Below are positions 1 to 64,000 of a stretch of DNA of 64,000 nucleotides, piece after piece. Within the stretch, counting starts at the first letter, position 1; the number at the start of each line of letters is the position of its first letter. Where the stretch lies: NCBI RefSeq assembly GCF_013391085.1, contig NZ_CP058334.1, positions 1,736,001 through 1,800,000 of the forward strand. Direction: 5' to 3'. The translations under genes and the position numbers were made by a program. Source of the DNA: Natronomonas halophila. GTDB taxonomy: Archaea; Halobacteriota; Halobacteria; Halobacteriales; Haloarculaceae. The notes under the pieces were generated by a model. It made no database searches, was not told the DNA's origin, and worked only from the letters and a program-made list of their open reading frames with translations.

Positions 1-1
1 G

Positions 2-949
2 GTTCGGGTCTGTAGCCAGTGCGGTGCGCTCCACCGCGGCAACCGCTGGATAGACGTCGGCGCCCGCGACTACACCGACATCGCCATCGAGGAGACGGCC
101 GAGCGGTTGGCGGTCCACGTCGACGCCCACGATATCGACTGGGGCGTCGAACCCGAACAGGTCGACCAGAACACCATCCGGATGCACACGGTGTTCACCG
201 GCATCATCCGCGATACGCCGCTACAGGAGGAGGTCACCGTCCCCGTCTACATCGCCCGGGAGACCTGCGACCGCTGTGGCCGCATCGCGGGCGACTACTA
301 CGCCTCCATCGTGCAGGTCCGGGGTACCGAGCGCACGCCGACACCCGAAGAACAGGACCGCGCCATCGAAATCGCCGAGGAGTTCGTCGCTGACCGCGAG
401 GAGGACGGCGACCGCGAGGCGTTCATCACCGAGACCACGGAGATGAAAGACGGCGTGAACATGAAGGTCTCGACCAACAAACTCGGCCAGACCATCGCCG
501 AACGCATCGTCCGCGAGTTGGGCGGGGCCGTCTCCGAGGCGCCTACGCTGGTCACCGAGGACAGCGACGGCAACGAGGTCTACCGGGTCACCTTCACCGC
601 GCGCCTGCCGCCCTTCGTCCCCGGCGACGTTATCGACCTCGACGACGGCGAGGGCCCCGTCCTCGTCACCAGCGCCCACGGGAACCTGAAGGGCACCCGT
701 CTGGAAACGGGCGACCGCTACGAGGCCGACTTCGAGGACGGTATCGCGCCCGAGGCCCGAAAACTCGGCACTCGCGAGGACGCCGAGGACACGACCGTCG
801 TGACCGTGGAAGACGCCCACGCCGTGCAGGTGCTCGACCCCGAGACCTACGAATCCAAGACGATTCCGCGCCCCGACTACATGGACCCGGATGCCGACGA
901 GGTACCGGTGCTCAAACACCGCGACGGCCTGCATATCCTCCCCGAATAG
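2..949 (+). CDS. nmd3: NMD3-like ribosomal export/zinc-finger protein, 5' partial
   Basis: The reading frame is open from base 2, so the amino end lies outside the window and about 315 residues are visible. It begins inside a zinc-finger stretch (VCSQCG), and a second CxxC unit (CDRCGR) follows about 80 residues later, as expected for the N-terminal zinc region of NMD3. The rest matches the NMD3 body, with the run DGVNMKVSTNKLGQ and a C-terminal beta-rich region. In eukaryotes NMD3 escorts the 60S subunit out of the nucleus; the archaeal homologue presumably binds the large subunit during maturation or quality control, which is inference. The downstream gene starts 1 base after the stop, so the two are probably co-transcribed and translationally coupled. 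Confidence 0.85.
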   Translation, partial: VRVCSQCGALHRGNRWIDVGARDYTDIAIEETAERLAVHVDAHDIDWGVEPEQVDQNTIRMHTVFTGIIRDTPLQEEVTVPVYIARETCDRCGRIAGDYYASIVQVRGTERTPTPEEQDRAIEIAEEFVADREEDGDREAFITETTEMKDGVNMKVSTNKLGQTIAERIVRELGGAVSEAPTLVTEDSDGNEVYRVTFTARLPPFVPGDVIDLDDGEGPVLVTSAHGNLKGTRLETGDRYEADFEDGIAPEARKLGTREDAEDTTVVTVEDAHAVQVLDPETYESKTIPRPDYMDPDADEVPVLKHRDGLHILPE

Positions 950-950
950 C

Positions 951-1970
951 GTGTCGCCCCTCGCCGCGCTCGTTTCGAAACCCCGCACGCAGGATGCCAT
1001 CGACGCCCTGCGCGCGGAGGGCGTCTACGATTCGACGAGAAGCGTTGCTGAATACGACAACGAACGAGTGGCGATTCCCGTCCACGAGGCGCCTGCGGAA
1101 ACGGCCGTCGATGACACGCGCAAGGTCGACCTGCCGACCAGAGCGCGCGGCCTCGACGACGTTCTGGCCGCTCGCGGCGCCAGCGAGGAAACCATCACGG
1201 CTGCTCCGTCCTCGTGGGCCGTCGTCGGCGATATCGTGCTGGCGGATTTCGGCGATGTCTCCGCCGAATCGACGCTTGACGCCGACGAGCGCGAAATCGT
1301 CGGCGAGGCGCTACTCGAACTCCACGGCAACGCCGACACCGTCCTCGCTCGCGGTGGTATTTCGGGCACCCGCAGGGAACCCTCGCCGGAGGTCGTCGCG
1401 GGGACGGGCGAAACCGAAACGGTCCACGTCGAACACGGCACCAACTACGCGGTCGATTTCTCGAAGGTGATGTTCTCGCCGGGAAACAAGGCCGAACGCG
1501 CCCGGATGGGAGACATCGTCGGACCGGGCGAGCGCGTCTTCGATATGTTCGCCGGCATCGGCTATTTCACGCTCCCGATGGCGCGGGCCGGCGCCGAGGT
1601 GACCGCCGCCGAAATCAACCCCGAGTCCTTTCGGCTGCTCGTCGAGAACGCACGGCTGAACGATGTTTCCGACCGTGTCGAAGCGGTCCTCGGCGACTGC
1701 CGCGACGTGGAGACGACGGCCGACCGGGTCGTGATGGGGTATTACGACGGACATGAGTACCTTGACTCGGCGCTGGATACGCTCGTTTCGGGCGGCACGC
1801 TCCATCTACACGAGGCGACGCCGGAACCGCTGTTTCCCGACCGGCCGGTCGACCGACTGACTGCGGCCGCCGACCAGGCGGGGCGGTCCGTCGAGATAGC
1901 GGACACACGCGTTGTGAAAAGCCACAGCGAAGGCGTCGTCCACGCCGTCGTCGACGCCGTCGTCGAGTAG
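951..1970 (+). CDS. taw2: Class I SAM-dependent enzyme of the Trm5/TYW2 family, probably Taw2
   Basis: A 339-residue protein starting at GTG 951, 1 base after the nmd3 stop; an ATG in frame at 891 would overlap nmd3 by 59 bases. Around residues 195-210 it has the SAM-binding motif DMFAGIGYFTLPMA, followed by an acidic strand end (AAEINPES) and GDCRD. GIGYF is closer to TYW2/Taw2 than to Trm5, which usually has GVGPF. Taw2 transfers the aminocarboxypropyl group of SAM to 4-demethylwyosine at position 37 of tRNA-Phe. The residue pattern after strand 4 (MGYYDG) also differs from the NLP motif of Trm5. Family assignment is firm; the choice of Taw2 over Trm5 is an inference from motifs. Confidence 0.75.
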   Translation: MSPLAALVSKPRTQDAIDALRAEGVYDSTRSVAEYDNERVAIPVHEAPAETAVDDTRKVDLPTRARGLDDVLAARGASEETITAAPSSWAVVGDIVLADFGDVSAESTLDADEREIVGEALLELHGNADTVLARGGISGTRREPSPEVVAGTGETETVHVEHGTNYAVDFSKVMFSPGNKAERARMGDIVGPGERVFDMFAGIGYFTLPMARAGAEVTAAEINPESFRLLVENARLNDVSDRVEAVLGDCRDVETTADRVVMGYYDGHEYLDSALDTLVSGGTLHLHEATPEPLFPDRPVDRLTAAADQAGRSVEIADTRVVKSHSEGVVHAVVDAVVE

Positions 1971-2052
1971 GCTATCGTGCGAACACTGCCTTCGGTGTCG
2001 GGAGTGCCTGACACGACGAGGGACTTATAGGGGGAAAGGGCAAACTACCGCT

Positions 2053-2154
2053 ATGGATTTCGGCCCTGACCTCGACCGGCAGCAGATTATGGCGCTGCTG
2101 TTCGTCTTCCTGATGATCATGTGGATGGTCGCGACCGCGGCGACCATCCTGTAG
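2053..2154 (+). CDS. 33-residue single-membrane-span microprotein
   Basis: A tiny gene of 34 codons including the stop. The product has a short acidic head (MDFGPDLDRQQ) and then one continuous hydrophobic helix to the C-terminus, LLFVFLMIMWMVATAATIL. A TATA-like GGACTTATAGG lies about 25-30 bases before the ATG, consistent with a leaderless or short-leader transcript. The stop codon is directly next to the stop codon of the convergent helicase gene, with no spacer. The amphipathic head plus one span is typical of small membrane-protein regulators or subunits, but no function can be assigned. The start, promoter spacing and hydrophobicity together make it more than a chance frame. Confidence 0.6.
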   Translation: MDFGPDLDRQQIMALLFVFLMIMWMVATAATIL

Positions 2155-3912
2155 TTACTCGTCGCCCCAGACGTCCGACAGCGGGTGGTCGTCCAGCGAC
2201 CCCGAGCGGCGCGCACTTTTCGACGCCGACTGACTCCGTGAGGTGGTCGTCCCGCCTGCGGACTCCCCCGCGTTCGTCGTGTCGGCGACGCCCTTCGGGT
2301 CGAACGGCGGGAGGTCGGGTTGGGACATGCGGTCGACCTGTTCGGCGAACCACTCGGGCATGTCGTGGCGCGCCCGCTCGAAGAGGTCCAGAAGCGAGGA
2401 ATCGGCGAGATACGTCGCCCCGTAATCATCCGGCGAGCGGACCACGCGGCCGCAGGCCTGGATGACCGTTCGCAGCGCCGTCCGGTAATACCAGCCCCAC
2501 TGGCCGTCTTCGAGGCGTTGGGCGACCCGCGAATCGTTCGTGTTCGGATACGGTGCCTTGCAGAGCACCTGCCACCGGCAGAGGTCGTCCTTCAAATCGA
2601 GGGCTTCCTCCATCTTCACCGAGACGAAGACGTCGGGGTCGTCGGCGCGCTTCCAGCCCGACAGCGCGGCGTCGCGGGTCTCCTTGTCGTGGCCGCGCAC
2701 GCGGTCCGAAACGCCGAAATCGTCCAGCAACTCGTAGAGGTGGTCGGCGATGTCGTAGGAGTGGGCGTGAATCAGCCCCTTCTCGTCGGGGTGTTCGTCC
2801 ATCAGGCGGACGATGGTGCGGGCGACTTTTGGCAGCGTCTCGTCGCGCTTTTCGTAGGTCATCTTCCCCTGTGTCACGTCGTAGAGCGGCCGGTTCTCGA
2901 CGGGGAACGTGTGCGGGACGTCGACGAGCGCGACGTTGTCGGGGTCCAGTCCCGCGCTGCGGCAGAAGGCGTCCTTGTTGAGGATGGTCGCCGACAGGAG
3001 CGCGAACTTGGTGCCGCGGTCCCAGACCGTGTGATGCAGGTAGCGTGCGGGGTCCAGTGGCTTGACCGAGATGGCACGATTCCGTGATTGGTCGGCGACC
3101 CACGTCGTCGGACTGTCGGTGTCCCGCAGGTCTTCGAGGAACCAGCCCAAATCCCGGACCAGTTCGGCCAACTGGTCTCGCTCCTCGGCTTCCTCGGGCG
3201 TGAGTTCGGCCTTACCGCGCAACTCCTCCTGGCGGCGCGAACAGACCGTCGTCAGCCGTTCGGCGTAGTCCTCGACGTCGCTCAAATCGTCGATTTCGGG
3301 CGGTTCGCAGGCATCCCAGACCGGGATTTCCGCGGGCGAAAGGTCGATAGTCGCGTACATCTCCGCCCACTCCGCGAGGCCGTGGGCCTCGTCGACGACG
3401 ACGACGTCCCGGGTACCGAAGACGTCGCTGCCGGCGGTCTGCATGAAGTAGGCGAGCGTCATCGCCGCGATTTCGCGGTTCGAGGCGATAGAGCGGTCCG
3501 AGAAGTACGGGCACCGATGTTTGACCGGGCAGTTGAACCCCCGCTCGCGGGCGCAGGGCGCCTGATTAACCGGCGTCGAGGTTTCGCCCGGCAGGATACA
3601 CGAGTAGTTGGCCTTGCCGCGGATGACGCTCAGATCTTCGAGCAACTCGTCGCCCTCGACGTCGTCGAGTTGGGAGACCTGCGGCGTCGTGTAGTAGGCG
3701 CCGACGGGTTTGGCGGCCTCGCCGGAGCCGGCGTGTCGCGCGCACCCGGCGATGGCCCGCGCCAGCAGGGACTTGCCGCTGCCGGTCGGCGCGCGCACTA
3801 ACACGACGTCGTTGCCGGCCTCGAAGGCGGCGCGGATGTCGCTGAGGGCCTGCTCTTGGGCGCCCCGGAAGGAGGGTGCGGGGAACTCATCGACGATACG
3901 CGACGGGTCCAC
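2155..3912 (-). CDS. XPD/Rad3-type ATP-dependent DNA helicase
   Basis: A 585-residue superfamily 2 helicase. It has a Walker A motif APTGSGKS near residue 45, a DEAH box (VVVDEAHG) near residue 174, and motif VI QACGRVVRS near residue 489. Four cysteines between about residues 104 and 135 (one each in YSC, APC, NCP and RCP) match the iron-sulfur domain of XPD, FancJ and DinG helicases. The enzyme should unwind DNA 5'-to-3' with ATP, probably in repair. It is transcribed leftward and ends exactly beside the microprotein stop. Haloarchaea usually carry several members of this family, so a precise equivalent of eukaryotic XPD is not claimed. Confidence 0.85.
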   Translation of the reverse strand: MDPSRIVDEFPAPSFRGAQEQALSDIRAAFEAGNDVVLVRAPTGSGKSLLARAIAGCARHAGSGEAAKPVGAYYTTPQVSQLDDVEGDELLEDLSVIRGKANYSCILPGETSTPVNQAPCARERGFNCPVKHRCPYFSDRSIASNREIAAMTLAYFMQTAGSDVFGTRDVVVVDEAHGLAEWAEMYATIDLSPAEIPVWDACEPPEIDDLSDVEDYAERLTTVCSRRQEELRGKAELTPEEAEERDQLAELVRDLGWFLEDLRDTDSPTTWVADQSRNRAISVKPLDPARYLHHTVWDRGTKFALLSATILNKDAFCRSAGLDPDNVALVDVPHTFPVENRPLYDVTQGKMTYEKRDETLPKVARTIVRLMDEHPDEKGLIHAHSYDIADHLYELLDDFGVSDRVRGHDKETRDAALSGWKRADDPDVFVSVKMEEALDLKDDLCRWQVLCKAPYPNTNDSRVAQRLEDGQWGWYYRTALRTVIQACGRVVRSPDDYGATYLADSSLLDLFERARHDMPEWFAEQVDRMSQPDLPPFDPKGVADTTNAGESAGGTTTSRSQSASKSARRSGSLDDHPLSDVWGDE

Positions 3913-4127
3913 AGCGAACCGAACGCCGTCGGCGGCCTAAAGTCCTCCCTTAGACGAACGCGGTCACGGTTATGACAATGCGAAGTGTCACCCGAACGGG
4001 GGCCGGTGCCCTCGTCGCGGCCGCTCCGGCCGTCCTCGCGGGCTTCGAGCGAGGTCAGGAGGGGCAGGGTGGAACGTGGAGTAAGTTTTTCACCCTCCCC
4101 GGCCCAACTGGGGTGTGGGTAGTTAAC

Positions 4128-4382
4128 ATGGGAATCAGAACGTCGCTCCAACAGGCGCGGTGGTTAACGTTCGCGGCCCTCGCGGTCGCCATCTGGTCGG
4201 TGGTCATCTGGTTCGAGGTACTCAACGGAATCGAGTGGGCGTCGATGAACTACATCGGCCGCTCTGCCCCAAGCGGGGTCATCGGGCTCCTCGTCCTCGG
4301 GGCGTTCATCGCCCTGCTGGTCGCCGTGTTCGGCGAACTCGGTGAAGAAGATCCGTCGCCGGAGAGTTGGCCCCCCGAATGA
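4128..4382 (+). CDS. Small two-span membrane protein, unknown function
   Basis: An 84-residue protein. The frame is open back to 3972, but the start at ATG 4128 (MGIRTSLQQ) is preferred because the upstream translation is not protein-like and a T-rich promoter-like stretch (AAGTTTTTCACC) sits about 40 bases before it. Two hydrophobic helices lie at about residues 10-32 and 50-72, followed by an acidic, proline-rich tail. The stop overlaps the next start as ATGA, so it is the first gene of a three-gene coupled unit. I do not recognise a characterised family. Confidence 0.65.
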   Translation: MGIRTSLQQARWLTFAALAVAIWSVVIWFEVLNGIEWASMNYIGRSAPSGVIGLLVLGAFIALLVAVFGELGEEDPSPESWPPE

Positions 4383-4522
4383 CGTACTTCGAGTGTACCG
4401 AATGCGGGCAGATGGGTAACTTCACGAGAATGGAGCGGTCCGAACTCCGCCAGCGGTGTCCGTCCTGCGAGGAGGAAACCGTCTGGGAAACCGCCTTCGA
4501 GGCCGAGGAGGGGACGTTTTGA
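4379..4522 (+). CDS. 47-residue zinc-ribbon protein
   Basis: A small protein with two CxxC pairs, CTECG near residue 6 and CPSCE near residue 27, spaced as in a zinc ribbon. The C-terminus is acidic (EAEEGTF). Its ATG overlaps the stop of the upstream membrane-protein gene (ATGA) and its own stop overlaps the next start (TTGA), so the three are translationally coupled. Zinc ribbons of this size in haloarchaea often act as protein or nucleic-acid adaptors, but nothing here identifies a target. Confidence 0.7.
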   Translation: MTYFECTECGQMGNFTRMERSELRQRCPSCEEETVWETAFEAEEGTF

Positions 4523-4851
4523 TTACCTTCGAGGTCAGCGACCGCCTCTCTGAGGCCGCCGAGGAGTGGGCCGAGGCGCGGCTGGAGGACGAAGACGAGG
4601 CGCTCGAAACCAAGGTCGAACAGGCGCTGCTGGAGGTCGAACACCTCGTTTCCGGCGCCCACGAAGTCGACTTCGAGGTCGAGGGCCGGACCGTCCACCA
4701 CGAGCCGACCGACGCCTTGGCGGCGTTCCTCGACCAGCAGGCGACGGAGAAGGGCATCGACGAGTCGGACGTGCTCGCACTCTACGTCGACCTGTTCGCA
4801 CGCGTGTTCCTCGACGACGAGGAACGCCCGTCCAACGCGCCGCCGACCTGA
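4519..4851 (+). CDS. Acidic 110-residue haloarchaeal protein, unknown function
   Basis: The start is taken as TTG 4519, which overlaps the upstream TGA and gives a product beginning ITFEVSDRL. An ATG at 4456 would add residues that lie inside the zinc-ribbon gene in another frame and are not protein-like. The product is acidic and mostly helical, with a charged heptad-like stretch (EEWAEARLEDEDEALETK). No catalytic motif or membrane segment is visible. It is the last gene of the 4128-4851 operon. Confidence 0.6.
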   Translation: MITFEVSDRLSEAAEEWAEARLEDEDEALETKVEQALLEVEHLVSGAHEVDFEVEGRTVHHEPTDALAAFLDQQATEKGIDESDVLALYVDLFARVFLDDEERPSNAPPT

Positions 4852-4923
4852 TACGGGCCGTCCTGTGTTGGAGGCCCTTTTATACGCAGAGCGTAGTGAC
4901 TGCTCGACGGGCCCCACACAAAC

Positions 4924-4930
4924 CTTAATA
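4924..4930 (+). promoter_or_regulatory. TATA element for the 4954 gene
   Basis: CTTAATA is centred about 27 bases before the ATG at 4954, the spacing expected if the transcript begins at or next to the start codon. Confidence 0.5.
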
Positions 4931-4953
4931 CTACGTCTCCAGTATGTGTCATC

Positions 4954-5091
4954 ATGTCACACAAGGACGGCGAATGGCGCCCCAAGGGCGCGACCGAGAC
5001 GTTCAACGGGTTCGAAGTCTGGGACCACGGCGTCTGGCCGAACGAACTCCACACGGGCGAGGTCGACGGCGACGTCTCCTTGGAGGACTAA
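4954..5091 (+). CDS. 45-residue hydrophilic protein, unknown function
   Basis: A short gene reading MSHKDGEWRPKGATETF at the start and ending in acidic residues (DGDVSLED). It has three tryptophans in 45 residues and no cysteine or membrane segment. A good TATA element at 4924-4930 supports it as a real gene with little or no leader. The next gene converges, leaving 6 bases between the two stops. No family is recognised. Confidence 0.6.
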   Translation: MSHKDGEWRPKGATETFNGFEVWDHGVWPNELHTGEVDGDVSLED

Positions 5092-5097
5092 CGCTTT

Positions 5098-6330
5098 TTA
5101 CGGCGAGAACGCCGGAAACGCGCGACTGGTGCGGGGCGGAACGTAGAAGTTCGCCCGCGATTGGACCTCGATGAAGTTCAGCAGGCCGTTGTTCTTCCTG
5201 TCGGTTACCTGGTCGTGTTCGTCCCGGAGGAACCACCCGTTCATAGCCTTCCGCGTCGCCGCGAAGTCGTCGAGCGACGCCTGCAGCGACAGGAAGTGAA
5301 CGCCCGCTCTGCCGCCGTCGACCGTGTTGAAATCCCGTCTGAGGATGACGGGGTCCCCGTCCTCGCGCGCTCGAGCGACCTTTTCGTGGTGGCCGACGAC
5401 GCCGAACTCCTCGGCGTGCTCGAAGGCTTCGTCGAGAAACGGGACGTCGTCGGTAAATGAGTCGACGTCCTCGGGGGAGAACTCCGGCGAGAACATCCGG
5501 TCGACCCGCCCGCCTTCGTCCATGTCCCACCAGGCGTCGAGCGATTCGGTGAGGTGTGAGAGGTGCATCGTCGTGCCGCCGTCGAACCGGCCGTCCTCGA
5601 AGCGCCCGCTGTCGATAGTGACGCGGTCCTCGCTCGGCTGTGTGCCCTGCCGCATCGACATGAACCCGGTGAACATCGGGGCGTCGCGGGGGATGTCGTC
5701 CGGGACGCCCTCGGCGCCCGTGTGTTCGGCGGGGAGTCCCTCGCCGTGGAAGCCGGTTCGACGAGCGACGACCGAGAACACGTCGCCGAGTCGGGCGTCG
5801 AGTTCCCGGCCTTCGAGGGGTTCGGATTCCGAGAACAGCGCCGTCTCGGTGCGGACGAGATGCGAGGGAACGTCGGAGGCGAGGACGAGCGCGGCGTCGT
5901 ACGAGAGGAGGTCCGGGTCGTCCGTCCGCGACAGCACCTCCGGGTGACGAATCGGCGAGGCCTCCAACGCGCCGATTCGTTCGAAGTAGCGGGTCCCCCA
6001 CGCCAGCGTGTGGAGCAGTCCGTCAGGGGACCACTCGTAGGTGGCCTCCAGTTCGCGCATCGCGGTTTCTACGGTATCGGCGGCGTCGACGGATGGGTCG
6101 ACGTCCAGATCGACCAGGAGGACGCGATGGTACTGCGGCAAGTGATGATTACCGTGGGCATCCGTGTGGAGAACCGCGTCCCACGCGTGCTGTCGGTCGG
6201 GGACCTCGTGGGGGTTCGACGGCAGCGATACAGGGTCCCCTCGGTCCTGCGAGAGTAGCGTGGAACACCCCGGTATCGCCGCGACTCCGACGGCGGCCAA
6301 CCGCCCGAGCAACCCGCGTCGCGAGGTCAT
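5098..6330 (-). CDS. Tat-exported lipoprotein related to DyP-type peroxidases
   Basis: A 410-residue protein with twin arginines at residues 4-5, a hydrophobic stretch and a lipobox ending at Cys22 (AIPGC), so it is probably a Tat-exported lipoprotein. The mature part resembles the duplicated ferredoxin-like fold of dye-decolourising peroxidases: a strand near residue 70 (VLLVDLDVD), a following LAWGTRYFERIG segment, and near the C-terminus GVHFLSLQASLDDF and the tail NFYVPP. The usual GxxDG motif and the proximal-histidine segment (HxRxxNPR) are not evident, so heme binding is uncertain. It may be a degenerate or non-peroxidase branch. The 45-residue gene converges on its end. Confidence 0.6.
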   Translation of the reverse strand: MTSRRGLLGRLAAVGVAAIPGCSTLLSQDRGDPVSLPSNPHEVPDRQHAWDAVLHTDAHGNHHLPQYHRVLLVDLDVDPSVDAADTVETAMRELEATYEWSPDGLLHTLAWGTRYFERIGALEASPIRHPEVLSRTDDPDLLSYDAALVLASDVPSHLVRTETALFSESEPLEGRELDARLGDVFSVVARRTGFHGEGLPAEHTGAEGVPDDIPRDAPMFTGFMSMRQGTQPSEDRVTIDSGRFEDGRFDGGTTMHLSHLTESLDAWWDMDEGGRVDRMFSPEFSPEDVDSFTDDVPFLDEAFEHAEEFGVVGHHEKVARAREDGDPVILRRDFNTVDGGRAGVHFLSLQASLDDFAATRKAMNGWFLRDEHDQVTDRKNNGLLNFIEVQSRANFYVPPRTSRAFPAFSP

Positions 6331-6466
6331 GCTCTGGTCTACGTCTGAACGGCCAAAAACGTTTCTCAGGGTTTTTATCCGGGGATTTCAACGTATCCGG
6401 ATTCCGATGTGATGGGAAAAAGGGAGGTTCCACAAGGGTTTAGAACGGCGACTCGAAACTAGGTGT

Positions 6467-6595
6467 GTGGTAAACGGTATCGCACACCTCGGTTCGACGC
6501 CCGAAACGTCGATGACGTCACTGGCGGTCCTCGGTCTCGGACTCGTCGCTATCGCCGTCGTCACGTGGGATGCCTACAGACAACACTGGGATTGA
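6467..6595 (+). CDS. Single-span membrane microprotein (27 or 42 residues)
   Basis: The core is 27 residues from ATG 6512, with one hydrophobic helix, LAVLGLGLVAIAVVTW, and a short C-terminal tail (DAYRQHWD). An in-frame GTG at 6467 would give 42 residues. The stop lies 3 bases before the next start at 6599, so it seems to be the first gene of a small-membrane-protein operon. Start choice is uncertain because no clear ribosome-binding site decides between the two. Confidence 0.5.
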   Translation: MVNGIAHLGSTPETSMTSLAVLGLGLVAIAVVTWDAYRQHWD

Positions 6596-6598
6596 ACT

Positions 6599-6871
6599 AT
6601 GGCCGTCGAAACGAAGTCAACGACCGATTCGAACCTGACTCGAGCGCTCGGATACGTCCGTACGGCGGTCTACGTAGTCGCGACGCTGATTGGCCTCTCG
6701 ATTCTCGTCGTCGGCACCGTCGCCGTCATCGCCGGACTGAAGGGAACGTGGCACTGGTCCATCCACCTCGAATCGACGATACGGTATATGGCGACGCTGG
6801 TGGAGTACTTGCTTGCCCTGTTAGTGCCGCTCTTTGGAGTGCTCGTCGTCGGCCGGTGGTACGATGAGTAA
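6599..6871 (+). CDS. Small two-span membrane protein, unknown function
   Basis: A 90-residue protein with a polar head and two hydrophobic helices, about residues 18-42 and 60-84, ending in WYDE. The stretch between the helices (GTWHWSIHLESTIRYM) is aromatic and has two histidines. Its stop overlaps the following gene start by 8 bases. The next protein has a related layout, with aromatic residues between two helices. The pair could be accessory subunits of a respiratory or electron-transfer complex, given the neighbouring oxidoreductase genes, but this is inference. Confidence 0.6.
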   Translation: MAVETKSTTDSNLTRALGYVRTAVYVVATLIGLSILVVGTVAVIAGLKGTWHWSIHLESTIRYMATLVEYLLALLVPLFGVLVVGRWYDE

Positions 6872-7085
6872 CCGCCTCGGCACCGCGGCGCTGGCTTCGG
6901 CCGTCGGGTCGTTGCTCGCGGTGGTCGTCGGCATCGGCGTCGTCTCGCTGTTCGCCGAATGGCGCGGCGTCTGGACCAGTTACTTCCTGATGGAACGGAC
7001 GATAGACGCCGGCGCGCCCGTGGTGGCCGCGCTCGGCGTCCTCGCGTTGCTGGCGGGGTTCGTCGTCGTCTACGGGGCTACGTAG
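6864..7085 (+). CDS. Small two-span membrane protein, unknown function
   Basis: A 73-residue protein from ATG 6864 (MSNRLGTAAL), overlapping the upstream gene. Two hydrophobic helices (about residues 8-28 and 48-70) flank an aromatic loop (EWRGVWTSYFLMERT). The loop resembles that of the preceding protein, where tryptophans and an ERT/EST-type motif also precede helix 2, so the two may be diverged paralogues. The end overlaps by 8 bases the end of the convergent TorD-like gene. Confidence 0.6.
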   Translation: MSNRLGTAALASAVGSLLAVVVGIGVVSLFAEWRGVWTSYFLMERTIDAGAPVVAALGVLALLAGFVVVYGAT

Positions 7086-7725
7086 GCACCTGCTGGGCGA
7101 CGAGTTCGTCCTCGAACTCGACGAGGCCGACGAACACCTCCGTCGCGGCGAGAAAGAGGTTCGCCTCTGCTTCCTTCATGTCGAACTCGTCCTGAACCGT
7201 TTCGAGGAACGCCTCGTGCCATCGCCCGAGGTGTTCGTCGAGGAAGACCCGCTCGAAGCCGAAGGCGGCCTCCTCTCCGCGTCGCTGGCGGTCGACCAGA
7301 TCGCGGAGGAACGCGAGTTCGACGGCGATGTGGTCGTTTTCCTCGGGGTAGTCCTCGTGGGGCTTCCAACCCGCCGCCGAGTAATCCGCCTCCAGTTCCG
7401 CGAGTCCCTCGCCGATGAAGTCCGTGTCCTCGCGATAGTAGGTCTCGTGGGGAAGCGCCGGTGGACGCGGCCCCACGAACAGCCGTGTGTACTCCGTTCG
7501 GAGTTCGTCGGAAACGTCCTCGACCGACCGCGACCGGTTGGCTTCGATGAACGCCTCGAGCCGTTCGAAGCCGCGGTCCATCGGGTCGTTGATTTCTCCC
7601 TCGGGGACGGCTACCTCGTCGGAGAACAGCCGTCCGAGGAACTCCTCGTCGGGGGCGTCGTAGAACACCTCGATGAGGAAATCGATCACTTCCAGTCGCG
7701 CCTCGTAGATTTGAGTTTCGTCCAT
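7078..7725 (-). CDS. TorD/DmsD-family molybdoenzyme chaperone
   Basis: A 215-residue helical protein. It carries the family signatures EYTRLFVGP with PHETYY near residues 78-100, and PEENDHIAVELAFL near residues 147-160. TorD/DmsD proteins bind the Tat signal and apo-form of DMSO-reductase-family enzymes and promote cofactor insertion. Its start overlaps the stop of the HdrA/MvhD-like gene by 1 base (TGATG), so the two are coupled. The obvious client is the Tat-signal formate dehydrogenase encoded divergently at 10077. Confidence 0.85.
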   Translation of the reverse strand: MDETQIYEARLEVIDFLIEVFYDAPDEEFLGRLFSDEVAVPEGEINDPMDRGFERLEAFIEANRSRSVEDVSDELRTEYTRLFVGPRPPALPHETYYREDTDFIGEGLAELEADYSAAGWKPHEDYPEENDHIAVELAFLRDLVDRQRRGEEAAFGFERVFLDEHLGRWHEAFLETVQDEFDMKEAEANLFLAATEVFVGLVEFEDELVAQQVPT

Positions 7726-9881
7726 CAGTTTTCACCTCGCTCGAACAGCAGCGACGTTCGACAATCGCCACAGTACTCGAAGACCGAATGCGGTGAGTTG
7801 GGTGCGATACCTTGAACCGCGTCGCCGACCTCCCCGCGGACCTTGTCGATGGTTCCGGCGGACGCGAAGGGCTTGCCGCAGCGAACGCATTCCTGCATCT
7901 CGCCCTCGTAGACGCTCGTCCAGGCGGCACTCGGGACGTCCTCGGGGACCTCCTCGCGGACCTCCTCGCGGTTCTCCGGGAGGAGCGACAGGTCCAGTCC
8001 GTCCTGCATCGTGATGGCCGTCTCCGGACACCCCTCCTCGCAGAGGCCGCAGTTGACACAGCGTTCGTGGTTGAACAGCAGGTCGCCCTCGTTCGTCCGC
8101 TGGATGGCGTCGGTCGGACACAGGTTCGTACAGGTCGGCGTGAGGTTGCAGGCGTCCGAGACGTCCATCCAGCCGAAGTCCTTCAGGCCGCGGATGACCT
8201 CCCGGTCGGGGTCGACGTGTTCGAGGAGGACGCGAACGGACTCCAGCGTCCACGCGTGGGAGGCAAACGCCGGGCGGTCGATGTCGCCCTCGATGGTGCC
8301 CTCGGCCTCGTGTTCGCCGGCGGGGACCGGCGACTCGTCGAGGCGCTCGACGACGAACCTGGAGAGTTCCTCGACGAACTGGCCGGGGTCGTCGGCCCCG
8401 GGTGCGAAGAAGCCGACGCGCTCGCCCAGACCGAGATCGGCGGTCGCGCGGTTCAGGCGCTCGACCAGTTCCGCCTTGGGGTCCGGTCCGGAGTGCAGAC
8501 AGTCGCCGCCACAGCCGACGATGGCGACGCCGTCGGCGCCCGCCGCCAGCGCGTGCATGACGTGGGCCTCCCCGACAGTGTCGGTGCAGTTGACTTTCAC
8601 GGGGAGAATCGGCGGATAGGAGACGTCCTCCTCGATGGCCGCCCGGCGGCCGTACTCGCGCAGCCGGTCGGCGGCCCGCTCCGAGCAGACGAAGGCGACG
8701 ACCGGCTGGTCGATGCCGCTCGACCCCCGATTGAACAGCCAGCCCCCGTTGTCGTTTTCGGCCTTCAGCAGGGCTTCGACTTCGCGGGCGATGCGGCGGT
8801 TCGAGGGCTCCCGGAGTTGCGTGGCCCCGGTCGGACACGCCGAGGTACAGGCGCCGCAGTCCTGACAGGCCACCTCGTCGAACTCGACGGAATCGACCGA
8901 CGGTCGACTGACCGCGTCGTGCGGACAGGCGTCCGTACAGGCCGTACAGCCCTCCTGTGAGGAGGCGCCCGCGGCACAGACGTCCATCTCGAGGTCGAGG
9001 AACGCGGGTTTCTCGATACCGCCGAGTTGGGATTCGACGGCCGCTATCGTGGCGGCGTCGACGTGGCCGGTGTAGTAGCCCACGCGACCGCCGCGGGTAT
9101 CCGGGTCGGCGTCGGGATGGATGACCTGGTCGACGGCGATGCGGCGGGTCGTCCCGTCCATGTCGATGGCGTCGGTCGGACATACGTCGGTCCATTCGCC
9201 GTCGGGCGCGTCGGCCGGAATCTGGACGGGGCGTCTGGTGACGCCGTCGGGGCCCTCCCGGACGCATTCCATGCAGTCGATGCAGGCTTCGGTGACTCGC
9301 GATTCGAGGGTGAGTTCGAACTCGCCGAACCGCCCGTCGACGTCGACGACCTCCCCGCGAGCGATATCCACGTCATCGAGGTCGGCATCGACGTTGGCGA
9401 GTTCGCGGCCGTCGGCGACGAGCGTGACATCCGCCGAATCGGCGAGGGCGGCGGCAGTTTCGGAGTCGCCCACGACCGCGACCGAGTCGCCGGCCTCCCG
9501 GGAGACCGTTCTGGAGACGGCTTCCTCCTGCAGCCCCGCGTGGGTCGCGTTGAGCAGGCGGGCGGTCTTGTCGGTCGCGGCCTCGCTGTCGTGGACCCAC
9601 GCGGCCCCCTCGCGGTGGTCGACGAAGGCCGCCGCATCGGGGTGGAGCCCTTTCCGCTCGACCAACTCGCGGAACGTCCGTTTACACCGGTCGTCGGACG
9701 CCGTTACGATGAGTTGGTCGAGGTCGTACTCGTCGATGACGTGTTCGACGCCGTCGAGACCGCCCTCACAGAGTAGGTCAGAGGACGCCACGACGTCGAC
9801 GTCTCGAACACCCTCGCGAACCTCCTCGAGGTCGAGCCCACAGGTGCCGCCACAGCCGCAAACGAATGCCCCTACATTCAT
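7725..9881 (-). CDS. HdrA/MvhD-like multi-cluster iron-sulfur fusion protein
   Basis: A 718-residue cytoplasmic protein without a signal. Order of parts: an HdrA-type N-terminus with CGCGGTCG at residues 8-15; a region at 131-180 that sits where HdrA binds FAD but lacks a clear GxGxxG; cysteines at 200-206 and 234; ferredoxin clusters at about 302-319 and 339-349; an MvhD/FlpD-like domain at about 393-490 (VAFVCS, then VGCGGDCLHSG); two ferredoxin motifs at about 578-588 and 608-618; and a CxxC...CxxC zinc- or rubredoxin-like end at 665-707. HdrA and MvhD are subunits of heterodisulfide reductase/hydrogenase systems. Here they probably form an electron-wiring protein for the formate dehydrogenase encoded divergently. 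Confidence 0.75.
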   Translation of the reverse strand: MNVGAFVCGCGGTCGLDLEEVREGVRDVDVVASSDLLCEGGLDGVEHVIDEYDLDQLIVTASDDRCKRTFRELVERKGLHPDAAAFVDHREGAAWVHDSEAATDKTARLLNATHAGLQEEAVSRTVSREAGDSVAVVGDSETAAALADSADVTLVADGRELANVDADLDDVDIARGEVVDVDGRFGEFELTLESRVTEACIDCMECVREGPDGVTRRPVQIPADAPDGEWTDVCPTDAIDMDGTTRRIAVDQVIHPDADPDTRGGRVGYYTGHVDAATIAAVESQLGGIEKPAFLDLEMDVCAAGASSQEGCTACTDACPHDAVSRPSVDSVEFDEVACQDCGACTSACPTGATQLREPSNRRIAREVEALLKAENDNGGWLFNRGSSGIDQPVVAFVCSERAADRLREYGRRAAIEEDVSYPPILPVKVNCTDTVGEAHVMHALAAGADGVAIVGCGGDCLHSGPDPKAELVERLNRATADLGLGERVGFFAPGADDPGQFVEELSRFVVERLDESPVPAGEHEAEGTIEGDIDRPAFASHAWTLESVRVLLEHVDPDREVIRGLKDFGWMDVSDACNLTPTCTNLCPTDAIQRTNEGDLLFNHERCVNCGLCEEGCPETAITMQDGLDLSLLPENREEVREEVPEDVPSAAWTSVYEGEMQECVRCGKPFASAGTIDKVRGEVGDAVQGIAPNSPHSVFEYCGDCRTSLLFERGEN

Positions 9882-10076
9882 CGACTGTGTTCAATGCTAC
9901 CGTGGATATATGTTTTGCGACGGTTCCGTCGGCGAAAAAACATAAATATACTAATAGATCGCCGTACTCCCGCGGATGTAATAAATATCCGTTTACTAAC
10001 GGCCCGGTATTTAATATAGGATGGTTTCCTATGTGCTAGGGAATCGCAATCAAACAACACGGTCCGCAAACATGGT
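9882..10076. promoter_or_regulatory. AT-rich divergent promoter region with two inverted repeats
   Basis: This 195-base spacer separates the HdrA/MvhD-like gene (leftward) from the formate dehydrogenase (rightward). Leftward TATA: ATATATCC read on the minus strand, about 26-30 bases before 9881. Rightward TATA: TATTTAATATA at 10008-10018. A perfect palindrome CGACGGTTCCGTCG lies at 9918-9931, just upstream of the leftward TATA. A second repeat, CGGAT at 9973-9977 with ATCCG at 9987-9991, lies midway. These could be operators shared by both transcripts. Confidence 0.55.
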
Positions 10077-13000
10077 ATGAGCACAGAACCAGTCTCCTTG
10101 GACCTCGACCGACGGTCGTTCATGAAGGCGAGCGCCCTGACGGGCGTTGTCGCACTCGGTGGCGGTACCGCTGGGCAGGTACTCGCCCAGAGCGACGATG
10201 AGGTCGATGGACAGGACACGGAAGGAGAGTTGACAAAGACTATTTGTAACTACTGTTCGGTCGGCTGTGGCTTCCACGGCGAGCGAAAGGGTGATACCTT
10301 CGTTGGCATGGAGCCATGGGAAGACCACCCGATCAACAACGGGTCGCTCTGCTCGAAAGGGGCAGGCATCTACGAGACCGAACACTCCGAAAAGCGCCTC
10401 AAACACCCGATGATTCGGGAAGACGGCGAGTGGAAGAAGCTGTCGTGGGATACCGCCTACGACCGCCTCGGCACCGACATTCGGGCCCTGTGGCCCGACT
10501 CGGACGTTTCGCCGAGCGACGCCGTCGACGTCGACGAAGAACACAGCCGCGAGAGCGTGATGCTTCTCGGGAGTGCCCACCACTCCAACGAGGAGTCCTA
10601 CGCCATCCGAAAGCTCGCGGGATTCATGGGAACGAACAACGTCGACCATCAGGCACGCATCTGCCACTCGACGACGGTCACCGGCCTCGCGAACACGTGG
10701 GGTTACGGTGCGATGACCAACACCGTCTCCGATTACCGCAACTTCGACCTCGACATCATCATCGGACAGAATCCCGCCGAGGCCCACCCCATCGCGATGC
10801 AGCACATCCTCGAGGGGCAGAAGCGTGGCGGGGACATCCTCGTGCTCGACCCGCGGTTCACGAAGACGGCAGCCCATGCCGACGAATTCATCCGGTTCAG
10901 GCCCGGGACCGACGTGGCGCTGATGATGGGCGTCGTCAAGGAACTCCGCGACGAGTACGGGCTGGCGCTGGACCCGGACGCCGACGACACGGGCCAGAAC
11001 ATGCTCTCGGACCGCGTCCAGGGCTGGGAAGACGTCGACGCCGAACTCGACCAGTACGACAAGGAGACGGTCTCGGACATCACGTGGGTCTCCGTCGAGG
11101 ACATCGAGCGAATCGCCGAGATGGTCCACGAGAACCGCCCCCACGTCCAGATCGAGTGGGCGATGGGCGGCACCCAGCACAACAACGGGACCCAGAACAT
11201 CCGCTCGTACGCCGTCGCGAGCCTCGCCTCCGGAAGCGCGGCCCGCAGCGGCGGCGGCCTGCAGGTCATGCGGGGCCACGCCAACGTTCAGGGTGCGACC
11301 GACCTCGCGGTGGCGAGTCACATCCTGCCGGGCTACTACGGGCTCACACCCGGCGGCTGGTCGTGGTGGGCCGAAATCTGGGACAAGAACCCCTACACCA
11401 GCGGGTCGACCTCGTTCGAGGACATGTACGACAAGTTCGAGTTGATGCCGCCGGACAAGTACGTCCGACAGAGCGGCAACGAGGAACTTGAGCCCGATTC
11501 GCTCCCACCCAACGAAAACCACGGCCCCGAGGAACCGGCCGCGAACTCGATGATGTTCCAGAACGGGCTCACGGTCGCCCGCTGGTTCGAGGCGGCCCTC
11601 GACCAGGAGGACCGCTATCAGGACACGCCGATTTATCAGCCCGACCAGGTGAAAATCGCCGTGTTCTGGGGCCACTCCGCGAACTCCATCAGCGAGATGG
11701 AGCAGATGAAGGAGGGCATGGAGAACCTCGACCTGCTGGTCGTCGTCGACGTGTTCCCCTCGGTGGCGAGCGTCCTCCCCGACTACGAGGACGGCCCGCC
11801 CGTCCTGTTGCTGCCGGCGTCGAGTCAGTACGAACACTACCGTTCGCTGACGAACACGAACCGGTCGGTGCAGTGGTCCGAACCGGTCGCCAAGCCCGCC
11901 CACAACTCCCGTCCCGACCTGCGAATCATGCAGGAATTGGCCGACGAACTCGGCTTCGGCGAGCACTTCGACTGGGGCAGCGGCCCCGAGTTGTACAACG
12001 GAAAGTCGACCTACGAGAACGTCATTCGGGAGTTCAACCTCGGGACGAACACCATCGGCTATCGGCAGACACCCGAACGGCTCCAGCAGCATCTGGAGTA
12101 CGACTACGCGTTCTCCAGCGAGGACCTCAAAGGCGCCGAAGGGACGCCCGTCGAGGGCGAGTACTGGATGCTTCCGTGGCCCTGCTGGGGCGAGGGGCAT
12201 CCGGGGACACCCATCATCTGGAACGACGACATGGACCCCAACAACGGGGGACAGGACTTCCGGACTCGATGGGGCGTCCAGGCCCCGTCGCCGGACGACT
12301 GGGACGCGATGCCCACCGACGACGATTACCCGCTTCAGGAGACCGTCGACGCCCACGACGATATGGAGGAGGCGCTCGACCTGACGCGAGCGCCGTACGT
12401 CCCCGACTGGGCCAGCAACCGCGATCTGGCCGAGGACGGACAGATTCACGGCGTGCCGGAGTATCCGGGCTGGAAAATCACGCCGCCACAGAGCCTCATC
12501 GACCCGACGCAGTCGACACAGTCCGACGAACTGACGATACCACAGCAGTACGCGCTGGACAATCAGGAGTCGGTCTACACCGCCGCACAGGCACTCGACG
12601 ACCCCGACACCGGAAGTCCGGAGTTCGACGAGTACCTCCGGACCATGATTGGTGAGGGCGTCGACCCCGACTTCTACGAGGAGTACGACTACAAACAGCC
12701 CGACGCCCCGACCGGTCGGGGTCGGGCCCGGGCGGTCGTCTGGAGCTTCCTCGATAAGATCCCGGTGCATCGCGAACCCATCGAGAGCCCGCGGTCGGAC
12801 CTCGTCGAGGAGTGGCCGGCGAACGGCCAGCAGCGGAACCACTACCGCCTCGACCAGAACAACGCGGCCGAACAGCAGACGGCGATGGACATCATCCACG
12901 GCGATGGCGACGGCCCGGAGCTCGATACCATCATGACGACCGGTCGGCAGGTCGAACACCAGGGTGGCGGCGCGGAGACGCGGTCGAACATCCACACCGC

Positions 13001-13448
13001 CGACCTGCAGCCCCACATGTACGCGGAGATAACGCCCAACAAGGCCGAGGACCTCGGCGTCGACGGCGGCGACCTCGTCGTCGTCTCCTCGACCGACCGG
13101 GGGTCGGTGCTCGTGAAGGCACGAGTGACCGACCGGCCCAACGACGACGAGGTGTTCCTCCCGTTCCACTGGGGCGGGGTGTTCAAGGGCAAGAGTCAGG
13201 AGGACAAATACCCCGAAGGCACCGTCCCGTACGCCATCGGCGATTCGGCGAACGCGATTACGTCACGGGGCTACGACGTCGAGACGCAGATGCAGGAGAC
13301 GAAGGTGTCGATGGTGGCCGTCCGACCGGCTACCCAGAGCCTGCTCGAGGAACTCGGGATGGACACGGACCTCGAGTTCCCGCAGGACCGTGACGGCATC
13401 GGCCAGCAGAAGGACTTCGACGTCCGTGACAGCGAAACGGTTCAATGA
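10077..13448 (+). CDS. Formate dehydrogenase-N-like catalytic subunit, Tat-exported, cysteine type
   Basis: A 1123-residue molybdopterin oxidoreductase. A Tat signal (DRRSFMK, then a hydrophobic stretch ending QVLA) covers about residues 10-37. A [4Fe-4S] site follows: Cys57, Cys60, Cys64 and Cys92, with Lys94 (CSKG). Cys196-His197 (RICHSTT) replaces the selenocysteine-histidine of E. coli FdnG, and the FdnG-like stretches GAMTNTVSD, AEAHPIAMQ, GGTQHNNGTQNIRS and GGGLQVMRGHANVQG follow. The closest named function is formate oxidation to CO2, with electrons passed to the beta subunit. It is about 100 residues longer than FdnG. A ribosome-binding site overlapping its stop leads into the beta gene. 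Another substrate within the family cannot be excluded. Confidence 0.85.
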   Translation: MSTEPVSLDLDRRSFMKASALTGVVALGGGTAGQVLAQSDDEVDGQDTEGELTKTICNYCSVGCGFHGERKGDTFVGMEPWEDHPINNGSLCSKGAGIYETEHSEKRLKHPMIREDGEWKKLSWDTAYDRLGTDIRALWPDSDVSPSDAVDVDEEHSRESVMLLGSAHHSNEESYAIRKLAGFMGTNNVDHQARICHSTTVTGLANTWGYGAMTNTVSDYRNFDLDIIIGQNPAEAHPIAMQHILEGQKRGGDILVLDPRFTKTAAHADEFIRFRPGTDVALMMGVVKELRDEYGLALDPDADDTGQNMLSDRVQGWEDVDAELDQYDKETVSDITWVSVEDIERIAEMVHENRPHVQIEWAMGGTQHNNGTQNIRSYAVASLASGSAARSGGGLQVMRGHANVQGATDLAVASHILPGYYGLTPGGWSWWAEIWDKNPYTSGSTSFEDMYDKFELMPPDKYVRQSGNEELEPDSLPPNENHGPEEPAANSMMFQNGLTVARWFEAALDQEDRYQDTPIYQPDQVKIAVFWGHSANSISEMEQMKEGMENLDLLVVVDVFPSVASVLPDYEDGPPVLLLPASSQYEHYRSLTNTNRSVQWSEPVAKPAHNSRPDLRIMQELADELGFGEHFDWGSGPELYNGKSTYENVIREFNLGTNTIGYRQTPERLQQHLEYDYAFSSEDLKGAEGTPVEGEYWMLPWPCWGEGHPGTPIIWNDDMDPNNGGQDFRTRWGVQAPSPDDWDAMPTDDDYPLQETVDAHDDMEEALDLTRAPYVPDWASNRDLAEDGQIHGVPEYPGWKITPPQSLIDPTQSTQSDELTIPQQYALDNQESVYTAAQALDDPDTGSPEFDEYLRTMIGEGVDPDFYEEYDYKQPDAPTGRGRARAVVWSFLDKIPVHREPIESPRSDLVEEWPANGQQRNHYRLDQNNAAEQQTAMDIIHGDGDGPELDTIMTTGRQVEHQGGGAETRSNIHTADLQPHMYAEITPNKAEDLGVDGGDLVVVSSTDRGSVLVKARVTDRPNDDEVFLPFHWGGVFKGKSQEDKYPEGTVPYAIGDSANAITSRGYDVETQMQETKVSMVAVRPATQSLLEELGMDTDLEFPQDRDGIGQQKDFDVRDSETVQ

Positions 13449-13454
13449 GGTGAT
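13447..13454 (+). promoter_or_regulatory. Strong Shine-Dalgarno site for the beta subunit
   Basis: GAGGTGAT overlaps the stop of the catalytic-subunit gene and lies 6 bases before ATG 13461. A similar GGAGGTGA lies at 14486-14493 before the cytochrome gene. Both match the archaeal 16S tail and support efficient internal initiation in the operon. Confidence 0.6.
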
Positions 13455-13460
13455 ACAAGC

Positions 13461-14117
13461 ATGTCTCAATCAAACAAAGAAGTGATGGGCGATGGCGTGA
13501 TGAGCGTCGGCGAGGGAACGCGAATCTTCCCGGACGTCGGCGCATGCATCGACTGTGGCGGTTGCGTCGTCGCCTGCAAGCGAACGTGGGACGTTCCCCA
13601 CGACGAACAGCGAATCAGCATCTCGACGATGCTGGAGGGTCAGGAGGGCGACGGGGGGTCAGCGGCGAACGCGCTCGCACAGGGCGACTCGCCCGGCGAG
13701 ACGTCCATCCCGATGCAGTGTTACCACTGCGACAACGCACCCTGCGTTTCGGTGTGTCCGACCGACTCCCTCATCAAGACCGACGACGAGTTCGTCGACG
13801 TCCGCGAGGACCTCTGTGTCGGCTGTCAGTACTGTCTGTCGGCGTGTCCGTTCGGGGCGCCGCAGTTCCCCGAGGAGGACGACGGCGCCGCACAGGTGTT
13901 CGGTACCGGCGGTAAGATGGACAAGTGTACGATGTGTGAGGAACGGCAGGACGTCGGCAAGGGGCCGGCCTGTGCCGAGGAGTGTTCGACCGACGCCATC
14001 CTCGTCGGGCAGCCCTCGCAGATCGCCGACGAACTCGATAGACGCGACGAGGGTCCGTTCTTCAACGACGTGGCGATGGACATCGTCTTCGGTGAGGACG
14101 CCGGTGAGTTCCAATGA
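13461..14117 (+). CDS. Formate dehydrogenase beta-like subunit with four [4Fe-4S] clusters
   Basis: A 218-residue ferredoxin-like subunit. Cysteine groups occur at residues 29-39 (CIDCGGCVVAC), about 87-101 (CYHCDNAPCVSVCP), about 115-126 (CVGCQYCLSACP) and about 155-175 (CTMCEE with CAEEC). The pattern matches FdnH/DmsB electron-transfer subunits with four cubanes. Unlike E. coli FdnH (294 residues) it has no C-terminal membrane helix; the sequence ends in a polar, acidic tail. The stop overlaps the next start by 4 bases. Confidence 0.88.
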   Translation: MSQSNKEVMGDGVMSVGEGTRIFPDVGACIDCGGCVVACKRTWDVPHDEQRISISTMLEGQEGDGGSAANALAQGDSPGETSIPMQCYHCDNAPCVSVCPTDSLIKTDDEFVDVREDLCVGCQYCLSACPFGAPQFPEEDDGAAQVFGTGGKMDKCTMCEERQDVGKGPACAEECSTDAILVGQPSQIADELDRRDEGPFFNDVAMDIVFGEDAGEFQ

Positions 14118-14500
14118 GTCACGAGACGCCCGAGGTCGAGGGGTACTCCCCGATATCGGTCTTCATCTCGGCGCTGGTCGGCATCGTGGTCGCCGTCCTG
14201 TCGGTGTGGTGGGCCAGCGGGTTCGGGCCGTTCTACGAGACGCTCTTCCGCGTTGGCCCCACCGTCGAGGGCGGCGGCGTCGGCGCCGACTGGGTCGCCG
14301 GCAACACGATTCCGGCCCTGGACTTCCTCATCGCGCTGGTCCACGCCGCCGACGTCATCCTGGGCGTGTTCATCCTGCTCCTGGTGTTCCTCCACTGGGC
14401 GAGTTTCCGCCGTCTCGCCGCTCGGATGCGGCACCCCGGGGAGGATGAGACGGGCGAGACCGTAATGGCCGACGGCTCCGGTGACGGAGGTGAACGCTGA
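14114..14500 (+). CDS. Two-span membrane protein of the formate dehydrogenase operon
   Basis: A 128-residue protein with helices at about residues 14-36 and 66-92 and an acidic C-terminus. It is not a recognised standard Fdn subunit. It lies between beta and gamma genes, with 4-base overlaps into it from beta and a 1-base overlap into gamma, so it is likely made stoichiometrically. Because the beta subunit here lacks its usual membrane helix, this protein may supply the anchor. It carries His60-range polar residues only sparsely and a single histidine in helix 2 (LVHAADVI). Confidence 0.65.
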   Translation: MSHETPEVEGYSPISVFISALVGIVVAVLSVWWASGFGPFYETLFRVGPTVEGGGVGADWVAGNTIPALDFLIALVHAADVILGVFILLLVFLHWASFRRLAARMRHPGEDETGETVMADGSGDGGER

Positions 14501-15510
14501 TGACGAATCTCGACCACGGCAAGTTCACGCGGGTGACGACGCTGTTCCACTCGCTTTTGGCGCTCGACGTGTTCCTGCTGTTCTTCACCGGCTACGCCAT
14601 CATGTTCAACTCGGAGCTGTGGTGGCTGATGACGCTGATGGGCGGTGCGACCGGCGTCACCGCGCTGCACCGCATCGCCGGCATCGGCCTCGTCGCGCTC
14701 ATCGTCTTCTGGATGGTGCTGATGCTCATCAGCCCGACCGGCCGGAGCAACTTCGCGGAGATACTCCCGGTGAAAGAGGACATCGAGGCGTTCCTACAGG
14801 ACGTCCAGTTCATGCTCGGGCGGGCCGACGAACGCCACCCCCACGCCCGGCAGTTCGCCGGCTACGAGTCCGACGAGGTGCCGCTGCTGTCCTACGTGGG
14901 CAAGGGCGTCGTCGCCATCTTCGCCATCGAGTTGACCCTGCTTACCATCTCGGGGCTGCTCATCTGGTCGAAGACCGGCCTCATGTCGTACTTCGCGACG
15001 CGAACCGCAGCCATGGCGTTCGTCGTCTTCCATGGCCTACTGGGGATTATCATGCTGATGGGGGTGATGTTCCACATCTTCGAACACGGGATGCATCCCG
15101 CCTTCTACCCCGTCGAGACGAAGGCGTTCATCCCCCGGAGCATGATCCCCGAGAGCCACGACGACGACGAGGACCACGACGGGACGGGCATCGAGCGGCT
15201 CGAACTCTCGCCGAGCTGGCACTCCGTCTCGACGGTTTTCGGCTCGTTCGTCGTCATCGGTATCGTCTCGGTGTTGATGGGGAGTATCGTCCGGGAGGGA
15301 TACCCGGTCCCACGGGAGTTGGTCGTCAGCGGTGACCTGACGAATCTCCTGCTCACTATCGGTATCAACATCGGGATATTCGTGCTGTTCGTCGGCCTCG
15401 TCCTCTCGATGTACGGTAACGTGATGCGAGTCCGTTGGGAAAAGGAGGTGCAGCGCCGCCAAGAGCGCGAGACGGTCGCGGACGGTGGCGAAACCCGGAC
15501 GGACGACTGA
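14500..15510 (+). CDS. Formate dehydrogenase gamma-like cytochrome b subunit
   Basis: A 336-residue membrane protein of the FdnI/cytochrome b561 type. It begins DHGKFTRVTTLFHSLLALDV, with an early histidine in helix 1, and further conserved histidines follow (ALHRIAG; VVFHGLLG; FHIFEHGMHPAFY). These are candidates for two b-heme sites. FdnI has about 217 residues and four helices; this protein has about 120 extra residues, with two additional hydrophobic segments near 235-258 and 278-302 after a charged DDDEDHD loop. It should pass electrons from the beta subunit to membrane quinone, probably menaquinone. Last gene of the operon. Confidence 0.82.
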   Translation: MTNLDHGKFTRVTTLFHSLLALDVFLLFFTGYAIMFNSELWWLMTLMGGATGVTALHRIAGIGLVALIVFWMVLMLISPTGRSNFAEILPVKEDIEAFLQDVQFMLGRADERHPHARQFAGYESDEVPLLSYVGKGVVAIFAIELTLLTISGLLIWSKTGLMSYFATRTAAMAFVVFHGLLGIIMLMGVMFHIFEHGMHPAFYPVETKAFIPRSMIPESHDDDEDHDGTGIERLELSPSWHSVSTVFGSFVVIGIVSVLMGSIVREGYPVPRELVVSGDLTNLLLTIGINIGIFVLFVGLVLSMYGNVMRVRWEKEVQRRQERETVADGGETRTDD

Positions 15511-15539
15511 ACTCCGTTTTCGGCGATTTTCTCGCGTTT

Positions 15540-15941
15540 TCAGGCTGTCAGCAGTTCCGCGCCCTCTTGGGATAGGTCCACGGTGACGTCCTGTCGCGTC
15601 TGTTCTTGAATCTGGTCGATGTTACGCGTGAGGACTTCGAGGATGTCCTTCGGCTCCGGGTACACCAGCATGTTCCCGTCTTCGTCCTCCATCACCAACT
15701 GGGTGTCCGAGAGGGTCACCTGGTCGTTCTCGATGCTGGCGACGATGGCCGGCAGCGCCTCCGCCCCGCCGGGGTCGCCCTCCTCGACTCTGGTGATATA
15801 GACGGAATCGAGGCCGATCAGGTCCTTGTACTCGCGGACCCGCTCGGCGCAGTTGACCATGTCCCTCGTCACTTCGGTCTTGCGTTGGTTCCCGTGTTCT
15901 CCGTCATAACAGTGCTTACACACCCGTAGCTCGATTCGCAT
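15540..15941 (-). CDS. Haloarchaeal protein with N-terminal CxxC, unknown function
   Basis: A 133-residue soluble protein starting MRIELRVCKHCYDGEHGNQ, with cysteines at 8 and 11 and a third near 31 (VNCAERV), so a metal site is possible. The remainder is mixed alpha/beta and acidic. It converges on the formate dehydrogenase operon with a 29-base spacer. No recognised family. Confidence 0.6.
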   Translation of the reverse strand: MRIELRVCKHCYDGEHGNQRKTEVTRDMVNCAERVREYKDLIGLDSVYITRVEEGDPGGAEALPAIVASIENDQVTLSDTQLVMEDEDGNMLVYPEPKDILEVLTRNIDQIQEQTRQDVTVDLSQEGAELLTA

Positions 15942-15988
15942 GGAACGATGTATCGGAGTGAGTACTAAAGACGGTTGCGCCGGTAACG

Positions 15989-15998
15989 CTTTTATACG
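15989..15998 (+). promoter_or_regulatory. TATA element for the 16019 gene
   Basis: CTTTTATACG is centred about 25 bases before ATG 16019, predicting a leaderless transcript. Confidence 0.55.
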
Positions 15999-16018
15999 TC
16001 CGGGATGTGTGTTAACAT

Positions 16019-16201
16019 ATGGCTGGTGCCCTAAACATCGTCTACGCCGTCATCGTCGTGCTGGTCGCGATAGTCGGATTCGCTTACGTGTTGACACAGT
16101 CGGACGACGGCACCGGCGAGGAGACGCGATGGAGCGACTGGGGAACCATCGCGGCGGTCGCGTTGTTCCTCGTCGGCCTCGTGTGGTCGACGATGTTCTA
16201 A
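16019..16201 (+). CDS. 60-residue two-span membrane protein
   Basis: A short protein with helices at about residues 5-24 and 41-58 and a polar, acidic loop (QSDDGTGEETRWSDWG) between them. The promoter spacing supports the start at ATG 16019. No family recognised; similar small DUF-type membrane proteins are common in haloarchaea. Confidence 0.6.
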   Translation: MAGALNIVYAVIVVLVAIVGFAYVLTQSDDGTGEETRWSDWGTIAAVALFLVGLVWSTMF

Positions 16202-16341
16202 TCGGTGTCAACCGCCTGCGTCCGAATCGTGGCGCCACGGGCGGTTCGACACGCTGTTCGTTATTCCCCGCCCGGTCGGGACGCGTTAGCTGCTTTTGAT
16301 GGTGTCCTCACGACGACCGGATGGCGCCATATCGACGGCTC

Positions 16342-16349
16342 TTTTAAAT
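16342..16349 (+). promoter_or_regulatory. TATA element for the DoxX-family gene
   Basis: TTTTAAAT is centred about 25 bases before ATG 16371. Confidence 0.55.
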
Positions 16350-16370
16350 CTCGCCACCTGTGTGTGATGT

Positions 16371-17480
16371 ATGGTAACTCCCACCGCGAAAACGCTCTCT
16401 CGCGCGCTGGTTACTCTCGGGGCCGTCTCCGTGGTCTGTTCGGGGGTCGTGGCCGCCCACGTGCGGTTCGTCACGGATACGACGGACGTCGGCGAGGGGT
16501 TCGCCTTCCTCGCCGATGCGCTGACGGACCCGTTCAATGCTGCCATCCTCGGGGGCGGCGCTCTCGCCGTGCTCGTCGCGCTCGGCGTCTATCTCCGCGT
16601 TCAGCCGCTCCAGCGGGACATTGAGGTGTTCCGCGACGTGATGACCGGCTACCGTGACCTGTTGCCGTGGCTGCTGCGTCTCGGGTTCGGCCTCCCGCTC
16701 GTCGGGGCCGGCTTCGCGGGTTACTTCTTCAACCCAATCGTCGAACCGGCCACCGCCCCCGGGTTCGCTCGCCTGTTCCAGATCGGACTCGGGTTCGCGC
16801 TGCTTTTCGGCGTCGCCACGCGAGCGGCCGCCATTCTCGGTCTGCTGGCCTATCTGGTGTCGCTTTTCCTCCAGCCGCTGTTGCTGTATTCCTTCGAGTG
16901 GGTCCCCGGTTTCATCGCCCTCGCGGTGGTCGGTAGCGGCCGTCCCAGTGCCGACGAGGTCCTGCAGAAAGTCGCCGCCGCCGACGGCACCGTCTACGGC
17001 GAACTCGACCCGGTCCACCGCGCCGCATCGTGGCTCAACCGCGCCGTCGACCCCTACGAGCGGTTCGTCCCGACGGTCATCCGTATCGGGATGGGTCTTT
17101 CCTTTGCCTTCCTCGGGCTCTTCGAGAAGCTACTGGCTCCCGAAATGGCCCTCAGCGTCGTCGAACAGTACAGCCTCACCGCGCTGCTGCCCGTCCCCGC
17201 CGAACTGTGGGTGCTGGGCGCCGGCTTCGCCGAACTCGGCCTCGGCGTCGCCATCATGTTCGGCTTCTTCACTCGCACCTCCGCAATAACGGCGCTGAGC
17301 GTCTTCGTCCTCACGCTGTTCGGTATCCCGGACGACCCCGTCCTCGCCCACATCGGCCTCTTCAGCCTCGCCTCGGCGCTTCTCATCACGGGCGCGGGCG
17401 CCTACGCCCTCGACAACCGCATCGGCGCCGACAAACCCGCGGCGGCCCGGGACGACATCGTAACCACGGTCGACGATTGA
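16371..17480 (+). CDS. DoxX-family integral membrane protein, two-domain
   Basis: A 369-residue membrane protein with about nine hydrophobic helices. Two halves show the DoxX pattern of a glycine-rich helix followed by a phenylalanine-rich segment: LLRLGFGLPLVGAGFAGYF near residue 100 and VIRIGMGLSFAFLGLFEKL near residue 240. It may have arisen by fusion of two DoxX units. DoxX proteins are linked to thiosulfate:quinone reductase and to redox stress, but most members, including probably this one, have no established reaction. It converges on the 17490 gene. Confidence 0.7.
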   Translation: MVTPTAKTLSRALVTLGAVSVVCSGVVAAHVRFVTDTTDVGEGFAFLADALTDPFNAAILGGGALAVLVALGVYLRVQPLQRDIEVFRDVMTGYRDLLPWLLRLGFGLPLVGAGFAGYFFNPIVEPATAPGFARLFQIGLGFALLFGVATRAAAILGLLAYLVSLFLQPLLLYSFEWVPGFIALAVVGSGRPSADEVLQKVAAADGTVYGELDPVHRAASWLNRAVDPYERFVPTVIRIGMGLSFAFLGLFEKLLAPEMALSVVEQYSLTALLPVPAELWVLGAGFAELGLGVAIMFGFFTRTSAITALSVFVLTLFGIPDDPVLAHIGLFSLASALLITGAGAYALDNRIGADKPAAARDDIVTTVDD

Positions 17481-17489
17481 AGGGGTCGG

Positions 17490-18170
17490 CTATTCCTCTT
17501 CGATGTCCCAGTCGGCCTTCTCGGCGGCCGTCTCCAGCGGGACGAACTCCCAGCCGGATTCCTCGGCAATCCACTCATCTTCGGGGGTGCCGACGACGGC
17601 CAGTCGTTCGGCGTAGAACATCGACGTCTTGCCGATATCGGCGAGTCGTTCGGCGGGCCCGGTCCCCGTCCCGTTGAAGAAGTCGGCGTCGATGGTGTGT
17701 TCGCGCTGGAACTTGGTGATGACCGGCGCGCTCACGTCGCCGACGATGCCGACCCAGTCGGCCCACTCGCGGGCCGAGGCAACGACAAGTTGCGGGTCGG
17801 ACAGCGCGGTGACGGCATTGTAGGTCAACGCCATCGTCATATCGTCGACGCCGCCGCCGTGGGGGCCTTCGGCCATCGGTTCGGCGTCGTCGGGAGCGTT
17901 GCTGACGGTCGCGCCGGCGCCCGAGCCACCGCTTTCGGTCGGCACGCCCGCTGGCTTGTCCTCGTTTTCCCGGGGGACGCGCGGGACAGGGCCGTCGTCG
18001 TCGGTCGCGTCCGCCTCGGCGTCGGCACTTCCGGCGCTTGCCGCCGGCGCCGGCGCGTCGGGTTCGTCGTCCGGGTCGCCGTCCTCGCGCCACAGCCAGT
18101 CGCCGTGGTTGGCCTCCGGTTCGTCGTCATCGTCGGTTTCGATGTCGTCGAGGTCGATTTTGTCAGTCAT
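17490..18170 (-). CDS. Acidic 226-residue protein coupled to the AOR homologue
   Basis: The start is taken at 18170 (MTDKIDLDD), which overlaps the stop of the upstream aldehyde oxidoreductase homologue by 8 bases. The first about 110 residues are acidic and low in complexity (Asp, Glu, Pro, Ala), and the C-terminal about 115 residues form a compact domain (ALTYNAVTALSDPQLVVASA...). It contains no cysteine, so it cannot supply an iron-sulfur cluster. The domain is not one I recognise. Coupling to the oxidoreductase suggests a partner protein. Confidence 0.6.
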   Translation of the reverse strand: MTDKIDLDDIETDDDDEPEANHGDWLWREDGDPDDEPDAPAPAASAGSADAEADATDDDGPVPRVPRENEDKPAGVPTESGGSGAGATVSNAPDDAEPMAEGPHGGGVDDMTMALTYNAVTALSDPQLVVASAREWADWVGIVGDVSAPVITKFQREHTIDADFFNGTGTGPAERLADIGKTSMFYAERLAVVGTPEDEWIAEESGWEFVPLETAAEKADWDIEEE

Positions 18171-19983
18171 CGTCGTCGGTTTCGGTTCGCGGGGCGGTTT
18201 CGGGGGCGGCGCCGACGGGCGTGTCGTGGTCGACGGTCGCTTCGAGGTCGAGCCGTTCGAGCGTCTCGCGGGTCGGCAGCCCCTCGCGACTCCAGCCGCG
18301 AGCGGCGTAGTAGGCGTCAAGCAGGACGTCGAACTCCGCGGGGTCGATGCGGCCGCCTTCGGCGGGCCCGTCGGAAATCGGCTCGGTGAAGGCGGCGGGC
18401 AGTTCGTCGGTTGCGCGGTCGAAGCCCTCGCGGGCGTTGAACAGGCGCACGAGGTTCCAGACCCGTTCGCCGACCCGGTGGAGTTCGTCGGGAGCGTAGT
18501 CGTCGCCGAGGGCGTCGAACCACTCGGCGCCGAAATCGTCCCACAGCGGTTCGCCCGCGAAGTCGTCGGCGACGAAACTCCACAGCGCCGAGCGGGTGTT
18601 CTGGGCGGCGACCACGGCCGCGACCCGCTCGCTGGTGTCGGCGTCCTCGGCGAAGGCCTCCCACTCGATGGGCCGGGCCCGCCGGTGGCAGCCGCCACGG
18701 TCGCTGGTCGCGTAGGCCAACGCCATCCCGGCGGCGGCCCGGGGGTCGTAGGCGGGCAGTTCCATGGATTTGACCGTCGGGATGACGTCGTCGGTGCCGT
18801 AGGCGTCGCTTGCGGCGTCGACGCCCTCGGCGAGCGTCTCGGCGACGCCGGCCTCGCAGGGGCCCGCAGCGCCGGTCGCGATGGCCTCGATGAGCGCGCG
18901 GGCGCCGTCGGCGTCGCCGAAGGCCAACTCGCAGTCGATGTAGTCGGCCTCGGCGGCCCGAATCGCCCACGCGACGGCGTTGCCGGCCGAAATCACGTCG
19001 ATGCCGAGGCGGTCACAGAGGCCGCCCAACTCCGCGACGGCGTCGAAGTCTTCGACGCCGAGGCCGGCCCCGAGAGTCATCGGCGTCGCGCCGCGCGGAA
19101 CGGAGGTCCCCTCGTCGGTCTCGATTTCGAAGCCGCCGGGTACCTCCCGGTCGGGGTGTTCCCGGCCGACGGCGGCCTCGGCGGCGGCCTCGATGCCGAT
19201 GTCGTCGGCGGCCTCGAACTGGTCGCGCTGCCAGCCTTCGGTGGCGAGGGCGCCCACCTCGTTGGCGAAGTCGATGCTTTCGAGCGTCTCGCCGGCGGCC
19301 TGCCACCGGCCGGTGTCGCCCTCGGCGTACTCGCGCTCGTAGCGTGCCCGGAGGTCGGCGAGTTCCGGCGGCGTCTCGGGGGTGCCGTTCCGGACGACGA
19401 CGGCCTTGAGCCGTTTGGCGCCCATGACCGCGCCCGCGCCGCCGCGGCCGGCGTGGTGGTCGCCAGCGTCGGAGGCGATGGTCGCGTAGGCGACGCCATG
19501 CTCGCCGGCCGGGCCGATGCAGGCGACGCCCGAATCGGGGTGGGCCTCGGCGGCCGCGACGGTGTCCTCGCCCCACGTCTCTGCGGGTTCGATGTCTCCC
19601 TCGCCGTCCTCGATGACGATGCGGACCGGCTCGTCGGCCTCGCCGGTCACGAGCACGGCGAGACAGTCCTCCAGCGACCCGGCGAGGCGGCCGGCGAAGG
19701 CGCCGCCGGCATACGAGTCAAGAAAGCCGCCGGTCAGCGGCGATTTCGTCACCGCCGCATAGCGGGTTTCGCCGGGCAGGTAGCCTGACAGCGGGCCGAT
19801 ACAGAAGGCCAGCAGGTTATCGGGGCCGAGCGGGTCAGTGCCGGCGTCGAGTTCCTCGTAGAGGTAGCGCGCGCCGAGGCCCTTGCCGCCCAGAAAGCGG
19901 CGTCGCCATCGCTCGGGAACGCGTTCGCGGCTGACGGTCCCCGACGAGAGGTTCGCTCGTAGGACGTACTCGCGTCCGGCCAT
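18163..19983 (-). CDS. Aldehyde ferredoxin oxidoreductase homologue lacking cluster ligands
   Basis: A 606-residue member of the AOR family, using the start at 19983 (MAGREYVLRANLSSG). Tungstopterin-binding features are kept: LGGKGLGARYL, TKSPLTGGFLDSYAGG, the AGRGGAGAVMGAKRLKA loop, CDRLGIDVISAGN and SMELPAYDPRAA. The CxxCxxxC motif that binds three corners of the [4Fe-4S] cluster in P. furiosus AOR (Cys288/291/295) is absent: the segment between the family-conserved GWQRDQFE and LGAGLG has no cysteine. The fourth ligand (Cys494, in DSAGLC) is replaced by SFVADDF. The proposed catalytic Glu313 aligns with Ala, while His448 (RGGCH) is kept. A normal ferredoxin-linked reaction is therefore unlikely. 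Confidence 0.8.
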   Translation of the reverse strand: MAGREYVLRANLSSGTVSRERVPERWRRRFLGGKGLGARYLYEELDAGTDPLGPDNLLAFCIGPLSGYLPGETRYAAVTKSPLTGGFLDSYAGGAFAGRLAGSLEDCLAVLVTGEADEPVRIVIEDGEGDIEPAETWGEDTVAAAEAHPDSGVACIGPAGEHGVAYATIASDAGDHHAGRGGAGAVMGAKRLKAVVVRNGTPETPPELADLRARYEREYAEGDTGRWQAAGETLESIDFANEVGALATEGWQRDQFEAADDIGIEAAAEAAVGREHPDREVPGGFEIETDEGTSVPRGATPMTLGAGLGVEDFDAVAELGGLCDRLGIDVISAGNAVAWAIRAAEADYIDCELAFGDADGARALIEAIATGAAGPCEAGVAETLAEGVDAASDAYGTDDVIPTVKSMELPAYDPRAAAGMALAYATSDRGGCHRRARPIEWEAFAEDADTSERVAAVVAAQNTRSALWSFVADDFAGEPLWDDFGAEWFDALGDDYAPDELHRVGERVWNLVRLFNAREGFDRATDELPAAFTEPISDGPAEGGRIDPAEFDVLLDAYYAARGWSREGLPTRETLERLDLEATVDHDTPVGAAPETAPRTETDDDD

Positions 19984-20038
19984 TCCCCGAAGTCTTCGGG
20001 ATTGGGTAGTAAAAACTATGGGGTGGCATACCACGCGA

Positions 20039-20245
20039 TTAGTTCTCGTCCAGCGCCGCGACGTCGGCGGCGCTCGGCTCGTCGGGCAACTCCTCGATAC
20101 AGTCGAAACAGAGGAAATGTTCGGTGCCGTCCTCGAACTCCAGTGTCATGCCGCCGGTGCCCTCGGGGTCCGACGACCAGATGCCGGAGATACCCCCGCC
20201 TATCGGCACGTCGTCGCCACAGCCCTCACACGGTTCGCTGGCCAT
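20039..20245 (-). CDS. 68-residue zinc-finger-like protein
   Basis: Two cysteine pairs are visible, CEGCG at residues 6-9 and CFDC near residue 46, with a glycine-rich stretch between them (VPIGGGISGIW). This fits a treble-clef or zinc-ribbon fold. The C-terminus is acidic. It belongs to a small haloarchaeal family of unknown function. Confidence 0.7.
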   Translation of the reverse strand: MASEPCEGCGDDVPIGGGISGIWSSDPEGTGGMTLEFEDGTEHFLCFDCIEELPDEPSAADVAALDEN

Positions 20246-20283
20246 AACCGGGGTAGGCGCCAGCGACTCAAAAGGGACGCGAC

Positions 20284-20535
20284 CTACCGGGGCGGGTTGA
20301 CCGCTAACCCGTCGGCCACGAGCGGCAACACCACGAACGCACTCGCCGCGAGCGCCGCCCAGACGGGCACGCTCGTCACCTGACCGACCAGCCAGCCGAT
20401 CACCAACAGCAACGGAATCGTCGCAAGCAGGAGGTCGTATCGGGAGAGTTCGGAGATGTCGAGCGTTCGTCGTTCGTCCGGCCCTGCCGGACGGGCCATC
20501 CGAGAGATATCGCTACGAGGTTGTCGCTCCGACAT
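20284..20535 (-). CDS. Small two-span membrane protein, unknown function
   Basis: 83 residues from ATG at 20535 (MSERQPRSD). The first 25 residues are polar, then helices at about 31-53 and 56-77. A longer frame reaches 20646, but it is AT-rich, not protein-like and includes the likely promoter (ATTTTAG read on the minus strand near 20575). The layout resembles haloarchaeal DUF membrane proteins. Confidence 0.6.
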   Translation of the reverse strand: MSERQPRSDISRMARPAGPDERRTLDISELSRYDLLLATIPLLLVIGWLVGQVTSVPVWAALAASAFVVLPLVADGLAVNPPR

Positions 20536-20829
20536 CAACACCACCTCCACTCGATACTGACAACGGCTTGTAACTAAAATCTTACTTCGAAATTGTCGAG
20601 AAGGCGAGTGATTATATTCATATATTATTTCTAGATGTGTCCACAAACAGCCTTGTTACGTCGGAGGCGGTTTTTGGACCGAATGACGGTATATAATGGC
20701 TCCATGAGACAGCCACGATACTCTACTTGCCGCGGCTGCTACTGAATGGGTCGGCTACCGGTCCTCCGCGGCGAGACGGCCCACGAGCGCCGGGGTGGGA
20801 TTAAGGGCGTGGCCGGCAACGAATCGAGT
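20536..20829. other. Intergenic region, AT-rich, no clear gene
   Basis: 294 bases between divergent genes. Bases 20575-20660 are markedly AT-rich compared with the rest of the window. A TATA-like TATATAAT lies at 20690-20697, but it is 133 bases before the next start. GGGATTAAGG near 20798-20806 lies about 25 bases before ATG 20830 and may be the working promoter. Nothing else recognisable. Confidence 0.5.
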
Positions 20830-21744
20830 ATGCGCGTGCTCGTGACGGGGGCGTCGGGGTTCGTCGGCAGCCGGCTGGTGTCCGCTCTGCTCGAACGCGG
20901 CCACGACGTGGTCGCGCTCGTTCGGGACGCGGACCGCTACGACGCCCCCGCGGGCGTCGAAACCGTCGAAGGCGACCTGCTGAAACCGCCCGTGACGTTT
21001 CCGTCGGCCGACGCCGCCTACTATCTCGTCCACTCGATGGGGACCGGTGGAGATTTCGAGGCCCGCGACCGGCTGGCGGCCCGCACCTTCGTCGATGCCG
21101 CCGACGCCGCCGGTATCGAGCGCACCATCTATCTCGGCGGCCTCGGGGACGACCGCGACAAACTCTCGCCGCACCTCCGCTCGCGTCGCGAAGTCGAGCG
21201 GATTCTCGCGGAGGGCGAGGCCGACCTCACGACGCTTCGGGCCGCCATCATCGTCGGCGAGGGGTCGGCGAGTTTCGAACTCATCGCCCAACTCGGCAGC
21301 CGTCTTCCCGCGATGGTGACGCCGAAGTGGGTCCGCACCGAATGCCAGCCCATCTTCATCGACGACGTCATCGAGTACCTGGTCGGCGTGCTGGACGCGC
21401 CCGAAACGGCGGGTGAAACCTACGAAATCGGCGGCCCGGACGTCCTCTCCTATCAGGAAATCCTGCGATACACCGCGAAGTTGCTGACCGGCCGCCAGCC
21501 ACTCATCCTGCCCGTGCCCGTCCTGTCGCCGCGGCTATCGGCCCGGTGGCTCTCGGTGGTGACCGACGTCTCGACCAGCGTCGCCCGGCCGCTGGTCGAG
21601 GGGATGCGCAACACCGTCGTCGTCACCGACCACAGCATCGACGACCACGTCGACGTCGAGTTGACGCCCTTCGACGAGGCCGTCCGGCAGGCGCTGGGTG
21701 ACCGGGCCATCCTCGCCGAACCGGTGGGGGTGTCCGAGACGTGA
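20830..21744 (+). CDS. NAD(P)-binding atypical SDR / epimerase-like protein
   Basis: A 304-residue Rossmann-fold protein from ATG 20830 with the motif TGASGFVGSRL at the N-terminus and a family-typical segment YYLVHSMG near residue 61. The family includes NmrA- and complex-I-assembly-like atypical SDRs, which bind NAD(P) but often lack the YxxxK catalytic pair. The downstream membrane-protein gene starts with GTG overlapping this stop, so the pair is coupled. Substrate unknown. Confidence 0.75.
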   Translation: MRVLVTGASGFVGSRLVSALLERGHDVVALVRDADRYDAPAGVETVEGDLLKPPVTFPSADAAYYLVHSMGTGGDFEARDRLAARTFVDAADAAGIERTIYLGGLGDDRDKLSPHLRSRREVERILAEGEADLTTLRAAIIVGEGSASFELIAQLGSRLPAMVTPKWVRTECQPIFIDDVIEYLVGVLDAPETAGETYEIGGPDVLSYQEILRYTAKLLTGRQPLILPVPVLSPRLSARWLSVVTDVSTSVARPLVEGMRNTVVVTDHSIDDHVDVELTPFDEAVRQALGDRAILAEPVGVSET

Positions 21745-22442
21745 GACGCCGCCCCGAGTACGGCGAGACGTGGGCTTACGAGAGCATCATCGGCGCGCTT
21801 CCGGGCGTCAACATCTCCCGGGGGGCCGCTATCGCCATCCAACTACTCGTCTTCGAGGTGTCCTTGCTGGGGCTGGCGTGGTACTACGCCCTCCCGGACA
21901 TCATCGTGCCGGGCACCGCCGCCGTCGCCGTCGCCGCGGCCGGCAGCGCCGAAATGCTCCGTATCAGCGGCGCCGCGCGGGTGCCCGAGACCCCGGAGGC
22001 CTACCGCCGCCTGCTGTTCGGCTCCAGCGTCGAGGTGGTCCTCTCGGTTTTGGCGTTTATCGCCTTCGTCACCCACCTGTTCGTCTTCGACCCCGGCGGC
22101 GGCCCGCTGGTCGAACGGCTCTTCGGCATGCGGCCGCCGACGCTCGTGGTCTACCTGACGCTGCTCGTGATGTGGGACCTCTGCTATCGGCTCGGAACCG
22201 GGTGGTGGGCCGCCATCGTCGCGCTCTGGCGGTCGGCGACCTATCGGTTTGACCCAGAAACCGCCGCGACGCTGCGGCGGGCCGACCGCGAGACGCTGCT
22301 GTTCGGCGTCATCCAACTCGTTCTCGTGCCCTTCATCCTCGATTTCCCGGTCCTGCTGGCGGCGCTTCTCGGACACGTAACTGCCGTCTTCGTCGTGACG
22401 ACGGCGTCGCTGGCGCTGTTGCGGTGGCGAGAAACAGGGTGA
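21741..22442 (+). CDS. Polytopic membrane protein, unknown function
   Basis: A 233-residue protein starting at GTG 21741 inside the upstream stop (GTGA). About six hydrophobic helices are visible, two in the first 75 residues, two about 90-150 and two in the C-terminal 55. The N-terminal sequence has GETWAYESIIGALPG, an unusual polar head. It is coupled to the SDR-like gene. It ends 3 bases before the convergent DUF5786-type gene. Confidence 0.65.
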   Translation: MRRRPEYGETWAYESIIGALPGVNISRGAAIAIQLLVFEVSLLGLAWYYALPDIIVPGTAAVAVAAAGSAEMLRISGAARVPETPEAYRRLLFGSSVEVVLSVLAFIAFVTHLFVFDPGGGPLVERLFGMRPPTLVVYLTLLVMWDLCYRLGTGWWAAIVALWRSATYRFDPETAATLRRADRETLLFGVIQLVLVPFILDFPVLLAALLGHVTAVFVVTTASLALLRWRETG

Positions 22443-22445
22443 GGA

Positions 22446-22619
22446 TTACTGCGACTGAATCTGCTTGTACTGGTCGAGCAGCGCCTCCGTCGAATCCCCC
22501 GAATCGTACTCTACTTCCCCCTCGTAGTTGGTTCGCTCGTCATCGAAGTCGGCATCGACGGTGGAGGTTTTCTCTTCGCGGCGCTCGTGCTCGTCTTCGT
22601 CATAGGCACCCATTGACAT
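22446..22619 (-). CDS. DUF5786-type small haloarchaeal protein
   Basis: 57 residues, highly polar and acidic: MSMGAYDEDEHERREEKTS at the start, then EGEVEYDSGDS and a helical end TEALLDQYKQI. A second ATG two codons downstream is possible. The family is small, haloarchaeal and of unknown function. The gene at 60308 encodes a clear relative. Confidence 0.75.
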   Translation of the reverse strand: MSMGAYDEDEHERREEKTSTVDADFDDERTNYEGEVEYDSGDSTEALLDQYKQIQSQ

Positions 22620-22647
22620 GGTAAGTACACTCCCACTTTGCGATTAT

Positions 22648-22660
22648 ACATTATTAATGT
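22648..22660. promoter_or_regulatory. Perfect 13-base palindrome in divergent promoter region
   Basis: ACATTA-T-TAATGT lies between the leftward DUF5786-type gene and the rightward DUF5784-type gene. The overlapping TATAAT-like stretch about 25 bases before 22619 would serve the leftward gene; TTATAAAC at 22683-22690 may serve the rightward one, whose start is 65 bases away. Confidence 0.45.
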
Positions 22661-22754
22661 AACGGGGCCGATGGACGTACATTTATAAACGCGACGTTGC
22701 GTTCACGCCGCCGGCGTGCGAAACCGGTAAACCCGACGGCCGATTACGATTCGT

Positions 22755-23750
22755 GTGGCCGGCCCTCTCCGTTTCCGACGCTCGAACGAGACGTGGACCC
22801 GCGACCGGGTCCGCAAGCAACTTCTCGCCCCGCTGGCGTCGTCCTTCGGCGCCCGCATCGAAGAGCCGTGGTTCGCCGTCAACGACGACCGATACGACGC
22901 CGTCCGCTTCGAGATGGACAACGGCGACATCGCCCTCTTCTGTTTCCGACCGGGCCGCGCCTACTGGCTCGGAAACACCGAAACCCCCGAGCCGCTGTGG
23001 CGCACCGAGAAAGAGACCTTCGACGAGGCGCCCTACGCCGTCTCCCGGTGGGCCCAGCGGGAACTCACCGCTCGCATGGAACTCACCGACCCGTGGCTGA
23101 CCGACTACGAACACGTCACGTGGTTCTTCCTGCCCGTCTTCTGCTCGAAGGACGGCCGCGATTCGACGCGCCGGTTCTTCGCCGAGGACGCCGCCGGCTT
23201 TCCCGACGCGACCCGCGAGGAGGGCCTCGAATTCTACGAAGCCTTCCTCTCGACGGGCGCCCTCGACGCCCACCGCTACACGATGGCCTCGAAACTCGGC
23301 ACCTCGCCGGGCTACGACCTGACCCGCATGCGCGCCACGATGGCCGAATTTAACGTTGCTAAAATCCTCCACGACGCCGGCCTCGACTTCGAACCCGAGG
23401 TCGAACAGGAAAGCGGCCACGCGCTCGATTTCGCCGTCGACGGCCGACTCGTCGAGGTCACCCGCCCCGAACCGCCCGCCCGCCGCTCCCGCGCGGACCA
23501 CCCCGTCGCCGCGGTCCGCGAAACCGGGAAGGCAAAGCAGGACGACCAACTCGCCAAACACCCCGACGCGGCCCTCTTCGTCGACTGTACCTCCTTTACC
23601 GGGCCCGAGTGGGCCGCCGTCAAGGGCGAACAACCCCACGTCGACCACGAACCGACCGTCGTCTTCCGGGTCCGCCCCGACGGGCACATCGAAGGCTACC
23701 GCTACGGCAAACTCCCCTTCGACCTCAAGGACGCCATCGAGTGGGTCTGA
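22755..23750 (+). CDS. DUF5784-type haloarchaeal protein with a nuclease-like C-terminal domain
   Basis: 331 residues from GTG 22755. The N-terminal half is a family-specific domain (RFRRSNETWTRDRVRKQLL). The C-terminal part from about residue 200 has an order resembling PD-(D/E)XK nucleases: a helix (FNVAKILHDAGLDF), a beta strand with Asp (HALDFAVDGRL), VEVTRP with a Glu, and then Lys/Gln-rich helix (KAKQDDQLAKH) and LFVDCTSF. The catalytic Lys is shifted or missing. Function unknown; the fold assignment is an inference. Confidence 0.65.
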   Translation: MAGPLRFRRSNETWTRDRVRKQLLAPLASSFGARIEEPWFAVNDDRYDAVRFEMDNGDIALFCFRPGRAYWLGNTETPEPLWRTEKETFDEAPYAVSRWAQRELTARMELTDPWLTDYEHVTWFFLPVFCSKDGRDSTRRFFAEDAAGFPDATREEGLEFYEAFLSTGALDAHRYTMASKLGTSPGYDLTRMRATMAEFNVAKILHDAGLDFEPEVEQESGHALDFAVDGRLVEVTRPEPPARRSRADHPVAAVRETGKAKQDDQLAKHPDAALFVDCTSFTGPEWAAVKGEQPHVDHEPTVVFRVRPDGHIEGYRYGKLPFDLKDAIEWV

Positions 23751-23835
23751 GGACGGCGACCTTCTCGATTTTCAGTGCTGCTTAAAAAGGGACGCTCACT
23801 ATCGGTTTCTGCTGGTCAACCAACTGCTATCCTGG

Positions 23836-23930
23836 TGGACTGAAAGGGCGAGGCGGGGAGGCGTTTACTTGGTCGTCTGAGCGGGCCCTATCCGACCGTA
23901 GGGAGGATATCCCGCTCAGCGACCGCCTCC
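23836..23930 (+). ncRNA. Long imperfect hairpin, candidate structured RNA or mobile-element remnant
   Basis: A GGACTGAAAGGGCGAGGC lead at 23837-23854 is followed by a nested fold. Outer arms GGAGGCG at 23857-23863 and CGCCTCC at 23924-23930; then GGTCG at 23871-23875 with CGACC at 23920-23924; TGAGCGGG at 23878-23885 with CCCGCTCA at 23911-23918; and an inner hairpin CCCTA/TAGGG at 23886-23903. The AGGATATC stretch resembles the right end of IS605-type elements, whose transposases make an RNA from this end. No transposase is present. Alternative: terminator-like structure of the upstream gene. Confidence 0.4.
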
Positions 23931-24000
23931 GCGCCGAGGGCTTTCGAGGTGATTGCGGTTCGATAGTCACCAAGCTCGGTTCATAAAAGAACGTACAATC

Positions 24001-25998
24001 CTAGCCGCCGTGACCGGGATAATCGCGCTCGAAGCGGTCCTGAATCTCCTCGCGTGAGAGTTCGATAATCGTCGGCCGACCGTGCGGACAGGCGTAGGGG
24101 TTCTCGCAGTCGTCCAGCGCCGACAGCAGCCCCGTCACCGTCCCCTCGCGCAGCGACGTATTACCCTTAATAGACGGATGGCAGGCCAAATCCCCGAGCA
24201 GGTCGTCCACTACGGACTCGACCGTTCCTTCTGGGTCGCCGTCGACGAACTCCGCCAGCAGGTCGCGGGCGAGTTCGGGCGCGTCGTCCCCGATACGCTC
24301 GGCGACCAGTGCCGGCACCGTCGTCACCGCGGCGGTCCGGTCGCCGGTCCGCTGGACGCGGAAGCCGAGGCGGGCCAGCGCCTCCTGATAATCGTCCAGC
24401 AGCGCGGCCTCGCGGGCAGTCAAATCCAGTTCAATCGGGTCGGCGAGCGCCTGCGTGGTCACCTCGCCCGCGAAGCGTTCCTGAAGTCGCTCGTAGTTGA
24501 CCCGTTCGTCGGCGGCGTGCTGGTCGACCAACACGAGGCCGTCGTCGGTTTCCGCGACGATGTAGGTGCCGTCGAACTGCCCGAGGACGCGTAGTTCCGG
24601 CAGGCGGTCCATCGCCTTGGGCGTGCCCGTCGTTTCGGTGCCGCCGAAGGTGCGCTGGTCCGGCGTCTCGCGGAAGCGGTCGTTGTCCTCGTCTCTGGCG
24701 GCGGAATCGGGCGACTGCGCGGGGGCCTCCTCGATAGCATCGTCCTCCTCCCACGCAGCGGATGGCTCGCTTCGCGAAGCCGTCGACGAAGCGTCCGCTC
24801 GATTCGTTCCACGCGAAGCGTCGGTGGGGTTCGAACCCGCCCCCGTTTCGGGTCGAGCACGGTGACCCGAGTCGGTGCGTTCCGGGTTGTCCGCATCACC
24901 GCCTTCGCCCGTATCCGGCGAGATTTCGGTCTGTTCGGGGGCCGACCGTCCGCGCGGCGCACGCGAGCGGAGCAGACCCTCCTCCAGCAGTGCGGCCTCC
25001 ACCGCGTCGCTGACCGTCTCGCGGACGCCCTCGTCGTCGGCGAAGAGCACCTCCAGTTTTCGGGGGTGGACGTTCACGTCGACGCCGCCGGCCGGGACGT
25101 CGATGTCGATGACGGCGAAGGGGTAGCGGTCCGGCGCGAGTTGGGTTCCGTAGGCGTCGACGATGGCCTCTCGGACGACGTTCGCGGTCACGTAGCGGCC
25201 GTTGACGAGCGTCGTCATGTATTCGCGACTCGCGCGGTTCGTTTCGGGGTGGCTGACGAGGCCCTCGACGCCCGCCAGCGGGCCGGCGTCGGTGTCGGCG
25301 TCGCCCTCCTCGCGGGCGTCGCCGACGGGAATCATCGACGCCGCGACTTCGCGGCCGTAGACCGAGAGGACGGCGCTGCGGCGGTCGCCGTCGCCGGGCG
25401 TCGAGAAGGTCTCGCGGCCGTCGTGTTCCAGCGTCACCGCGACGCCGGGGTTGGCCAGCGCGTAACCGGCGACGACCTGTTGGATGTGGTCGAACTCCGT
25501 GGCGGCGGTCTTGAGGTATTTCCGCCGCGCGGGGACGTTCCCGAAGAGGTCGGTCACTTCGACGGTCGTGCCCTCGGGACAGCCGACAGGGCCGCACTCG
25601 ACCACGTCGCCGCCCTCGACGACGAGTTCGGTGCCGCGGGAGCCACCGCGTGGCTTCGTCCGAATCGCCAGCCGGGCGACCGACCCGATGGCGTGGAGGG
25701 CCTCCCCGCGGAAGCCGAGGGTGCCGATGGCGTCGAGGTCGCCGATATCCCGGAGTTTGCTGGTCGTATGCTCCCGGACGGCCTTGCGGGCCTCGCTTTC
25801 GGCCATGCCGAAGCCGTCGTCGGAAACGACGATGCGGTCGGTGCCGCCGGCCTCGACGCGGACGTCCACGCGGGAGGCGTCGGCGTCTAAGGCGTTCTCG
25901 ACCAGTTCCTTGACGACCGATGCCGGTCGCTCGACGACCTCGCCGGCGGCGATTCGGTCCCGCGTCGTCTCGTCGAGTTGTCTGATTTCCGGAGCCAT
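24001..25998 (-). CDS. mutL: DNA mismatch repair protein MutL, endonuclease type
   Basis: 665 residues. The GHKL ATPase is complete: ENALDA near residue 34, DDGFGM near 60 and GTLGFRGEAL near 92. The linker from about 345 to 460 is acidic and variable. The C-terminal domain carries the metal-binding endonuclease motif DQHAADERVNYE at 492-503, ACHPSI near 605 and CPHGRP at 637-642. These indicate the nicking form found in organisms that do not use MutH. It is expected to cooperate with MutS. The start at 25998 gives a canonical N-terminus (MAPEIRQLDETTRDRIAAGE). Confidence 0.95.
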   Translation of the reverse strand: MAPEIRQLDETTRDRIAAGEVVERPASVVKELVENALDADASRVDVRVEAGGTDRIVVSDDGFGMAESEARKAVREHTTSKLRDIGDLDAIGTLGFRGEALHAIGSVARLAIRTKPRGGSRGTELVVEGGDVVECGPVGCPEGTTVEVTDLFGNVPARRKYLKTAATEFDHIQQVVAGYALANPGVAVTLEHDGRETFSTPGDGDRRSAVLSVYGREVAASMIPVGDAREEGDADTDAGPLAGVEGLVSHPETNRASREYMTTLVNGRYVTANVVREAIVDAYGTQLAPDRYPFAVIDIDVPAGGVDVNVHPRKLEVLFADDEGVRETVSDAVEAALLEEGLLRSRAPRGRSAPEQTEISPDTGEGGDADNPERTDSGHRARPETGAGSNPTDASRGTNRADASSTASRSEPSAAWEEDDAIEEAPAQSPDSAARDEDNDRFRETPDQRTFGGTETTGTPKAMDRLPELRVLGQFDGTYIVAETDDGLVLVDQHAADERVNYERLQERFAGEVTTQALADPIELDLTAREAALLDDYQEALARLGFRVQRTGDRTAAVTTVPALVAERIGDDAPELARDLLAEFVDGDPEGTVESVVDDLLGDLACHPSIKGNTSLREGTVTGLLSALDDCENPYACPHGRPTIIELSREEIQDRFERDYPGHGG

Positions 25999-26069
25999 GA
26001 GGGGCCGCGTACGTACGCCGTTGGCCGCTCACCGTACCTAACTCTTTCTCAGCGCATCGGGCACAATCG

Positions 26070-26077
26070 TTATACTC
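26070..26077 (+). promoter_or_regulatory. TATA element for the PAS histidine kinase gene
   Basis: TTATACTC lies about 25 bases before ATG 26098, pointing to a leaderless transcript and supporting that start rather than upstream ones. Confidence 0.5.
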
Positions 26078-26097
26078 GGGTGCGACGACCACATGCT

Positions 26098-27498
26098 ATG
26101 AACGAGGACGGCGGCCCGGAGCCGCGGGACCGGGACTGGTACCGCGCGCTGCTCGACGCTGCCGCCGAAGTCGTCGTGGTCCTCGACGACGGCACCATCG
26201 AATACGCCAACGCCGCCGCGAGGGACGTCCTCGGCTACGACCCCGAATCCCTCGTCGGTATGCCGATAACGGAGTTCGTCCACGAGGACGACCGGGACGT
26301 TGCGCGCGACCTGCTCGCCGACGACGCTGCTGCGGCCGTCGACACCGAACTCCGCGTCCACCACGCCGACGGCACGATGCGGCAGGTCGCCCTCAGGCGG
26401 TCCGACCTCCCGGCCGAGGGGTCGGTCGAGGTGACCGTCCTCAGCCTCCGGGACGTGACCGACCGCCGGCAGCGGGAGGAGGAACTCGCTACCTACGAGA
26501 CCATCGTCAAAACCGCGCCGGTCGGCCTCTTCACGCTGGACGAGACCGGCGACGTTACGTGGGCCAACGAGGTTTACGCCGACGCGCTGGGTATCTCGAG
26601 GGACGACCTCATCGGGACGTCATTCGAGGACCTCGTCGCGGCCGGCTACTACGCCCCCGAAACCGTCGACACCTACGCCGAGCACGTCCGAACGCTGCTG
26701 TCGTCGGACAACGACATCGAGCAGGCCAAATACCGGGTCGAGGTGCACCTCGACGGCGAGACGCTGGTCCACGACGCATACGTCGCCCTCCTGCCGCTGG
26801 AGGACGGCGAGTTTCAGGGCACCGTCATCGCGTTCCGTGACGTGACCCAACAGCAGGCCTCCCAGCGGGAACTCCAACGGCAGAACGAACGGCTCGACCA
26901 GTTCGCCTCCGTCGTCAGCCACGACCTCCGGAACCCGCTCAGCGTCGCCAAGGGCCGCCTGACCCTCGCCCGCAAGACCGGCGAGGACGAACACTTCGAG
27001 GCCGTCGCCGAAGCCCACGAGCGGATGATGTCGCTCATCGATGGTCTGCTGTCGGTCGCCCGCGAGGGGCGCACCCTCGAAAACCCCGTTTCCATCTCGA
27101 TTGCCAGCGTTGCCGAGGCCGCGTGGGAATCGGTCGATACCGATGCCGCGACGCTGACCGTCGACGACGGCGCCGGCACCGTTACGGCCGACCCCGAACG
27201 CCTCCAGCGCCTCTTCGAGAACCTCTTTCGCAATGCGCTGGACCACGGCGGCGAGGGGGTCGCCGTCACCGTCGGCACGCTCGCGGACGACGAGGGCTTC
27301 TACGTCGCCGACGACGGCCCCGGCATCCCACCGGGGGACCGCGACCGCGTCTTCGAACAGGGCTACTCGACGAGTCCCGACGGCACCGGTTTCGGCCTCC
27401 GCATCGTCGATACCGTCGCCGAGGCCCACGGCTGGTCGGCTATCGCTGTCGAAAGCGAACCGGGCGGCGCCCGCATCGAAATCCACACCGGCGAGTAG
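26098..27498 (+). CDS. PAS-PAS sensor histidine kinase
   Basis: 466 residues without membrane segments, so a cytoplasmic sensor. Two PAS domains lie at about 14-120 and 132-250. The phosphorylated histidine is His275 in SVVSHDLRNPL. The ATPase domain has NALDHGG, DDGPGIPPGDRDRVFEQG and GTGFGLRI. Signal and target are not evident; there is no response-regulator gene next to it, which is common in haloarchaea. The N-terminus MNEDGGPEPRDRDW fits the promoter spacing. Confidence 0.9.
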   Translation: MNEDGGPEPRDRDWYRALLDAAAEVVVVLDDGTIEYANAAARDVLGYDPESLVGMPITEFVHEDDRDVARDLLADDAAAAVDTELRVHHADGTMRQVALRRSDLPAEGSVEVTVLSLRDVTDRRQREEELATYETIVKTAPVGLFTLDETGDVTWANEVYADALGISRDDLIGTSFEDLVAAGYYAPETVDTYAEHVRTLLSSDNDIEQAKYRVEVHLDGETLVHDAYVALLPLEDGEFQGTVIAFRDVTQQQASQRELQRQNERLDQFASVVSHDLRNPLSVAKGRLTLARKTGEDEHFEAVAEAHERMMSLIDGLLSVAREGRTLENPVSISIASVAEAAWESVDTDAATLTVDDGAGTVTADPERLQRLFENLFRNALDHGGEGVAVTVGTLADDEGFYVADDGPGIPPGDRDRVFEQGYSTSPDGTGFGLRIVDTVAEAHGWSAIAVESEPGGARIEIHTGE

Positions 27499-27542
27499 CG
27501 CGGCACGAAGGCTTTTGGTTGCGGTGGGCGTTGCCAACGTGC

Positions 27543-27845
27543 ATGATAGTGATGCACGCCGAACTCCCCATCGACCCCGAGCACCGCGAAGAAGCCATCG
27601 AACGCGTCGAAGAACTCGCCGTCGACTCCCGCGCCGAGGACGGCGTCATCGATTATCGGGTCACCACCGACATCGAGGATACCGATGTTATCCGCGTCAT
27701 CGAGCAGTACGAGGACGACGACGCCGTCCAGTCCCACATGAACAGCGACCACTTCGAGGCCTTTCAGGCGGCAATCGGCGCCTGCCTCGCCGGCGACCCC
27801 GAGCTCTACCGGTACGAGGTCGAATCGAAGACGCGCGTGATGTAG
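27543..27845 (+). CDS. Antibiotic biosynthesis monooxygenase (ABM) domain protein
   Basis: 100 residues of a ferredoxin-like ABM domain: an early strand MIVMHAEL, a helix (DPEHREEAIERVEELA), DGVIDYRV and a late helix (HFEAFQAAIGA). Such dimeric proteins act as small oxygenases or unknown regulators. A second ATG at 27552 could also be used. It lies 44 bases after the histidine kinase stop and may be in the same transcript. Confidence 0.75.
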   Translation: MIVMHAELPIDPEHREEAIERVEELAVDSRAEDGVIDYRVTTDIEDTDVIRVIEQYEDDDAVQSHMNSDHFEAFQAAIGACLAGDPELYRYEVESKTRVM

Positions 27846-27896
27846 CACGGCCGTCCGCTCGCCGGCCCGTTAAAATAGTTAGTCGTCGCTTTTGCT

Positions 27897-28487
27897 TCAG
27901 TCGTCGGCCGCCGCCGGCGCGCCGTGTTTGATTTCGTCGCCGAGCAACTCGAGGAACGTCGCGAGCCACTCGGGGTGGTCGGGCCACGCTTGGCCGGTTA
28001 CGAGGTTCCCGTCGCGGGTGACCTCATCGACCCACGAACAACCGGCGGCCTCGCATTCGGCGCGGACGGCCGGATACGACGTCATCTCGTAGCCGTCGAG
28101 GACGTCGGCGGCCGCGAGGATTTGCGGGCCGTGACAGAGCGCCGCCACGGGTTTGTCCGCCTCGAAGAAGTGCTGGACCGTCTCGATGACCTCGTCGTAG
28201 GTGCGGAGATACTCCGGTGCCCGGCCGCCCGGAACACACAGCGCGTCGTACTCCGTCGGGTCGACCTCGTCCATCGTCGCGTTCAACTCGAAGTTGTGGC
28301 CGCGTGCCTCCATGTACGTCTGGTCGCCACGGAAGTCGTGGATGGCAGTCTTGACAGTCTCGCCCGCCTCCTTGTCGGGACAGACGGCGTCGACGTCGTG
28401 GCCGACCATCTCCAATGCCTGAAACGGTACCATTAGCTCGTAATCCTCGCCGAAATCCCCAACGACCATCAGGATGTCTTTGCCCAT
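27897..28487 (-). CDS. DJ-1/PfpI family protein (class I glutamine amidotransferase-like)
   Basis: 196 residues from ATG 28487 (MGKDILMVVGDFGEDYE). The family nucleophile elbow is present as AALCHGPQIL around residue 118, and CVPGGRAPEYLR precedes it. Glu at the first strand end (EDYE) is expected to assist the cysteine. Family members act as chaperones, glyoxalases or proteases; the actual activity here is not certain. It converges on the ABM gene. Confidence 0.85.
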   Translation of the reverse strand: MGKDILMVVGDFGEDYELMVPFQALEMVGHDVDAVCPDKEAGETVKTAIHDFRGDQTYMEARGHNFELNATMDEVDPTEYDALCVPGGRAPEYLRTYDEVIETVQHFFEADKPVAALCHGPQILAAADVLDGYEMTSYPAVRAECEAAGCSWVDEVTRDGNLVTGQAWPDHPEWLATFLELLGDEIKHGAPAAADD

Positions 28488-28602
28488 TGGTAACACCCAT
28501 ACTAGCTACGGAAACGGAATACAAAAATCCGCGCATTCATCACTCAAATGGGAGAAATCGGGTAGAACGCGTCGACTACCGAACGGCCGTGGACGGCGGG
28601 CG

Positions 28603-28848
28603 TCAGGGCGCGAGTTTCCGCCCGCCCCTCTCCCCGTTGAGGCGGTCGAAATGCCGTTGGCCTTGTTCGGTTAGCGCGTAGACGCCGCTCGTTGCGGTCA
28701 TCGTGATATGGCCCTCGTTTTCGAGGTCGTAACATTGCCGGTCGACGGTGACGGGGTGGCGGTTCAGTCGGTCTGCCAGTTCGACGACCGGAGTCGCACC
28801 GTGCTCCGCGAGCAGCGCCAGAATCTCTCGCTCGGGGTCGGTTGCCAT
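28603..28848 (-). CDS. Winged-helix DNA-binding protein, MarR/PhiH1-repressor type
   Basis: 81 residues from ATG 28848 (MATDPEREILALL). The body is a compact winged helix: helix-turn-helix (VVELADRLNRHPVTVDRQCYDLE) followed by a wing with GHITMTATSGVYALTEQG. Small proteins of this kind in haloarchaea usually act as repressors. A TATA element on the same strand at 28904-28913 lies about 56 bases upstream. Confidence 0.75.
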   Translation of the reverse strand: MATDPEREILALLAEHGATPVVELADRLNRHPVTVDRQCYDLENEGHITMTATSGVYALTEQGQRHFDRLNGERGGRKLAP

Positions 28849-28903
28849 GGGTATCACTTACGAACGCTTCACAGTAACCCCGATGCTGTGTACTGCTGGT
28901 GGG

Positions 28904-28913
28904 TTTATAAGTA
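28904..28913 (-). promoter_or_regulatory. TATA element for the winged-helix gene
   Basis: TACTTATAAA read on the minus strand, about 56 bases before the ATG at 28848. The segment is near-symmetric, so activity in the other direction cannot be excluded, though no rightward gene follows. Confidence 0.45.
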
Positions 28914-28996
28914 TGCGAACGTCTGATGGTTCGTGGTGGGGCTTAGAAACACTATCTGACGTTCAGAGACATTCGGTGGCCGGACTCGGCTACGGC

Positions 28997-31633
28997 TCAC
29001 CCGTCGAGCCGTTCCTGCCACTCCTGGACGCGACGCATCAGTTCGACGGGCGGCACCTCGTTGACGTCCATCCCTTCGAGGTCCTCCAGTACGGCCTCCG
29101 TGGCGGGGTCCAGCGGCTCCGGACCGCCGTCAGCCGATGCTTCGGCGCTTTCGGCCGTCCCCTCGGCATCGTCCCGGAACTCGCCGCTGCCGAGGTCGAA
29201 GACCGTCTGGACGGGCCCGTCGGAGCCGCCGCCCTTGGCCTCGATGGCCCGCTCGTTTCGCAGGCGGTCCAGCACGTTCCGCGCGCGGTCGACGACGGGA
29301 GCGGGCACGCCCGCGAGGTCGGCAACGTGGACGCCGTAGGAACGGTCGGTCGGCCCCTCCTCGATGGTTCGGAGGAAGGTGACCTCACCGTCCCGCTCCT
29401 CCGCAGCCACGTGAACGTTCTCGACGCGCGGCAACTCGTCGGCCAACGTCGTGAGTTCGTGATAGTGGGTCGCAAAGAGGGTGAACGCGCCGATTTCGTT
29501 GTGGAGATACTCGGTGGCGGCCCACGCAATCGAGATGCCGTCGTAGGTGGCCGTCCCGCGGCCGACCTCGTCGAGGATGACGAGGGAATCCTCGGTGGCC
29601 GAATGGAGGATGTTCGAGAGTTCCTGCATCTCGACCATGAACGTCGACCGCCCCTGTGCGAGTTCGTCGAGAGCGCCCACGCGGGTGTAGACGCCGTCGA
29701 CGAGGCCGACACGGGCGCTGTCGGCGGGAACGAAGGAACCGACCTGTGCGAGCAGGGAAATCAGCGCGGCCTGTCGCATGTAGGTCGATTTGCCGGACAT
29801 GTTCGGCCCCGTCACGAGCAAAAAGCGCCGCTCGCGGTCCAGATAGAGGTCGTTCGGCACGAACCGCGTCTCGGTTTCGACAACGGGATGGCGTCCCGCC
29901 TCGACGTCCAGCACCTGCTCGTCGGTCAACGCGGGGCGCGTCCAGTCCTGTTTGGCGGCGTGGGCCGCCAGCGAGCAGAAGGCGTCCAGTTCCGCGAGCG
30001 TGCGGCCGACTTCCTGCAGCAGGTCGGCCTCCTCGGCGACCGATTCGCGGAGGCGGCAGAAGGCCTCGTACTCACGGTCCCCGCGTTCCTCTTCGAGGCG
30101 CAGGATTTCGCGTTCCTTCTCCCGTAACTCGTCGAAGACGTACCGTTCGGCGTTTTTCAGGGTCTTGATGCCCTCGTAGTGGTCCGGCACGCCGTCGGCC
30201 GCGCTCTTGCCGACCTGCACGTAGTAGCCGTCCGTCTTGTTGCGGCCGACAGTGACATGGGAGAGGCCGTGCTGGCGCTTTTCGCGCTCTTCGAGGGTCT
30301 CGAAGAACTCCTCGGCCCGCTCGTGTCGGGCGACCAGTTCGTCGAGGTCCTCGTCGTAGCCCCGTTTTATCAGGCCGCCCTCGTGGAGCGTCTTCGGCGG
30401 GTCGTCGGCAAGGGCCTCCAGTTCCTCCCGGAGGGCCGCGACGGCCTCGCGGTCCAGGTCCGCAAAGAGGTCCGCAACCGGTGAATCCGCCAGTCGGGGC
30501 GCACCCTCGATGCTCTCGGCGAGGTCGGGCACGAGCGCCAGCGTCTCGCGGGCCCGCAACAGCGCGTCGGCGTCGGCGCTTCCGGACACCGCGCGACTGG
30601 CGACCCGTTCGAGGTCGTAGGCCTCGGCGAGCGTCTCCCGGAGGCCCTCCCGCACGAGCGCGTCGTCGGCCAGCGCCGCCACCGCGCGCTGGCGGCGCCG
30701 GAGTTCGCCCTCCCGTCGAAGCGGCCGGGTGAGCCACTCCTTCAGGAGGCGGCCGCCGGCGCTCGTTTCGGTGTGGTCGATAGTATCGAAGAGCGTCTTG
30801 CCGCCGCCGGTCATCGTCTCGGTTAGTTCGAGGTTACGCTGGGTGGTCGCGTCCAGCGAGACGTGGTCGTCCGGCGCGTAGGCCTGCAATCGCGTGACCG
30901 ACGCGAGGGCGCCGACGCCCGTCTCGGCGACGTAGTCGATAGCCGCCCCGGCGGCCGCGACTGCCGCCTCGCTGTCGAGGCCGACGGTTTCGACGGCGTC
31001 GCCGAACTGCTCGGAGAGGGTGTGGCGAGCGCGGCCGGGGGCAAAGGCCTCCGTGTCGTGGAGGGTCGTCCGGCCGTCGATGCGCTCACGCAGGGTGGCG
31101 AGGAAGTCGTCGTCGGTCCGCACCTCGGGGCCGGGAACCACCTCGACCGGCGCGAACCGGTAGAGTTCGGTGAGCGCGCGACTCGCCGCGTCGGCCCCCG
31201 AAACCGCCGTCGCGCGGAAGGTGCCGGTCGTGATATCGCAGAACGCGAGACCGTATTCGTCGCCGTCGCGGGCGACCGCCGCGAGGTATTTCGCGTCGTC
31301 GTCGTCCGTCTCGATGAGCGTTCCCGGCGTAACGACGCGGGTCACCTTCCGGACGATATCGCCGTCCTCGTCGTGCTGGTCGGCGACGGCGATGCGGTAG
31401 CCGCGTTCGGCGAGTGCCTTCAGATAGGGTGTGAGGTCGTCGACGGGGACGCCCGCCATCTCGTAGTTCTCGCCGCCGGAGGAGCGCTCGGAGACCTTCA
31501 GGTCGAGTTCCTCGCCGACGAGGCGGGCGTCCTCGCCGAAGAACTCGTAGAAATCGCCCATCTGCATCGCCAACAGGTCCGCCTCGCTGTCGGCCTTCAA
31601 CTCGAAGAACTCCCCGACGATACCCGAAGCCAT
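28997..31633 (-). CDS. mutS: DNA mismatch repair protein MutS
   Basis: 878 residues from ATG 31633 (MASGIVGEFFELK). Mismatch-recognition signature MQMGDFYEFF is near residue 30, so this is a MutS1-type protein. Walker A (TGPNMSGKST) is near 610, and the Walker B/D-loop region (VILDEVGRGTATYDG) follows. The frame is open to 31831, but a TATA element at 31685-31693, about 55 bases before 31633, would lie inside a longer gene and favours the shorter start. The C-terminus is acidic (EPLDPATEAVLEDLEG) then a helical end. Confidence 0.93.
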   Translation of the reverse strand: MASGIVGEFFELKADSEADLLAMQMGDFYEFFGEDARLVGEELDLKVSERSSGGENYEMAGVPVDDLTPYLKALAERGYRIAVADQHDEDGDIVRKVTRVVTPGTLIETDDDDAKYLAAVARDGDEYGLAFCDITTGTFRATAVSGADAASRALTELYRFAPVEVVPGPEVRTDDDFLATLRERIDGRTTLHDTEAFAPGRARHTLSEQFGDAVETVGLDSEAAVAAAGAAIDYVAETGVGALASVTRLQAYAPDDHVSLDATTQRNLELTETMTGGGKTLFDTIDHTETSAGGRLLKEWLTRPLRREGELRRRQRAVAALADDALVREGLRETLAEAYDLERVASRAVSGSADADALLRARETLALVPDLAESIEGAPRLADSPVADLFADLDREAVAALREELEALADDPPKTLHEGGLIKRGYDEDLDELVARHERAEEFFETLEEREKRQHGLSHVTVGRNKTDGYYVQVGKSAADGVPDHYEGIKTLKNAERYVFDELREKEREILRLEEERGDREYEAFCRLRESVAEEADLLQEVGRTLAELDAFCSLAAHAAKQDWTRPALTDEQVLDVEAGRHPVVETETRFVPNDLYLDRERRFLLVTGPNMSGKSTYMRQAALISLLAQVGSFVPADSARVGLVDGVYTRVGALDELAQGRSTFMVEMQELSNILHSATEDSLVILDEVGRGTATYDGISIAWAATEYLHNEIGAFTLFATHYHELTTLADELPRVENVHVAAEERDGEVTFLRTIEEGPTDRSYGVHVADLAGVPAPVVDRARNVLDRLRNERAIEAKGGGSDGPVQTVFDLGSGEFRDDAEGTAESAEASADGGPEPLDPATEAVLEDLEGMDVNEVPPVELMRRVQEWQERLDG

Positions 31634-31684
31634 GTCGCTATCGCCGGCCGCGGTGGGGTAAAGCGCTACGGTCGGCGGGTCCCG

Positions 31685-31693
31685 TTTTATATT
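31685..31693 (-). promoter_or_regulatory. TATA element for mutS
   Basis: AATATAAAA read on the minus strand, about 55 bases before the ATG at 31633. It would give a leader of about 25 bases and decides the mutS start. Confidence 0.55.
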
Positions 31694-31875
31694 CGCCCGC
31701 CGAGTGGACGGGGTCTGCTGGACCACGACACCCTCGTTGGTCCCATCGCCACCACGCTGGGTGACGTCTTCGGCGTCGTCAGTCTGGTGCTGTGTCGGGT
31801 CGGCGCTCGCCATGCCAAAACTGTTAGGCACTCTTCACTTCCCTCTGTTCGGGTTATTGTTTGGTATTACTACTC

Positions 31876-34665
31876 ATGACCACGCATACCCGCCGCACCA
31901 GAGCTTTCGCCGGGGTGGCCGTCGCGGTGGTACTCCTCGTCGGTTGTCTCGGGTTGGTCGCGATAGCGGCCCCGAACGCGGCCGCCGCCGAGGCCAGCGA
32001 GCCGGTGTCGACCTACGCCGATACGGACGGGACGCTGACCGTCCTCTACGAGAACGGTACGACGAAATCGCTCGGCGTCTCCCCGAACGTCATCGGGCCG
32101 ATGGAGGACATCGACGGCGACGGGACGCTCGAAGTGACGTATATCGACCAGAGCAACGACCTGCACGCCATCGGCCTCGACGGCAGTACCGGGACGCTCG
32201 TCAGCAATAATGCGACGGGCAAGTACATCGCCGTCGGCGACTGGAACGGTGACGGGACGACAGCCGTCTATTACAAGGGCTCCAACAACGGGAAGCTCTG
32301 GCGCGTCGAAGCCGGCGGCACGCCGGAAGCGGTTCGCGACCCCAGCGGTAACAAAATCGCCACGAACAGCCCGCTCGGCGTGGCTGACTACGACGGCGAC
32401 GGTAACCGCGATATCATCTATCTCGGTAGTTCTTCCACGGTCAAGTACTACGACGGCGAGACCGTCGACAGCACCGGCTTTTCGAGTTTCGGGTCGAACA
32501 ACGGCCTCGGCATCGGCGAACCGGCGACGTTCGAGGACCGCGGTGTTCGCGTCCCATACATCACGGGCAGCAACAACCTCGCGCTCTTGGCGGCGGACAG
32601 CAGCAAGGAGAAACTCGACGGGAACTACGGGAAGGCCGTCAAGGCCCCCGTCGCAGCCGCCGACTGGAACGGCGACGGGACACATGAGTTGATGCACGTC
32701 CACAAGGACAACAACGAGATTTACGTCGGCTATCTGAACGGCTCCGTCGACCCCGTGACGAACGCCGGCGGGTCGACCGTCCAGACCACGGCCGGCCTCG
32801 GCATCCTGGCGGGCGCCGCCAGACCTGCCCCAACGATTTCCGAATATAACGTGGCCAACCCCGAGGGCCGGGACGTCCGCGTCTCGTTCAACTCCAGCGA
32901 CCGACTGACCGACATCGAAATCGACGTTTCCGGCGCCGAGAGCGCGACGCTGACCGAGGCCGATACGACCGAATCCGGCAGCGGCCCCTACCAGTACGTC
33001 GCAACCTACCGGGGTAGCGTCGACGGCGACTACACGGCGACGCTCGTCCGGGCCGCAAACAGCGACGGCGTCGACGGCGCCAGCGGCGAAAGCGGCACCG
33101 TCACCGTCGAGACGCCGTCGCCGACGGTCGATATCGCGACGCTGACCGACGCGGCTGACGGCGACGGGCTGGTCACCGACGGCGACTCGGTCCGCGTCGA
33201 GGCCACCGTCCACAACGAGAGCCGAATATCCTCAGTCACCGCCGACGCGTCGGCCTTCGGTGCCGGAAACGTCGTCCTCGCCCACGAGAGCGGGTCGACC
33301 TACACGGGCACGTTCACCGTCGATGCGGCCGGTGTCGGCGAGGACGGCAACCTGTCGGTGGCCGTCACCGCGACAAACGAGTACGGCCATACCGACACGA
33401 ACGGTTCGGATACGGTCTTCGTCGATACGACGCCGCCCGATGCCTACGCCGGCCCCAACGCGACCATCGAGGAGGACACCAAGGTCATCTTCAACGGTCG
33501 CGGGACCCGCGACAACTACGAGGTCGTCGGCTACGCGTGGGACTTCGGCGACGGGACGACGGCCCCCGGCGACACCGTGACGAACGTCTTCGAGGAGCCG
33601 GGGACCTACACCGTCGCCCTGACCGCCGAGGACGCGGTCGGCCAGACGGCGACGGACACCCTGACGCTGGAGGTCACCGACGTCAACGAGACCACCAGCG
33701 ACACCTCGGATAGCGAGACGACCACCGAGACCGACGTCGTCCGCATCTACGAGGAACGGGACACCGAGACGGAGACGGAATCGGATACCGAGACGGAGAC
33801 GCAGACCCAGTCCCCATCCGTCATCGAACTCTCCCCGACGAAACGGCGCGTGGTCAACCGGACCGCTGATGGGCCGGTGGCGTTCGCCTTCGAGGCTGAT
33901 ATCGCCGATACCGAGCCGGTTCCGACGCAGGTGACGGTGCTCCCGGAACGGGACGGCCCGTTCAACATCTCGGTTCGGCCGCTCTCGGATGTCGGCCCGC
34001 CCGCGCCGAACCACACGGCCGTGGCGGGGTACTTCGCGGTGAACCACACTATCGACGAGGCGAACATCAGCAAGGCGACGCTGACACTCGCCGTGCCGAA
34101 ATCCGAGGTGCCCGACGACGACCGACCGCCGACCGTCTACCGCCGCCATAACGGCTCCTGGGAGGGCCACGAGGCGGCCCGAGTCGACGAGACGAACGAT
34201 ACCGTCTACTACAACACGCGCCTGCCCGGCCTCTCGACGTTCGCGATGGGCTTCCGGTTGCCCGCTCTCAGCGTCGAGCGCGTGCAACTCGAACAGGACG
34301 CCGAACGCGCGGTCGACGTCACGGCGGTCGTCACGAACGACGGCACCGCGACGGCCACCGAATCGGTCGCCCTACAGGCCAACGGCGACCCCGTCGCCAC
34401 GAAGAACGTCACCGTACCGCCCGGCGAGAACCGGACGGTGACGATGCGGCACACCTTCGAAAGCGCCGGTAACTATCGGCTCTCGCTGAACGGCGACGGC
34501 ATCGGGTCGCTGACCGTCGACGACTCGGGGGCGACGGAGACGGCAGCGACGGGCCGAACCGGCGGCCCAGCAAGCGACTGGTGGCTGTTCGCCCTGCTAT
34601 TCGCCACCCTTCTCGGTGGCGGTGGCCTCGTGGGCTATCGGCAACTGAACGGTAAGGGCCGATAG
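31876..34665 (+). CDS. Large cell-surface protein: propeller, PKD domain, PGF-like region and C-terminal membrane helix
   Basis: 929 residues from ATG 31876. A signal peptide covers about residues 1-37 (GVAVAVVLLVGCLGL...). Propeller-like FG-GAP repeats follow, each with WNGDGT or DYDGDG (about 70-320). A PKD domain contains YAWDFGDGTT near 550. An acidic, threonine-rich linker (about 612-655, e.g. TETETESDTETETQTQ) precedes a PGF-type domain (KATLTLAVPKSEVP) and a CARDB-like domain with NDGTATATESVALQANG. A hydrophobic helix, about 897-918, anchors the C-terminus. It is probably an envelope protein for adhesion or carbohydrate binding; no catalytic site is visible. Confidence 0.8.
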   Translation: MTTHTRRTRAFAGVAVAVVLLVGCLGLVAIAAPNAAAAEASEPVSTYADTDGTLTVLYENGTTKSLGVSPNVIGPMEDIDGDGTLEVTYIDQSNDLHAIGLDGSTGTLVSNNATGKYIAVGDWNGDGTTAVYYKGSNNGKLWRVEAGGTPEAVRDPSGNKIATNSPLGVADYDGDGNRDIIYLGSSSTVKYYDGETVDSTGFSSFGSNNGLGIGEPATFEDRGVRVPYITGSNNLALLAADSSKEKLDGNYGKAVKAPVAAADWNGDGTHELMHVHKDNNEIYVGYLNGSVDPVTNAGGSTVQTTAGLGILAGAARPAPTISEYNVANPEGRDVRVSFNSSDRLTDIEIDVSGAESATLTEADTTESGSGPYQYVATYRGSVDGDYTATLVRAANSDGVDGASGESGTVTVETPSPTVDIATLTDAADGDGLVTDGDSVRVEATVHNESRISSVTADASAFGAGNVVLAHESGSTYTGTFTVDAAGVGEDGNLSVAVTATNEYGHTDTNGSDTVFVDTTPPDAYAGPNATIEEDTKVIFNGRGTRDNYEVVGYAWDFGDGTTAPGDTVTNVFEEPGTYTVALTAEDAVGQTATDTLTLEVTDVNETTSDTSDSETTTETDVVRIYEERDTETETESDTETETQTQSPSVIELSPTKRRVVNRTADGPVAFAFEADIADTEPVPTQVTVLPERDGPFNISVRPLSDVGPPAPNHTAVAGYFAVNHTIDEANISKATLTLAVPKSEVPDDDRPPTVYRRHNGSWEGHEAARVDETNDTVYYNTRLPGLSTFAMGFRLPALSVERVQLEQDAERAVDVTAVVTNDGTATATESVALQANGDPVATKNVTVPPGENRTVTMRHTFESAGNYRLSLNGDGIGSLTVDDSGATETAATGRTGGPASDWWLFALLFATLLGGGGLVGYRQLNGKGR

Positions 34666-34734
34666 CGGACGGTCAAGCGTCGATTCCTCCTCTCGCTTCC
34701 GGTGATGTACGGGCCCGCCACACCGGGAACGCCC

Positions 34735-34741
34735 TTTTAAA
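34735..34741 (+). promoter_or_regulatory. TATA element for the DsbA-like gene
   Basis: TTTTAAA about 25 bases before ATG 34763. Confidence 0.5.
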
Positions 34742-34762
34742 CGCCCGTCCCCGAATAGGGGT

Positions 34763-35398
34763 ATGAGCGAAACCCAGCAGACCCCGACGGTACAGATTTA
34801 TGCGGACTACGTCTGTCCGTTCTGCTATCTCGGCTACGCGTCGCTGGACCAGTATCGCGACAGCCGCGAGGAACCGCTGGAGACCGACTGGCACCCCTTC
34901 GACCTCCGGGCCGGCAAGCGAAACGCCGACGGTTCCATCGACCACTCGGTCGATGACGGCAAGGACGAGGAGTACTTCGAGGAGGCCCGCCGGAACGTCG
35001 AGCGCCTCGCCGAGAAGTACGACGCCGAGATGGCCCAGACCCTACGGAAGGACGTCGACTCGCTGGACGCCCAGCGCGTCGCCTGGCGCGCCCGCGAGGA
35101 GTACCCCGAGGCCTTCGAGGAGTTCCACCGCAGCGTCTTCGACGCCCTCTGGGAGGACGGCCGCGACATCGGCGACATCGACGTCCTGAAGGAACTCGCG
35201 AGCGACGCCGGCATCCCCGAGTCGTTCGTCGAGGAGACGCTGGCCGACGAATCGAGCGAGGCCGAACTCGAAGACGCCTTCCGCAACGCCCAACAGACCG
35301 GAATTTCCGGCGTGCCCACGTTCGTCTCCGAGGACAACCACGCCGCCCGCGGCGCGGTTCCGCCCGAACAGCTCCGACGCCTCGTCGAAGGCGCCTAA
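34763..35398 (+). CDS. DsbA-family (FrnE-like) thioredoxin-fold oxidoreductase
   Basis: 211 residues. The redox motif CPFC is at residues 18-21 after a short beta strand (VQIYADYV), and the cis-proline loop GVPTF is near residue 188. The long helical insertion between them is typical of FrnE/2-hydroxychromene-isomerase-like members. No signal peptide, so it acts in the cytoplasm, perhaps in disulfide handling or glutathione-independent isomerisation. The promoter lies about 25 bases upstream. Confidence 0.88.
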   Translation: MSETQQTPTVQIYADYVCPFCYLGYASLDQYRDSREEPLETDWHPFDLRAGKRNADGSIDHSVDDGKDEEYFEEARRNVERLAEKYDAEMAQTLRKDVDSLDAQRVAWRAREEYPEAFEEFHRSVFDALWEDGRDIGDIDVLKELASDAGIPESFVEETLADESSEAELEDAFRNAQQTGISGVPTFVSEDNHAARGAVPPEQLRRLVEGA

Positions 35399-35423
35399 CC
35401 AACCGAGCGACGGCGGCGGGGGA

Positions 35424-35432
35424 TTTTTATAT
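35424..35432 (+). promoter_or_regulatory. TATA element for the 35461 gene
   Basis: TTTTTATAT about 30 bases before ATG 35461. Confidence 0.5.
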
Positions 35433-35460
35433 CGCCGCCGATTCCTGTGGTGTGCGAACG

Positions 35461-35598
35461 ATGAACATGACGCTGCTTCATACGGACGACGGCGACCGCT
35501 ACGGGCAGTTCCGTCTCGACGATACGCTCGTCGTCTACGACCGCGAGAACGCGAACGCGTGGGCGCGGGTCGCCCCCGCTACCGACGTGCGCACTTAA
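35461..35598 (+). CDS. 45-residue haloarchaeal protein
   Basis: A small protein reading MNMTLLHTDDGDRYGQFRLD and ending VRT. It is a compact, mostly beta, soluble protein with no cysteine. Its promoter spacing supports translation. The stop shares TTAA with the stop of the convergent SDR gene, a four-base overlap. Family of unknown function. Confidence 0.65.
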   Translation: MNMTLLHTDDGDRYGQFRLDDTLVVYDRENANAWARVAPATDVRT

Positions 35599-36506
35599 TA
35601 CGTTACGTCAGTCAGGTCTTCCGAGACGTCCCATAGCCGCTCGGCCGCCCCCTCGTCGTAGGAGCGGTCACTCGAACGCTGCTTTTCCGGCGCCCCGCGC
35701 ATATTGAAGAGGCCGCCGGGGCCGACGTACTCGCCGCCGTCGATGGCCTCGGCCGTCGCCGCATACAGCATCGGCAGTGCGCCCTGTGCGGCCGACTGGG
35801 CGAACACCCGATTGAAGACGCCCATCAGCGCGCGTTTGAGCCGCGAGCCCTCGGCTTCGGGCCCGCGATACTGGAGGTTTGTCGCCGCGTAGCCGGGGTG
35901 GCAGGCGACGCTGGTCAGGTCGTCGCCGTGGCGGCGGTCCAGTTCGTAGGCGAACAGCACGTTCGCCAGTTTGCTCTGGGCGTAGGCGTCCCACTTGTCG
36001 TAGGACGCCTCGCCGTGGAGGTCATCGAAGTCGATTTCTCCGCGTTCGTGAACGCCGCTGGACTGGGTGACGACTCGCGGGTTCTCGGCCGCACGCAGCG
36101 AATCGAGCAGCAGACCGGTCAGCGCGAAGTGGCCGAGGTGGTTGATGCCGAACTGGCGTTCGAAACCGTCCTCCGTTTCGCCGCGGGGAATCGCCATCAC
36201 GCCCGCGTTGTTACAGAGGACGTCGATGGCATCGAGTTCTCCCCCGACGGTCGCCGCGAACTCGCGTATCGAATCGAGCGACGCGAGGTCGAGTTCGCGC
36301 ACCGACAGCGAGGCGTCGGGAACGTCGCCGCGGACGTCCGTCGCGGCCGCGCCGCCGCGGTCGAGGTCGCGACACGCCAGCACGACGTGGGCGCCCTTCC
36401 GGGCGAAGGCCCGCGTCGCTTCGAGGCCGAGGCCGCTGTTGGCGCCCGTGACGACGACCGTTTCGCCGGTGCAGTCGGGCATCTCGTCGGTGGTCCAGTC
36501 GGTCAT
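35595..36506 (-). CDS. Short-chain dehydrogenase/reductase
   Basis: 303 residues from ATG 36506. The coenzyme motif TGANSGLG is near residue 21, NNAG near 93, and the catalytic YAQSK near 173, with preceding Ser (VVTQSSGVHE). This matches retinol-dehydrogenase-like and WWOX-like SDRs that use NADP(H). Substrate unknown. The end overlaps the 35461 gene by four bases. Confidence 0.88.
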   Translation of the reverse strand: MTDWTTDEMPDCTGETVVVTGANSGLGLEATRAFARKGAHVVLACRDLDRGGAAATDVRGDVPDASLSVRELDLASLDSIREFAATVGGELDAIDVLCNNAGVMAIPRGETEDGFERQFGINHLGHFALTGLLLDSLRAAENPRVVTQSSGVHERGEIDFDDLHGEASYDKWDAYAQSKLANVLFAYELDRRHGDDLTSVACHPGYAATNLQYRGPEAEGSRLKRALMGVFNRVFAQSAAQGALPMLYAATAEAIDGGEYVGPGGLFNMRGAPEKQRSSDRSYDEGAAERLWDVSEDLTDVTY

Positions 36507-36629
36507 ATCGGTTTCTGGGCTGCCAGGGGGTTACGTCTTCGGTGAGCGGCAGTCGGAGCGCGTCGTTGGCTTATAAACCCGGCAATGTCGGGCGAAAAGC
36601 GGATTTGGGTAAGGAGTGGCATACGAGGT

Positions 36630-37139
36630 ATGCGACCCCATCGACTCGTAGTGTTCGTCGCCGTCGCCTGCCTCGCGGTCGGCGCGCTCGGCGGCGTCGC
36701 CGCGGCCAACGGCGTTACCGAGGACACGACTATCGGGACGAACGAGAGCGTCACCGTCGGCGACAACGGCGGCTATCTCGACGTCACCTGTATCGGCACC
36801 GTGACCGACCACGAATGCGACAAGGAAGGCGAACTCGACGCCGGCCCCGCGTCGGTCGACTACGACGGCTTCAACGACGATAGCCTCGAAGACCGCCGGT
36901 CGACCTTCGGCGACAACTTCGTCATCACCGTCGACGACCAGGGCGCCGTCGTCGGCTTCACCTGCGATATCGACACCACTCCCTCGGCGGAGAACCCCTG
37001 TCCGGTCACTGTCGAACAGTACGAAGACGAGGGGAACAACGGGCAGGGCGATGAACGGAGCGACGACGACGGCGACAACGGCGATAACGGACAGGGCGAC
37101 GACAACAACAACGCGCCGGACCACTCGAACCGGCCCTGA
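36630..37139 (+). CDS. Secreted acidic protein with Asn/Asp/Gly-rich tail
   Basis: 169 residues from ATG 36630 (MRPHRLVVF). A signal peptide covers about residues 1-27 (VFVAVACLAVGALGGVAAA). The mature domain has four cysteines (TCIGT, HECDK, FTCDI, NPCPV), probably two disulfides, and ends in a low-complexity Asp/Asn/Gly tail of about 45 residues. The extracellular location would favour disulfides. Function unknown. Confidence 0.6.
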   Translation: MRPHRLVVFVAVACLAVGALGGVAAANGVTEDTTIGTNESVTVGDNGGYLDVTCIGTVTDHECDKEGELDAGPASVDYDGFNDDSLEDRRSTFGDNFVITVDDQGAVVGFTCDIDTTPSAENPCPVTVEQYEDEGNNGQGDERSDDDGDNGDNGQGDDNNNAPDHSNRP

Positions 37140-37206
37140 ACGAGGGCGACTCTCTTCTCGTAACGCCCCTAGACTATAGGCCCCCGGCGGGTGAACCTCT
37201 GCTCGA

Positions 37207-37947
37207 ATGGCGGCGATTCAGACGCGCGAGTTGACGAAACGCTACGGCGACGTGCTCGCCCTCGATGCGCTCTCGCTTTCGGTCGACCGCGGCGAGTGCT
37301 ACGGTTTCCTCGGCCCGAACGGCGCCGGGAAATCGACCACCATCAACATCCTCACCGGCCAACTGGTCCCCGACTCCGGCGAGGCGCGGGTCGTCGACGT
37401 CGACCCCGTCGAGACGCCCGTCGAGGCACGAAAGCACGTCGGCATCCTCCCCGAAAGCGGTCGCCCGCCCTCGTTTCTGACCGTCCGGGAATACTTCGAG
37501 TTCGCCGCGGCGACGCGGGAACTCGACGACGCGACCGTCGAAAAACGGGTCGACACGTGGGCCGAGCGGCTGGAGTTCGCCCACAAACTCGATACGCTCT
37601 GTACGGACCTCTCGCAGGGCGAACGCCAGAAGGTCCTCATCACGCAGGCGTTCCTCCACGAACCCGAGGTGGTCTTCATCGACGAACCGCTGACGAACCT
37701 CGACCCCATCATGCAGGAGCGGGTCAAGCGCTTCTTCGAGACCTACCGCGAAGCGGGTAACACCCTCTTCCTGTCGACGCATTTCGTCGAGACTGCGGCC
37801 GAAGTCTGCACGCAGGTCGGTATCATCAACCGCGGCCACCTGCTTGAGGAGTTGCGGCCCCGCGGCATGACGGGCGACGAACTGCTCGACCGCTTCTTCG
37901 AGTCGGTCGACGAGGACATGGCCGCGGCCGAACTCACCCGCCAATGA
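37207..37947 (+). CDS. ABC transporter ATP-binding protein
   Basis: 246 residues of a standard ABC ATPase: Walker A GPNGAGKST near residue 38, Q-loop region about 80 (LPESGRPP), signature LSQGERQKV near 135, and Walker B VVFIDEPLTNLDP near 155. The sequence is closest to ABC-2-type export ATPases. Its stop overlaps the permease start by four bases (ATGA), so the two form one exporter. Confidence 0.92.
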   Translation: MAAIQTRELTKRYGDVLALDALSLSVDRGECYGFLGPNGAGKSTTINILTGQLVPDSGEARVVDVDPVETPVEARKHVGILPESGRPPSFLTVREYFEFAAATRELDDATVEKRVDTWAERLEFAHKLDTLCTDLSQGERQKVLITQAFLHEPEVVFIDEPLTNLDPIMQERVKRFFETYREAGNTLFLSTHFVETAAEVCTQVGIINRGHLLEELRPRGMTGDELLDRFFESVDEDMAAAELTRQ

Positions 37948-39371
37948 GCCTCTCGATGCCCTACCTGCTCCGGATTATGGCAATCGAGGAGTTCCGCCTC
38001 CACAGCCGGCTGTTCGGCGGCAGCCGGTTCGCCGTCTTCCCGGTCTTCGTCGCGGTGGTCGCCGCCGGCACCGCCGCCTTCTTCGCCCTCGCCAATGCCG
38101 AAACCGGCCTTCTCATCGCTGGCCTCCATCTCATCGTCGCCGCCCTCGGCCTGCAGGTCGGCACGGTCGGCCTCGTCGGCCGGGACGCCCTCGAAGACCT
38201 GCTCGGGGAGACGACGCTACTGCTGTTTTCGGCCCGGACGCTGCCCGTTTCGGCGAAGAAACTGCTCGTCGCGTTCCTCCTGAAAGACGTCGGCTACTAC
38301 GCCGTCCTCTTTTTGTTGCCGCTGACGGTCGGCCTCGTCCCGCTGGTCGTCATGGCCGGCCTGCCGGCGACTCGCCTGCCCCTGTTGTTCCTCACGTCGT
38401 CGGGGATGTTCGCCGTCGGCGTCGCCGCCAGTTTTGCGCTCGTCGGGCTTCACACCCGGTCGCGAGCGGCCGCCCTCGTCGTCGCGTTGGGAACCATCGC
38501 CGCCCTCGTCCTCGATAGCGGCCGCGTGCTCGTCTTCACGCCCTACGGCCTGCTGTCGGGTATTCGTCCACTCACCGTCATCTCCAGCCTCGCGCTCCCC
38601 ATCGTTCTCGGCGTCGTCGGCGGCGCACTCTTCGAGTTCGACCGCCGGACGCCCTCCCGGACGTCGGTCGACCGCTTCCGGACGCTCAACGCGAAGTTGG
38701 GTACTTTCGACGAACAGGGCTTGCTGGCGAAATCACTGCTCGACGTGGTTCGGTCCTCGGGCGGCCTCTGGAAGGTCGTCTTCTCGCAGGGATTGGTCTT
38801 TGCCGTCCTCGCAGTACTTCTGGCCTACCTCCCCGATGTAGTGCCGGTCCGACCCGAACCCGGCCTCACCATCGCCGCCGTGCTCGCGCTGGGCTCGTTT
38901 ACGACCTACAACTGGCTCTGCCAGTTCGACGATACGGCGTTCTACCTCCGATTCCCGGTTTCCTTGCCCGCCGTCTTCCGGGCGAAACTGCTTGGCTTCT
39001 GTGCGCTCGCGCTGCCCGCCGGCTTCGCCTTCCTCGCGCTCGGGACGGTCGTCTTCGGGACGGGCACGATGCTGGTCGGTATCGCCGTCTTCGCGCCGCT
39101 GTGTCTCTACATCTTCGGCATCACCGCGTATCTCGCCGGCCTCGAACCGACGGAACTCCTCTTCGATACGCCCGTCTTCGTCGGCTTCACGCTGGCGAAC
39201 ATGGTCGTCCTCATTCCGCTGGTCGTCGCCGCTATCGCCTTCCAGTTGGCGCCGACGCGGTTGGCGCTCGGTAGCGTCGGCTACGCGGTTCTTGCGGGCC
39301 TCGTCGGCCTCGGACTCTATCGGCGGGCCGGCCCGCGCTGGGAGCGGAAGGCGCTCGCTGGCGAGAACTGA
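37944..39371 (+). CDS. ABC transporter permease (ABC-2 type)
   Basis: 475 residues with about ten to twelve hydrophobic helices. It starts MSLSMPYLLRIMAIEEFR in the overlap with the ATPase gene. The central section has an amphipathic loop (NAKLGTFDEQGLLAKS) between membrane blocks. Together with the ATPase it should form an exporter; the substrate is not predictable from sequence alone. Confidence 0.85.
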   Translation: MSLSMPYLLRIMAIEEFRLHSRLFGGSRFAVFPVFVAVVAAGTAAFFALANAETGLLIAGLHLIVAALGLQVGTVGLVGRDALEDLLGETTLLLFSARTLPVSAKKLLVAFLLKDVGYYAVLFLLPLTVGLVPLVVMAGLPATRLPLLFLTSSGMFAVGVAASFALVGLHTRSRAAALVVALGTIAALVLDSGRVLVFTPYGLLSGIRPLTVISSLALPIVLGVVGGALFEFDRRTPSRTSVDRFRTLNAKLGTFDEQGLLAKSLLDVVRSSGGLWKVVFSQGLVFAVLAVLLAYLPDVVPVRPEPGLTIAAVLALGSFTTYNWLCQFDDTAFYLRFPVSLPAVFRAKLLGFCALALPAGFAFLALGTVVFGTGTMLVGIAVFAPLCLYIFGITAYLAGLEPTELLFDTPVFVGFTLANMVVLIPLVVAAIAFQLAPTRLALGSVGYAVLAGLVGLGLYRRAGPRWERKALAGEN

Positions 39372-39393
39372 GTCGAAAAACAGCCGTCGCGGC

Positions 39394-40818
39394 CTACCGG
39401 TTCAGCGTGTGGGTCGCCATGCCGCGAGCGTTGGCGGCGGCCTCGGCGACGGCCTCCGAAAGGCTCGGGTGGGTGTGAATCGTCGCGGCGATGTCCTCCA
39501 GTTGGGCGCCCATCTCGATGGCCAGTCCGACCTCGGCGATGAGTTCGGAGGCCTCGGGGCTGACGATTTGGGCGCCGAGGACGAACTCGGTTTCCTCGTC
39601 GGCGACGATGCGGACGAAGCCCTCGTCGGCGCTGAGGGTGAGCGCCCGCCCCGACGCACGAAGCGGCATCTCGCCGACGATGGGGTCGAAACCCTCCTCC
39701 TCGGCTTCCTGTTCGGTCATGCCGACCGTCCCGATTTCGGGGTCGGTGAAGACGGCGGCGGGAATGGCCTGATAGTCGAGGGCGGCGGGTTCGCCGGCGA
39801 TGACCTCCGCGGCGACGTGGCCCTCCTTGTACGCCTTGTGTGCGAGCATCGGTTCGCCCGCGAGGTCGCCGACCGCGAAGATGTTCTCGACGTCGGTGCG
39901 GGCCTGATGGTCGGTGTCGATGGTACCGTCGTCGTTCGGTTCGAGGCCGGCGGCCTCGGGGTCGAACGTGTCGCTGACGGCGTGGCGGCCGACGGCGACA
40001 AGCACCTTCTCGGCGTCGTATTCGAAGGTCTCGCCGTCCTCGGTTTCGGTGGTGACGCGGACCTCGCCGCCGACCTCCTCCCAGCCCTCGGCAGCCTCGC
40101 CGAAGTGGAAGTCGATACCCAACTCCTCGGCGCGGCCGCGGATGATGCGCTTGACGTCCGCCTGATAGCCCGGGAGGATATCGTCGAGCATCTCGACGAC
40201 GGTGACGTCACAGCCGAGTTTGGCGAGCACCGTCGACAGTTCCATGCCGATGTAGCCGCCGCCGACAACGAGCATCGAATCGGGGAGTTCGTCGAGGTTT
40301 AGCACGTCCCGCGAACTCAGGATGCGCTCGCCGTCGAAATGCAACCCTGGCAGTTGGACGGGTCGGCTGCCGGTGGCGACGATGGCGTGTTCGAACTCGA
40401 TGGTTTCGCTGCCCTGCCCCTCGCCGCCGTGGGCGACGCGGGCGGTGTTCTCGTCGACGAACTCCGCGCGGCCCTGCACGAGGTTGACGCCGTTGGCCTT
40501 ACACAGTTTCTCGACGCCGCTTGTCAGTTGGTCGACGACGCCGTCCTTCCAGCCGACCATCCCCTTGAGGTCGACGTCGGCGCGGGCGTGGATTCCCATC
40601 TCCTCGGCGTTGTTGGCGTCGTGAGCGAGGTTCGTACCGTGAATCAGCGCCTTCGACGGGATACACCCCTCGTTGAGGCAGGTGCCGCCGTACTCGTCCT
40701 TCTCGACCAGCGTGACGTCGAGGCCGAGTTGTCCGGCGCGAATCGCGGCGACGTAGCCGCCCGGCCCGCCACCGATAATCAATACCTCCGTGCCTGTTGC
40801 GATGTCTCCGACGACCAT
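39394..40818 (-). CDS. lpdA: Dihydrolipoyl dehydrogenase
   Basis: 474 residues. FAD motif IIGGGPGGYVAAI near the N-terminus, active disulfide GGTCLNEGCIPSKAL near residue 47, NAD-binding GGGYIGMELS near residue 185, and the C-terminal HTHPSLSE that supplies the acid-base histidine. It oxidises the lipoamide of 2-oxoacid complexes or the glycine-cleavage H protein. No complex genes are adjacent. A TATA-like GTTTTTAAC lies about 27 bases upstream on the minus strand (about 40842-40850). Confidence 0.93.
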   Translation of the reverse strand: MVVGDIATGTEVLIIGGGPGGYVAAIRAGQLGLDVTLVEKDEYGGTCLNEGCIPSKALIHGTNLAHDANNAEEMGIHARADVDLKGMVGWKDGVVDQLTSGVEKLCKANGVNLVQGRAEFVDENTARVAHGGEGQGSETIEFEHAIVATGSRPVQLPGLHFDGERILSSRDVLNLDELPDSMLVVGGGYIGMELSTVLAKLGCDVTVVEMLDDILPGYQADVKRIIRGRAEELGIDFHFGEAAEGWEEVGGEVRVTTETEDGETFEYDAEKVLVAVGRHAVSDTFDPEAAGLEPNDDGTIDTDHQARTDVENIFAVGDLAGEPMLAHKAYKEGHVAAEVIAGEPAALDYQAIPAAVFTDPEIGTVGMTEQEAEEEGFDPIVGEMPLRASGRALTLSADEGFVRIVADEETEFVLGAQIVSPEASELIAEVGLAIEMGAQLEDIAATIHTHPSLSEAVAEAAANARGMATHTLNR

Positions 40819-40953
40819 TCGTTAGCAACCTTCTCGCCCGCCGGGGTTAAAAACTGGCAGGAATTGCCATTGGGGACGAGTTGGCGGCCCGCACGGACGC
40901 CCGCGGTTGGCCCGAACCGGACGTTTTGTGACCCCCGGACCCCCACAAGCGGT

Positions 40954-41589
40954 ATGCTCATCGCCTTCGACTTCGACGGGACGCTCTCCGATTCGGAGAT
41001 GACGGTCCTCCTCGGCGAGGAAGCCGGCGTCGCCGACGAAATCGACGAGATTACCGAACGGGCCATGAACGACGAACTCTCCTACGCGGAGAGCCTCTAC
41101 GAGCGGGCCGAACTCCTCGATGGCCTCCCCGAGGCGAAGGTCGAGGCGGCCTTCGACCGCGTGCAGTTGCGCCCCGGCGCGGCCGACGTCATCGCGGCCC
41201 TTCAGGAAGATGGCCACCACGTCGCCATCCTCACCGGCGGCTTCGACCGCGGCGTCGCCAAGGCACTGGAAGCCGAGGGCGTCTCGGTGGATACCATCGT
41301 CGCCAACCGCCTCCCGATGCGCAACGGGAAACTGACCGGCGACGCCGAGGGGCCGCTCATCGAGGGGACGAAGGACGACGCCCTCGATGACCTCGCCGCC
41401 GACGTCGGCGTCGAGATGGCCGATACGGTCGCCATCGGCGACGGCGCCAACGACCTGCCGATGCTGGAGGTCGCCGGCCTCGCTATCGGCTACGAACCCA
41501 AGCCCGCCGTCGGACCGCACTGTGACGTCGTGGTCGAATCGATGACCGACCTGCTGGAGCTGCTGGAAGCGAAGGGCGTCCTCGAATAA
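40954..41589 (+). CDS. serB: Phosphoserine phosphatase
   Basis: 211 residues from ATG 40954. HAD motif I DFDGT at residues 6-10, motif II (ILTGG) near 91, motif III Lys (KDD) and motif IV GDGANDLPML near 168. It hydrolyses phosphoserine in serine synthesis; the assignment as SerB relies on the cap pattern and the GDGAND loop. A TATA-like CGTTTTGTG lies about 27 bases before the start. Confidence 0.85.
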   Translation: MLIAFDFDGTLSDSEMTVLLGEEAGVADEIDEITERAMNDELSYAESLYERAELLDGLPEAKVEAAFDRVQLRPGAADVIAALQEDGHHVAILTGGFDRGVAKALEAEGVSVDTIVANRLPMRNGKLTGDAEGPLIEGTKDDALDDLAADVGVEMADTVAIGDGANDLPMLEVAGLAIGYEPKPAVGPHCDVVVESMTDLLELLEAKGVLE

Positions 41590-41678
41590 CTCTTGGGTGG
41601 ACGGACGGCTACGCACGGTTGGTTCATCCCATGTCACGGCCAAAACTGAGATTAGTGGTTGGTTCGTGAGACTACCTG

Positions 41679-43064
41679 ATGGGAATCCCCGGTGAGGGTA
41701 CATACTCCCCCCAACAGAATCGGCGTCTCGACGAGCACGGCTTCGAGACGATTCGAGCGGAGTTCGTCGGCGCCGACCTCGACCGGCATCTCGCGCTGTT
41801 CTACGAGTCCCGCGACCTGCAGTTGACCGTCGCGGCGGCCTTCGTCGACCACACGCTCACGCAGGGAAAGCAGTGTCTGTACCTGGTCGATGACAACACG
41901 GCCGACGCGGTCGAGACGGCGCTCCGTGCGGCCGGCATCGACGTCGAGCGGCGTGTGGCGGACGGCGATCTGGTGATTCGAGACGCGGAATCGGTGTATC
42001 TCGACGCCGAGTTCGACCCCGAGACGCTGCTGGAAACGCTGGACGAACGCACCGACGAGAGCATCGCCGAGGGCTACGAGGGCCTCGGCGTCGTCGGCGA
42101 GAACACGTGGTGTTTCCATACGGCCGGCACGTTCGACCGCATCCTCGAGTTCGAAGCCCAGTTCGACACGCGGTGTCCCGACCTGCCGATCACCGCCCTC
42201 TGTCAGTACGACCTCACGCGGTTCTCCGAGGAATCCATCGCCAAGGCGCTGTGGACCCACCGACAGATTATCTACCGGGGCCGGCTCTGTCAGAACCCCT
42301 ACTACGTCCCGCCGGAGGAGTACACCGACTCGCGGAACCCGGAGTTGAACGCCCGGCTCATGCTCGAACAGACCTACGACCTCTCGCAGGCCCAGCGCGG
42401 GATTCAGCAACGCGAACAGCGGCTCGCGGTCCTGAACCGGGCGCTCAGACACAACATCCGCAACGACCTCAACATCATCGCGGGCTATCTCGAACTCATC
42501 GGGGACCGCACCGACCTCTCGGCGACCGAACGCGAGTGGCTGACGACCGCACGGCAGCACGTCGACGACGTGGTCGAGATGGCCGAGAAAGCCCGGCACA
42601 TCGAACGAACGCTCTCGAACTCGCGGGTCGAACCGACGGACCTCGGCGAGGTCATCGAGGAGGTAACCGCGACCATCGAGGCGGAGTTTCCGGACGCACG
42701 GGTCTCGGTTAGCGGCGACCGGCACGTGACCGTGCTGACGGATACGAACCTCGACGTCGCCCTGCTGGAACTCGCCACCAACGCCATCGTCCACCAGAAA
42801 ACCGAGACGCCGTCTGTGACCTTCGACGTCGCGACGCCGACGGAGGGTCCGGTCCGCCTCGAAATCCGCAATCCCGGTCCGCCGATTCCCGACCAGGACC
42901 GCCGTGCGCTGCGTGAGGGCCGGGAGACGGCGCTGGAACACAGCAGCGGTCTCGGCCTCTGGATCGTCAAGTGGGTCGTCGAGGAGGCCCACGGCAGCCT
43001 CTACTTCCCGAACGGCGACGAGGAGTGCCGCGTCGGCATCGAACTCCCGCGGGTGACGAATTAA
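41679..43064 (+). CDS. MEDS-domain sensor histidine kinase
   Basis: 461 residues. The first about 215 form a MEDS/DcmR-type sensor domain (HLALFYESRDLQLTVAAAF...; FDRILEFEAQFD), which in other proteins senses C1 compounds. A coiled-coil linker (QQREQRLAVLNRAL) leads to the phospho-acceptor His around residue 255 (RALRHNIRNDLN), and the ATPase domain carries NAIVHQ and SSGLGLWIVKW. No membrane segment or response regulator is nearby. Confidence 0.85.
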   Translation: MGIPGEGTYSPQQNRRLDEHGFETIRAEFVGADLDRHLALFYESRDLQLTVAAAFVDHTLTQGKQCLYLVDDNTADAVETALRAAGIDVERRVADGDLVIRDAESVYLDAEFDPETLLETLDERTDESIAEGYEGLGVVGENTWCFHTAGTFDRILEFEAQFDTRCPDLPITALCQYDLTRFSEESIAKALWTHRQIIYRGRLCQNPYYVPPEEYTDSRNPELNARLMLEQTYDLSQAQRGIQQREQRLAVLNRALRHNIRNDLNIIAGYLELIGDRTDLSATEREWLTTARQHVDDVVEMAEKARHIERTLSNSRVEPTDLGEVIEEVTATIEAEFPDARVSVSGDRHVTVLTDTNLDVALLELATNAIVHQKTETPSVTFDVATPTEGPVRLEIRNPGPPIPDQDRRALREGRETALEHSSGLGLWIVKWVVEEAHGSLYFPNGDEECRVGIELPRVTN

Positions 43065-43085
43065 GGCGCCGTCGGCGTCTGACGC

Positions 43086-43094
43086 GGTTTTATC
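43086..43094 (+). promoter_or_regulatory. TATA element for the 43119 gene
   Basis: GGTTTTATC about 28 bases before ATG 43119. Confidence 0.5.
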
Positions 43095-43118
43095 TCCTCA
43101 CCTGGCTTACCGACGGCT

Positions 43119-43382
43119 ATGGGTCTTCAGGGAACGCTGCTGTGGCCGGTCACTAAACTCGCCGGATGGGTCGACAATAATCCGCTGAGTGCGGTCGGCG
43201 TCGTCGTCGCCCTCGGGGCGCTTGTCGCCCTCCTCGTCTCCGCTGATATCGTTCTGGGCGGCCAGCGGACGATTTCGAGTACGAGCGCCGCGACGGCGAT
43301 TTCGGAGACGGTCCTCGCACAGCCAGCCTATGCCGTCATTGCGCTGGCCGGGATGGCCGTCTTCCTCTTCTACGACGGATAG
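43119..43382 (+). CDS. Small two-span membrane protein
   Basis: 87 residues with helices at about 22-44 and 66-84, after a short N-terminal segment (MGLQGTLLWPVTKLAGW). It ends 9 bases before the convergent metY stop. Unknown function. Confidence 0.6.
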   Translation: MGLQGTLLWPVTKLAGWVDNNPLSAVGVVVALGALVALLVSADIVLGGQRTISSTSAATAISETVLAQPAYAVIALAGMAVFLFYDG

Positions 43383-43391
43383 CGCGCCGAA

Positions 43392-44696
43392 TCAGGTCGC
43401 GTCCTCGATGGCCGCATCGAGGTCCGCGATGATGGTGTCGACGTCCTCCAGGCCGACCGACAGTCGCACGAGGTCGTCGGTGACGCCGCTCGCCTGCTTT
43501 TCCTCGTCGGTGAGTTGCTGGTGGGTCGTCGAGGCGGGGTGGATGATGAGCGTCTTGGCGTCGCCGACGTTCGCCAGCAGACTCGCGAGGTCGGTCGATT
43601 CGGTGGTCCGCTTTGCGGCCTCGTAGCCGGCCTCGAGTCCGAAGGTAATCATGCCGCCGTAGCCGTCCAGATACTCGCTGGCGGTCTCGTGGGTTTCGTG
43701 GCTTTCGAGGCCGGGGTAGGTGACCCACGAAACCTCGGGGTGGTCGTCGAGATACTCGGCGACGGCCATCGCGTTCTCGCAGTGGCGTTCCATCCGCATC
43801 GGGAGGGTTTCGAGGCCCTGAATCGTCGTCCACGCGTCGAAGGGCGCCTGCTGGTTGCCGAGGTCACGGAGGCCGCGGGTCCGGGCGGTGTAGGCGAAGG
43901 CCGCCTCGCCGAACGTCTCGGAGAAGTTGATGCCGTGGTAGGCCGGGTTCGGCTTCGCGATTTCGGGGAAGCGGTCGGCGTGCTCGTCCCACGGGAATGA
44001 ACCGCCGTCGACGAGAACGCCGCCGATGGTCGTTCCGGAGCCGTGAATCCACTTGGTCGTGGAGTTCCAGACGAGGTCGGCGCCGTGTTCCAGCGGGCGG
44101 CAGAGCGCGGGGGTCGCGAAGGTGTTGTCGACGAACAGCGGCACGCCGTTGTCGTGGGCGATTTCGGCCAACCGTTCGAAGTCGGGCGTGACGAGGGCGG
44201 GATTGCCGATGGTCTCACAGTGGACGAAGGCGGTATCCTCGTCGATAGCTTCCTCGTAGGCCTCGTAGTCGAGCGTGTCGACGAAGCGGGTTTCGACGCC
44301 GCGGCGCTCGACGGTGTGGGTGAGGTAGGTGTAGGTGCCGCCGTACAGCGACGACGCCGAGACGATGTTGTCGCCCGCCGACGCGAGGACGAAGGTTGCG
44401 AGGTCGAAGGACGCCATCCCCGAGGAGGTGGCGATGGCGGCGACGCCGCCCTCCAGTGTCGCCAGCCGCTGTTCGAGGACGGCGTTGGTCGGGTTCATAA
44501 TCCGGGAGTAGATGTTGCCCGGTTCCCGAAGCGCGAAGAGGTCCGCGGCGTGTTCGGCGTCCTCGAACTCGTAGGAGGTGGTCTGATAGATGGGCGGTGC
44601 GCGCGCGCCCGTCGTCGGATCTGCTTCCTGTCCTGCGTGCAGCGAGTCGGTGTACAGGTCGTCCCTGTCGAACATATCCGAGGGGTTAACCGCCAT
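43392..44696 (-). CDS. metY: O-acetylhomoserine sulfhydrylase (MetY), copy 1
   Basis: 434 residues, PLP-dependent. The cofactor lysine is in [12 protein letters not shown], and PLP-phosphate contacts include SSLYGGTY. The gene is the third of a metY-metX-metY block. MetY replaces the acetyl group of O-acetylhomoserine with sulfide (homocysteine) or, with methanethiol, gives methionine. A cystathionine gamma-synthase-like role is also possible. A spacer of 39 bases separates it from metX. It is about as long as copy 2 and clearly its paralogue. Confidence 0.88.
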   Translation of the reverse strand: MAVNPSDMFDRDDLYTDSLHAGQEADPTTGARAPPIYQTTSYEFEDAEHAADLFALREPGNIYSRIMNPTNAVLEQRLATLEGGVAAIATSSGMASFDLATFVLASAGDNIVSASSLYGGTYTYLTHTVERRGVETRFVDTLDYEAYEEAIDEDTAFVHCETIGNPALVTPDFERLAEIAHDNGVPLFVDNTFATPALCRPLEHGADLVWNSTTKWIHGSGTTIGGVLVDGGSFPWDEHADRFPEIAKPNPAYHGINFSETFGEAAFAYTARTRGLRDLGNQQAPFDAWTTIQGLETLPMRMERHCENAMAVAEYLDDHPEVSWVTYPGLESHETHETASEYLDGYGGMITFGLEAGYEAAKRTTESTDLASLLANVGDAKTLIIHPASTTHQQLTDEEKQASGVTDDLVRLSVGLEDVDTIIADLDAAIEDAT

Positions 44697-44735
44697 CGTA
44701 GTAAACCCACCCCCGAACGACTTTTTAAGGGGAGT

Positions 44736-45944
44736 TCAGTCAGAAAAAAGGCTGGTGTGGACGGGGGCGAACTCGTCGCCCTCGTCGTCGCGTTCGACGG
44801 TATCGGAGACGGCCTTGCCGCGGACGCCCGAGGCGAGGAAGTCGTCGACGGGCGGGCCGACGCGGTCCGGTTCGACGAGGAAGGCGTCGTGGCCGTGGTC
44901 CGAATCGATGACGTGGTGGGCGGTAGCGGTGTCGCTGGCGCGGAACGCCTCCGCGAGCGATTCGCACTGCTCGGTCGTGAAATGCCAGTCGCCGGTAAAG
45001 GAGACGAGCAGGGCCTCGCCGTCGAAGGCTGCCAGCGCGTCGGCGTCGTTCTCGTAGCCCGACGCGAGGTCGTAGTTGTCCATCGCCCGCGTGAGGTAGA
45101 GATACGAGTTGGCGTCGAACCGCTGGGCGAACTTCTCGCCCTGATAGTCGAGGTAAGATTCGACCTCACGATAGGGGAAGAAACCGGCGGCGGGGTCGCT
45201 GGGGAACGTGTCGCGGCCGGCGTCCATCCCGGCGGAGCGGCGGCCGAACTTGTCCTCCATCGATGATTTCGAGAGGTACATGACGTGGCCGATCTGTCTG
45301 GCCAGCGCCAGCCCCTCGACCGGCGGGTCGCTGTCCTCGCCGTAGTAGTCGCCGCCGTTCCAGTTCGGGTCGGTCGTAATCGAGCGGCGGGCGATGGCAT
45401 CCAGCGCGAGACACTGGGGGTCCAGTCGGGCCGCGGCGGCGATGACGATGACGCGGTCGGCGTGGTCCGGGTGGCGTTTCGCCCAGTCCAGCGCGTTCAT
45501 CCCGCCGACGGAGCCGCCGATGACGGCATGGAGGTTCGGAATCCCTAACTCGTCGAGCAGGCGACGCTGGGCGCGGGTCCAGTCGCCGACCGTGACGGCG
45601 GGGAACTCGGTGCCCCACGGTTCACCCGTCTCCGGGTTCGTGGTCGCCGGTCCCGACGACCCGTAGCAGGAGCCGGGCACGTTTGCGCAGATAACGTAGT
45701 ACTCGGTCGTATCGACGGCTTTGCCGGGGCCGACGATGTCGTCCCACCACGCGTGGGCCTGGCCGGCGGTATCCGCGCGGCGGCGCGACCCGGCGACGTG
45801 GGCGCTGCCGGTCAGGGCATGACAGACCAACACGGCGTTGTCGCCCGTAAAGTCGCCGTAGGTCTCGTAGGCGATTTCGAGGTCGGCGACGGACTCGCCG
45901 CACTCGAAGGTGAACTCGCCGAGGGAGACTGTCTCCTGTGTCAT
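44736..45944 (-). CDS. metX: Homoserine O-acetyltransferase
   Basis: 402 residues of the alpha/beta-hydrolase fold. Nucleophile elbow [12 protein letters not shown], and catalytic Asp and His in [11 protein letters not shown] and [10 protein letters not shown]. The [14 protein letters not shown] stretch near residue 40 is typical of MetX. It acetylates L-homoserine with acetyl-CoA, giving the substrate of MetY. It starts four bases inside the metY copy 2 stop, so translation is coupled. Confidence 0.92.
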
Positions 45945-47239
45945 AGTACGCTATCGAGGTCCGCGATGATGTCGTCGACGTCCTCGACGCCGACCGAGAG
46001 CCGAATCAGGTCGGGTGTGACGCCGCTCGCGCGCTGTTCGTCCTCGGTCAACTGGGCGTGGGTCGTGGAGGCGGGATGGATGACGAGCGACCGGGCGTCG
46101 CCGATGTTGGCGAGGAACTTCGCGACCTCGGTGTCCTCACAGACCCGCTTGCCGGCCTCGTAGCCGCCTTCGGGGCCGAAGGCTATCATGCCGCCGTAGC
46201 CGCCCTCTAAGTATTTCGAGGCGGCGTCGTGGGTCTCGTGGTTTTCGAGGCCGGGATAGGTGACCCACGCGACTTCGGGATGGTCGTCGAGATACTCGGC
46301 GACGATTTGGGCGTTCTCGCAGTGGCGTTCCATCCGCAACTGGAGGGTCTCGACGCCCTGGAGGGTCGCCCACGCGTCGAAGGGGGATTGCTGGTCGCCC
46401 AGCGTGCGGGTCGCGCGCTGGCGGGCGGCCATCGTAAAGGCCCGGTCGCCGAACCGTTCGGTGAAGACGACGCCGTCGAAGGCGGGGTTCGGGGCGCCGA
46501 TTTCGGGGTACTTCTCCGGGTATTCGTCGAAGGGGAAGGAGCCGTCGTCGACGAGAATCCCGCCGAGGGTGGTCCCGGAGCCGTGAATCCACTTGGTCGT
46601 GGAGTTCCAGACGATGTCGGCGCCGTGTTCGAGCGGCCGACAGAGCGCGGGGGTCGCGAAGGTGTTGTCGACGACGAGGGGGATGCCGTGGTCGTGGGCC
46701 ACGTCGGCGATTTCCTCCAGCGGCGGCGTCACCAGCGAGGGGTTGCCGACCGTCTCACAGTGGACGTAGGCGGTGTCCTCGTCGATTGCCTCGGCGTAGG
46801 CCTGCGGGTCCAGCGTGTCGACGAAGCGGGCCTCGATGCCCCGGCGGCCGGCGGTGTGGGTGAGATAGGTATGGGTGCCGCCGTAAATCGAGGAGGCCGA
46901 GACGACGTTGTCGCCGTCCTCGGCGAGGACGAGCGTGGCGGCGTCGAGCGCGCCCATGCCCGAGGCGGTGGCGAGGGCGTCGGTGCCGCCTTCGAGGGAG
47001 GCCAGTCGCTCTTCGAGCGCGCGCACGGTCGGATTGGCGATACGCGAGTAGACGTTGCCCTGGTCTTCCAGCGCATAGCGCGAGGCCGCGATGTCGGCGT
47101 CCGGAAACTCGTAGGAGGTGGTCTGATAGATGGGCGGCGCGGCGGCGCCCGTCTCCGGGTCCGGGCCCTGCCCGATATGGAGACACCGCGTGCCGAACCC
47201 GAGGCCGTCGCCCCCTCGCTGCAGCTCCTCGTTACTCAT
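45941..47239 (-). CDS. metY: O-acetylhomoserine sulfhydrylase (MetY), copy 2
   Basis: 432 residues from ATG 47239 ([12 protein letters not shown]). Same PLP-site motifs as copy 1 ([20 protein letters not shown]) and a similar C-terminus ([18 protein letters not shown]). First gene of the leftward unit metY-metX-metY. A CTATAA-box at 47267-47272 lies about 28 bases before this ATG, predicting a leaderless transcript. Two MetY copies flanking MetX suggest division of labour between sulfide and another thiol, or dosage. Confidence 0.88.
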
Positions 47240-47266
47240 GTATGGTATGCATATCACTCTAGTCTT

Positions 47267-47272
47267 CTATAA
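47267..47272 (-). promoter_or_regulatory. TATA element for the metY-metX-metY operon
   Basis: TTATAG read on the minus strand, about 28 bases before ATG 47239. ACTAG/CTAGT half-sites flank it, so a regulator site is possible. The position decides for the start at 47239 rather than the ATG at 47257. Confidence 0.55.
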
Positions 47273-47384
47273 CCACTAGTTACGGCAAGAATTGCTTACC
47301 ATGGGTGGGCGACACATTCGGGGCGCGTCGGGAATAGCCACGGCTGGCCGGTCGCGGCGTGCCGAAGAAAGGCGAAGGTCGTCG

Positions 47385-47777
47385 TTAGACGTTGTCGGGG
47401 GTTTCGGCGTCGTCCTCGACGGCGCGCTTCATGGACTCGCGGCGGGCCTTGGCGTCGCGGCCCGTACAGTCCAGCAGGAACTCGTTTTTGGCGTTGTTGG
47501 CGTCCTCGGCGGCGTCGACGTCGCCGGTCTCCAAAAGCTCCTCGAGGTCCCGCTCGACGAAGTCGACGGCCAGTTTGTCCTTCTTGCCGGAGTATTCGAC
47601 GGCGCCCGCGACGACTTTCTCGAAGACGGGGTTGTCGGGGTCGCCGACGACGTGGAGGTCGCTGCCGTTGAACTCCTCTGTACCCGTAATCTCGCCGAAC
47701 GTCTCCTCGATTTTCGCTTCGAGGTCGGGGACTCGTTCTTCGAGGTACTCCCCACGACGCATCTTGTACTCTTCCAT
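47385..47777 (-). CDS. DUF5611-type archaeal protein
   Basis: 130 residues starting MEEYKMRRGEYLEER. A mixed alpha/beta domain with GAVEYSGKKDKLAVDFVERD in the middle and an acidic, helical C-terminus. I assign the family from memory of its N-terminal pattern, so the number is tentative. No catalytic motif. Unknown function. Confidence 0.65.
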   Translation of the reverse strand: MEEYKMRRGEYLEERVPDLEAKIEETFGEITGTEEFNGSDLHVVGDPDNPVFEKVVAGAVEYSGKKDKLAVDFVERDLEELLETGDVDAAEDANNAKNEFLLDCTGRDAKARRESMKRAVEDDAETPDNV

Positions 47778-47825
47778 GGGCGTCCTATCGTAAGCCGACG
47801 GTATACCGTTTTCGAGGTTCGAGGA

Positions 47826-48605
47826 CTACTCGTCGTCCTCGACCAGCCACGCGCCACACTCGGGACAGGGGTCGCCGTCGCGGTACGACGACTCCGCATC
47901 GACCGTAAACTCGCATTCGGGACAGACGATGGTGCCTTCCGGCACCGTGATACCGGCCAGTCGGTCCTCGTTGTCCGACGGTTCGGGTTCCAGTTCGGGT
48001 TCGGGGCCGGGGTCCGGCTCCTCGCCATCCGCCGTCCCGTCCTCGGCGGCTGGCTCGTGGGCTTCCACCACGTCCTCGTCGTCGGGCCACTCGCCGGGTT
48101 CGCGGTCCGGTTCGTCGTCGTCGGTCAGGATTACGGCGTCCTCCTCCTCGGGGTCGCGGTCCTCGATGGTCGACTCCTCCTCGTCCGGCGATTCCGCGAG
48201 TTCGTCGACCGCGGCCGCGGCCTCCTCCGCGGCTTCCTCGGCGGCCGCGTCGGGTTCGGCATCTCCATCGTCCTCGATGATTTCGGCGTCCTCCGCGCCG
48301 CTTCGGTCGACGGCGGCATCGAAGGCGCCACCCTCGCTTGCCCCGGAGGCGGTGTCGCCACCCGCGGCAGCACCGGCGTTGGCGTCGACGTCGGTCGCCG
48401 TCGCGTTCTCGTCGATATCTACCTCGTCGGCATCGACGACGGTGGTGACCTCGGTCGTCTCGGAGACGACGCGCTCCTCGCCGCAGCGCGTACACTCCTC
48501 TAACTCGCGGACCATCGTCACGACCTCGCTACCCTGCTCTTCGCGTTCCGTCTCGGTCCCCGCCGGCTCGAAGGAGTGGCCGAGTATCGAACATTTGAGT
48601 CCCAT
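47826..48605 (-). CDS. Acidic zinc-ribbon protein, unknown function
   Basis: 259 residues from ATG 48605 (MGLKCSILGHSFEP). The N-terminal segment has C5 with a later CTRCGEE pair, and the C-terminus has CPECEF and CPECGAWLV, giving two zinc-binding ends. Between them lies about 140 residues of acidic low-complexity sequence (EDAEIIEDDGDAEPDAAAEE), typical of disordered linkers. It may be a protein-protein adaptor. A longer frame up to 49766 is not supported. Confidence 0.65.
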   Translation of the reverse strand: MGLKCSILGHSFEPAGTETEREEQGSEVVTMVRELEECTRCGEERVVSETTEVTTVVDADEVDIDENATATDVDANAGAAAGGDTASGASEGGAFDAAVDRSGAEDAEIIEDDGDAEPDAAAEEAAEEAAAAVDELAESPDEEESTIEDRDPEEEDAVILTDDDEPDREPGEWPDDEDVVEAHEPAAEDGTADGEEPDPGPEPELEPEPSDNEDRLAGITVPEGTIVCPECEFTVDAESSYRDGDPCPECGAWLVEDDE

Positions 48606-48782
48606 TGGGGGATTGTGCCCGTGTGGAGGGCTTAAAGGTTGATACGGATCGTTGCCGCAAATTACCGGCGAGCACCGAGTCGTACCGGGCGTTCGTCGGT
48701 AAACGACGACGATTCGTATGCGACACCACGGCCGGAAGTTCCCCGGCGAACGGTTAAGACGGACCCGGGCCAAGGCGCGCAT

Positions 48783-49091
48783 ATGCAGGCCAAGCGGGAG
48801 TACCGGGACCGCGACGACGCCCAGGTCGCGGTGCTCGATGCGCTCGTCGACCGAAGCGAGGAGGGGATGACGGTCTTCGAACTCCGCTCCGGCGTCGACG
48901 TCGACATCGATATCGACGAACTGGAGACCGCGCTCGCGGACCTCAAGGAGGCGGGCCTCATCGACGTCGAAAACGACGACGAGGCGATGCGTATCTACCC
49001 CGACGAACGGGTCGTTCCCGAACCGACCAACGGCGACGAGGACGACGGCCCCTCGGTTCTCGACCGACTCCGCGAGAAACTCGGGTTCTGA
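48783..49091 (+). CDS. DUF6432-type winged-helix protein
   Basis: 102 residues from ATG 48783 (MQAKREYRDRDDAQ). The body fits a winged helix (VAVLDALVDRSEEGMTVFEL..., then LKEAGLI), and the tail is acidic and ends DRLREKLGF. DNA binding is likely but not shown. A short 48-base spacer separates it from the GcvT-like gene. Family number is from memory and tentative. Confidence 0.65.
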   Translation: MQAKREYRDRDDAQVAVLDALVDRSEEGMTVFELRSGVDVDIDIDELETALADLKEAGLIDVENDDEAMRIYPDERVVPEPTNGDEDDGPSVLDRLREKLGF

Positions 49092-49139
49092 CGCCCGACT
49101 TCGCGGCTGTTTTACCGCCTCGTCGCCTTTCGTCACACA

Positions 49140-50222
49140 ATGACAGTCGTCGAGGACATCCACGCTGCCCACGGCGCGACGTTCACCGAACGCGGGGGGC
49201 GACGCGTCGCTGCCCACTACGGCCGCCCCGAGCGCGTCCACCGCGCGATTCGGAACGTCGTCGGGGTCATGGAGATGGGATACGGCGTCGTCGAAGTCAC
49301 CGGTGACGACCGCACCGAGTTCGTCGACAACGCGGTCACCAACCGCGTCCCCGGCGAGGACGGCCACGGCGTCTACGCCCTCCTTCTGGACCCGCAAGGG
49401 GCAATCGAGACGGACATCTACGTCTACAACGCCGGCGAGAAACTGCTCTGTTTCACGCCACCCCAGCGGGCCGCTCCCCTCGCCGAGGAATGGGAGGAAA
49501 AGACGTTCATTCAGGACGTCGATATCCGCGTCGCCACCGACGATTTCGGCGTCTTCGGCGTCCACGGCCCGAAGGCAACCGAGAAAATCGCCTCGGTCCT
49601 TACCGGCCCGGGGTCGCCCGACGAACCCCTCTCGTTCGTCCGCGGGACGCTCGGCGACTGGGGGGTCACCATCGTCCGCACCGACGACCTCACCGGCGAG
49701 GAAGGCTACGAGGTCATCTGTGCGGCCGAGGACGCCGCCGACGTCTTCGACGCGCTCATCAATCACGGCCTCAACGCCGCGCCGTTCGGCTACGAGACCT
49801 ACGAGAACCTGACGCTGGAGGCCGGCACGCCGCTGTTCGATACGGAACTTGACGGCAACGTCCCGAACGTCCTCGGCCTCCGGAACGCCCTGGACTTCGA
49901 GAAGGGCTGTTACGTCGGTCAGGAAGTCGTCTCCAAAATCGAGAATCAGGGCCGGCCATCCCGGAAACTGGTCGGTATCCGCCCCGAGTCACTGCCGGAG
50001 GCTGGCGCCGCCGTCTTCGACGGCGACAGCCACGTCGGCGAAATCACGCGCGCCGGCAACTGCCCGACGCTCGAAGGCCCGGCCGCGCTCGCGCTGGTGG
50101 ACTATGGGCTCGATAGCGAGGAACTCACCACGCGCGTTGATGGCGAAGAAATCGACGCCGAAGTCGCCGAACTGCCCTTCGTCGAGGGGTCGGCACAGTC
50201 GCGGCGGCTGCCGCAGTACTGA
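49140..50222 (+). CDS. YgfZ/GcvT-like aminomethyltransferase-fold protein
   Basis: 360 residues. It has the YgfZ/IBA57 signature KGCYVGQE at residues 255-262 rather than the true GcvT pattern, so it is probably a folate-binding protein for iron-sulfur cluster maintenance, not a glycine-cleavage enzyme. The N-terminus (EMGYGVVEVTGDD) and the C-terminal barrel (LVGIRPESLPEAG) fit the fold. No glycine-cleavage genes are adjacent. Confidence 0.82.
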   Translation: MTVVEDIHAAHGATFTERGGRRVAAHYGRPERVHRAIRNVVGVMEMGYGVVEVTGDDRTEFVDNAVTNRVPGEDGHGVYALLLDPQGAIETDIYVYNAGEKLLCFTPPQRAAPLAEEWEEKTFIQDVDIRVATDDFGVFGVHGPKATEKIASVLTGPGSPDEPLSFVRGTLGDWGVTIVRTDDLTGEEGYEVICAAEDAADVFDALINHGLNAAPFGYETYENLTLEAGTPLFDTELDGNVPNVLGLRNALDFEKGCYVGQEVVSKIENQGRPSRKLVGIRPESLPEAGAAVFDGDSHVGEITRAGNCPTLEGPAALALVDYGLDSEELTTRVDGEEIDAEVAELPFVEGSAQSRRLPQY

Positions 50223-52067
50223 TTACTCCTCGTCGGTGTCGGTCGGCGCGTAGTAGTACTCGCCCTGCTTTTTCTGCTCGCGGTCCTTCTGCGACCCGGG
50301 CTTGTTGATGCGCGGGCGACCGGTCCGCTCGTCGCGGCGGAAGGTCACATCGAGGTTTGCGAGGAAGGTGTTCATCCCCTCGCGCATGCCCATCGGACGG
50401 CCGGCGTGGCCGTGTTCGGCGGGTTCGCCGTCGAAGACCTGCAGGCGGTCCGCCAGCAGGTCGATCATGTAGATGTCGTGGTCGATGACCATCGCCGTCT
50501 TGTCGTGGGTTTCGGTGTAGCGCCGAATCGCACGCGTCGCGAGGACGCGCTGTTCGACGTCGAGGTGGGCGGAGGGTTCGTCCAGCAGGTAGAGGTCGGC
50601 GTCCTTCGAGAGACACGCTGCGATGGCGACCCGCTGGCGCTCGCCGCCGGAAAGGTCCGTCAGGTTCTGCTCCATGATGCGCTCGAGTTGGAGCGGTTGG
50701 GCGATTTCGGTGTTCCAGTAGGAGGTGCCGAAATCGTCCGTAATCGACCGCAGGAACGAATCGACGCGCATCGGCTGGTCGATTTCGACGTACTGCGGCT
50801 TATACGAGATGTCGAGGTCGGCATCGAACTCGCCGTCCTCGGGTTCGAGGCGGCCGGCGAGAATCTGCGCGAACGTCGACTTCCCGATACCGTTCGGGCC
50901 GACGATGCCGAGCACCTCGTTGTTCCGGATTTCGCCGCCCTCGATATCGAGGCTGAACTCGCCGTCGCCGTAGGATTTCGTCATGTCGGGGTACTCGACG
51001 AGCGTGTCGCCGCGCGTCGCCGTCCGGGGGGCGTGTTCCTCGAACTCGATTTCCTCCGGCCGGATGCGCATATTCTCGTTTTCGAGGTAGCCTTCGAGGT
51101 ACTGGTTGATGCCGCCCTTCGTGGATTTCGGCGGTGTGATGACACCGAAGACGCCGGGTTCACCGTAGGCGACGTGGAGGTTGTCCGCCAGCAGGTCGAG
51201 CACCGCGAGGTCGTGTTCGACGACCAGCATCGAGCGGCCCTCCTCGGAGAGTTCTTGAATCAGGCGCGCCGCGGTGACGCGCTGGCCGATGTCGAGGTAC
51301 GGGGTAATCTCGTCGAGGAAGTAGAAGTCAGCGTCCCGGACGACCGTCGCCGCGATGGCGACCCGCTGGAGTTCGCCGCCCGACAGCGTGTCGATGGGCT
51401 GGTCGACGATTGGGCCGATACCGAGTCGTTCGATGATGTCGTCGGCGACGCCGCGCTCGTCGACGCCCTCGATGAGTTCCATCGTCTTGCCGTCGAACTG
51501 CTCGGGAATCTTGTCGACGTACTGCGGCTTGCGGGCGACGGTCACGTCGCCTTCCTGCAGGTCTTCGAGGTAGCCCTGGATGGCCGTCCCGCGGTACTCG
51601 TCGAGGACGGTCTCCCAACTCGGTTCCTCGTCGAAGTCACCGAGGTTCGGCGTGATTTCGCCGGCCAGAACCCGGACCGCGGTGGTCTTCCCGATACCGT
51701 TCGGGCCGAGAATCCCCGTTACGCGGCCTTCCTGTGGGGCCGGGAGGCCGTAGAGCGCGAAGGCGTTCTCGCCGTAGCGGTGGGTCGGCTCCTCGTCGAG
51801 TTCCTGCGGGAGGTTGATGATCTCGATGGCGTCGAAGGGACACTTCTCGACGCAGATACCGCAGGTCTCGCCCAGACACAGCTCCTCGGAGATGGAAATC
51901 TGGTCGGGGCCGCCCGTGTACATGTCGTCGTCATCGTAGCGTTCCTCCCGGGTGACGATACACTCCTCGCCGGTCCGGTTCGGCGGGCAGTAGTTCGCAC
52001 ACTCGTAGTTACACCGGTCCGGCTGACACCGGTCCAGATCGACGACGGCGATGCTGTCGTCAGCCAT
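50223..52067 (-). CDS. RLI/ABCE1 ribosome-recycling ATPase
   Basis: 614 residues. The N-terminus has two ferredoxin-like clusters (CQPDRCNYECANYC, and CLGETCGICVEKCP), followed by two ABC ATPase units (GPNGIGKTTA and GPNGIGKSTF), signatures LSGGELQRV and LSGGERQRV, and two hinge segments. It splits post-termination 70S ribosomes into subunits. The start at 52067 overlaps the stop of the upstream EMC6-like gene by one base (TAATG). Confidence 0.95.
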   Translation of the reverse strand: MADDSIAVVDLDRCQPDRCNYECANYCPPNRTGEECIVTREERYDDDDMYTGGPDQISISEELCLGETCGICVEKCPFDAIEIINLPQELDEEPTHRYGENAFALYGLPAPQEGRVTGILGPNGIGKTTAVRVLAGEITPNLGDFDEEPSWETVLDEYRGTAIQGYLEDLQEGDVTVARKPQYVDKIPEQFDGKTMELIEGVDERGVADDIIERLGIGPIVDQPIDTLSGGELQRVAIAATVVRDADFYFLDEITPYLDIGQRVTAARLIQELSEEGRSMLVVEHDLAVLDLLADNLHVAYGEPGVFGVITPPKSTKGGINQYLEGYLENENMRIRPEEIEFEEHAPRTATRGDTLVEYPDMTKSYGDGEFSLDIEGGEIRNNEVLGIVGPNGIGKSTFAQILAGRLEPEDGEFDADLDISYKPQYVEIDQPMRVDSFLRSITDDFGTSYWNTEIAQPLQLERIMEQNLTDLSGGERQRVAIAACLSKDADLYLLDEPSAHLDVEQRVLATRAIRRYTETHDKTAMVIDHDIYMIDLLADRLQVFDGEPAEHGHAGRPMGMREGMNTFLANLDVTFRRDERTGRPRINKPGSQKDREQKKQGEYYYAPTDTDEE

Positions 52068-52384
52068 TAGAGGCTCGCCCCGGTTTCGAGCAGGATTGCC
52101 CAGCAAACGAACCAGAGCGCGAAGGTCATGAACGCGACGTAGAGGTAATCCTTCGCGCCGAAATCCTCGATATCAAGCTCGAGGCCCGCCATCTCCAGTC
52201 CCTGCAACAGCGGGAACTGCACGATGATGGCGCCCGCGAGGACGTAGACGCCGAGCGTGTCACCCGCGCCGCTGGCCACCATCGACGACACGAGGGCTGC
52301 GACGACCCCCGCGAGACAGGCGATGGCGGTAACGGTCACGCCGCGAATGTGTGCGGCTCGGCGTTCGGCCGTATCCGTTGCCAT
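52067..52384 (-). CDS. EMC6-like membrane protein
   Basis: 105 residues from ATG 52384 with three hydrophobic helices (about 15-37, 42-62 and 82-101), a loop ELDIEDFGAKDYLYVAFM and an N-terminal polar head. The three-helix pattern and the acidic loop resemble archaeal EMC6-like proteins, part of the membrane-protein insertase family. An ATG at 52390 is also in frame. One-base overlap with the RLI gene implies coupling of membrane insertion and ribosome recycling. Confidence 0.6.
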   Translation of the reverse strand: MATDTAERRAAHIRGVTVTAIACLAGVVAALVSSMVASGAGDTLGVYVLAGAIIVQFPLLQGLEMAGLELDIEDFGAKDYLYVAFMTFALWFVCWAILLETGASL

Positions 52385-52466
52385 ATGCATGCGTCCGCGA
52401 GCCGTCGCCAAAAGCCGTTCGTTCCCGTGACGCCACGATTCCTCGGATTCCGGGATTCTCCTCAAT

Positions 52467-52474
52467 CTTTATAC
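52467..52474 (+). promoter_or_regulatory. TATA element for the 52502 gene
   Basis: CTTTATAC, centred about 30 bases before ATG 52502. Confidence 0.55.
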
Positions 52475-52501
52475 GGTTGGCTCCCGTTCATATCGGTACA
52501 G

Positions 52502-52783
52502 ATGGCCGATTCTGACGGGGAAGAACTTACCGACCTTCCGCCCAGCGCGAAGCTCGTGTACAAGGTGCTTGAGTACAACGGGCCGATGACCCAGAAGGAC
52601 ATCGTTGAGGAGTCCATGCTCTCGGCTCGAACGGTCCGCTACGCGCTCGAACGGCTCGAAGACATCGAAATCGTCTCCGAGGACGTCTACTTTGCCGACG
52701 CACGACAGAACCTCTACGAACTCGAAGCCCCCGTAGAGGCCTCCGCCGACGGCGGGACCGACCCCGCCTGTTGTGACGACTAA
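52502..52783 (+). CDS. Winged-helix regulator with acidic tail
   Basis: 93 residues from ATG 52502. The wHTH is clear: AKLVYKVLEYNGPMTQKDIV, LSARTVRYALERLEDI and EDVYFADARQNLYEL, like MarR/TrmB-type small regulators. It ends ACCDD, with two adjacent cysteines as a possible redox or metal site. DNA target unknown. Confidence 0.8.
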   Translation: MADSDGEELTDLPPSAKLVYKVLEYNGPMTQKDIVEESMLSARTVRYALERLEDIEIVSEDVYFADARQNLYELEAPVEASADGGTDPACCDD

Positions 52784-52861
52784 ACTCCACTTTTTGCACG
52801 GCCGCTCGCCACCGGCAAGCGGCCGGCAAAAACGTGGGGAAAATATGCGCGCCTCCCTTCA

Positions 52862-52992
52862 GCCGCGAGCCTACGGCTCGCGTTAGTCGGTCGGCGCTAC
52901 GCTGACTCGGCCTTCGGCCTCGTCAGCGGGAACCGCTTCGGGCGGGTTCTTCGAACCCGCCCTCGCGGATACTCTCCGAGGTATCCTTTTTA
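52862..52992 (+). ncRNA. Four consecutive hairpins, candidate small RNA
   Basis: Hairpin 1: CGCGAGCC/GGCTCGCG at 52864-52882. Hairpin 2: CGCTGAC and GGCC arms at 52900-52928. Hairpin 3: GGGCGGGTTC/GAACCCGCCC at 52940-52962 with a three-base loop. Hairpin 4: GGATAC/GTATCC at 52967-52986, followed by a T-run. An A/T-rich AAAATATG at about 52839-52846 precedes the first hairpin by about 20 bases and could be its promoter. No protein frame of note. Alternatives: a composite terminator, or the 5' leader of the 53067 gene. Confidence 0.45.
52967..52991 (+). terminator. Hairpin plus T-run
   Basis: Six-base stem GGATAC/GTATCC with an 8-base loop, then TTTTT. It could end the candidate RNA. The following TTTTTAATAG may also be the promoter of the gene at 53067. 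Confidence 0.45.
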
Positions 52993-53066
52993 ATAGGCTG
53001 AATCTCCATATCTGGGGAGCACGCGCGGCACAAAGAACAAATGTCATCTAATCGTGTTTTCTGATA

Positions 53067-53486
53067 ATGGGTATCCAATCGCGTAACACGCTCCTCGGCG
53101 TAATACTCGGCCTCGGCGCGCTCCTGTGGGGAGCGGCCGTGTCGGTGCTCGTCACCTCGGGCGTGTTGCCCTCGACGTTCGAGTTACCAGTCGGGTTTGC
53201 CCTTTTGATGCCGGTACTGGTCGGCATTACGGTCGCGCTTCCGGGCGGATTCGACGCGGCGGCCTACGTCCAAAACGAGGATATGCCGACCATCGCCATC
53301 GACACGATTCTCGTCTTACTGGCCGCGCTGTTGACGGCTGCTGTCGTCATCGTCTTCATGTCGGAGGTGGCGACTGCCGTCGTTTCGATTCCCGAACTGG
53401 TCTCGATACCCATCTCCTTCGGCCTCACCACCGTCGCTGGCTTCGTTACCTTCGGGTCGCGGAACGCCGACTACTACGCGACGTAG
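53067..53486 (+). CDS. Four-span membrane protein, unknown function
   Basis: 139 residues with four hydrophobic helices (about 9-31, 40-57, 73-98 and 110-131) and a polar loop GGFDAAAYVQNEDMP. The end is polar (SRNADYYAT). Family not recognised. It lies downstream of the multi-hairpin region, whose T-run could be part of its promoter. Confidence 0.6.
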   Translation: MGIQSRNTLLGVILGLGALLWGAAVSVLVTSGVLPSTFELPVGFALLMPVLVGITVALPGGFDAAAYVQNEDMPTIAIDTILVLLAALLTAAVVIVFMSEVATAVVSIPELVSIPISFGLTTVAGFVTFGSRNADYYAT

Positions 53487-53545
53487 CCCACACAGACGAG
53501 GGTAGTCGCCGAACGCTATCGCAGTGCGCTCGCCGCGCGGCTACG

Positions 53546-54097
53546 TCACTCGATATTAATTCGTGCCACCGTAGCGGCCCGCTCGTCACTGGACCAGACG
53601 ATTGAAACCGTGTCTCCGGGCTGAAGTTCGATGACCGTGCCGTCGCCATCCGTGAGGTGCCGTTCTCCACCGTCGACTTCGGTGGCGAACGACACGTTCG
53701 GGCCGCCGTCCGGCGCCCCCGCGACGGTAGTCACTTCACTCCCCATCGTGACCGTCGCGTCGTCGAACGTCGCCGAAGTTCCGTCGGCATTCAGCCCCCT
53801 CCACGGTCGGGTCTCGTTTTCTTTGGAGACGAGGATGTCGAGATTCGACGCGTCGATGGCCTCGCCGCCGTCGTGGCGGAAGGTGACCGTTCGGACCTCG
53901 ATGCGCTCGCCCTCGACGGTGAGGTTCGTCGTAGCTTCCTCGACGTCGAACTGCGCGTTCGGTGGCCCATCGGGTTCCTCCGGCGTAGCCGCCCAGATAC
54001 TCGCGCCGATACCGGCCGTGACGAGCACCGTCGTTCCGAGGAGAGCAGCGATGGCCAGCCGAACCGGGATACCGACGTTGTCATCGGTCCCGCTCAT
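53546..54097 (-). CDS. Type IV pilin-like exported protein
   Basis: 183 residues from ATG 54097 (MSGTDDNVG). A single N-terminal hydrophobic helix (IAALLGTTVLVTAGIGASIWAA) precedes a mainly beta domain that includes FRHDGGEAIDASNLDILV, a pattern of archaeal pilin domains. Three-residue class III signal cleavage is not obvious. It is the second gene of a two-gene unit with the 54097-54609 protein (one-base overlap TGATG). Confidence 0.6.
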   Translation of the reverse strand: MSGTDDNVGIPVRLAIAALLGTTVLVTAGIGASIWAATPEEPDGPPNAQFDVEEATTNLTVEGERIEVRTVTFRHDGGEAIDASNLDILVSKENETRPWRGLNADGTSATFDDATVTMGSEVTTVAGAPDGGPNVSFATEVDGGERHLTDGDGTVIELQPGDTVSIVWSSDERAATVARINIE

Positions 54098-54609
54098 CAG
54101 AGGAAGTCCCCCAGACCGATTACCACGGTTCCCCAGAAGAAAAGATAGGTGATGCCGATGGCGAAGCCGCACACGGCGACGAGTCCACACGCGCGAAACA
54201 CCTCGTCTTCCGGAACACGGGCGTAGTCTCGACGCCAACGGAGCGCAGTTCCGACAGCGTACCCGAGGACGGCCCACACGCCGGTCGCGCTACCGACGAG
54301 AAGGAGTCCGAAAATTTCAGTTATCGAACCGATGACCCCGACGCCATGGAGCATCCCACCTATCGCTGGTAGGGCGGCCAGCGGACCAATCAGGTGGGGC
54401 GATTCTTTATAAGCCAGATACGTCGCGCCGACGAAGACTGGGGATGTCGCGGCCTGCAACAGGACGGCCACATCTATACCGTCCAGTCCGCCGATTACGA
54501 AGAGCACGCTGCTCGCCGCGTACCCGAGAACGACGAATAGAAGCCCGATAGTGGCCTTCCTCGCTCCGGTCTCGCCGAATCGGTCCCGGAGCGACGAGCC
54601 GACGTTCAT
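54097..54609 (-). CDS. Five- or six-span membrane protein of the pilin-like pair
   Basis: 170 residues with hydrophobic segments at about 20-42, 46-65, 76-98, 100-122 and 142-166. It lies upstream of and coupled to the pilin-like protein. It may be a membrane partner, but no motif gives a role. The TATA-like AATATAAATACG in the upstream region supports transcription. Confidence 0.55.
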   Translation of the reverse strand: MNVGSSLRDRFGETGARKATIGLLFVVLGYAASSVLFVIGGLDGIDVAVLLQAATSPVFVGATYLAYKESPHLIGPLAALPAIGGMLHGVGVIGSITEIFGLLLVGSATGVWAVLGYAVGTALRWRRDYARVPEDEVFRACGLVAVCGFAIGITYLFFWGTVVIGLGDFL

Positions 54610-54718
54610 ATTTGCTGATACAATCGTTCATAATATAAATACGCTCGGCCGGCTCAGTTCTGGACCTCCGTAGAAATCGGATGACTGCGGAGTCCGAAAA
54701 GTGGCTCCGAGCGAAGGT

Positions 54719-56569
54719 CTACTGGGGAACGACGGTAATCTGCTTGCCGCGGTCGATGGCCTGTTCGAGTTCCTCGGCGATGGCCGAGCCGCGGGAGACC
54801 TGAATCTCGCCGCCGCGGGAGACGGTGGCGGTAAAGAGGTACTCGCCGTCGGCCTGAATCTCGACGGTGTCGCCGTGGTAGTCGTCCAGCGGGATGACGA
54901 CGTGGCGGCTGGTCACGTCGGGGGTGACGACGTCACCTTGCTGGCTGCCGCCGCCTCCGCTACCGCTTCCGGCCTTGCCGCCGGGGCGTTCGTCGAAGGT
55001 TTTGACGTCGATGTCGATGCCGAGGCGGTCCTCGATCTGGTTGATACGGCCGCCGCCTTTGCCGATGACATACGAGATGTCGTCGTCCTCGACGTAGACG
55101 ACGGCGGTGTTGCTGCCTTTGAGTTCGACGTCGACGTGGCCGTTGGCGACCGAGCGGACCTCCCGCTCGATTTCCTGTTTGGCGACGCGTTCGACGCCGG
55201 TTTCGCTGCCTTCCTCGCCTTCGGCGCCCTCGAGGGGAACGGTGACGACCTGCCGGTTGAAGGTGTAGATTTCGTAGGCGGGTTCGCCGGTTTCCCAGTC
55301 CTCGATGACGATGACGGGGCGGGCGAGGTCCTCCTCGACGAGGCCGTGGGGGACCTTCACCTCTGTCGTCACGTCGTAGACGGTGTGGACGTCACCCTCC
55401 TCGATGTAGACGACGGTGTCGACGACCTGCGGAATCATGCCGAGTTCGACCCGGCCGACGAGGCGCTGGAGGGCGTCGATGGCGCGGGTAGCGTGGACGA
55501 CGCCGATCATGCCGACGCCGGCCAGTCGCATGTCCGCGAAGGTTTCGAAGTCCGACGTTTTGCGGACCTCGTCGTAGATGGTGTAGTCCGGACGGACCAT
55601 CAGGAGGGAGTCGGCGGTGTTCTCCATCGACCCGCCCAGTTCGGTGTACTGGGTGATTTCGGGACCGACCTGCAGGTCCCGCGGTTTCTCCATCGTCTTG
55701 ACGGCGAAGCCCTCGTCGTTGAGGAACTCCGCGACGGCCTGTGCAAAGGTCGACTTCCCGGCACCCGGCGCGCCCGAAATGAGGACGCCGCGCTGGTGTT
55801 CGGTGAACCGGTCGCGCAGGTCGTCGGCGTGCTCGTAGTCGTCGAGGTCGGTCTTGACGATGGGGCGAACTGCGGTGACCTCGATGGCGTCCGCGAAGGG
55901 CGGTTCGGCGACGGCGATACGCATGTCCTCGATCTGGGCGATGGTCATGCCCGGATGCGTGAGTTCGATGAAGCCGTCGTTCGAGGAGCGTGCGGTGTCG
56001 ATGACGTCGTTGGCGTAGGAGCGCATCTGCTCTTCGGTGAGGGCCTCCTCGCCGATTTTCTCGTAGGCCATATCGCCGATGGCGCCGCGTTTGGCCATCG
56101 GGCGGACGCCGGTCTTGAGGTGGACCGACATCGTCTCGTCGTCGAGATAGGCCTTGATGGCGAGTTCGCTCTCGTCTTCGGTTCGGGGTTCGACGTAGTC
56201 GACGTCGAGGCCCTTCGCGCGGGCGACTTCGGCCTGCACGACGTCGCTCGTTAGAAGCGTCGCGGCGTGTTCCTCCGCGAGGTCCCGAATGAGGGCGTCG
56301 ATTTCGCCCTCTTCGGCCTCCCGCTTCTCGACTGCTTCGGGCCGTCGGCCGACGTACTCGACCGTGATGGCCCCCTCGTCGGCGAGGTTGGCGAGTCGCT
56401 GTAGCTCTTCGAGGCCGTCCCAGCCGCTGTCGCGGCCGGCGTTGGCCTGTGCCTCCAGTTCGCCGACGACCGCCTCCGCGATGTATACGGTGCCGCTAAA
56501 GCCGTCGGCATCGACGCGTTCCGACACGCGGCCGTCGATGACCGCGCTCGTGTCCGGCAGAATCTCCAT
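54719..56569 (-). CDS. PIN domain-ATPase-KH domain protein
   Basis: 616 residues. PIN domain about 1-130 with Asp6 (LPDTSAV) and acidic residues around 90-120; a type II/IV secretion-like ATPase from about 240 with GAPGAGKST near 271 and LLMVRPDYTIYDEVRK; and a KH domain with VIGKGGGRINQIEDRLG near 500. The combined architecture is known for archaeal PilT-like PIN proteins, thought to act on RNA. The C-terminal about 70 residues after a glycine linker are another small domain. Function not proven. Confidence 0.88.
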   Translation of the reverse strand: MEILPDTSAVIDGRVSERVDADGFSGTVYIAEAVVGELEAQANAGRDSGWDGLEELQRLANLADEGAITVEYVGRRPEAVEKREAEEGEIDALIRDLAEEHAATLLTSDVVQAEVARAKGLDVDYVEPRTEDESELAIKAYLDDETMSVHLKTGVRPMAKRGAIGDMAYEKIGEEALTEEQMRSYANDVIDTARSSNDGFIELTHPGMTIAQIEDMRIAVAEPPFADAIEVTAVRPIVKTDLDDYEHADDLRDRFTEHQRGVLISGAPGAGKSTFAQAVAEFLNDEGFAVKTMEKPRDLQVGPEITQYTELGGSMENTADSLLMVRPDYTIYDEVRKTSDFETFADMRLAGVGMIGVVHATRAIDALQRLVGRVELGMIPQVVDTVVYIEEGDVHTVYDVTTEVKVPHGLVEEDLARPVIVIEDWETGEPAYEIYTFNRQVVTVPLEGAEGEEGSETGVERVAKQEIEREVRSVANGHVDVELKGSNTAVVYVEDDDISYVIGKGGGRINQIEDRLGIDIDVKTFDERPGGKAGSGSGGGGSQQGDVVTPDVTSRHVVIPLDDYHGDTVEIQADGEYLFTATVSRGGEIQVSRGSAIAEELEQAIDRGKQITVVPQ

Positions 56570-56670
56570 ACCTTAGCTGGGTTCCCGACGCGTATAAAAA
56601 CCGTGATGGGTGTGCGAACACCCGCCACCTGTCCCTGAATCTCAAGTCACTGGCGGCCGTCGCCGCCGAT

Positions 56671-57792
56671 ATGCCCCTCGCCGAGTTGACCCGCGACCTC
56701 GTTTCGATTCCCAGCCACGAGGACGAACGCGAGGCGGGCGCCTTTATCGCCGACTGGCTTCGGGAGCATACCGACGCCACCGTTACCCACACTGATGTGG
56801 GAAACGTCATCGCACGGCGGAACGAGGACGCCGACACGTCCCTCGCGCTCGTCGGCCACCACGACGTGGTGCCGCCGGACGACGACCAGACCGACGGGGA
56901 CGGCTACGCTGTCATGGAACGGCAGGGACGGCTCTACGGTCGCGGTGCTGCCGATATGAAGGGAAGTCTCGCCGCGGCGATGACGGCCTTCCGTGACAGC
57001 GAAATCCGAGAGGTGTCGACGGGCCGGACGGATTCGGACAGCCCGGGCTGTGAACTCGTCTTCGCCTCCTTCGCGGGCGAAGAGCAGGGCGGTGTCGGCT
57101 GTCGGGCCGCCATCGAGGATGGGTTCGCGCCCGACTACGCCATCGTCGGCGAGGGGTCAACTGGCTATTCGGCGGAAGGCGTTACCGACGTGGCCGTCGC
57201 CCACAAGGGCCGCCGCGGCGCGACGGTCACCGCCGAGGGCGAGGCCGCCCACGCCAGCGAACCCGAGGCCGGCGAGAACGCCATCTACCGGGCGGCCGAC
57301 GCCGTCGACATCGTCCGCCATCTACCGGCCCCGGAGACGCGCGTGCTCGGCCACGAACTGTCGGGCAGCGTCGTCGTCACCGAAATCGAAGGCGGCAGCG
57401 GCTGGAACGTCATTCCCGAAGCCTGCGAGTTCACCGTCGACGAGCGGACTGTCCCCGGCGAGCGGGCGGAGCTAGAGCAGGTCGAATCCCTCTTCGGCGT
57501 CTCGCTGGAGGTCGACCAGGACCTCCCGCCGATGGCTTGCGACGACGGCGACTTCGCCGATGCGGTGCTGGAGGGGGCCGACGCTGCACAGGGGGCCACG
57601 CCCGAACAGGTCGTCAAACCCCACGCCACGGATGCCGGGTGGCTGGCGAATCGGGCGGGAACCACCTGCGTCGTCTGTGGCGCTGCCGAACCCGGCGAGG
57701 CCCACACCGCGAGCGAGAGCGTCTCGCTCGACGCCGTCGAGCGTTGTGCGGACGTCTATCAGCACGTCGCCGAACGCGCACCGTTGTGGTAG
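56671..57792 (+). CDS. M20-family metallopeptidase/deacylase (ArgE/DapE-like)
   Basis: 373 residues. Zinc motifs: GHHDVVPPDD near 71, GRGAADMKGS near 90, and GEEQGGVG near 132, with a conserved His near the C-terminus (GEAHTASE). Dimer/lid domain in the middle. ArgE/DapE enzymes release acetyl or succinyl groups from amino acids; which is meant cannot be told. Start chosen as ATG 56671 (MPLAELTRDL). Confidence 0.85.
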   Translation: MPLAELTRDLVSIPSHEDEREAGAFIADWLREHTDATVTHTDVGNVIARRNEDADTSLALVGHHDVVPPDDDQTDGDGYAVMERQGRLYGRGAADMKGSLAAAMTAFRDSEIREVSTGRTDSDSPGCELVFASFAGEEQGGVGCRAAIEDGFAPDYAIVGEGSTGYSAEGVTDVAVAHKGRRGATVTAEGEAAHASEPEAGENAIYRAADAVDIVRHLPAPETRVLGHELSGSVVVTEIEGGSGWNVIPEACEFTVDERTVPGERAELEQVESLFGVSLEVDQDLPPMACDDGDFADAVLEGADAAQGATPEQVVKPHATDAGWLANRAGTTCVVCGAAEPGEAHTASESVSLDAVERCADVYQHVAERAPLW

Positions 57793-57859
57793 GTGTCAAC
57801 GATTCTCCCCGGTCTCCTGCTTCCGTGGCTTCATGGTTTCGCGGCCCCCAGCAGTGGTT

Positions 57860-59365
57860 ATGGCAGCCGACCAATCGTCGGTCCCCGACGCGTACGACGA
57901 CTTGCTCGAACAGTACGGGCGGGCGACGTATCTCGCGGACGCGAACATGGTCCTCTCGTGGGACCAGGAAGTGATGATGCCCGAGGGCGGCACGCCCGCC
58001 CGAGCGAAACAGCGCGGTGCGATTTCGGCCGTCCAGCACGACCTGCTCGTCGACGACGATATGGGCGAGTGGCTGGACGAACTCGACGGCGCGGACCTAC
58101 CGGCCGAGGAGGCGGCCGCTGTCCGCGAAATCCGCCGGCAGTACGAGCGGAAATCCCGCGTGCCGACCGACCTCGTCGAGGAAATCAGCGAGGTCACCTC
58201 CGATGCCCACCCGATCTGGCAGGACGCAAGGGAGAACGACGACTGGTCGACGTTCGCGCCGACCGTCGAACGGCTCGTCGACCTCAAGCGGGAGTACGCC
58301 GAACACATCGACGCCTCGGCGGACCCCTACGCGGTCCTGTTTGCGGATTACGAACCGTACATCGACCTCGATACCGCCGAGGGAATCCTCGAACGCCTCC
58401 GCGAGACGCTGGTCCCGCTTATCGACGACATTCGCGAGGCCGACGCCGACCTCCACGAACTCGACGGGACGTTCCCCGAGAACCAGCAGTACGACCTCGT
58501 CCGTGAGACGCTGGAGGCGCTGGATTACGACTTCGACCGCGGCCGCCTCGACACCGCACCGCATCCCTTCTCCTCGGGGACGCAGTTCGACGCCCGCGTG
58601 ACCGCGCGCTTCGACGAATCCAACCCGCTCGAATCGCTCGGCATAACGGTCCACGAGTTCGGCCACGCCGCCTACACGCAGGGACTCCCGCAGGACGCCT
58701 ACGGGTCGCCGCTGGGCGAACACCGCGGTCTGACCGTCCACGAATCCCAGTCGCGACTCTGGGAGAACCACGTCGGCCGGTCGCGGGCCTTCTGGGACTT
58801 CTTCGTCCCGCGGTTCAACGCGGCTTACGGCGCCGACCTCTCGTCGGAACAGGCCTACGAGGCCGCCAATCAGGTCTACGAGGACAACCTCATCCGCGTC
58901 GAAGCGGACGAACTCACCTATCACCTCCACATCATTCTCCGGTTCGAAATCGAGCGTGCCCTCCTGTCCGGCGACCTCGATGTCGAGGAGGTCCCGGCGG
59001 TCTGGAACGACAAGATGGAGGAGTATCTCGGCGTCCGCCCCGAGACCGACGCCGAGGGCTGTCTGCAGGACATCCACTGGAGCCACGGCTCCTTCGGCTA
59101 CTTCCCGACCTACTCGCTGGGCAGCGTCCTCGCGGCCCAACTCTATGCGGCCGCCGACGATGACATCGACAGCCTCGATGCCAAGATTCGCGCCGGCGAG
59201 TTCGAGGACCTCCACACCTGGCTGACCGACAACGTCCACAGCCACGGTCAGCGTTACACGACCGACGACCTCATCGAGCAAGCCACCGGCGAGTCCTTCA
59301 CCGCCGATTACTTCCTCGACTACGCCGAATCCAAGTTCGGCGACCTCTACGACCTCGACCGGTAG
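57860..59365 (+). CDS. M32-family metallocarboxypeptidase
   Basis: 501 residues from ATG 57860 (MAADQSSVPDAYDD). HEFGH at residues 264-268 binds zinc, and VHESQSRLWEN supplies the third ligand. The GTQFDARVTARFD region and SLGSVLAAQLY are typical. It removes C-terminal residues from peptides. It stands 67 bases behind the M20 gene, so the two may be co-expressed in peptide turnover. Confidence 0.92.
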   Translation: MAADQSSVPDAYDDLLEQYGRATYLADANMVLSWDQEVMMPEGGTPARAKQRGAISAVQHDLLVDDDMGEWLDELDGADLPAEEAAAVREIRRQYERKSRVPTDLVEEISEVTSDAHPIWQDARENDDWSTFAPTVERLVDLKREYAEHIDASADPYAVLFADYEPYIDLDTAEGILERLRETLVPLIDDIREADADLHELDGTFPENQQYDLVRETLEALDYDFDRGRLDTAPHPFSSGTQFDARVTARFDESNPLESLGITVHEFGHAAYTQGLPQDAYGSPLGEHRGLTVHESQSRLWENHVGRSRAFWDFFVPRFNAAYGADLSSEQAYEAANQVYEDNLIRVEADELTYHLHIILRFEIERALLSGDLDVEEVPAVWNDKMEEYLGVRPETDAEGCLQDIHWSHGSFGYFPTYSLGSVLAAQLYAAADDDIDSLDAKIRAGEFEDLHTWLTDNVHSHGQRYTTDDLIEQATGESFTADYFLDYAESKFGDLYDLDR

Positions 59366-59384
59366 GCCGGGGCTTCCTTTTAAG

Positions 59385-59843
59385 TTAGCTTCTGAACAGC
59401 CGATAGGCGCCCATTCCGACCGCGACCTGCTTTTCCTCGCCGTCGGGCGTTTCGCTCATCACTTCGATGTAGGAGACGCCGACGCTGCCGCCGGCCCGGA
59501 CGACCTCTGCGGTCGCCGTGAGGTCGCCGGTCGCCGGACGGAGGTAGTTGACGTTGAGGTTGATAGTCGAGAGGTCGTCCTCCAGCGGGTCGGTGAGGTA
59601 GGGCCGGAGGGCGATGCCGCCGACCACGTCGATGAGCGTCGAAGCGACGCCGCCCTGTATCGTCGGCGGGTCGGTCGGGTTCGTGAGTTTGTCGTCGAAG
59701 GGGATGGTCGAGACCATCCGGCCGATGTCGAACTCCTCGACGGTGAAGTTCAGCCACGAGAGGAACTGGTGTTCGGATTCGAGATACTCCTGTAACATGG
59801 CGACGGCCTCGTCGGGCACGTCGTGCGGTTCAACGTCCGTCAT
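59385..59843 (-). CDS. Hotdog-fold thioesterase (PaaI-like)
   Basis: 152 residues from ATG 59843 (MTDVEPHDVPD), or 157 from GTG 59858. The family motif is here IQGGVASTLIDVVGG, with Gln in place of the His usual in HGG. Hotdog strands follow (INLNVNYLRPATGDL). It probably hydrolyses an acyl-CoA. It converges on the M32 gene. Confidence 0.8.
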   Translation of the reverse strand: MTDVEPHDVPDEAVAMLQEYLESEHQFLSWLNFTVEEFDIGRMVSTIPFDDKLTNPTDPPTIQGGVASTLIDVVGGIALRPYLTDPLEDDLSTINLNVNYLRPATGDLTATAEVVRAGGSVGVSYIEVMSETPDGEEKQVAVGMGAYRLFRS

Positions 59844-59936
59844 GTGGAATCTTGCCACCCACGGTGGCTTGTATGCTGGGGTGGCCGCCGTTCGCCGACC
59901 CGTGCTCTCAAGTAACCGCGCACCATCGTGTGATAT

Positions 59937-60239
59937 GTGAGCAAATCAGAATCCGGGTTCGATGCCGAGGCGCTCGCAGCGGGTCTGGAGACGTTCGGCG
60001 GTGACCCCGAAGAGCGGCGGGCGGTAGCGCGCCACGCCCGCGACCTCGCGGACAGCGGCCGCTACGAGGCCGACGCCGACGTGCCGCTGACGCCCGAGCA
60101 CGTGGTCGTCCAGTTGGCCGACGCGCCGGAGGGTGGACCGGCCGAACGCTGGAACTGGTGGCTCGGCGCTCTGGAGTTCGCGTACGGAGGCTACACGGAG
60201 TTCACGCTGCGGCGCTGGAGCGCTCCTGACGAAGCCTGA
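59937..60239 (+). CDS. 100-residue haloarchaeal protein, unknown function
   Basis: Start GTG 59937 (SKSESGFDAEAL...). Mostly helical, acidic, with a tryptophan-rich stretch WNWWLGALEFAYGGY near residue 76. No catalytic motif. The start is the only likely one because of the stop codon just upstream. Confidence 0.6.
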   Translation: MSKSESGFDAEALAAGLETFGGDPEERRAVARHARDLADSGRYEADADVPLTPEHVVVQLADAPEGGPAERWNWWLGALEFAYGGYTEFTLRRWSAPDEA

Positions 60240-60307
60240 TACGCCGCTCAGCCCCGTCTGATGCGCATCCCGGTGTTTTTCCGTACGGGGTCTCTATTGT
60301 CGAGTGT

Positions 60308-60478
60308 ATGGGCTTCGGTAGTTACGACGAATCCGAGCAGAAGGACCAGAACGTCGAGGCGGACGAGGACGCTGCGGTCAACGTCCACGAAAACGACCAC
60401 GAGGGCGAGGTCGAATTCGAGTTCGAGGAAAGCGAGGAGTCACTGATCGACAAACTCCAGGACATGAAAGACGACTGA
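60308..60478 (+). CDS. DUF5786-type small haloarchaeal protein, second copy
   Basis: 56 residues starting MGFGSYDESEQKDQNVE, with EGEVEFEFEES and a helical end ESLIDKLQDM. Its layout matches the 22446-22619 protein (GxYDExE, EGEVE, then LLD/LID), so the two are paralogues. The function is unknown. Confidence 0.75.
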   Translation: MGFGSYDESEQKDQNVEADEDAAVNVHENDHEGEVEFEFEESEESLIDKLQDMKDD

Positions 60479-60651
60479 CTGTCGTCTCGACGAGAACACT
60501 GCATTCGCGTTTGTTTTCGCAAGGCTGCGGCGGTGTCGAATAGTCGATTCTCTCAACCGGGTTGTCGACCCGCTCTCGCTCCCCCGGTACGGAATCCCAG
60601 ATACTGAGATTCGATATCGACGGTTTTGGTGCCGCACGCCTACGTGTAAGC

Positions 60652-61161
60652 ATGACTTTCATGGTCCCGTTCGACGGCAAGGAACTCGCCGAGGCCGCCC
60701 TCGTCCGGGCAAAGGAGTTCAATACCGTTCTGGACGAGCGAATCGTCGCGGTGTCGGTGATCCCGAAGGAGAACGTCGAATACGCTAGAGAGCGGGGATG
60801 GTTACAGAAAGACGAACCCTTCGACGTTAAGAGAATCGTCGCCAAACTCCACGAACAGGTGCTCGAACTGGCGCCCGAGGCCAACTTCAGACACATCGTC
60901 GTCAGTCGCTACGCGCCGACCGGAACGATAGCCTCCCAACTACGCCGCCACGCCGAACAGGAGGACGCGTCGATGGTGTTCATCGGCAGCGAAAACGCCG
61001 GCCGCGTCGTCTCGACGGTGAGCAGCGTGGGGAACAACGTGGCGAGCGACGAGGACTACGACGTGGTCATCATCCGCAACCGGACGCCGTCGAAGATCGC
61101 CAAGATACGGAACAACTCGCCGCATCGGCGACAGAAATCGGACTTCTACTTTCCCCGGTGA
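60652..61161 (+). CDS. Universal stress protein (UspA-like)
   Basis: 169 residues from ATG 60652. The N-terminal strand and helix (VPFDGKELAEAALVRA) and the C-terminal FIGSENAGRVVSTVSSVGNNV with DVVIIR fit UspA. An ATP-binding motif GxxGxxxxxxxxxG(S/T) is imperfect. A basic tail of about 25 residues (KIAKIRNNSPHRRQK) is unusual for a halophile, and may bind nucleic acid. Confidence 0.78.
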   Translation: MTFMVPFDGKELAEAALVRAKEFNTVLDERIVAVSVIPKENVEYARERGWLQKDEPFDVKRIVAKLHEQVLELAPEANFRHIVVSRYAPTGTIASQLRRHAEQEDASMVFIGSENAGRVVSTVSSVGNNVASDEDYDVVIIRNRTPSKIAKIRNNSPHRRQKSDFYFPR

Positions 61162-61219
61162 TTCCCCCTGTGGTCCCGAACCGACGAAGGCAAACCACCC
61201 GAGCGAGTAACCACCGGTA

Positions 61220-62467
61220 GTGAACCTGCAGTTCCTCGGCGGTGCCGGCGAAGTCGGACGCAGCGCGATTCTCGTCAACGAGTCGCTGCTGCTCGATTTC
61301 GGCATGAAGACCGCCGACCCGCCACAGTACCCCGTCGGCGGGGTCCGCGGTGGCGGTCCCGACCCCGATGCAGTCGTCGTCAGCCACGGCCACCTCGACC
61401 ACGTCGGGGCGATTCCGGCCCTGCTGTCCGGCGACGCCCGCCCGCCGATTTACTGGACGCCGCCGACCGCCGAATTGGCGCTGACGCTGGCCCGCGACAC
61501 GCTCAAACTCCACGGCGGCACGCCGCGCTGTCCCTTCACCGAGGAGGACCTCCGCCGCGTCACCGAGGTTTCGGAACGCCGCGGCTACCGCGAAACCTTC
61601 GAGGCCGCCGGCCACGAGGTGACCTTCTTCAACGCCGGTCACATCCCCGGCAGCGCCCACGTCCTCGTCGACGACGGCGAGACGCGACTGCTCTATACGG
61701 GCGATTTTCATACGGAAAACCAGCGCCTCGTCTCCGGTACCGACGCCCGGCCCAACGCCGATATCGTCATCACCGAATCGACCTACGCCGACGTCGAACA
61801 CGAACCCCGTGAGTCGGTCGAACAGCGGTTCGTCGAGAGCGTCAAGACGACGCTGTGGGAGGGCGGCACCGTCGTCGTCCCCGCCTTCGCTATCGGCCGG
61901 ACGCAGGAACTGATGCTCGTCTGTGCGGCCCACGACATCGACTGCTACGTCGACGGGATGGGCAAGGACGTCACCCGGATGGTCCGCCAGCATCCCGAGT
62001 TCCTCCGGGACGGTGAGGCCATGCGCCGCGCCAAGTCTAATGCGCGGTTCGTAACCGGCCGCGACGGCCAGCGCAAGCGCATCGCCGACCAGCAGACGGT
62101 CGTCATCACCACCGCCGGGATGCTCTCGGGCGGCCCCGCGATGACCTATATTCCCGAAATCTATGCGAACCCGGTCAACAAGATCTGTTTTTCGGGCTAT
62201 CAGGTCGAGGGCACGCCCGGCCGCCAGTTGCTGGAGACGGGTGGTACCGAAATCAACGACCGGCACCTCCGCGTCAGCGCACAGGTCGAGAGTTACGACT
62301 TCTCGGCCCACGCCGACAGCGAGGGCCTGCGCGACTTCCTGAGCGACTACGAGGACACGCCGCTTCTGGTCAACCACGGCGATTCCTGCGAGTGGTTCGC
62401 CGAACAGTTGCGCGCCGACGGCCACGAGGCGGCTGCCCCCGAGTTGGGCGAGACCGTCGAAATCTGA
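61220..62467 (+). CDS. Metallo-beta-lactamase / beta-CASP nuclease-like protein
   Basis: 415 residues from GTG 61220. HGHLDH motif near residue 56, GHIPGSAHVLV near 143, YTGDFH near 160, and later FSAHAD and NHGD typical of beta-CASP RNA-processing enzymes related to aCPSF and RNase J. It is shorter than aCPSF1 and lacks KH domains, so it resembles aCPSF2. Function in RNA processing is inferred. Confidence 0.85.
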   Translation: MNLQFLGGAGEVGRSAILVNESLLLDFGMKTADPPQYPVGGVRGGGPDPDAVVVSHGHLDHVGAIPALLSGDARPPIYWTPPTAELALTLARDTLKLHGGTPRCPFTEEDLRRVTEVSERRGYRETFEAAGHEVTFFNAGHIPGSAHVLVDDGETRLLYTGDFHTENQRLVSGTDARPNADIVITESTYADVEHEPRESVEQRFVESVKTTLWEGGTVVVPAFAIGRTQELMLVCAAHDIDCYVDGMGKDVTRMVRQHPEFLRDGEAMRRAKSNARFVTGRDGQRKRIADQQTVVITTAGMLSGGPAMTYIPEIYANPVNKICFSGYQVEGTPGRQLLETGGTEINDRHLRVSAQVESYDFSAHADSEGLRDFLSDYEDTPLLVNHGDSCEWFAEQLRADGHEAAAPELGETVEI

Positions 62468-62547
62468 ACCGCCGCCCCAACGTCGGTCGACGTACGATAC
62501 CACGCGCCAAAGTGCGACTTAAGCCGCTCCAGCCCTAAATACCGATA

Positions 62548-63114
62548 ATGACGAACCGTCCGCTGGCCGCCGGGTCGACGCTTCTGGTCGACCTCGACGG
62601 CGTCGTCGCCGACCAGCTCCCGCGGCTCTGTACCTACCTCAACGACGAGCTGGGCCTCGACGTCGCCCCGACCGATATCGACGACTGGAGCTACGACGTG
62701 CCGGGCGTCGACGGCCACGTCGGCACGGTCATCACCGAACTGATGACCGACCACACGGAGTGGTACTTCGGCGGCATGGACCCGACGCCGGGCGTCGCCG
62801 ACGCCCTCGCGGACCTCCGCTCGGAGTACCGCGTCGAAATCGCGACCCACCGCGTCCCCGACACCCACGACGTCTCGAAGGCGTGGCTCGACGACCACGG
62901 CATCCCCTACGACGACTTCCACGAGGAGGTCCCCTCCGACAAGGGTGCGGTCCCCGGCGACGCGCTCATCGACGATTACCACCGCAACGTCGCCAACGCC
63001 CTCGATGCGGGCAAGACGGGCTTTCTGATGCGCCAGCCCTACAGCGACCCGACGGCCTGTGACGGCGCCCACGTCGTCGACTCGTGGGACGACGTGCGCA
63101 GCCTCCTGCTGTAG
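62548..63114 (+). CDS. HAD-family nucleotidase-like protein
   Basis: 188 residues. HAD motif I DLDGVVADQ at residues 15-23; motif II (IATHR) near 98; Lys in the VPSDKG region near 131; and motif IV-like LIDDYHRNV near 139. It resembles 5'(3')-deoxyribonucleotidases. It may remove phosphate from deoxyribonucleotides, but the exact substrate is uncertain. Confidence 0.75.
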   Translation: MTNRPLAAGSTLLVDLDGVVADQLPRLCTYLNDELGLDVAPTDIDDWSYDVPGVDGHVGTVITELMTDHTEWYFGGMDPTPGVADALADLRSEYRVEIATHRVPDTHDVSKAWLDDHGIPYDDFHEEVPSDKGAVPGDALIDDYHRNVANALDAGKTGFLMRQPYSDPTACDGAHVVDSWDDVRSLLL

Positions 63115-63150
63115 CCCCGACTTTTTGCACGCTCCGCCGCAAGGTGGGGT

Positions 63151-63969
<819 letters not shown>

Positions 63970-63970
63970 C

Positions 63971-64000
63971 ATGACGTGGCCGCCCGACGACTGTCCCGAA
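63971..64000 (+). CDS. Start of a following gene, 3' partial
   Basis: ATG at 63971, one base after the aldo/keto reductase stop, opens a frame (MTWPPDDCPE) to the window edge. Ten codons only, so no function can be given. Confidence 0.4.
   Translation, partial: MTWPPDDCPE

Follow-up and report, generated by a model that had tools for sequence, protein, structure and literature searches.

A Clusterless Paralogue of Haloarchaeal Tungsten Aldehyde Oxidoreductases Linked to Formate Dehydrogenase Genes, with a Possible Role in Cofactor Maturation

The window, the 64,000-nucleotide stretch of Natronomonas halophila DNA that was analysed, contains a gene for an aldehyde oxidoreductase (AOR) family protein without cluster ligands, designated here clAOR. 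This gene, its neighbours and the residues discussed below are listed in Table 1. A formate dehydrogenase (FDH)-like gene set lies about 5 kb from clAOR. The catalytic subunit of this set does not pass the equivalog cut-off, whereas the clAOR-linked cytosolic FDH of another locus (L040) does. Copies of the 133-residue CKHC protein, 73-96% identical, are found near clAOR in loci of Natronomonas, Halostagnicola and Natronococcus. A second FDH of the same genome, with a frame of about 1100 residues, is encoded away from clAOR (G000:C1:3037574-3042448) and has its own YqeC nearby.

The original prediction had asked whether the lineage keeps the acidic gene downstream of clAOR. This gene, for a DUF7124 protein, was found in about 20 of the 54 named clAOR loci and was not found in the rest, and it is therefore not the main partner. 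An obligate partnership was rejected on the same count and because most genomes carry a core copy; a strongly matching DUF7124 copy is present in 144 of 146 genomes, most of which have the core copy. Many clAOR genomes also contain a second, more divergent copy, which stands directly beside clAOR in several. In clAOR-linked loci that have a Tat-type FDH (L046:11248-11829, L123), DUF7124 is followed by a pair of small acidic proteins with no Pfam match, one of about 117 and one of about 62 residues, together with a CxxC protein and a short membrane protein.

Table 1. Genes and residues of the clAOR locus (window positions; PfAOR, P. furiosus AOR)
Feature	Position	Strand	Basis or remark
TorD/NarJ-type molybdoenzyme chaperone	7078..7725	-	
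FlpD/HdrA-like polyferredoxin	7725..9881	-	recurrent beside Tat-type FDH
Formate dehydrogenase-type catalytic subunit, Tat-exported	10077..13448	+	TIGR01591 best model, below cut-off
FDH beta-type 4Fe-4S subunit	13461..14117	+	
FDH gamma-type cytochrome b561 subunit	14500..15510	+	
133-aa protein, N-terminal CKHC motif	15540-15941	-	no Pfam match; adjoins window FDH genes
DUF7124 protein, acidic N-terminal half	17490..18170	-	start overlaps clAOR stop by 8 bp (coupled)
clAOR, clusterless AOR-family protein, 606 aa	18163..19983	-	domains, alignments, predicted structure
W468...D473 for PfAOR D489...C494 (second pterin motif and fourth cluster ligand)	18565..18582	-	alignment
C432-H433 = PfAOR C447-H448, invariant	18685..18690	-	alignment
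Y412 = PfAOR Tyr427 (Y 65, F 12 of 77)	18748..18750	-	alignment
D324-xxGx-D329, first pterin motif retained (PfAOR D338/D343)	18997..19014	-	alignment
R297-G298-A299 for PfAOR E311-Y312-E313; catalytic Glu313 replaced by Ala	19087..19095	-	alignment
Deletion site of the CxxCxxxC segment (PfAOR Cys288-Cys295), about residues 276-278	19150..19158	-	alignment
T233 = PfAOR Thr243, second-shell, invariant	19285..19287	-	alignment; role from PMC12096430
Small CxxC protein, DUF7561	20039..20245	-	upstream of clAOR, same strand

clAOR is a member of the AOR/WOR family by descent and fold. Like P. furiosus AOR (1AOR) and WOR, it contains both Pfam domains over its full length, AFOR_N (E 4e-61, 206.7 bits) and AFOR_C (E 4.8e-89, 299.6 bits), far above the cut-offs. 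The AF2 model (pLDDT 91.6, pTM 0.92) was superposed on 1aor with a Z of 47.6 and an rmsd of 2.0 over 571 residues, and the three-domain AOR fold is present. Among solved structures, tungsten AORs of 30-34% identity are the best relatives. The genome of the window encodes two more AORs, both canonical, with all ligands present. No match to PF02634 (FdhD) was found in clAOR or in the genome of the window. To our knowledge, all characterised enzymes of the AOR family pair the metal-pterin with a [4Fe-4S] cluster.

Two alignments with P. furiosus AOR were made, one pairwise with HMMER and one with MAFFT over 119 sequences, and 77 orthologues were chosen by their states at positions 313 and 494 (P. 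furiosus numbering). Given this selection, independent evidence comes from the other changes, which all accompany these two states, and from the 77 falling into one clade. The three cysteines of the CxxCxxxC segment are absent from all 77. Positions 312, 489 and 494 are Gly, Trp and Asp, respectively, in every orthologue; position 313 is Ala, Gly or Ser in 77/77, position 311 is Arg in 76/77, and Tyr452 is mostly lost. A putative Arg297-Asp473 salt bridge is suggested where the cluster stood. Column analysis of the 77 orthologues gave no substitute cluster cysteines: C155, C323 and C432 correspond to the non-ligand positions 162, 337 and 447. Compared with 1AOR and WOR, R76, G95, R186, T243, D338, D343, R444 and H448 are kept in clAOR, whereas N93 is Tyr, R182/A183 are His-His, and the gene is FDH-linked. 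Thr243, Asp343, Arg444, Cys447 and His448 are retained in 77/77.

The original prediction, made from the sequence of the window, is thus borne out for the missing CxxCxxxC site and Cys494 (Asp473), for Ala at the position of Glu313 (Ala299) and for the retained His448 (His433); structure prediction and the alignment to P. furiosus AOR gave the AOR fold and confirmed the loss of ligands. Its further claim that ferredoxin-coupled aldehyde oxidation of the usual kind is impossible is supported by the loss of the cluster and Glu313. The claim that the pterin-binding framework is kept holds for half of it. Of the two class I pterin motifs of the form DxxGx(D/C), the first (in domain 2, D338xxGxD343) is intact and the second (in domain 3, 489-495, D489xxGLC494) is replaced. 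Because of this second change, binding of a bis-MPT cofactor is not assured.

In the 23 cofactor and active-site columns that were scored, the mean entropy is 0.31 bits, compared with 1.15 bits for all columns (permutation p < 5e-5). Some of these columns are pocket positions of the 1AOR structure. The others were drawn from PMC12096430, where Thr243, Glu313, Tyr427, His448, Tyr312, Tyr452, Asn93 and Ala183 are given as AOR second-shell or active-site residues, and where proton and electron transfer are attributed to Glu313, Tyr312, Tyr452 and the cluster. As the pocket columns are far more conserved than the rest, the pocket appears to be remodelled and not decaying.

In the 2026 classification (PMC13328260) the definition of class I includes the [4Fe-4S] cluster, and the tungstopterin- and cluster-binding residues are reported to vary little. 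The AOR/WOR members in the literature searched, this classification included, are described as cluster-bearing. clAOR lacks the CxxCxxxC and distal Cys that hold the single [4Fe-4S] cluster of class I. In the class I second-shell set, Thr243 and His448 are present, Tyr427 is mostly present and Glu313 is absent, so that the set as a whole is not conserved. Judged from its sequence, clAOR lacks defining features of an aldehyde:ferredoxin oxidoreductase (WOR class I) and is not a canonical enzyme of this class.

The distribution of clAOR was determined in 146 haloarchaeal genomes sampled across the order of the window. The gene occurs in 71 of them, and about 13 of the 17 sampled families are represented; the named loci include those of Natronomonas, Halorubrum, Natrinema, Haloterrigena, Halobaculum and Halolamina, among others. 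The 77 orthologues, about 50-87% identical, come from haloarchaea only and fall on one branch of the tree (support 100/99). Its sister is a haloarchaeal paralogue (L114-L117; 43-47% identity in the genome search) that shares N93Y, R182H, A183H, K450R and C447-H448 with clAOR but keeps the four cysteines and Glu313; three of its loci (L115-L117) are without FDH. This paralogue is rare (4/146 genomes), and two of the inspected loci have an aldo/keto reductase next to it. The ten best matches outside haloarchaea that were checked in the phylum search (at most 40% identity) keep all four cysteines, and matches on non-haloarchaeal contigs, 28-36% identical, retain the ligands in nearly all that were aligned. 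Since clAOR forms one clade beside a four-cysteine haloarchaeal paralogue, a single loss of the [4Fe-4S] ligands and the catalytic Glu in a haloarchaeal ancestor is the simplest and the likely history. The survey for AOR-family proteins without these residues thus yielded a lineage-wide clade, which the original prediction had overlooked together with the loss of the second pterin motif and the gene linkage described next.

FDH is the commonest neighbour of clAOR, present within about 8 kb in 35 of the 54 loci, a set that partly overlaps the 71 genomes. An FDH gene lies within 12 kb of clAOR in 50 of the 71 genomes, where, given genomes of roughly 3.3 Mb with some 1.6 FDH genes each, about 1 is expected by chance. 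The next neighbours over the 54 loci are polyferredoxin, small acidic proteins, formaldehyde dehydrogenase, YqeC, a CobW-type GTPase, DUF7124, TorD and MobA. In 44 genomes the distance between clAOR and YqeC is at most 12 kb. The clAOR-FDH loci show several arrangements and both relative orientations, varying by lineage, so the linkage is not one frozen operon. A protein of about 199 residues with no Pfam match (L051:6527-7126, L040:7220-7804) stands beside the cytosolic FDH in 13 of the 54 loci, and it is also found beside cytosolic FDH in genomes without clAOR.

Co-occurrence was scored from presence lists compiled by hand. FDH is present in 69/71 genomes with clAOR versus 34/75 others (Fisher p 3e-13), and YqeC (TIGR03172) in 70/71 versus 17/75 (Fisher p 7e-24), both values ignoring relatedness. 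For this reason a control was run on an RpoB species tree of 109 genomes, from which 19 independent pairs differing in clAOR were taken. YqeC differed in the same direction as clAOR in about 13.7 pairs and in the opposite direction in 0.0 (median p 1.2e-4); the values for any FDH were 8.5 and 0.1 (median p 0.008). With one FDH subclade left out the FDH values become 14.3 and 0.1, a partly circular result because this subclade was noticed through its missing clAOR. The associations of clAOR with FDH and with YqeC survive the species-tree control. Twelve genomes with canonical AORs only have neither FDH nor YqeC.

FDH occurs without clAOR in 15 genomes that have another AOR and in 19 that lack AORs altogether. 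An absolute requirement of FDH for clAOR was rejected on these counts, and clAOR therefore cannot be a universal substitute for FdhD. YqeC tracks FDH more widely than clAOR does. An FDH subclade with the motif DNCNRLCH was found solely in genomes without clAOR (G005, G006, G053 and G088, among others), most of which have no AOR-family protein; it is possibly a Mo rather than a W enzyme.

FdhD is the known sulfurtransferase and carrier for the FDH cofactor. A profile search for it was positive in 0/146 haloarchaeal genomes and in 8/14 control genomes, and the FdhD gap of halobacteria is stated as an open question in a 2023 review (PMC10609526). YqeC has been proposed as an accessory protein of selenium hydroxylases (PMC2276186). 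SelD and YqeB score above cut-off in the same 10 of the 146 genomes only. The YqeC linked to clAOR is therefore mostly SelD-independent, and a selenium pathway for it was rejected. This member (L051:7132-7926, L123, L089 and others) stands beside FDH, clAOR and MobA and is separate from the SelD-YqeB-linked YqeC of the ten genomes.

The evidence places clAOR with FDH biogenesis or function. The reading favoured, held tentatively and at somewhat under even chances, is that a clusterless paralogue of the haloarchaeal tungsten AORs was recruited to FDH maturation, probably in Mo/W-pterin handling. The protein may still bind a Mo/W pyranopterin of the bis-MPT type through the retained half-pocket R76/G95/G185-R186/D338/D343/R444, and the invariant Thr243 and His448 would then lie beside the metal. 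Because a protein without the cluster would be unable to turn over aldehydes and electrons, clAOR may hold, protect or finish the cofactor. In lineages lacking FdhD, clAOR would then deliver the cofactor to apo-FDH together with YqeC and with MobA, which attaches GMP. A metal-pterin holder fits better than aldehyde turnover because one pterin site, the Thr and the His are kept while the cluster, Glu and Tyr are lost. MobA and TorD recur in clAOR loci. That clAOR binds the cofactor, that it acts as a carrier or finishing protein, and in what order the steps run are inferences. That clAOR, SelD-independent YqeC and MobA constitute an alternative FDH maturation pathway of haloarchaea, with a former tungsten enzyme handling the cofactor, is a bolder proposal, to which perhaps one chance in three is given. 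YqeC rather than clAOR could be the real substitute for FdhD, and shared regulation or C1 metabolism, instead of maturation, could account for the gene linkage.

The main rival, considered unlikely though with a substantial share, is that clAOR has remained an enzyme. It would be a W/Mo-pterin protein with no cluster, active in formate or C1 metabolism without Glu313, and its reaction would either be redox-neutral or deliver electrons directly to a partner. Cluster-free DMSO reductases give electrons directly to a partner protein. The strongly conserved pocket, in which Thr243 and His448 are invariant and position 427 is Y or F across 77 orthologues, agrees with catalysis, as do the zinc formaldehyde dehydrogenase found in 14 of the 54 loci and the dimethylglycine dehydrogenase-like genes that also recur nearby. 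This enzyme would, however, have dispensed with Glu313, Tyr312, mostly Tyr452 and the cluster, the very groups of proton and electron transfer (PMC12096430). The loci do not share one conserved partner subunit, and MobA, YqeC and TorD are genes of maturation, not of a substrate.

Less probable again is a structural or regulatory pseudo-subunit, which would bind FDH or sense the Mo/W cofactor with no cofactor transfer. The loss of catalytic groups from a retained fold and pocket is what such a protein would show, and the linkage to FDH is compatible with it. The linked FDHs belong to several subfamilies, however, both exported and cytosolic, as is more to be expected if clAOR is a general maturation factor than if it is a dedicated subunit, and the Pfam search of clAOR gave no DNA-binding or sensor domain. 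The ranking is therefore the maturation role, then the C1 enzyme, then the pseudo-subunit. The wording of the original prediction, a cofactor-binding, regulatory or differently reacting protein, pointed in the right direction without committing to any of these.

An ordinary AOR with its cluster bound by other residues is very improbable: the clade does have three near-invariant cysteines, but these occupy the non-ligand positions, the ligand loop is deleted and 494 is never Cys. A sequencing error, frameshift or decaying pseudogene can practically be dismissed, because, apart from a few relatives with fragmented or interrupted frames, the 77 concordant orthologues from about 13 of 17 families carry identical substitutions under strong constraint; misalignment was ruled out on the same ground.

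Among known proteins, FdhD resembles clAOR in its proposed pathway position only, Mo/W cofactor handling for FDH; the sequences are unrelated. YdhV and BamB both keep the [4Fe-4S] cluster. Like clAOR they are AOR-family proteins with altered second-shell residues, but in them the metal has one more ligand, a Cys (PMC12096430), and the gene context differs. In the literature searched, which included few subscription papers, no description of a clusterless AOR clade or of a link to FDH was found; this does not prove the clade undescribed. A 2021 paper on the AOR family reportedly distinguished 92 clades, five now obsolete.

A clade without the cluster and with a constrained pocket indicates that the AOR fold can be reused. 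Where a genome annotation lists an extra aldehyde ferredoxin oxidoreductase, the gene may have been misread. The tie between clAOR and FDH provides a concrete and testable candidate for how halobacterial FDH may receive or finish its cofactor without FdhD (PMC10609526).
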